This document shows positions 1 through 23,372 of a DNA stretch of 23,372 nt, one piece after another. Both the position numbers and the translations under genes were made by a program. Origin of the DNA: a virus; the IMG/VR virus record IMGVR_UViG_3300010883_000505, positions 1 to 23,372 of that record; one strand, written 5' to 3'. The notes under the pieces are model-generated. The model was not told where the DNA came from. It did no database searches and worked only from the letters and a program-made list of their open reading frames with translations. How positions within the stretch are numbered: position 1 is the first letter of the stretch; every line of letters begins with the position of its first letter.

Positions 1-1310
1 GTTCCTGTCACACATTGATCAATTGATGATGCTGTAGCCACATCACCATTAGCAAAAAGTGGTTGTGCTAACAATCCTATTTTACGGAAATCATTATTAG
101 TAGTAAAGTTTCCAGATTCACCGTACTCTAATCTACTATTAACCATGACAAAAAATCCACCAAGTTCTTCGATGGAATCATCGCCGTGTCCACCTCGGGG
201 GCCAATGGCTGACACCAAAGTTCCAGAACTTCCATGTGAAGCATTTGCGGTTATAGTTGCTACTGCATTACCATAATTGTTACCACCGGCAACCACCACA
301 ATATCTCCAATAACACCAGAAGCAGTATTTGTGGCACGAACATTTGCTCCTTGTCCATCACCAGTAATTGCGATTTTGGGGCCGATAGAATATCCAGCAC
401 CATCTTCAGGTATATTTGCATTAGCCAGTGCCGGTTCCCATGTTACAACCGCTGTACCATTTTGATAGTCTGTAATTGTACCACCTTTTCCTGTGACACC
501 AGTTCCACTATCAGAAGTGAAATAAATGTCACTACCGACAAACACATCAGTAGATTCAGAGGATTGTAATTTGGCTGTAGTTGTAGTTTCTGTATATCCG
601 GATTGGATTGTTCCAGTTTCAAATTTGTAAGCTGAACCACCAGCCGAAACGTGAATCACTTCAATTGCTCCATTACCAGAAGTATTGGCTGCAATTTCGA
701 CATCATACTGGAAAGATGAATCAGTAGTATTAGCAATGGCATCATTTGCCTTACGTACACGTTGTGTAGGCATGTAACTAGGTGTTACAAATTTAAGTGC
801 CCTTGCTGCAGAAATTTGATACATGAACTTCCATTTATAACTGTCACCAGTTGTAACTATAGATGTTCCTGTTCCAGTTGGTTTCGTAGTAGAAGTTCCC
901 CCTGTATTATTATTTGAGAGACATTTATATACATTATAATCATCAGTCATTACATAAAACTGTTGATCCCATAATGCGTTGTTCGCATGAGTATATGCAA
1001 AATAATTAGCTCCGGATGTCCAATTATACCTTGGTACAACATGACTTATATCAGTTGGGCCAATCTTTTTGGCTGCAATCATATCTCTCCAATGATTGTA
1101 GACGGTATTGGATACGGAGTCAGTTGGTGTTGGCGGTGCTGTATCATCCGCCCAAGCAGTTACTTTACCAATGAAAAGATACATTTGAGTATTAAGTAAC
1201 CCGCTTGCATCAGTTATCGCATTGCCCGATGTGGCCGAAACCTCATCAAATGCTTCAACGAACTGTTTTGCATTGTGAATTCTAAATTTGTTGGTTACTA
1301 TAGCAGGCAT
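1..1310 (-). CDS. 8: Baseplate wedge subunit gp8-like, 3' end cut by window edge
   Basis: The frame is open from an ATG at 1308-1310 to the left edge (436 codons, no stop). In T4, gp8 is a dimeric wedge subunit that joins gp7 and gp10 during wedge assembly. The N-terminus (PAIVTNKFR), the PTDS motif followed by a conserved W, the VVPRYNW segment, and a C-terminal NDFRKIGLLAQPL block near residue 406 match T4 gp8 landmarks in the same order. The T4 equivalent of that last block lies roughly 170 residues earlier, so this protein is enlarged. The extra stretch (about residues 215-360) holds GxGY-type repeats (SAGGSAY, EDGAGYS, AGGNNYG), as in marine phage structural proteins. A clear ribosome site, AGGAG (1319-1323), precedes the start, and a T4-type late promoter lies about 70 bases upstream. 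The family call is firm; the role of the insert is unknown. Confidence 0.85.
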   Translation of the reverse strand, partial: MPAIVTNKFRIHNAKQFVEAFDEVSATSGNAITDASGLLNTQMYLFIGKVTAWADDTAPPTPTDSVSNTVYNHWRDMIAAKKIGPTDISHVVPRYNWTSGANYFAYTHANNALWDQQFYVMTDDYNVYKCLSNNNTGGTSTTKPTGTGTSIVTTGDSYKWKFMYQISAARALKFVTPSYMPTQRVRKANDAIANTTDSSFQYDVEIAANTSGNGAIEVIHVSAGGSAYKFETGTIQSGYTETTTTAKLQSSESTDVFVGSDIYFTSDSGTGVTGKGGTITDYQNGTAVVTWEPALANANIPEDGAGYSIGPKIAITGDGQGANVRATNTASGVIGDIVVVAGGNNYGNAVATITANASHGSSGTLVSAIGPRGGHGDDSIEELGGFFVMVNSRLEYGESGNFTTNNDFRKIGLLAQPLFANGDVATASSIDQCVTG

Positions 1311-1318
1311 TTGTTATT

Positions 1319-1323
1319 CTCCT
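1319..1323 (-). promoter_or_regulatory. Ribosome binding site of the gp8-like gene
   Basis: AGGAG on the minus strand lies eight bases before the ATG at 1310. It supports the chosen start, which also matches the N-terminus expected for gp8. Confidence 0.7.
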
Positions 1324-1366
1324 AATAAACTTAATATTAAACTTAATATGTTAATTAAAAATTAAT

Positions 1367-1417
1367 CAGTTCTATTATTATATTTATAATAGTTTTAAAA
1401 TCATAAGTATAGAACTG
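1367..1417. repeat. Intergenic inverted repeats around the late promoter (possible terminator)
   Basis: CAGTTCTAT (1367-1375) is mirrored exactly by ATAGAACTG (1409-1417). A second, inner pair is CTATTAT (1372-1378) with ATAATAG (1386-1392). The two left arms overlap, so only one hairpin can form at a time. On the minus strand the outer stem is followed by an AT-rich stretch containing a run of five Ts. It could therefore end transcripts of the giant gene, although the 33-base loop is long for a terminator. The remainder of the 132-base gap (1311-1442) is AT-rich with no gene visible. Confidence 0.4.
1381..1388 (-). promoter_or_regulatory. T4-type late promoter (TATAAATA) for the gp8-like gene
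   Basis: The exact octamer TATAAATA is read on the minus strand in the only sizeable intergenic gap left of the giant gene. In T4 this octamer is the whole late promoter, recognised by gp55 with the sliding clamp gp45. Transcription would start about 6-7 bases downstream (near 1375) and give a leader of about 65 bases before the gp8 ATG. It implies that gp8 and genes further left form a late unit separate from the giant gene. Confidence 0.75.
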
Positions 1418-1442
1418 AATTTAAAAATTGTTGCTGCAGGGA

Positions 1443-4400
1443 TTATTCTAATTTATTTCCACGAAATTTATATACTTTCCCTGTAGTATTACTATTATGA
1501 TTATACCCTGTTTTTGTTATTACGTATAATTCGTTATTATTGTCTGTCCCAAATCCTATTACAGTTTGATTCAATAATGGTATTTGATTGGGATTTAATT
1601 CTACTATCGTATTTTGACTGTTTAAATAATATAGTTTACCTGTATTATTTGAAAAACTTTGACTCCAATCTCCAAAAACATATTTTCCGATTAAGTCTGT
1701 ACAAGTACTTCCTCTATAAACATAACCACCGACAACCGCTATTCCATTAACTGCGCCACCTGTATGTGTATATGTTGCAACAGGAGTTTTAAGTGAATCT
1801 AACCATTGTTGACTTGTTACACTATCTTGTGCTGCCCAGGCTGCAATTTTGTCTTCATCTTCATCATGTGTATAAGTGCCTTCCTTAACACTCCATCCAT
1901 AATTTCCACCACTTACAACTTGATTTATTTCTTCTTGAGTACTTTGTCCCACATCCCCAACCCATAAGGTTCCAAGACCTGAATGTGTAGCATTACCAGT
2001 TCTGTACCAATCATGACTCATTCTCCAAGGATTTCTAAATCCGTATGCATATATTTCTTCTTGATATGATCCATGATTTTTATATGGATTATCATTGGGT
2101 ATCGAATAAGGTGAGCCACTATCAACATTTATTCTCAAAATTTTTCCTAATAAACTTGTTCTATCCAATGCTTTATTATTAGGATCACTTTGAGCTCCAC
2201 CATCTCCTGTGGCTATATACAAATATCCATCAGATCCAAAAGACAAACTTCCACCATTATGAACACCTGTGGGTTGATCAAATCGTAATATAATTGTTTC
2301 TGATGTTGCCGATGTATCAGTAATATAACTATTTGTAACATTACTATAAGTAGCAATATACATTGCAATAATAGATTCATGATCTATTCCAGCGCCCGAT
2401 TTTGCTTTAGAATAGTAAACATAATACTTACCATTCGACTTAAAACTAGGATGAAACGCCATACCTAACAATCCTCGTTCATCATAACCAGCAGTTAATG
2501 TTTGAACAGCTGATGTTATATCTAAAAATGGTGTACCTAAAAGACTTCCATTTTTAACTATTCTAATTTTACCTGCTTGTTCAGTAATAAAGATTCTGGA
2601 ATCAGGTATAGCATTCACGCCAGTACTTGTTACTGTAGTTGGAGATTCTAATCCTGTAACGATTGATTCCAAACTTATATTTTCAGATAGTACATTACTA
2701 TAGACTGAAGAAGATGTACTTGTTAGTGGAACAGTCTTTTTAAAATATGGTACTGAATCGGTTCCTCCAATATGTCTCCGTGTTACCACTGCTGATGTAT
2801 CATTGGTTATTGATGCAATTTTAAATTCTTGCGGATCAGTAATTAATAAATGTTCTCCATCTTCCAGCATGAGACTAAATCCCACAGAAGATTCATGAAT
2901 CATTGTTCCTGTAGTATCTTCTAATCCAAGAGCTCGTCCAGAAGCAGAATCTTGCATGATCATATTAAATGTAGCTGCAGCTGGATCTGGATCAAACGAT
3001 CCTTGAACTCCCGCTTGATTTGTACCGACATCAAATGCTCCTCCCGCAAAATCATCTGCTGCAAATGATGCAATAGTAGAATCTTCTGAACCAAGAAACC
3101 ATCTGAAATCTCTTATTTGTACACCACTAACAAATCCTATAACATCATTTTGTACAGAAATACACATCATATCTTCGTGTTCTAATCTTTCATCAGATTC
3201 CATTAAGATGTCTACTTCTTCTCCATCTAATTTAAAATTTTCCTCTTCTGTCTGAAATTCATCTCCTACTGCAAGTTCAGTAGTAAATGATGAACTATGT
3301 CCTGTTAAGGTTGTTCCAAGATGTGCAATTGAAGCCCCACCTTGAAGTTTTGTGGGAACCATGTAATTACTTGTAAGAGATTGTATTGCTGCATAATTAT
3401 ATTCAACTATTTTATCCTCCACAGTCATTTGTCCACCCATAGCCGCATGATTATGACAATAATAATATATCGTATCAGGGGCCTTTTCAATTCTTATTGT
3501 AGAATATGCACCAGCTTCTCCAAGTGTTCCATATTCTTGCCAACGCGGATCATTATTTGGTCGCACAGTTATTGCACCACCACCATCTACTAGAGCTCCG
3601 GCTTTTTCACTATGAGCAGTACAATAATAATATAAAGTTCCCGCTGCAGTTCCTGGAACGGTATATTCAACATATGCTCCTGCATTTCCTGGTGTTCCTA
3701 TAACTATTTTTCCGGTGGTAAACTCTGCTCCACTATTATGTGTTCCGTTATAAGTTGTCGAAAGTCTAAACGGATGTCCATTGTTAGAAGAATCACTTAA
3801 ATCAAATTTATAAGTTACTCCCTGTTCCATTATCAACGTAGGATGTAATTCCCATCCACTTCCTCTATCAATATAAAATACACTAGATGCTACTTTTACA
3901 TACCACGTATCATTTAATCTTCCTTCAAATTTAGTACTTGTTGATTGAGTATGTGGCCCATCAGCAATTGTTGAAAAATAGAATGGATGTTCAACATTGA
4001 CTGCCAAGGATGAATGACTCAAATCAAATTTATAAGTTTTTCCTACTTGTAAAACTATATTATTTGCTTGACTAACTCCATCAATAAGATATTTATATGG
4101 GCTACCAGAAGATTGCACTACAAAGGTCTGTGCTATTGTAGATGGTTCAAACTCCTGTCCCGGCTTGAGTTCATATTCAGTTTGAGATGTTTTGACATGA
4201 TCTTCTTCTGTAAGGGCTCTTGATTCATCCTCATAAATGTGATGGGTTACACCATCTTCCATCATTAAGTGCCAGCCATTTGTTTCAACCAAAGAAAATT
4301 GCATTTCAGGCTTGGTCACTCGATGTGGTAGGCGTTCTAATCCAATATTAACATCATCCTCATGAATAATATAATCAGTATCATCTTCTTGTTGAAGTTT

Positions 4401-7400
4401 TCCTAGTATAGAAGTAGAAAAACGATTACTATATTGTATGATATGATCTGGTGTTTTAACCTTTTCCAACTCAATGTAATTAATATTATCTTCATTAATA
4501 ATATAATCAGTATCATCTTCTTGTTGAATTTTTCCTAATACAGAGGTAGAAAAATTAATATCATATTCTACTTCATGACCGCTTAATTTTGCATGAGATT
4601 CTTCTGTTTGAACTCTAGATAATCTAGATGCCGTTTCATCACCTTCTACTATTAAATAAGAATCGTCTTCTAAGGTTAAATTATAACCAGCATTTTCGTA
4701 AAGATGAAATTCCGGTGCTTTATAATCTACATTGTAAATATTATAATCCACCTCAACTCTTATGTAATCTTTACCGTTCTCCATTAAGACTATACAATTA
4801 TCTTCTGTTCTTAACTTTCCTAAAGTAGAAAGATGATCGATGTACATTACTGGATAATAAGAACCATTCGTTATTGGAAATTGTTCTGTAATTAACCTAT
4901 GTGTTTCTTTTAGTCTTTCAAACTCAGCCAATGTATTCAGTAGGAGATGACCAGACCCATCTTCAAGAGCAAGATGGTTATAGACAGGAGCTCTCCAATC
5001 TTCTGTTACTATTTTTTCTAAATTTTCTGCAGTTAGGTGGCCGGACGAATCTTCAAGTGCAATATAAAAATTTTCATCTTCTAATATAAGATTTGGTGAA
5101 TATATGTCATCTTCACAAATTAAATCTAGGCCGTCTTCAGTCAAAAACCCATATCTCATTGAATTTTGAAGGTGTGACTCTATATGTGTTTCCATATATG
5201 GAATACTCAAATATTGATGTCCATCACCTTCAGTATCTTCTTCTAATGAAATAAATCTTGCAGGGCCTTGACCCTGACCGCCTGAAGCTTCATCAAGGAG
5301 ATAACCAGATCCCCCCTCATTATTATCTTCAAGAAGAACATCACTATTAAAACTCATATCAATAGATACACTTCCTGCTTCTGGAGTAGGGAATTTTAAT
5401 ACTGGATAAAGGTAAGATCCACCATGTTCAAGTAAAAACTTTTCACCATCCAATTCATCAATAGGAGCATTATTAAAAGGGGCTTCCCAATTTGAAGTAT
5501 CTGCTCTGTATACATTTGCAAAATTTAGAGTTTCTACTTTAATATAATCTAATACATCATCATCTGAATATTCATCTAATACATTTCCTAATAAGGATAA
5601 TGAAGCATATGAACTAGAGGTGCGTCCATCTTCCAAAAGAATTTGACCTGATTCATCTTCCATATAAACATAAAGATATGCAGATGCCGATACACTTGCA
5701 CCAGGATCACCTCTATATAATTGTACTGTATAAGTATTTCCATTGGGTACAGAATAGATTGTATATTTTCCGTTAAAGTGATCTTTCTGTTCTGATCCCC
5801 ATTGATTCCGATCTCCAGAAACTTGTATAGTGTCATCAACTTCCATATTGTGGAATGGGTCTGTAATAGTAGCATATGCTTCGATTCCAATAGCCGATGT
5901 TCGTTGCATTGTAATGTTTCTGAAATCTTCATATAAAAGATTTTCATCTCCTCTAACATCAATTCTACCATCCATGGCTTGCCAAGAATGTTTAGCAGTT
6001 TGTAATTCTAATATTCCACCCTTTGGATCTAAATATGATTCATATCCTCCACCGGCTAATGCCGCAGTTTTTTGATGTTGTACATTTGCATATGAATTAA
6101 TAGTAGGAGTAAGAAGCCTATATCTTGGAACATCTGCAGTAGCAGCAGTATGGGCAGTATTCGCTTCAGTAGAATTAATATCTCCATGTCTAGTAGCATC
6201 AAACATCGCAGCAGAGGTCTTATTACGAAATGCAACTTCTCCAAACATCAACATACCAGATGGGTGTGCCAATCTCTTCACACTATCTCGATAATCTGCC
6301 ACATCAAAATCTGTCTTTAAAACATACGAAAAATCTTGATAATATTTGTTATCTTGCATTTTTGGTGTACCACTTATTAATCCCTTTCCACCAACATAAT
6401 ATCCTGCATATTCTGCAAAGGCTCCCAATTCTGCACTAAGTTCAGCGTTTCTATTTCCAGTAGTTGTTGAAACAGTTGGAACTGAAGTATATCCCGCACC
6501 GAAATTATAAACTTCAATCGTCTTAATGGCACCAATTGCAATAGCCGAAACTTCTAAAGTAGCATTGTTACCTTTTGGTGAAGTATCTACAGTATAAGTA
6601 TTATAAGATGCCAAATAAGCAGAGGCAGCTCCCCTCACTCTGAGATCTCCAGCCGGAGATGCTACACCATTTTCTGCAAGTGTAAATGAATATGTGTTTG
6701 AATTAATGGCTGTAATTTCTTGAGTACCATTAACGATAAATGTCAAACATCCTGACATTTTAATTTTATCGCCTGTACGGAAAAAGTGTCCATTATCGGT
6801 TACTGTAATCGTTCTATTTCCTGTTCCACTTCCTGCCGCAGTAACAATTCGTTGATCTCCCCACGTTACAACACCATTATAATCAACGGAATATGTTTGT
6901 CCAGATCCTATTGGTTTATCTGTATCAACAAAAACAGATGTTGAATTTACAAATTCTGTTACAACTGCAGTTGTAGTGTCCAGATAAGTAACTGTTCCTC
7001 TTGGTAAATCATTAGGAAAGTTTGCTCCAGCTAATATTAATACTGTATCTTCATCACTTATAAACGTATCATTGTCTTCAAAAAGAATTACATCATCTCC
7101 ACCAGCAGTATTCGCTGCCGTAGTAGCCGACTCTCCCCGAATATAAAATCCTTTTTGTGTAATTGTACCAGTATTAATAGTTGAAATAGCATTACTGTAT
7201 GCAGTAATACGTTCAGCACTTGTACCAGTTTCCGTAAAAATTCTGGAACTTCCACTAAATGTACCATCATCAGGATCATCTTCATAGGCAATAATATCAC
7301 CAACAGTAGTAAGAACGGTTGTACCATCCTCCATACACATATATTCTACTGTGGCTCCAAAATCTTTAGTGGTATACATATCCAGCCGGATAGTTGTATT

Positions 7401-10001
7401 ACCATATTGTATGGGTGGTCTTACAGATTTTGCTTTATCAATATAATCTAGAACACAAGCTCTAACAGAATAATCATCATTATAAAGATAAGATTGAGCT
7501 GGAAAATTATTGGCGATGGCCATATAAGTTAAAACATATTCTTGGGAAGCATCATTAATTCCAAAATTTTTCTCTGATGATACTCTAATAGAAGTTGAAT
7601 TAGTAACAGCGGTTATTAAATCTGTATTTCCATTAGCATATGTAAGTGAATATAATCCTGAATTTGCATCAGGAAATGTTCCATTAAGAATTGTAACAAC
7701 ATTACTTGTTTGTGTTATGGTTCCAGTATCATAAGAATGTAGATTCAAATTGATCAATGAGTTATTGGCACCCATAACATCTAATGCATTATTAAATGTT
7801 GTTATGTAATTATTAGAAACAGAAACAACAGGCGAAGCTTCATATTTTTCACCACCTGCAGTAATTGAACAGGATGCCACAGCACCAACATTTTTCGTTT
7901 CAGTATTTAATGCGCCGACAGTTATATGTGCTATAGTAGTACCACTTTGACCAAATGCGTCAACATAAGAAACATTGGAAGTACTATTAACTACTTGACT
8001 TGCGGGGGTATTACCAATTGCAAAAGTAACACCTGTATGTGTCATGTGGGAATCATAAGAATTTGCAGATTTTGTGGCATATGCTCTAGTTCTTGCCGCG
8101 TCGTATATAATAACAGAATCATTATTTGCAAAATTATCTACACTAAGAGCATCTAGGTCTGGATCACGTTGATATGATCCCACTGCATAAAGAATTTGTG
8201 AACTATTTGCTCCAATGATTGTTGCCCAAGTAGTATTAGATCCATAATACATATTCCAGTTTTGTGCACTACCTATTGTATGAGCATCCTTAACAGTAAA
8301 AACGGTAGTATTAGTATAACTAGTAATAATTGTATTATTACCGTTTGCATAGGTAAGTTTCCCACCAACCACATCTCTTCGTTCACTTTCGGTAAGTGGT
8401 GCAGAAAATGTAACAGTAGTTCCTGTTTGAGTAAGAGTAGTACCACCAGAATCAATATGTATTTGTTTCCTAAGTTGATTGCCCGCTTTAATAAATTGTG
8501 AATTCCACATTGCACCGGCAGCATCAAAATACAATGCTGTAGTGGCTTTAATGGTTGATTGAAATATTAAGGAAGAATTACCATACAAGTGTGTATTAGC
8601 ATTATGACCCGGCATTTGATTTACATAATCAGCTTCACTTATTGCCGTTTCTTTATAAGTACTAACTTGGTCAGAATTAATAACAACAGCACCAGTTGGG
8701 ATAATTCCAGAAATGCGACCTGAGGCGCCTGAACCTCCTGTTCCCTCATCAATAAATTTAAGAACATCACCTACAGAATATCCATCTCCTGAGTCCAATA
8801 TAGTAATACCCTCAACTACGGAATCTGCAATAGTCGCTACTCTTGCTCTTGCATCTTGACCCCCACCACCAGTAAACGAAATTTCATCACCAATAGTATA
8901 TTCTGTTCCACCCACTTGAACTGAAACTTCTTTAACAAGTCCAGAAGTAGCTGCAAGTCCAAACTTACCATATATGTCCGTTTCGGTTGTGATAAGTTCG
9001 TTAACTTTAAAAAATCCTAATTTATTGTCATCATCTAATCCAGCAATAACATCAGATAAATAAAGTTCTGCAACTAAAAGTGCACCGACAGAAGTAGTTA
9101 TAGCTCGCTCTACCATAGCAGAACATTTAGAAGAAGCTCCTGTGATTTTTCTTCCAGTAAATAAATCGAGATTTGTAGCACTAGATGCTATAACTTTAAT
9201 TGTTTTATCAAGTGTCCATCTACCATCTGATAACCTCATTAAGTCATTTTTAGGATAATAAAATTCTACATCTTCTTTAGCAAATATTGATCTGAATACC
9301 CAAGTAAAAGAACTTTCATTTCCTTTTGACCGATAGACTTGTTTCATCCGTTTAAGAAGTTGTCTACGATCTGTTCTTGTAGTTCTTGGAACATTCGTAT
9401 AAAATTCTTTTTTCCATGCATCATCAATAAGACCTTCATTTGTCTTATCAATGTCTTGCATGTCTGCAAGTTCCCTTGTAGCAGCAACAGGACCTCTTGA
9501 TCTAAAAGACTCTATAGCACCTTCAGGAAATACATTTGCTGAAATACCATTTGCTAATGTAGAATATGCGCGGGAAGTTCCGCCTGTGATTTGTTCCCCG
9601 TATTGAAATACGGCTTCATTGGTAGGTTTTATAAATGCGTGAGTATTACCTTTTGTTCCAGTAACAACAGCAGTAGCACCAGAAGTGTTACCTGTAATAG
9701 TTTCACCAATATGAAATTGTAAATTTGCATTAGCGGCAGTATCACGTTCAGATTCTAATTGAATACGATCAGTATTTTCATATGTTATAAATTCAACACC
9801 CTCAGTTGTAACAATAGAATCTTCAGGAAGAATTTTAAATTCATTGAAAGTAAACCCATCAAAATATATTTGATGAGATTCCATGAATTCATAATATTTT
9901 TCTATGAATTTTTTAAACTTGGGGTGGTCATATGTTACAAATTCTGGTAATTGACCCTCAAGTAATATTGAGATATCTTTTTTATCTTTAACTTCAGCCA
10001 T
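1443..10001 (-). CDS. Giant baseplate wedge protein (gp7 position) with nested cupredoxin-like domains and C-terminal sugar-dehydrogenase-like beta-propeller
   Basis: This 2852-aa frame sits between gp6 and gp8, the place of T4 gp7 (about 1030 aa), the wedge initiator. Residues 14-42 (QLPEFVTYDHPKF, then FIEKYYEFMES) and 195-262 (YRSKGNESSF, FYYPKNDLMRLSDGRW) resemble the N-termini of large wedge proteins in marine myoviruses. About residues 355-420 carry GxGY repeats, and several beta modules of the TYANGN..IT type follow. A YYQDFSYVLKT...HPSGMLMFGE block lies near 1215-1255. Residues 1450-1935 are an acidic tract of short LEDG/EDG repeats. Residues 1960-2195 form a split cupredoxin-like region, and 2425-2850 a glucose/sorbosone-dehydrogenase-like propeller. 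The start codon overlaps the gp6 stop (TAATG). The low-complexity, modular make-up suggests frequent domain exchange. The wedge role rests on position plus N-terminal resemblance; any enzyme role is inferred. Confidence 0.8.
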   Translation of the reverse strand: MAEVKDKKDISILLEGQLPEFVTYDHPKFKKFIEKYYEFMESHQIYFDGFTFNEFKILPEDSIVTTEGVEFITYENTDRIQLESERDTAANANLQFHIGETITGNTSGATAVVTGTKGNTHAFIKPTNEAVFQYGEQITGGTSRAYSTLANGISANVFPEGAIESFRSRGPVAATRELADMQDIDKTNEGLIDDAWKKEFYTNVPRTTRTDRRQLLKRMKQVYRSKGNESSFTWVFRSIFAKEDVEFYYPKNDLMRLSDGRWTLDKTIKVIASSATNLDLFTGRKITGASSKCSAMVERAITTSVGALLVAELYLSDVIAGLDDDNKLGFFKVNELITTETDIYGKFGLAATSGLVKEVSVQVGGTEYTIGDEISFTGGGGQDARARVATIADSVVEGITILDSGDGYSVGDVLKFIDEGTGGSGASGRISGIIPTGAVVINSDQVSTYKETAISEADYVNQMPGHNANTHLYGNSSLIFQSTIKATTALYFDAAGAMWNSQFIKAGNQLRKQIHIDSGGTTLTQTGTTVTFSAPLTESERRDVVGGKLTYANGNNTIITSYTNTTVFTVKDAHTIGSAQNWNMYYGSNTTWATIIGANSSQILYAVGSYQRDPDLDALSVDNFANNDSVIIYDAARTRAYATKSANSYDSHMTHTGVTFAIGNTPASQVVNSTSNVSYVDAFGQSGTTIAHITVGALNTETKNVGAVASCSITAGGEKYEASPVVSVSNNYITTFNNALDVMGANNSLINLNLHSYDTGTITQTSNVVTILNGTFPDANSGLYSLTYANGNTDLITAVTNSTSIRVSSEKNFGINDASQEYVLTYMAIANNFPAQSYLYNDDYSVRACVLDYIDKAKSVRPPIQYGNTTIRLDMYTTKDFGATVEYMCMEDGTTVLTTVGDIIAYEDDPDDGTFSGSSRIFTETGTSAERITAYSNAISTINTGTITQKGFYIRGESATTAANTAGGDDVILFEDNDTFISDEDTVLILAGANFPNDLPRGTVTYLDTTTAVVTEFVNSTSVFVDTDKPIGSGQTYSVDYNGVVTWGDQRIVTAAGSGTGNRTITVTDNGHFFRTGDKIKMSGCLTFIVNGTQEITAINSNTYSFTLAENGVASPAGDLRVRGAASAYLASYNTYTVDTSPKGNNATLEVSAIAIGAIKTIEVYNFGAGYTSVPTVSTTTGNRNAELSAELGAFAEYAGYYVGGKGLISGTPKMQDNKYYQDFSYVLKTDFDVADYRDSVKRLAHPSGMLMFGEVAFRNKTSAAMFDATRHGDINSTEANTAHTAATADVPRYRLLTPTINSYANVQHQKTAALAGGGYESYLDPKGGILELQTAKHSWQAMDGRIDVRGDENLLYEDFRNITMQRTSAIGIEAYATITDPFHNMEVDDTIQVSGDRNQWGSEQKDHFNGKYTIYSVPNGNTYTVQLYRGDPGASVSASAYLYVYMEDESGQILLEDGRTSSSYASLSLLGNVLDEYSDDDVLDYIKVETLNFANVYRADTSNWEAPFNNAPIDELDGEKFLLEHGGSYLYPVLKFPTPEAGSVSIDMSFNSDVLLEDNNEGGSGYLLDEASGGQGQGPARFISLEEDTEGDGHQYLSIPYMETHIESHLQNSMRYGFLTEDGLDLICEDDIYSPNLILEDENFYIALEDSSGHLTAENLEKIVTEDWRAPVYNHLALEDGSGHLLLNTLAEFERLKETHRLITEQFPITNGSYYPVMYIDHLSTLGKLRTEDNCIVLMENGKDYIRVEVDYNIYNVDYKAPEFHLYENAGYNLTLEDDSYLIVEGDETASRLSRVQTEESHAKLSGHEVEYDINFSTSVLGKIQQEDDTDYIINEDNINYIELEKVKTPDHIIQYSNRFSTSILGKLQQEDDTDYIIHEDDVNIGLERLPHRVTKPEMQFSLVETNGWHLMMEDGVTHHIYEDESRALTEEDHVKTSQTEYELKPGQEFEPSTIAQTFVVQSSGSPYKYLIDGVSQANNIVLQVGKTYKFDLSHSSLAVNVEHPFYFSTIADGPHTQSTSTKFEGRLNDTWYVKVASSVFYIDRGSGWELHPTLIMEQGVTYKFDLSDSSNNGHPFRLSTTYNGTHNSGAEFTTGKIVIGTPGNAGAYVEYTVPGTAAGTLYYYCTAHSEKAGALVDGGGAITVRPNNDPRWQEYGTLGEAGAYSTIRIEKAPDTIYYYCHNHAAMGGQMTVEDKIVEYNYAAIQSLTSNYMVPTKLQGGASIAHLGTTLTGHSSSFTTELAVGDEFQTEEENFKLDGEEVDILMESDERLEHEDMMCISVQNDVIGFVSGVQIRDFRWFLGSEDSTIASFAADDFAGGAFDVGTNQAGVQGSFDPDPAAATFNMIMQDSASGRALGLEDTTGTMIHESSVGFSLMLEDGEHLLITDPQEFKIASITNDTSAVVTRRHIGGTDSVPYFKKTVPLTSTSSSVYSNVLSENISLESIVTGLESPTTVTSTGVNAIPDSRIFITEQAGKIRIVKNGSLLGTPFLDITSAVQTLTAGYDERGLLGMAFHPSFKSNGKYYVYYSKAKSGAGIDHESIIAMYIATYSNVTNSYITDTSATSETIILRFDQPTGVHNGGSLSFGSDGYLYIATGDGGAQSDPNNKALDRTSLLGKILRINVDSGSPYSIPNDNPYKNHGSYQEEIYAYGFRNPWRMSHDWYRTGNATHSGLGTLWVGDVGQSTQEEINQVVSGGNYGWSVKEGTYTHDEDEDKIAAWAAQDSVTSQQWLDSLKTPVATYTHTGGAVNGIAVVGGYVYRGSTCTDLIGKYVFGDWSQSFSNNTGKLYYLNSQNTIVELNPNQIPLLNQTVIGFGTDNNNELYVITKTGYNHNSNTTGKVYKFRGNKLE
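1446..2726 (-). other. Protein domain: soluble glucose/sorbosone dehydrogenase-like (PQQ-dependent sugar dehydrogenase / HHIP-like) beta-propeller
   Basis: Residues about 2425-2850 of the giant protein read as the GSDH family. Signatures in order are RIFITEQAGKIRIV, then DERGLLGMAFHPSF and GKYYVYYS. Next come HNGGSLSFGSDGYLYIATGDGG with His2581, GKILRIN, and IYAYGFRNPWR with Arg2656. The end has LWVGDVGQ, EEINQVVSGGNYGW, GGYVYRG and GKYVFGDW. In soluble glucose dehydrogenase the equivalents of the HxxG histidine and the RNP arginine are the catalytic base and a PQQ contact. The lysine and paired arginines that bind PQQ further on are not obvious here, so the variant is closer to HHIP/YliI-type members. 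Binding without catalysis is possible. Confidence 0.9.
2784..3299 (-). other. Protein region: 'SFTTEL..VGDE' beta module split by an EDG-rich insertion
   Basis: Residues about 2235-2254 (GHSSSFTTELAVGDEF) look like the first half of a small beta module common in marine phage tail proteins. The expected continuation (EFKIASITNDTSAVVT) appears only at about 2390-2406. The roughly 135 residues between them are acidic and contain LEDG/EDGEHLL repeats of the kind seen at 1450-1935. The simplest reading is an insertion into the module. Confidence 0.5.
3417..4124 (-). other. Protein region: cupredoxin-like domain interrupted by a second cupredoxin-like domain
   Basis: Residues about 1960-2195 of the giant protein. 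The outer domain's first half has KYLIDG, GKTYKFDLS and HPFYFST (His2005). Its second half is GEAGAYSTIRIEKAP followed by YYYCHNHAAMGGQM (Cys2182, His2185, Met2188). Between D2031 and P2152 lies a complete copy: GVTYKFDLS, HPFRLSTT (His2076), GNAGAY, and YYYCTAHSEKAG (Cys2127, His2130). The His...Cys-x2-His-x2-Met set is the type 1 copper ligand pattern; the inner copy has Lys2133 in place of Met. Such modules are frequent in marine phage structural proteins, and copper binding there is unproven as far as I know. Confidence 0.7.
4185..5650 (-). other. Protein region: acidic LEDG/EDG repeat tract
   Basis: Residues about 1450-1935 of the giant protein are dominated by short units such as ILLEDG, LEDGSGHL, ILEDENF, IALEDSSGHL, TEDGLDLI and LMMEDG, separated by longer linkers. 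The alternation of hydrophobic beta-prone residues with acidic turns suggests a solenoid or fibrous stalk, perhaps binding cations. No known enzyme motif is visible. Confidence 0.6.
4365..4528. repeat. Direct repeat, 132-base period (44 aa), inside the giant gene
   Basis: A 32-base stretch at 4365-4396 is identical to 4497-4528. It encodes the core of a tandem protein unit, FSTSxLGKxQQEDDTDYII followed by an acidic pair. A more diverged third relative (LSTLGKLRTEDN) lies upstream in the protein. The near-identity at DNA level points to a recent in-frame duplication. Confidence 0.8.
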
Positions 10002-11878
10002 TAGTATCCAGTTGCTAGGGTTGTTCCATCAACAGAGCCAACTGCCCCCTGAACATATGTTCCGGTTCCGGCGTCATCTATCATCGTAATATTAAGATCT
10101 CCTTCTTCGATTAATATAATTTGTTCCCTTAAAGGTAAAACATCGTTAGAAGCTGGAGTAACATAAACTGCCATTTGTGTAGTATTGCCTGTAGTTGCTG
10201 AACCTATCGCAATAGGTTTAAAACTTAAAAGTTCCATTTTACCAGAACTATAAGTAATTGATCCTACATTGTTATCCACAATTATTCTATCTTGTCCAGA
10301 AGTTCTATAAACTTGAACAACTCCATTAACATCTTGCATTCTACATCCTGTCCATAATGTATTAGCAGAATCGCGATATGAAAAATCCCCACTAGTTACC
10401 GCTCCCCAAAAAGTATTTGAGGGGTGATATATCTCATTAGAAAATTTTAGATCATAAGCAGAACTAGATCCTAGTAATGGATAAAAATATCGTTTTATTG
10501 CAATTGATGTTTGATTGCTCTTAACTGAAATTTCTGACTCATCAATTTTTTTAATTAAATTGGAATATCTAAACGATTTATCAAAATCTTTTAACTGAGT
10601 TGTTCCATAATCTATAATAGCAGTAGAAACTGTTGATTTAAGAGTTGCGGAACTATTTGTTGTCATACCAGAATCATATTTGACTGTAGCATTAATTTTT
10701 AAATACAAATAATCTGGATCTTTAACTTCTGGTGTAACTCCAACAACATTTCGTTTAGCTAAAATTGTATCTTGTACCCAGGCTTTGGTAGATCCTGAAA
10801 GAACCGTTCCTGATGCTGGTTTAATGGCAACAAAGACCTTACCATAAACTGGCGGATCATCATCTTCACCCCCCCAAGCGACAACTGATTGTGCTCCACT
10901 ATAATCTCGTTTAACTGTAGTAACATAATCATGAGTTGTTACACATCTATTTTGTGCATCAAAACTTTTCGGAGCATTAAATTTAATTCCTTCCATATCT
11001 TCTGGTTCTTGTCCTCCACCTGCTGAAGATACAGTTTCTATTTTTACGTTAGAATATCCCCCCACATCAGATACAACTGAAAATGCCTTACATCCATTAG
11101 TATCGTCTGCGTCACATATTAAACTAGACATTATAACAATATTACCATTTGATACATTCTTTCCTAACACCCCATCACCAAATTCAACTTCATATTTTCC
11201 ATCTGCATTTTCCGTTAAGAAATATATTTTAGAAAGAGCATTTACTGTAGTAATATCATTAGCTACAGTATAAGTATATGATTCAGTATCGGTATCTGAA
11301 GTTTGAATTACTACAGATAACGTATCAGTATCAACATTTGCATTTGGAAGAATAAATTTTTGATCTACATCACCTGTATTGGCAGTATATCTAAAGGTTA
11401 CAGGAATACCTTGAGTCAAATCTACACTTGTGGCAGTATATACTCCATTAGCATTAACGTTTATAGTGTGGGAATTAGCAGTACACCAAATATATGATAC
11501 TCCATCTACATCACCAGAAAATTGTGTATTTTTATTTACACTAATGAGTGAAGGGCTTCCTGTTGGAGTAATAGTAAGATTTACTGTAGCTTTAGATCCT
11601 CTTGCTGAACGTGGAATATAGCCTAAATGTTTTGCACGGGCAACAACAGAATTTCTCAATGTTGCGGAATCCAAAAACATTTCATTGGCAACCATATTTG
11701 CATAATATGCATTATAATGTGTATTGTAAGCTAATACATCCATAAGAACATCGAAAGATGAACCCTTGAAATTATAACCAACAAATTCCGCCTGATTGCT
11801 CAAAAATCCTATAAGATTATCTTTAATTTTTGTGAAATCTAATTCTGATATGTTTAATTTTCCTTCTGCACTAGCCAT
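10001..11878 (-). CDS. 6: Baseplate wedge subunit gp6 (J-like)
   Basis: The 625-aa length is close to T4 gp6 (660 aa), the wedge backbone protein whose ring of dimers holds the baseplate together; the fold is shared with phage P2/Mu gpJ-like proteins. The N-terminus is diagnostic: LDFTKIKDNL, FKGSSFDVLMDVLAYNTHYN, ANEMFLDSATLR, then ARHLGY-type AKHLGYIPRSARGS at about residues 14-95. The middle contains a beta-rich segment and EVEFGDGVLGK, also a family hallmark. The gene starts one base after the gp25 stop, with GGAGAG just upstream inside gp25. Its own stop overlaps the giant gene's start, so translation of the three is probably coupled. Confidence 0.93.
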   Translation of the reverse strand: MASAEGKLNISELDFTKIKDNLIGFLSNQAEFVGYNFKGSSFDVLMDVLAYNTHYNAYYANMVANEMFLDSATLRNSVVARAKHLGYIPRSARGSKATVNLTITPTGSPSLISVNKNTQFSGDVDGVSYIWCTANSHTINVNANGVYTATSVDLTQGIPVTFRYTANTGDVDQKFILPNANVDTDTLSVVIQTSDTDTESYTYTVANDITTVNALSKIYFLTENADGKYEVEFGDGVLGKNVSNGNIVIMSSLICDADDTNGCKAFSVVSDVGGYSNVKIETVSSAGGGQEPEDMEGIKFNAPKSFDAQNRCVTTHDYVTTVKRDYSGAQSVVAWGGEDDDPPVYGKVFVAIKPASGTVLSGSTKAWVQDTILAKRNVVGVTPEVKDPDYLYLKINATVKYDSGMTTNSSATLKSTVSTAIIDYGTTQLKDFDKSFRYSNLIKKIDESEISVKSNQTSIAIKRYFYPLLGSSSAYDLKFSNEIYHPSNTFWGAVTSGDFSYRDSANTLWTGCRMQDVNGVVQVYRTSGQDRIIVDNNVGSITYSSGKMELLSFKPIAIGSATTGNTTQMAVYVTPASNDVLPLREQIILIEEGDLNITMIDDAGTGTYVQGAVGSVDGTTLATGY

Positions 11879-11879
11879 T

Positions 11880-12272
11880 TTATGCTCTCTCCAAATAAAC
11901 TTCTAAGGTTGTTTCTTGTACATCATTATCTGGTATAAAGGTAATATTAATTAAATAGGCGTTTGATGCTTCATCGGCCTTTACTGTTACCTTTTGTATA
12001 TTCGCTCTAGGTTCAAATTTTCCTAATGCGTGTGCTATCGCTTTTGATATTCTATTTTCTGTTAATGCCCCAAAAGGTGCAAATAATAATGCATTGAGTC
12101 CACCATCAATATCTGGTTGAAATAATCGTTCACCCGCTTGAGTTTTTATTATATTGTTTATAGATCTATTAATTGCCTTTGTTTTAGTGACAAATAATAA
12201 ATCTCCATGGGCGGGATGTTTACCAAAATCCATGTCAAAATCTTTATATTGTTTTCCGTATGTTGTTGGCAT
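11880..12272 (-). CDS. 25: Baseplate wedge subunit gp25 (lysozyme-like fold)
   Basis: At 130 aa it matches T4 gp25 (132 aa). The family core is clear: FGKHPAHGDLLFVTK (residues 16-30), AINRSINNIIKT (33-44), GERLFQP (47-53) and LLFAPFG (62-68). In T4, gp25 nucleates sheath contraction at the inner wedge by binding gp6 and gp53 and offering a sheath-like handshake motif. The family is often labelled GPW/gp25 or lysozyme-like, but wedge members are structural. The 26-base gap upstream holds an AAGAG ribosome site. A near-octamer (ACTAAATA, 12284-12291) is too weak to call as a promoter. Confidence 0.95.
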   Translation of the reverse strand: MPTTYGKQYKDFDMDFGKHPAHGDLLFVTKTKAINRSINNIIKTQAGERLFQPDIDGGLNALLFAPFGALTENRISKAIAHALGKFEPRANIQKVTVKADEASNAYLINITFIPDNDVQETTLEVYLERA

Positions 12273-12298
12273 GTTACTCTTAATATTTAGTTAAAAAT

Positions 12299-14188
12299 TT
12301 ACAATAGTCCAAGGACAAGAGCCAATAAATCTATTGGATTTCTACTGCTTCCTGCCGCGATTAGTTTTTCCATTTCTACACCTACAAATAATATTCCCGC
12401 AGCATATGCTAAATCTGGAACTCCAGTTGCACTGGCGAGTTGTTTTTTTATTCCCTCATTACCATCAGGTTGAGTTTGAATATAAAGTGCATACACACCA
12501 GTAGATGGTAATGTTATTTGAAAAAATTCTAAAAATTCTGTGATAAGATCAATTAAATACTGAAGAAATTTTTCTATTCCCTTAATCATATCTATTAAAT
12601 CTTGTATAAAGACCGCTGAATCCGCAATCATTCCCTTGAGTTGTTTTACAAAGTTTTCTAGTATCTGAAAAAATTCCCCCCAACCAGGAATAATATCCTT
12701 TATTTGTATGCCGCCAAAATCTGGTGGAATAGAATCGGGAAGTTCCACTAATTTTTCCATAGCAATTTTCCCTACCTTTGGATATATTCTTTGTGTCATG
12801 GGTAAGGTTACTGTTTCTTGTCCTACGATTACATAGTTGCTCTGACCCTCTGCAGTTTGACCCCTTTGTTCCTGTTCATAAACTGTATCACCAGTAATAA
12901 AAGGATTTAACCCATCTACCGTTCTATATGGCGTTAATGTTACTTCCATGTCAATCCATCGACCATCCTTATTGGGATCAATTGTTTGTATAGATTCAAC
13001 AGTAATACCCATATCATCAGTAGCCGTAGTCATTACATCTGTTGACATAGAAGAAGCAATAATAGAATCAGCATTGATTCCTACTATAATACCAACTCCT
13101 CCATATATTTGACCACCGATTACATCATCAACTTCAAATGTACCATAATTAGTATCAACTTGAGTTAATTTTACTATCGTATTAGCTGGTGTAATAATAT
13201 CATTTAATGAATCTAATAACCCCTTTCCTGTTGATATTGCAAACTCCGGAATATCAGTAAACATGTTTGCAAACTTATCAAATGTCTCAGCAAAATCGTT
13301 AAAATTTGGAGCTCCAATAATAATTGCTATTGCTCCCGATCCACCGTCATAAAGTGTATTTCCTAAAATGTTTGGTTTACCCACAGATACTTTTGTATTA
13401 ATCGGATATCTTGATACTCCATAATCTTTAATTGTTGAACCATCTTCTTGTGCTTTACCAATATCATATAACTGTAATCCAAATTCTTTTGTTCGATCCC
13501 ACCCCGAATATTCATTTCCTTCTTCATCATAAACTGTAGTTCCGGATCTTGGTGATCCACTTACTGCTCTAAATCTAGGAACATCCCCATCATCATCAAA
13601 TGCTTTAGTCATTTCTCTAATCACTTGGTTTACAGAAAATTTCGGAAATGAGCTGATTGTAGTTAGGGGATCTACTGTAGAACCTTCATATGGATTAAAC
13701 CCACCCGGTATCAATTTTCTAGGAGAGGCTAAATGGGGTATTACTTGTCCTGAATCTAATTGAGCTTGTGTAGGAACCGTGGTGGTTTGCACTAAATTGT
13801 CAAATTGATTTTTGGACAACCAAAAAAGATCACCGTTTTGATTTCTCAATTGTTCAAACCCATAAGTAAATGCTGGATGCGGTGTTACGTTTTTAATGAA
13901 ATATGGATCAATGTACAAATAATAAAATCCTGCTTCTTTTAAATCTTGTATTGCCTTGAGTACTTCATCGGCTAATGCTTCCAATGCAATTAAAAGGGGA
14001 TTAATCTGTTGCAACATAGCTAAAAGTTTAACTATTTCCATAGCAGCACTTGCGAGCCCAAGAGTAGCTTTTACGGTTTCAGCAAGAGCTTTAGCACTTT
14101 CCGCCAAGGCAGAAATATCTCCGGCTTTCGCGATTTGATGTGGTTTCCACTCTGCCTTTGCTCTTAATAACGCTTGAAATTCAGCCAT
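12299..14188 (-). CDS. Unrecognised virion structural protein, 629 aa
   Basis: I do not recognise this family by name. Residues about 10-90 are alanine/leucine-rich amphipathic helices (SALAESAKALAETVKATL, ALEALADEVLKAIQ), followed by DLKEAGFYYLYIDPYF, a helix-strand style I associate with tail-associated proteins of large marine phages. A central part is beta-rich and carries YGGVGIIVGINADS. Residues about 490-550 are again helical and hydrophobic (FFQILENFVKQLKGMI, FLQYLIDLITEFLEFFQ). The C-terminus is hydrophobic, but no signal peptide is evident. It overlaps the 79-aa gene by eight bases (ATGGCTGA) and precedes gp25, so it is very likely a late, baseplate-associated protein. Confidence 0.7.
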   Translation of the reverse strand: MAEFQALLRAKAEWKPHQIAKAGDISALAESAKALAETVKATLGLASAAMEIVKLLAMLQQINPLLIALEALADEVLKAIQDLKEAGFYYLYIDPYFIKNVTPHPAFTYGFEQLRNQNGDLFWLSKNQFDNLVQTTTVPTQAQLDSGQVIPHLASPRKLIPGGFNPYEGSTVDPLTTISSFPKFSVNQVIREMTKAFDDDGDVPRFRAVSGSPRSGTTVYDEEGNEYSGWDRTKEFGLQLYDIGKAQEDGSTIKDYGVSRYPINTKVSVGKPNILGNTLYDGGSGAIAIIIGAPNFNDFAETFDKFANMFTDIPEFAISTGKGLLDSLNDIITPANTIVKLTQVDTNYGTFEVDDVIGGQIYGGVGIIVGINADSIIASSMSTDVMTTATDDMGITVESIQTIDPNKDGRWIDMEVTLTPYRTVDGLNPFITGDTVYEQEQRGQTAEGQSNYVIVGQETVTLPMTQRIYPKVGKIAMEKLVELPDSIPPDFGGIQIKDIIPGWGEFFQILENFVKQLKGMIADSAVFIQDLIDMIKGIEKFLQYLIDLITEFLEFFQITLPSTGVYALYIQTQPDGNEGIKKQLASATGVPDLAYAAGILFVGVEMEKLIAAGSSRNPIDLLALVLGLL

Positions 14189-14420
14189 TCTGTGCTTTCT
14201 TTTCTTCTTCTCTTTGTTTACCCTTTAACATTCTTTCCCAACCTTCTCTTTTTATTGATAAAAGATCTGAATACATTCCTGCAAGTTTTTGAGTATTCTT
14301 TAATAATTTTTGAATATCTCTTCTTCTTATCTCGGCTGGATGCCATTGTTCTTCCCCAGCCTTTTCATCAGTAAAGGGTGTAGTTTTTTCTTTTTCGTTT
14401 TCGTCTTTCCATTCAGTCAT
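14181..14420 (-). CDS. Small charged hypothetical protein, 79 aa
   Basis: The frame is short but looks real. A strong ribosome site (AAGGAG) lies eight bases before the ATG, the start is two bases after the upstream stop, and the end overlaps the next start by eight bases. The product is mainly helical and very rich in Lys and Glu (EIRRRDIQKLLKNTQKLAGMY, then GWERMLKGKQREEEKK), with no membrane segment or cysteine. It could be a small chaperone or an assembly partner of the adjacent large proteins; no function can be read from the sequence. Confidence 0.7.
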   Translation of the reverse strand: MTEWKDENEKEKTTPFTDEKAGEEQWHPAEIRRRDIQKLLKNTQKLAGMYSDLLSIKREGWERMLKGKQREEEKKAQNG

Positions 14421-14422
14421 AA

Positions 14423-17317
14423 TTAATACTCCTTATCTCTTCCACTATAAATTTCATATTTATTTCTGGCGGTTTTTATACTTTCAGTTAATTGAGCTAA
14501 ACTTTCGACATCTTTTAAAATTCCTCCCAATAAATCTACATCTTGTCCCAGCAAATGATTTGCATTATTGAATAAGGCTCTACCATAAGGAACATGACCA
14601 GACCCGGTGTTCGATGCAGGAATAGCACTCACTTTAACCACTGGCGCTGTTCCAGCCGAACTAGGAGTCCCGGCATATGTTGGTTTACCAATTCTGTTAT
14701 CAATTTCCACTATCCGTTGATCACAAGCTGTTGAAAGAGCTGCCATTGCCGTGCGGGTATTTTCCCATGCCGTTACTCCAGTTTTAGAACCACTAAGACT
14801 TTCATAGTTTATTGCACTTCCAGTTGCAAGAGTTTGACCAAGAACTCCTGTTCCACTTGCTGGATGTGCTACTCTACCACTACCATTAAAATCAGTAACA
14901 AATTGTCCCAGGGCAGATTCTGCAACGACTGTATTTGCTGTAACATCCGAGTCTTTTCCATCAAAATTCGCATCGGAAATTCCCCCGGCTCCAGCTCCAT
15001 TAGTTCCATGTGCTCCTGTAATAATAGGATCTCGGAAACTACTTAAAGAAGCGAGTGAAACAGCACAAGCTTTAACAAAATTATAATCACTAACATCAGC
15101 ACCCGTTCCAGTTACATGCTGTCTCACAAAATTATAATAACATGGAAATGTACTATCCAAGTGATTTGTATATACTACAGTATAAGCTGTGCTTCCACAA
15201 GTTGTTACGTGAGTAATAGTACATTGTACATGATTTATGGTTATGAAGTTGTTTGCTTCTTTTATATAATACGACCCTCTGCTTACAGTTCTATTGTTCG
15301 CTGTAGTATCGACACCACCGGCCGCAAAGTTGGGGCCGTATCCAACTCCGGTAAGAGCAGATGCATACTTAATAGCAGAATCTGCTGGGACCGTATTTAC
15401 TGAAGTATTAGTCCCATGACCTCCTGTATTATCAACAGTAACTACTCTAGTAATAACACCACTCAATGGTTGTCTTGGCATTTCTGCACGGGGTTCTCCT
15501 GTAGCATTACCTCCCATAGCTTTACTTGCATGAGTATATTGTTTATTTGGGTCCTGTACAACTGCAGTAGAACCTGTTGAATATCCCCTCCAATGCGCAG
15601 GTAAATAAAAATACTTTTCGGCATTATCCACAACATATCGAAAATCTGTTACAGCACCCGCCGCATTTTCTCTATCTTTATTAAAAGAAACAAATCTTCC
15701 ACACCAAACATCTTTATCACTCAATCCTGTAGGTTGTGTTCCTGTGATTTCACCATTTTCAGTTGCCGCTGCTTTAGTGGTTCCACCAGTTGACGGAAAC
15801 ATTGGGTTCGTTTCTATGTCTGGATAACTTGTTTCGTTATACTCTTTTCCTGAAGATATATAATCTCCACTTCCTCCTTTTGATAAATCGTTCGCTCCTC
15901 CTCCAGAAGCTTGTGCCGGATCAAAGAAACCAAGAAGGGCAATATACTGTGATGTATTTGCATTACATAAATCATGCTCTGAATTGTTTGGATACGTACC
16001 ATTAGTATCCCCAACAGGAGTCCAAGTAGAGTTTGCCACAAGACCTTCTCCAGATACTTCCAATTGACAAAAAATAGTATCAGCACCATGACCAAATGGA
16101 ACACTATTTACTGTAATTGTAACGGTTCCCGTTGCAGTTGCTTTCCCTGGATATGACATCGAATAACTTGTTCCAGTTGATACGCTTGCTGAGTTATCAA
16201 TCGTTACCTGAGTATCACTATCTCTTGACACAACATTTCCACCACCACCACTAATAGTCACTACTGAATCTACTTCAACAGTAGATGGCCATGTTCCTGA
16301 CGAAAGAGTTACTACATTTGCTGCTTGGCCTACTGTTCCGGTGGTGTATGTAATATTTCCCATTCTTATTTGATTTTTTTTAGTCAATGCCGCAGCAATC
16401 TTAACTGGCCCTCCGGCTCCTGACGGAATTCCTGTTCCACTAATTACATCATTATATTTTGTTTTTACAATATCTGTATCTGAAATACCAGTAATATCAA
16501 CACTATTAACAGTTGTTGTTCCTGTGATGGTGAATGTATTTACAGCATCGGCATGTCTCTTGAGATAAAATTTATTGCCAAAACTCGGACCCTGAGGAGT
16601 ATAATTCGTATTACTTCCTTGTGTTAAGTGATCAGCCAAAGTTATTACATTTAATGCTAAGACTCCTCCACTATTTTTTACAGATGTACCTGTAACGTTT
16701 GCTCTTGCCCAATGATAGTTCCATGTGTTAGCATCTTCTTCTCCTGCTACTGAACTTCCCCACGCAATCGCATTTCCGAAAACATTATCATCAGTTCCGT
16801 CTGGTGTAGTATAAACACTCAAGTTTGCATTTATATCTTCTAGTTCTCCTGATATTCTAGATCTGCTTAAATAATAATCAGTAATTCGAGTACTGAATGT
16901 ATTCCCATCAATAGTTTGAGTTCCCGCGGTGTTTTGTAAAGTAATAGTGGTTTTTTCATCTATTGTTGTACAGACAAAACCAAAATATGAAGTATTAGGT
17001 TCTGTAAGAGTAAGAGCGGCGTTTACAGTTTGATAAGCCGGAAAGGTAAATTTTTGGATTCCTGTACCGGCCACTTGTAAATCTCTTGCTCCAATGCATA
17101 TCAACCTTTGAGCAGCTAAATTTTCACATATATTAGCCACAGAATAATATGGGTTACTTCCAAATCTTTGACATACTGCTTGAAGATATGTTTGAGCAAA
17201 CTCCCTGGACAATCCAATATCTTTAAGGATACTTGTCCTAGCATCGATATGAATTATGGGTTGAGTTTCTAATTCATCAACTACTTCATTTTTTTTCTTT
17301 TCAATTGCTCCTGCCAT
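14423..17317 (-). CDS. Unrecognised large virion structural protein, 964 aa
   Basis: No family is recognised. The N-terminal 90 residues (SILKDIGLSREFAQTYLQAVC, NPYYSVANICENLAAQRLICIGA) look globular and helical. The rest is Thr/Gly/Asn-rich and probably beta. Residues about 330-390 (VGQAANVVTLSSGTWPS, then DTQVTIDNSASV) match a beta module repeated in the giant wedge protein. Residues about 690-760 hold several Cys and His (FITINHVQCTITHVTTCGS, STFPCYYNF). The C-terminal 60 residues return to helix (LLGGILKDVESLAQLTESIKTARNKYEIY). No transmembrane segment is seen. It lies between the gp5/157-aa pair and the 79-aa gene in the late operon, so a baseplate or fibre role is likely but unproven. 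Confidence 0.7.
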   Translation of the reverse strand: MAGAIEKKKNEVVDELETQPIIHIDARTSILKDIGLSREFAQTYLQAVCQRFGSNPYYSVANICENLAAQRLICIGARDLQVAGTGIQKFTFPAYQTVNAALTLTEPNTSYFGFVCTTIDEKTTITLQNTAGTQTIDGNTFSTRITDYYLSRSRISGELEDINANLSVYTTPDGTDDNVFGNAIAWGSSVAGEEDANTWNYHWARANVTGTSVKNSGGVLALNVITLADHLTQGSNTNYTPQGPSFGNKFYLKRHADAVNTFTITGTTTVNSVDITGISDTDIVKTKYNDVISGTGIPSGAGGPVKIAAALTKKNQIRMGNITYTTGTVGQAANVVTLSSGTWPSTVEVDSVVTISGGGGNVVSRDSDTQVTIDNSASVSTGTSYSMSYPGKATATGTVTITVNSVPFGHGADTIFCQLEVSGEGLVANSTWTPVGDTNGTYPNNSEHDLCNANTSQYIALLGFFDPAQASGGGANDLSKGGSGDYISSGKEYNETSYPDIETNPMFPSTGGTTKAAATENGEITGTQPTGLSDKDVWCGRFVSFNKDRENAAGAVTDFRYVVDNAEKYFYLPAHWRGYSTGSTAVVQDPNKQYTHASKAMGGNATGEPRAEMPRQPLSGVITRVVTVDNTGGHGTNTSVNTVPADSAIKYASALTGVGYGPNFAAGGVDTTANNRTVSRGSYYIKEANNFITINHVQCTITHVTTCGSTAYTVVYTNHLDSTFPCYYNFVRQHVTGTGADVSDYNFVKACAVSLASLSSFRDPIITGAHGTNGAGAGGISDANFDGKDSDVTANTVVAESALGQFVTDFNGSGRVAHPASGTGVLGQTLATGSAINYESLSGSKTGVTAWENTRTAMAALSTACDQRIVEIDNRIGKPTYAGTPSSAGTAPVVKVSAIPASNTGSGHVPYGRALFNNANHLLGQDVDLLGGILKDVESLAQLTESIKTARNKYEIYSGRDKEY

Positions 17318-17332
17318 GTATTTTCTCTTTCT

Positions 17333-17806
17333 CTATGATAAAGGGCCAGTAAAAGGTATAGGTGGTGCACCGGGGATCAGTCCTGATACAACCCATGTTT
17401 TTGTCCATTTATCTAATATGCCTGATAATTCTTTTGCAAAATTCATTCCCGATGGTTGTGGCCCTGAAAATAATTGTATTAATCCAGGTAAATGTGTAGG
17501 TGCTGTAACTGGTGGGCCTATTTGTTGTCCAGATAAAAATGTTAATGCCATAGTAGTTAATTGAGTTGCTATTTGTGAACCAATTGCTGCACCCACCGGT
17601 AATTGTTGTGCAAATACTCCTCCTATTCCTACTCCCGCCGCGGCATCTACTACATTCGATGCGGGAAATCCACCAGCATTCATTCCCATCATCAAGTAAT
17701 TTTTAAATGCCTTTGCAATGTCTTGTCCCGGCTTTATGGGATCTGGATTTGATGCTGCAAAGACCCCCGCTAACTCCATCATCATTGTTGCTTTAACTAA
17801 TGCCAT
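17333..17806 (-). CDS. Unrecognised structural protein following the spike gene, 157 aa
   Basis: The product is Ala/Gly/Pro/Met-rich with hydrophobic stretches (NVVDAAAGVGIGGVFAQQ, VGAAIGSQIATQLTTMALTF) and a proline-rich end (GAPPIPFTGPLS). Two motifs, PGQDIAKAFKNYLMMG and LDKWTKTWVVSG, suggest paired helices. It lacks the PAAR signature expected of a spike-tip cap. Its ATG overlaps the gp5 stop (TAATG), implying translational coupling to the spike. A role at the hub, spike or inner tail is plausible by position only. Confidence 0.65.
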   Translation of the reverse strand: MALVKATMMMELAGVFAASNPDPIKPGQDIAKAFKNYLMMGMNAGGFPASNVVDAAAGVGIGGVFAQQLPVGAAIGSQIATQLTTMALTFLSGQQIGPPVTAPTHLPGLIQLFSGPQPSGMNFAKELSGILDKWTKTWVVSGLIPGAPPIPFTGPLS

Positions 17807-19878
17807 TATTCGAAACTCGCTAGAAGTTCACCAGATTTTATTAAATTCATATTAACCGACGCTGGTGGCATCGGTGGTCCTGACGGTCCCGTTCCAGTTG
17901 GATGTGTGTGTGCTAGAAATTCATCAATAATTTTTCCTAAAATTTTACCTAAAGTAGTTGCCGCACTTGCAATGTTTATTTTCCCCGTCAGATCCATAGA
18001 AAGTTCACCCATCGCCGATATTCCTGCTGCTCCTGTCTTAGCCATATCTAGGGTTGCCATTGGTCCCGATAATGTTACATCTCCTAATTTAGACATTTCA
18101 AGAGTTGCTAGTGAATTCATTAATGTTACATCTCCCAACATAGCCATTTCAAGAGAAGCTGCTACCCCAGCAAGTGATGCATCTCCCATTCCTACATACA
18201 ATCCAGGAGACAATAATGTTTTTGCTGTAATCGTTGATGCAAAAGACTCTAAAATAATTTCTCCAGGTGGAAGTATTGTCATAGATCCTTGGGTGATTGG
18301 AAATCCTAATTTCATTTCTATTCCACCAGAAAGTATTCCATCCTTACTCTCAAATCCAATTTTACCCAAAGTAGCATCTGTCTTTCTTGCATATCCCAAG
18401 CTTGTCATGGGTAACAATCCAAATATAGATTCATTAATTGAATCTGTAGCATTAACTGTTAATCCCCCTCCTGTTTGCATACCCACTCCACCTTGAGTAT
18501 TCATGCTTATTGATCCACCTTGCATTGTATATTTTCCACCAACTTTTTTAGTTTCATCACCAGTAGTTTCTTCTGTTCCAGCAGAAGTCTTCTTTTTAAT
18601 ATTAACTTGATTGGCTTCTAGAGTAAGAGTTTCAGTTGCCTTTAACTTTAAATTTGCAGCTTCTATATTGATCCAACCCAAAGGATTATTTACATTGAAT
18701 CTTCCTTTTTTAATAGCAATTGAATAATCACCTTCTACTTTATCTGATTTACTTCCTTGAATAAAAACTTCTTGATTAGCATCAATAGTTGTATAATCTG
18801 AAGATTCTATATGTGTATATCTTGCTCCTAAAATAATATCATAGTAATTATTAACAATTTTATCTACCTTAATTCCAGTAGGATGAATTTCAGTAAATGT
18901 TCCAGTACGATGATACCAATGTAATCTTTCCCAATTGGGAGTATCATCCATCTCTATAACATGACCACTTTCTGTTTGATGTACATGATTATATGGATAA
19001 ATTGCTTGCCAAGGAATTTTGGGTTCAGACCAATTTTTACCGCTAGCAGTGGGGATTTCCAACTGGCCAGCTTTTCGGTTTTCCATTTTTTCAAAAACAA
19101 TCCCTGAAATTCTAGGATCACTAACATCAGTATTTCCTCTTATCCCTCTTGCCAATCTATTAGTAGTTGGTTCTTTTAAATAATTTAAATTCCGAGTTGT
19201 TGATATCGAAGAATTTGATAATCCTGTATCTGGATAAGTTGATCGTAAAGGATTTTCAACTACTTTGACAGTAAATTGTTCTGCTTCTTGTCCTGTAATT
19301 AATGATCTTACAATTGGTTTACCCTTGAGAGTAACCGTATCTGATATATCAACAGTTTGTACATCCGTAGCAGGATCAGGATTAGAATTATGAATAATGG
19401 TGGCCGGTTCCCTTGGAACTAAGTCTCCAGTTGGGTTATACAATAAATTTCTTGATCCTTTCTCATCTTCAAATAGTGGATGTCCTTGATCACCACCGGC
19501 TAGTCTTGGATCAAGAAACCCCTTTCCGCCTGTTGCTGTTCCATCATTATTAACTCCTTTTGCATCTAGTTCTGGAATACCACCAATTGTACCAAAGAAC
19601 ATTGGTTCTTGTGCGGATTCTCCATCTCTAAAAAACCCAAGTACCCATGTACCCTCAACGGGTCCTAAAGGAGATGAACCAACACCAGTTTGACTTGCAG
19701 AAGTGATTGGTGAAACAGGATATGCCCAAGGTAAACTAACAGTTGGTTGATCATTCTTATCTTCTGAATGCCATCCCAATACTCTGACCTTACACCTTCC
19801 AAGATAAAGAGGATCATGGCGGTCTTCGACAACTCCTTGCCACCAAGTAAATCCTTCTTTCCCCATAAAATATGCCAT
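17806..19878 (-). CDS. 5: Baseplate central spike protein gp5-like, without lysozyme domain
   Basis: The protein has 690 aa. Residues about 10-110 are the gp5 OB-fold: WWQGVVEDRHDPLYLGRCKV, then LPWAYPVSPITSA, GPVEGTWVLGFF and FFGTIGG, aligning closely with the T4 start. In T4 a lysozyme domain follows; here residues 115-300 show no lysozyme-like sequence. A VgrG/gp5-type stalk follows (HQTESGHVIEMDDTP, HWYHRTGTFTEIHPTG, about 300-420). A beta-helix with repeated LEMxxLGDVTL units lies at about 560-630. The C-terminal region contains AHTHPTGTGPSGPPMPP, similar to spike proteins of other contractile systems. An AAAGGAAA ribosome site sits in the ten-base gap after the hub gene. The trimer would form the membrane-piercing needle. 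Confidence 0.92.
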   Translation of the reverse strand: MAYFMGKEGFTWWQGVVEDRHDPLYLGRCKVRVLGWHSEDKNDQPTVSLPWAYPVSPITSASQTGVGSSPLGPVEGTWVLGFFRDGESAQEPMFFGTIGGIPELDAKGVNNDGTATGGKGFLDPRLAGGDQGHPLFEDEKGSRNLLYNPTGDLVPREPATIIHNSNPDPATDVQTVDISDTVTLKGKPIVRSLITGQEAEQFTVKVVENPLRSTYPDTGLSNSSISTTRNLNYLKEPTTNRLARGIRGNTDVSDPRISGIVFEKMENRKAGQLEIPTASGKNWSEPKIPWQAIYPYNHVHQTESGHVIEMDDTPNWERLHWYHRTGTFTEIHPTGIKVDKIVNNYYDIILGARYTHIESSDYTTIDANQEVFIQGSKSDKVEGDYSIAIKKGRFNVNNPLGWINIEAANLKLKATETLTLEANQVNIKKKTSAGTEETTGDETKKVGGKYTMQGGSISMNTQGGVGMQTGGGLTVNATDSINESIFGLLPMTSLGYARKTDATLGKIGFESKDGILSGGIEMKLGFPITQGSMTILPPGEIILESFASTITAKTLLSPGLYVGMGDASLAGVAASLEMAMLGDVTLMNSLATLEMSKLGDVTLSGPMATLDMAKTGAAGISAMGELSMDLTGKINIASAATTLGKILGKIIDEFLAHTHPTGTGPSGPPMPPASVNMNLIKSGELLASFE

Positions 19879-19888
19879 AATGTTTCCT

Positions 19889-21625
19889 TTAACTTACTGA
19901 ATGATTTGCACGTGGTGAATCAGCTTCTGCTTTTTCTGAAGTAACTGGAGTATTCAATGCGTCTTTTATTGCCTCAAATTCTATTGAGTATTTCTCTTTA
20001 GTAAAATGATGTCTTAATTTTGTAATTAAATAATATCCACTTAAATACTTATGATGTGCCGATGGAGTCACCCCATCGCGATCATCTAAAAATGATGTGG
20101 GCATTTTAAATTCAATCAGATCACCTACTGTTCTAGTTGATAATCCAGGTGCTCTAATGTTTAATTTAATATTATTAAGTTGTTGACTTTGTACTAGTCT
20201 AGATTGCATCCACTCTTCCACTCGGCTTGGAACAATATTTAAATTTCCTGGCGGGCCGCCGTGTACTCCTTTTGATCCTATATCTGTTTTAAATCTAATA
20301 TCATGAGCAAAATTGGTAGGGTAAAAAGATAAATGTGCTTCTGGTGATCCCATTGCAAATTGATTTTCACTACACAATTTACCCTTACCTAGATGAGTAA
20401 ATTGGTCATAGAAGTTTTTTGCATCCGCTGCAGCCTTTTGCATCTCTAATACTTCAGTTGGCCCGGAAGTATCTGCAGTTGTTGTCACGGATTTTTCTAA
20501 ATTTTCTGGACTCATATAATTAAAATCCAATGTATCATATTTCATTCTAACTAAATCATGAGTAAGAAGTCTATTAGCATACATTCCTTTTGATAAATTT
20601 TCAAGAACATCAAAATTAGAAGTAATTTTATATTCATCCACTGCGGTCATTTCAATGGCAACATTTTTAAGCACATCAAGATAAGCATTCATTCCTTTGG
20701 GTTGAACTACATATGTTTCCTTAACCTGATTCTCAGGAACAGTATATGTATCACCTTGTTCACCCCCATCTGTACGATATCCTGTACCACCACCAGCCAT
20801 AAGAGTTTCTAATGAAATAAAAAAGAATCCCTTTATGGTTTCATAGAAAAGAAAATTTGATCCAACTGCATGACGCCCAGCAGATACCGCTCTAGATGCT
20901 AAAAAATTAAATGCTCTAAATGGAGTATAATTTGGTATAATTAAATTTGTGAGGTTTCTTGTTGGTTCAATAAATATCTTTTTAGCAAGTCTCCCTCTCT
21001 TGAAATATTGCCTATAGATTTGTTTTATTAAAGAAGAAATTTTTCTTGGTTCTAATGTGCCTGGATCAATTGTTGTCTTCATCACCTTTGATTTTAAATT
21101 AATAATATATTCTTCAGAAATTAAATGTAGTGTATAGCGAACCATCCCCTCATTAAGTCTAACTATATCTGTAAGTTTAACCACTCTAAACTTTGTATTA
21201 ATAATACCTTCATTTTGACTTCCACTAAATGGCCCGGTAACCTCTTCTGCTCTTTCTCTTTTAATACCTCTAGTTCTTAAATGTATGTTTATGGTTTCTT
21301 CTCCTATAATTGGAACATCTTCCATCATACCTATACCGTCAGCAAGCATCAGATTTCCAGTAAGACAATTAGCAAAAACATCCTCAAAAATATTAAGATC
21401 GACCCATGCACCTTTTAAATCGATAAACCCTTTTCGATTAGGAGATGTAAGAGTGAGTTTAAGAAGTTCATAATCTCCCGCAAAAGACGGCATGTTCTCT
21501 TTTTTAGGATTTTTGAGGTTCTTATTTTTTTGTCCATGATCAGCAGTTTCGGTTGTTGTTCCTTGAGTACCCTTACGCCGTGCGAGAACTTTTCCAAAAT
21601 CACCTCTACTCATTGGTGCACCCAT
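19889..21625 (-). CDS. Baseplate hub protein, gp27-like
   Basis: The 578-aa protein lies directly before the spike gene, the position of the hub that carries gp5. After a Lys-rich tail of about 45 residues the core shows DLNIFEDVFANCLTGNLML, then VPIIGEETINIHLRT (about 70-120) and YTLHLISEEYIINLKSKV. The C-terminal part has TRTVGDLIEFKMP and LSGYYLITKLRHHFTKEKY, the tail-hub pattern shared by gp27/gpD-type proteins. The family joins the six-fold tube to the three-fold spike. It is longer than T4 gp27 (391 aa). The ATG overlaps the gp53 stop (TAATG). A later start (MSRGD, four codons in) is possible; the conserved core is unaffected. Confidence 0.85.
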   Translation of the reverse strand: MGAPMSRGDFGKVLARRKGTQGTTTETADHGQKNKNLKNPKKENMPSFAGDYELLKLTLTSPNRKGFIDLKGAWVDLNIFEDVFANCLTGNLMLADGIGMMEDVPIIGEETINIHLRTRGIKRERAEEVTGPFSGSQNEGIINTKFRVVKLTDIVRLNEGMVRYTLHLISEEYIINLKSKVMKTTIDPGTLEPRKISSLIKQIYRQYFKRGRLAKKIFIEPTRNLTNLIIPNYTPFRAFNFLASRAVSAGRHAVGSNFLFYETIKGFFFISLETLMAGGGTGYRTDGGEQGDTYTVPENQVKETYVVQPKGMNAYLDVLKNVAIEMTAVDEYKITSNFDVLENLSKGMYANRLLTHDLVRMKYDTLDFNYMSPENLEKSVTTTADTSGPTEVLEMQKAAADAKNFYDQFTHLGKGKLCSENQFAMGSPEAHLSFYPTNFAHDIRFKTDIGSKGVHGGPPGNLNIVPSRVEEWMQSRLVQSQQLNNIKLNIRAPGLSTRTVGDLIEFKMPTSFLDDRDGVTPSAHHKYLSGYYLITKLRHHFTKEKYSIEFEAIKDALNTPVTSEKAEADSPRANHSVS

Positions 21626-22200
21626 TATTCCAATTTCTCCGAATGTTCAGAAAGTATATCAGATGCATACTTTCTATCAATTAATTTTATATCTCTCTTT
21701 GCTTCATTTCTATCTACTTCCCAATTAAAACAATATACAATATTTCTTGTAGCATCATTAAGAGAATCGTAAGTTGTTTTATCCACCACTATCTTAGCTT
21801 CTTCACAGGCATCTGCAGTTCCTGTTACTTCTATACGTTCTCTTACTATTTGTTCATAATGATGTATACCATTTTTTGCTACTGTAACCGAACCATATTT
21901 AGCTCTAATAAACTGTACAAAATCTCTTGCATTCAAAGGCCAACCATAAATTGGATCATGTATGTCATTAATCAAAAATATTAACCATGTATATTTTACA
22001 TCACCATAGTATTTAGCTGCAGTATTATCAGGACGTTCCCCCTCTGGAATTGAGTATGGATAATAAGCAACAATATCATCAAGTACAACATCTCTTATCT
22101 TCGCCCGTTCCATAATATTAATGGCAGTCTTTTTCACCGGTGGCATAGTACCAGTAATATTATAACTAATCTGTGGATAATGTACAAAAAATTCTGACAT
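21625..22200 (-). CDS. 53: Baseplate wedge subunit gp53
   Basis: The 191-aa length fits T4 gp53 (196 aa). The signature is KYYGDVKYTWLIFLINDIHDPIYGWPL at residues about 63-89, corresponding to the IYGNPQLYWVLLMCNDNYDPYYGW region of T4 gp53. The N-terminal half has the short YPY/ERPD lead-in to that block, and the C-terminus (NEAKRDIKLIDRKYASD) matches the IKIIAKSDI-type ending. gp53 clamps gp6 dimers of neighbouring wedges when they close around the hub. AGGAG lies nine bases before the ATG in the 18-base gap after the tube-cap gene. Confidence 0.93.
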   Translation of the reverse strand: MSEFFVHYPQISYNITGTMPPVKKTAINIMERAKIRDVVLDDIVAYYPYSIPEGERPDNTAAKYYGDVKYTWLIFLINDIHDPIYGWPLNARDFVQFIRAKYGSVTVAKNGIHHYEQIVRERIEVTGTADACEEAKIVVDKTTYDSLNDATRNIVYCFNWEVDRNEAKRDIKLIDRKYASDILSEHSEKLE

Positions 22201-22218
22201 AATTTATCTCTCCTTTTA

Positions 22219-23013
22219 TTAAAAACCTTTTCTTATTTTATTTCTATACATTACTTCTATTTCCATAAATGAAAGTGCCATACTAATTGTTACAGGATAT
22301 TGTGTATTCTCAAAAAATAAAACAGTATCTTGAGTTGTATAGTTTACATCACAAGAAGTTAATACCGATTTTCCTATATTAAACATTGGATTCATTTCGG
22401 TATCTGGTAACGGCTGCCCATCAATATAAAATTCTATTGTATATTCATCCGGATATGCAAACAATCCTGTTGGAGTAGAGGTATTATCTCCACCTGCATG
22501 ATCTGGTAACATAGACTTTTTGAATGCATTCACAATCTCCACACAAGTTTTTGATTGGGCAGCATCTTCTGGCATAAATACGAAAGAGAATTTTTGTTCT
22601 CTCATTTGGGTTGGGCCCTTATAGGCAGCAACTATATAAGGATTAGCTACCACACCTCTCGTTGCAGACATTGCAGTTCTTACATTTGCGGGTGTTGCTG
22701 TCTGTGTCAAAAGATCTACTATTACATTTCCGGTGGCTCCGGCCTCGGCTTGTGAATTTGCTCTTAATGCTGAAAGTGATCCACCACTTTTTTTAATACC
22801 TTCTACTGTTCTACCTAAAACCTGACCCAATGCCGCAGCTTCATAATCTGCTTTATATGAAGTAGATAATGCATCTGGAGGAATATACAAAGCAATATCA
22901 ACAGTAAGATTATTTGAGCGGAATGCATGCCCACGAAAACTTACCCAATGATTTATATCACCACTTGCAGAGCCAAGATTTGGTGGATATTCTAATGTTG
23001 TTGCAACAGTCAT
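22219..23013 (-). CDS. Baseplate/tail-tube junction protein, gp48 or gp54-like
   Basis: The 264-aa protein is the first gene of the leftward operon. Residues 38-62 (VDIALYIPPDALSTSYKADYE) and the C-terminal end (DVNYTTQDTVLFFENTQYPVT, MALSFMEIEVMYRNKIRKGF) follow the pattern of the tube-like baseplate caps gp48 and gp54, which share a fold with the tail tube protein gp19. They sit on the hub and start tube polymerisation. I cannot decide between gp48 and gp54, and no second copy lies in the window. A GGGAG ribosome site (23026-23030) precedes the ATG, and a late promoter lies 41 bases upstream. Confidence 0.75.
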   Translation of the reverse strand: MTVATTLEYPPNLGSASGDINHWVSFRGHAFRSNNLTVDIALYIPPDALSTSYKADYEAAALGQVLGRTVEGIKKSGGSLSALRANSQAEAGATGNVIVDLLTQTATPANVRTAMSATRGVVANPYIVAAYKGPTQMREQKFSFVFMPEDAAQSKTCVEIVNAFKKSMLPDHAGGDNTSTPTGLFAYPDEYTIEFYIDGQPLPDTEMNPMFNIGKSVLTSCDVNYTTQDTVLFFENTQYPVTISMALSFMEIEVMYRNKIRKGF

Positions 23014-23053
23014 TTTATTATCATTCTCCCATTAAGATTATAAGGTTTCTATA

Positions 23054-23061
23054 TATTTATA
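23054..23061 (-). promoter_or_regulatory. T4-type late promoter (TATAAATA) for the baseplate operon
   Basis: An exact TATAAATA is read leftwards in the 47-base gap between the divergent tube-cap and gp4 genes. The start would fall near 23047, leaving a leader of about 34 bases before the ATG at 23013. It is the only clear promoter upstream of the run from 22219 to 1443. Its upstream end shares base 23061 with the A of the gp4 start codon. Confidence 0.75.
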
Positions 23062-23372
23062 TGAGATACAAAGGGAAATTTAGACCATTAAACAGAGAAA
23101 AGTATAAGGGGAACTCCAGCAATATAATTTATCGGTCTGGTTGGGAATTAGACTTCATGAAGTATTTAGATCGACAGCCTGGAGTACTCCAATGGAATAG
23201 TGAAGAGATTATCATTCCATATAAATCCCCCATTGATAATAAATGGCACAGATATTATCCTGACTTTTGGGTTAAAACTTTAAAGGCAGAAACCATAATT
23301 GAAATCAAACCAAAAAAACAGACCAAACCCCCCAAAGAAAATCCAAAACATAGAAGAAGATACTTGCGAGAA
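23061..23372 (+). CDS. 4: Head completion protein gp4, 3' end cut by window edge
   Basis: The frame is open for 104 codons to the right edge with no stop. MRYKGKFRPLN matches the T4 gp4 start (MAYSGKW-type), which fixes the ATG at 23061. Further landmarks are YRSGWELDFMKYLDRQP (24-40), EEIIIPY (48-54), YYPDFWV (65-71) and IIEIKPKKQTKPP (79-91). These make a PD-(D/E)xK nuclease-like core (Asp68, Glu81, Lys83) with the upstream Glu48/Glu49 region. T4 gp4 (also called gp50) finishes DNA-filled heads before tail joining. It points away from all other genes. Only a TAAGG 15 bases before the ATG could serve as ribosome site, which is distant. Confidence 0.93.
   Translation, partial: MRYKGKFRPLNREKYKGNSSNIIYRSGWELDFMKYLDRQPGVLQWNSEEIIIPYKSPIDNKWHRYYPDFWVKTLKAETIIEIKPKKQTKPPKENPKHRRRYLRE

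Follow-up and report, generated by a model that had tools for sequence, protein, structure and literature searches.

Why should a long protein encoded among baseplate genes end in a domain of the sugar-dehydrogenase family, and what could such a domain do on a phage particle? The question is raised by a stretch of viral DNA of 23 372 nt (IMG/VR record IMGVR_UViG_3300010883_000505, positions 1 to 23 372), which as a whole is called the window below. A sequence-only reading of the window, made without database searches, had proposed that the last ~420 residues of a 2852-aa wedge protein are a glucose/sorbosone dehydrogenase-type propeller, fused to the phage part with no stop or composition break and without a known parallel among virion baseplate proteins. 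We followed up this proposal by profile searches, structure prediction, searches of viral sequence collections and phylogenetic analysis; the features discussed are located in Table 1.

Table 1. Location of the features in the window, with the evidence for each (residue numbers refer to the 2852-aa protein)
Feature	Position	Strand	Evidence
gp7-position baseplate wedge protein, 2852 aa, propeller C-terminal	1443..10001	-	Pfam, PHROGs, synteny with relatives
Wedge core part 1, residues 184-259	9225..9452	-	PF23786
Wedge core part 2, residues ~1187-1271	6189..6443	-	PHROG 4406 and PF23786 profile tail
Two cupredoxin-like modules, apparently nested, residues ~1955-2195	3417..4139	-	Motif positions; weak Pfam support in relatives
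Junction: conserved parent end (GGTDSVPYFKKTV, VPYF at 2417) and ~20-residue linker leading to the propeller	2667..2753	-	Alignment with relatives ending here
GSDH / PQQ-sugar-dehydrogenase-type six-bladed beta-propeller (as modelled), residues 2446-2849	1455..2666	-	PF07995, profile envelope, AlphaFold2, Foldseek
His2581 (HNGG), where PQQ glucose dehydrogenases have their catalytic base	2259..2261	-	Invariant in alignments A1, A2, A3
Arg2656-Asn2657 (FRNP), PQQ-contacting pair of the enzyme family	2031..2036	-	Alignments, motif positions
His2746 (YTHT)	1764..1766	-	Invariant in all phage copies and closest bacterial relatives
Baseplate wedge gp8, truncated by window edge	3..1310	-	PHROG 438, E=1.1e-82
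Baseplate wedge gp6	10001..11878	-	PF21379, PHROG 219
Baseplate wedge gp25	11880..12272	-	PF04965, PHROG 261

The wedge protein and its C-terminal domain

All 2852 codons of the reading frame are open, with zero internal stops. The Pfam and PHROG identities of its product and of the neighbouring genes show that the window is part of a baseplate gene cluster from a T4-like virus: the phage part of the protein was matched by PF23786 (E=5e-8, 33 bits) and PHROG 17744 (1e-43), and the PHROGs found for the neighbours were those of gp6, gp25, gp8, gp53, hub and tail families. With gp6 and gp8 on its flanks and with wedge homology, the protein has the attributes of the gp7 type, in agreement with the proposal that the propeller is fused to a baseplate wedge protein; its placement as gp7 in this phage is nevertheless an inference from synteny and from a wedge homology that is weak. 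It is like T4 gp7 and the gp7-position proteins of the marine T4-like phages HTVC008M, Mosig and Melnitz in following gp6 and in having homologous N-terminal wedge regions, but in Melnitz and Mosig the gp7-position product is only ~870-900 aa long. The gp6 of the window was closest to those of Pelagibacter phages Mosig and HTVC008M and Methylophilales phage Melnitz (39-41% identity), and the source is a tailed phage of probably marine origin.

No Pfam match was obtained for a 964-aa protein of the baseplate cluster (14423-17317, minus strand), nor for a long stretch of degenerate LEDG/EDGS repeats (HLxxEDxSxxLxxED) within the wedge protein (residues ~1434-2033; 3903-5702, minus strand), which is common to relatives and makes up a fibrous or repeat structure whose fold is unknown. 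The cupredoxin-like modules contain the motifs HPF (at residues 2005 and 2076), YYYCTAH (2124) and YYYCHNHAAM (2179). Similar modules, often repeated, are present in relatives, with a Pfam Copper-bind match (1.3e-3) in one of seven. A profile search of the PDB with these modules returned only chance matches to antibodies, and the cupredoxin fold is therefore not established.

The family call for the C-terminus was upheld. Pfam GSDH (PF07995) matched residues 2461-2777 with E=1e-39 (137 bits, the cut-off being 25), and the full domain bounds were taken from a profile built in the analysis; the span of 1446-2726 proposed earlier is made up of this domain, a short linker and the final residues. 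The GC content of the domain is 33.3%, as against 35.2% in the remaining ORF, so that no composition break separates the two parts. As AlphaFold2 run on the single sequence of the domain was uninformative (pLDDT 33), we used instead a run with a 26-sequence alignment, which gave pLDDT 81 and pTM 0.88. The best match of this model in a Foldseek search of the PDB was HHIP (7pgm, E=1.5e-29), after which came Acinetobacter PQQ-GDH (1cq1, E=5.8e-22) and E. coli Asd (2g8s, E=1.8e-20), with Pyrobaculum aldose sugar dehydrogenase also among the matches. The predicted fold is the GSDH propeller, not another one; a sequence search of the PDB concurred, with HHIP at the top (phmmer 8.5e-40). According to the model the domain is a complete six-bladed GSDH propeller (the blades were not counted by eye).

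Junction, recurrence and precedents

A search of IMG/VR with the N-terminal 430 residues yielded 54 loci. GSDH was absent from 26 of 26 complete close relatives (N-terminal identity ~49-79%), in which gp8 is the next gene; these relatives share with the window protein the wedge core, the LEDG-rich repeats and the cupredoxin-like modules. In the alignment of the C-termini the relatives terminate at, or a few residues past, ...VTRKHWGGTDAVPFWKQTT, and the window protein reads ...VTRRHIGGTDSVPYFKKTV, continuing through the linker into the propeller. Because the conserved end of the parent is intact, the propeller is a clean C-terminal addition rather than a replacement, and since the relatives stop just before it the addition is recent. 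The secreted or periplasmic, free-standing state that is a trait of PQQ enzymes is not found here, the domain being fused in frame to the wedge protein. No second copy of the exact C-terminal architecture of the window was retrieved, with the reservation that near-identical records could escape our searches.

Similar fusions, which the sequence-only reading had advised looking for in viral metagenomes, recurred across many independent IMG/VR contigs, and for this reason misassembly is counted unlikely. While a single-sequence pattern scan of IMG/VR gave no matches, alignment-based scans, which proved necessary, gave 40 tailed-virus loci with GSDH, of which 8 are tail-fibre-like and 32 in gp7 position (some of the 40 are one virus in several assemblies). 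At the 8 loci (L016-L021, L041 and L042) GSDH is the C-terminal domain of proteins of 484-704 aa; a tail-fibre N-terminus (PHROG 2710) was found in those tested, except L016, and genes of tail-fibre or wedge-fibre connector families lie nearby. At the 32 loci GSDH is internal to long proteins, always C-terminal to the wedge core and usually with ~1000 more, largely His-rich residues beyond it; gp6 upstream and wedge homology were seen wherever the contig covers the upstream genes. Missing in 26 close relatives and shared with tail-fibre proteins, the propeller has one trait expected of a phage receptor-binding domain: it is a lineage-variable C-terminal module that different tail proteins have in common.

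A second lineage includes three loci (L151-L153) with a gp7 of 709-712 aa that lacks a C-terminal extension, next to a gp6 and a gp8 that share 78% and 84% identity with their counterparts in a relative that has GSDH. A short gp7 in company with conserved gp6 and gp8 shows that the wedge can do without the extension; it represents either a natural deletion or the ancestral state within the lineage.

Some of the long proteins carry further modules. In L022:6794-14125 and L030:5888-14035 a stretch of ~1000 residues beyond the propeller consists of His-rich modules in repeated form (SHDHLLY..., HYHGYSI...), which are possibly metal-binding, and an additional module is inserted in the last propeller blade. 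Repeated Cys-rich inserts (GTCSD...C...SSGETW) were seen in L030, within and before the propeller, and in L048. One locus, L165, was left out because its GSDH is a disrupted remnant with unrelated genes as neighbours.

A tree was built from the window domain and 28 distinct domain sequences, plus bacterial and archaeal relatives; long-branch rows (E. coli YliI and L003) were flagged and lie outside the compared groups. The window domain formed a clade with the tail-fibre copies (support 100/99), and the gp7-internal copies formed a separate one (100/100); a single origin of all phage copies had support of only 86/69 and is unresolved. Forcing the window copy together with the other gp7 copies was rejected by the AU test (p-AU 0.0042), which rules out its orthology with the gp7-internal copies. 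Judging from the tail-fibre grouping and from this rejection, the module has moved between virion proteins, in tail-fibre and gp7 contexts, and the window propeller came from the tail-fibre pool, not by descent from other gp7 fusions.

The statement that the fusion has no described precedent in tailed phages also held. Among predicted viral structures (BFVD) a clear GSDH fold was seen only in giant viruses, and no tailed phage matched well. The proteins concerned, from giant viruses of Loki's Castle (Pithovirus LCPAC, Marseillevirus LCMAC102), differ from the phage copies in that they belong to eukaryotic viruses and are annotated as LRR or stand-alone GSDH, not as tail or baseplate proteins. 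In INPHARED the domain was found in no genuine phage record, the five matches being bacterial contigs as far as they were opened. Four of these (H1-H4, 'Acinetobacter phage MD-2021a') look bacterial and were not counted, H1 lying beside universal-stress and gmr genes and H2-H4 being unopened; neither was H5, whose contig looks bacterial and carries ABC transporter and sugar-operon genes. The phage-filed but apparently bacterial chromosome contigs are CAKLQH020000031.1, CAKLQF020000008.1, CAKLQH020000008.1, CAKLQF020000012.1 and MT837751.1 (the two opened have ordinary bacterial neighbours), and such misfiled contigs are a source of contamination for claims of GSDH in phages. In the literature we found nothing beyond viral contigs whose AA12 (quinoprotein glucose/sorbosone dehydrogenase) genes are listed as auxiliary metabolic (PMC6460857); with its open-access scope, this search is weak evidence of absence. 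A stand-alone metabolic gene was considered as a reading of the window domain and rejected.

Pocket residues and the cofactor

The landmarks named in the sequence-only reading were located exactly, the His of HNGG being residue 2581, the Arg of FRNP residue 2656, and GGNYGW beginning at 2698. All 26 aligned sequences keep His144, Arg219, Asn220, Asn263, Gly265, Trp266 (NxGW included) and His309, where domain numbering plus 2437 gives protein numbering. Thus the His and the Arg-Asn pair expected of the pocket (H2581, R2656, N2657) are invariant in the 26-sequence alignment A3, as they are in alignments that include E. coli YliI. The loss of RNP known from HHIP was not seen: the phage domain has FRNPWR against LHDPGR in HHIP, which retains a His but has HDP in place of RNP. 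Given that the invariant RNP pair is one that HHIP lost, the phage domain looks enzyme-like at its pocket and HHIP-like in overall similarity.

Neither known system is a full parallel. The HHIP propeller (7pgm/2wft), the best match in both sequence and fold, is likewise six-bladed, falls in the GSDH superfamily and serves for binding, but it belongs to an animal protein, has HDP where the phage has RNP, and has no link to virions. The soluble PQQ glucose/aldose dehydrogenases (GdhB 1cq1, YliI 2g8s, Pyrobaculum 3a9g) share with the phage domain the fold, the Pfam family, the His base and the Arg-Asn pair; they are, however, secreted or periplasmic single-domain enzymes, whereas the phage copy lies within a 2852-aa baseplate protein and its activity is only inferred. 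The Lys/Arg residues that anchor the PQQ carboxylates in Acinetobacter GdhB (Lys377, Arg406 and Arg408) could not be located in the phage domain, where the aligned region reads YTHTGG, without an equivalent Arg pair and with the invariant His2746 instead. As these basic residues were not found, PQQ binding is not established. Pairwise dN/dS of the domain was 0.09-0.35 (simple counting, some pairs near saturation); the tested phage copies are under purifying selection.

Possible roles at the host surface

There are no virion proteomics or binding data, and sugar binding, catalysis, presence in the virion and outward display are all inferred. The suggestion of the sequence-only reading that the domain may bind or oxidise glycans of the host surface is plausible without being shown. 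The reading that we favour, as reasonably though by no means firmly supported, is that the propeller engages host-surface sugars, and we leave open whether it only binds them or also carries out PQQ oxidation. A mobile GSDH propeller, which phages have probably passed between them as a tail or adhesin domain, has been added to the end of a gp7-type wedge protein in a T4-like relative of the pelagiphages. Each T4 tail has six copies of gp7, which is situated, like gp8-gp11, at the periphery of the baseplate (PMC3004832); since gp7 is at the baseplate rim, six copies of the propeller would be displayed outward from it. There the propeller may use the family pocket to engage a sugar, or a molecule that bears one, on the host envelope. 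The pocket of the GSDH family binds aldoses and, the pocket residues being kept, an aldose-type ligand is probably bound, although no binding data exist; PQQ oxidation may take place, given extracellular cofactor. The host-contact reading rests on the module being appended to gp7 and on its occurring elsewhere at tail-fibre ends. In general, enzymatic tailspikes and tail domains that bind receptors are swappable C-terminal virion domains acting on host surface polysaccharides; the known ones, unlike the present case, are hydrolases, lyases, deacetylases or lectin-like, and we found none described with a sugar-dehydrogenase fold.

The propeller could instead be a non-catalytic, HHIP-like scaffold for protein or glycan recognition, with the pocket residues kept for structural reasons. 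We take this for a real possibility, if a somewhat doubtful one. The end of a tail fibre is the position of a receptor-binding domain, and the nearest solved fold is that of a non-enzyme ligand binder, the propeller part of HHIP binding heparin and a protein ligand in a surface-binding role (PMC8660895); still, a pure scaffold would have no need of the invariant Arg-Asn pair lost in HHIP. That pair, found with the catalytic His in every aligned phage copy, speaks rather for a particle-borne enzyme, an active sugar oxidoreductase dependent on PQQ, which would oxidise host or environmental aldoses and so alter a receptor or feed electrons to the neighbouring cupredoxin-like module. Cupredoxin-like Cys/His/Met motifs do lie just upstream of the propeller, and a GSDH domain occurs in a haloarchaeal protein annotated as plastocyanin. 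Such an enzyme remains tentative and rather unlikely, as the remaining PQQ-anchoring residues were not found in our alignments, the supply of PQQ outside the host is unknown, and the cupredoxin-like modules are also present in GSDH-free relatives, one of the two in the window lacking the Met ligand.

If the propeller only decorated the baseplate, serving structure or assembly and playing no part at the host surface, this would fit the large variable C-terminal extensions that are common in the gp7-position protein, but we consider it improbable: relatives assemble without the propeller (the 26 complete ones are GSDH-free and L151-L153 have no extension), and it occurs on tail fibres too. Hardly credible is an assembly chimera in which a bacterial GSDH gene was joined to a phage gene. 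The window is admittedly a single 23-kb metagenomic contig whose C-terminal architecture was not retrieved again; against this, frame and composition are continuous, gp8 is directly next, similar fusions exist in many other contigs, and the domain is 62-63% identical to the nearest phage tail-fibre copy but at most ~49% to bacterial copies.

One could speculate further that the virions of some tailed phages bear quinoprotein sugar oxidoreductases: a GSDH propeller that can be exchanged, exposed on tail fibres and baseplates and perhaps accompanied by cupredoxin-like modules, would recognise and oxidise host-surface sugars at attachment. We think this unlikely on present evidence; if the oxidoreductase reading were true, it would mean redox chemistry on a phage adhesin.

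Phage adhesins usually have lectin-like folds or are polysaccharide-degrading enzymes. If, as we favour, the propeller engages host-surface sugars, the GSDH propeller would be a new fold in the part of an exchangeable virion host-contact domain, its presence in the virion and its contact with the host being inferred, and with a sugar-dehydrogenase propeller that recurs on tail fibres and baseplates and can be exchanged, the virion toolbox would gain one fold. This would also suggest a ligand class, aldoses or terminal envelope sugars, in relatives of SAR11 and Methylophilales phages, for which receptors are largely unknown. Dehydrogenase genes in viral contigs, once called auxiliary metabolic, can be domains of virion proteins.
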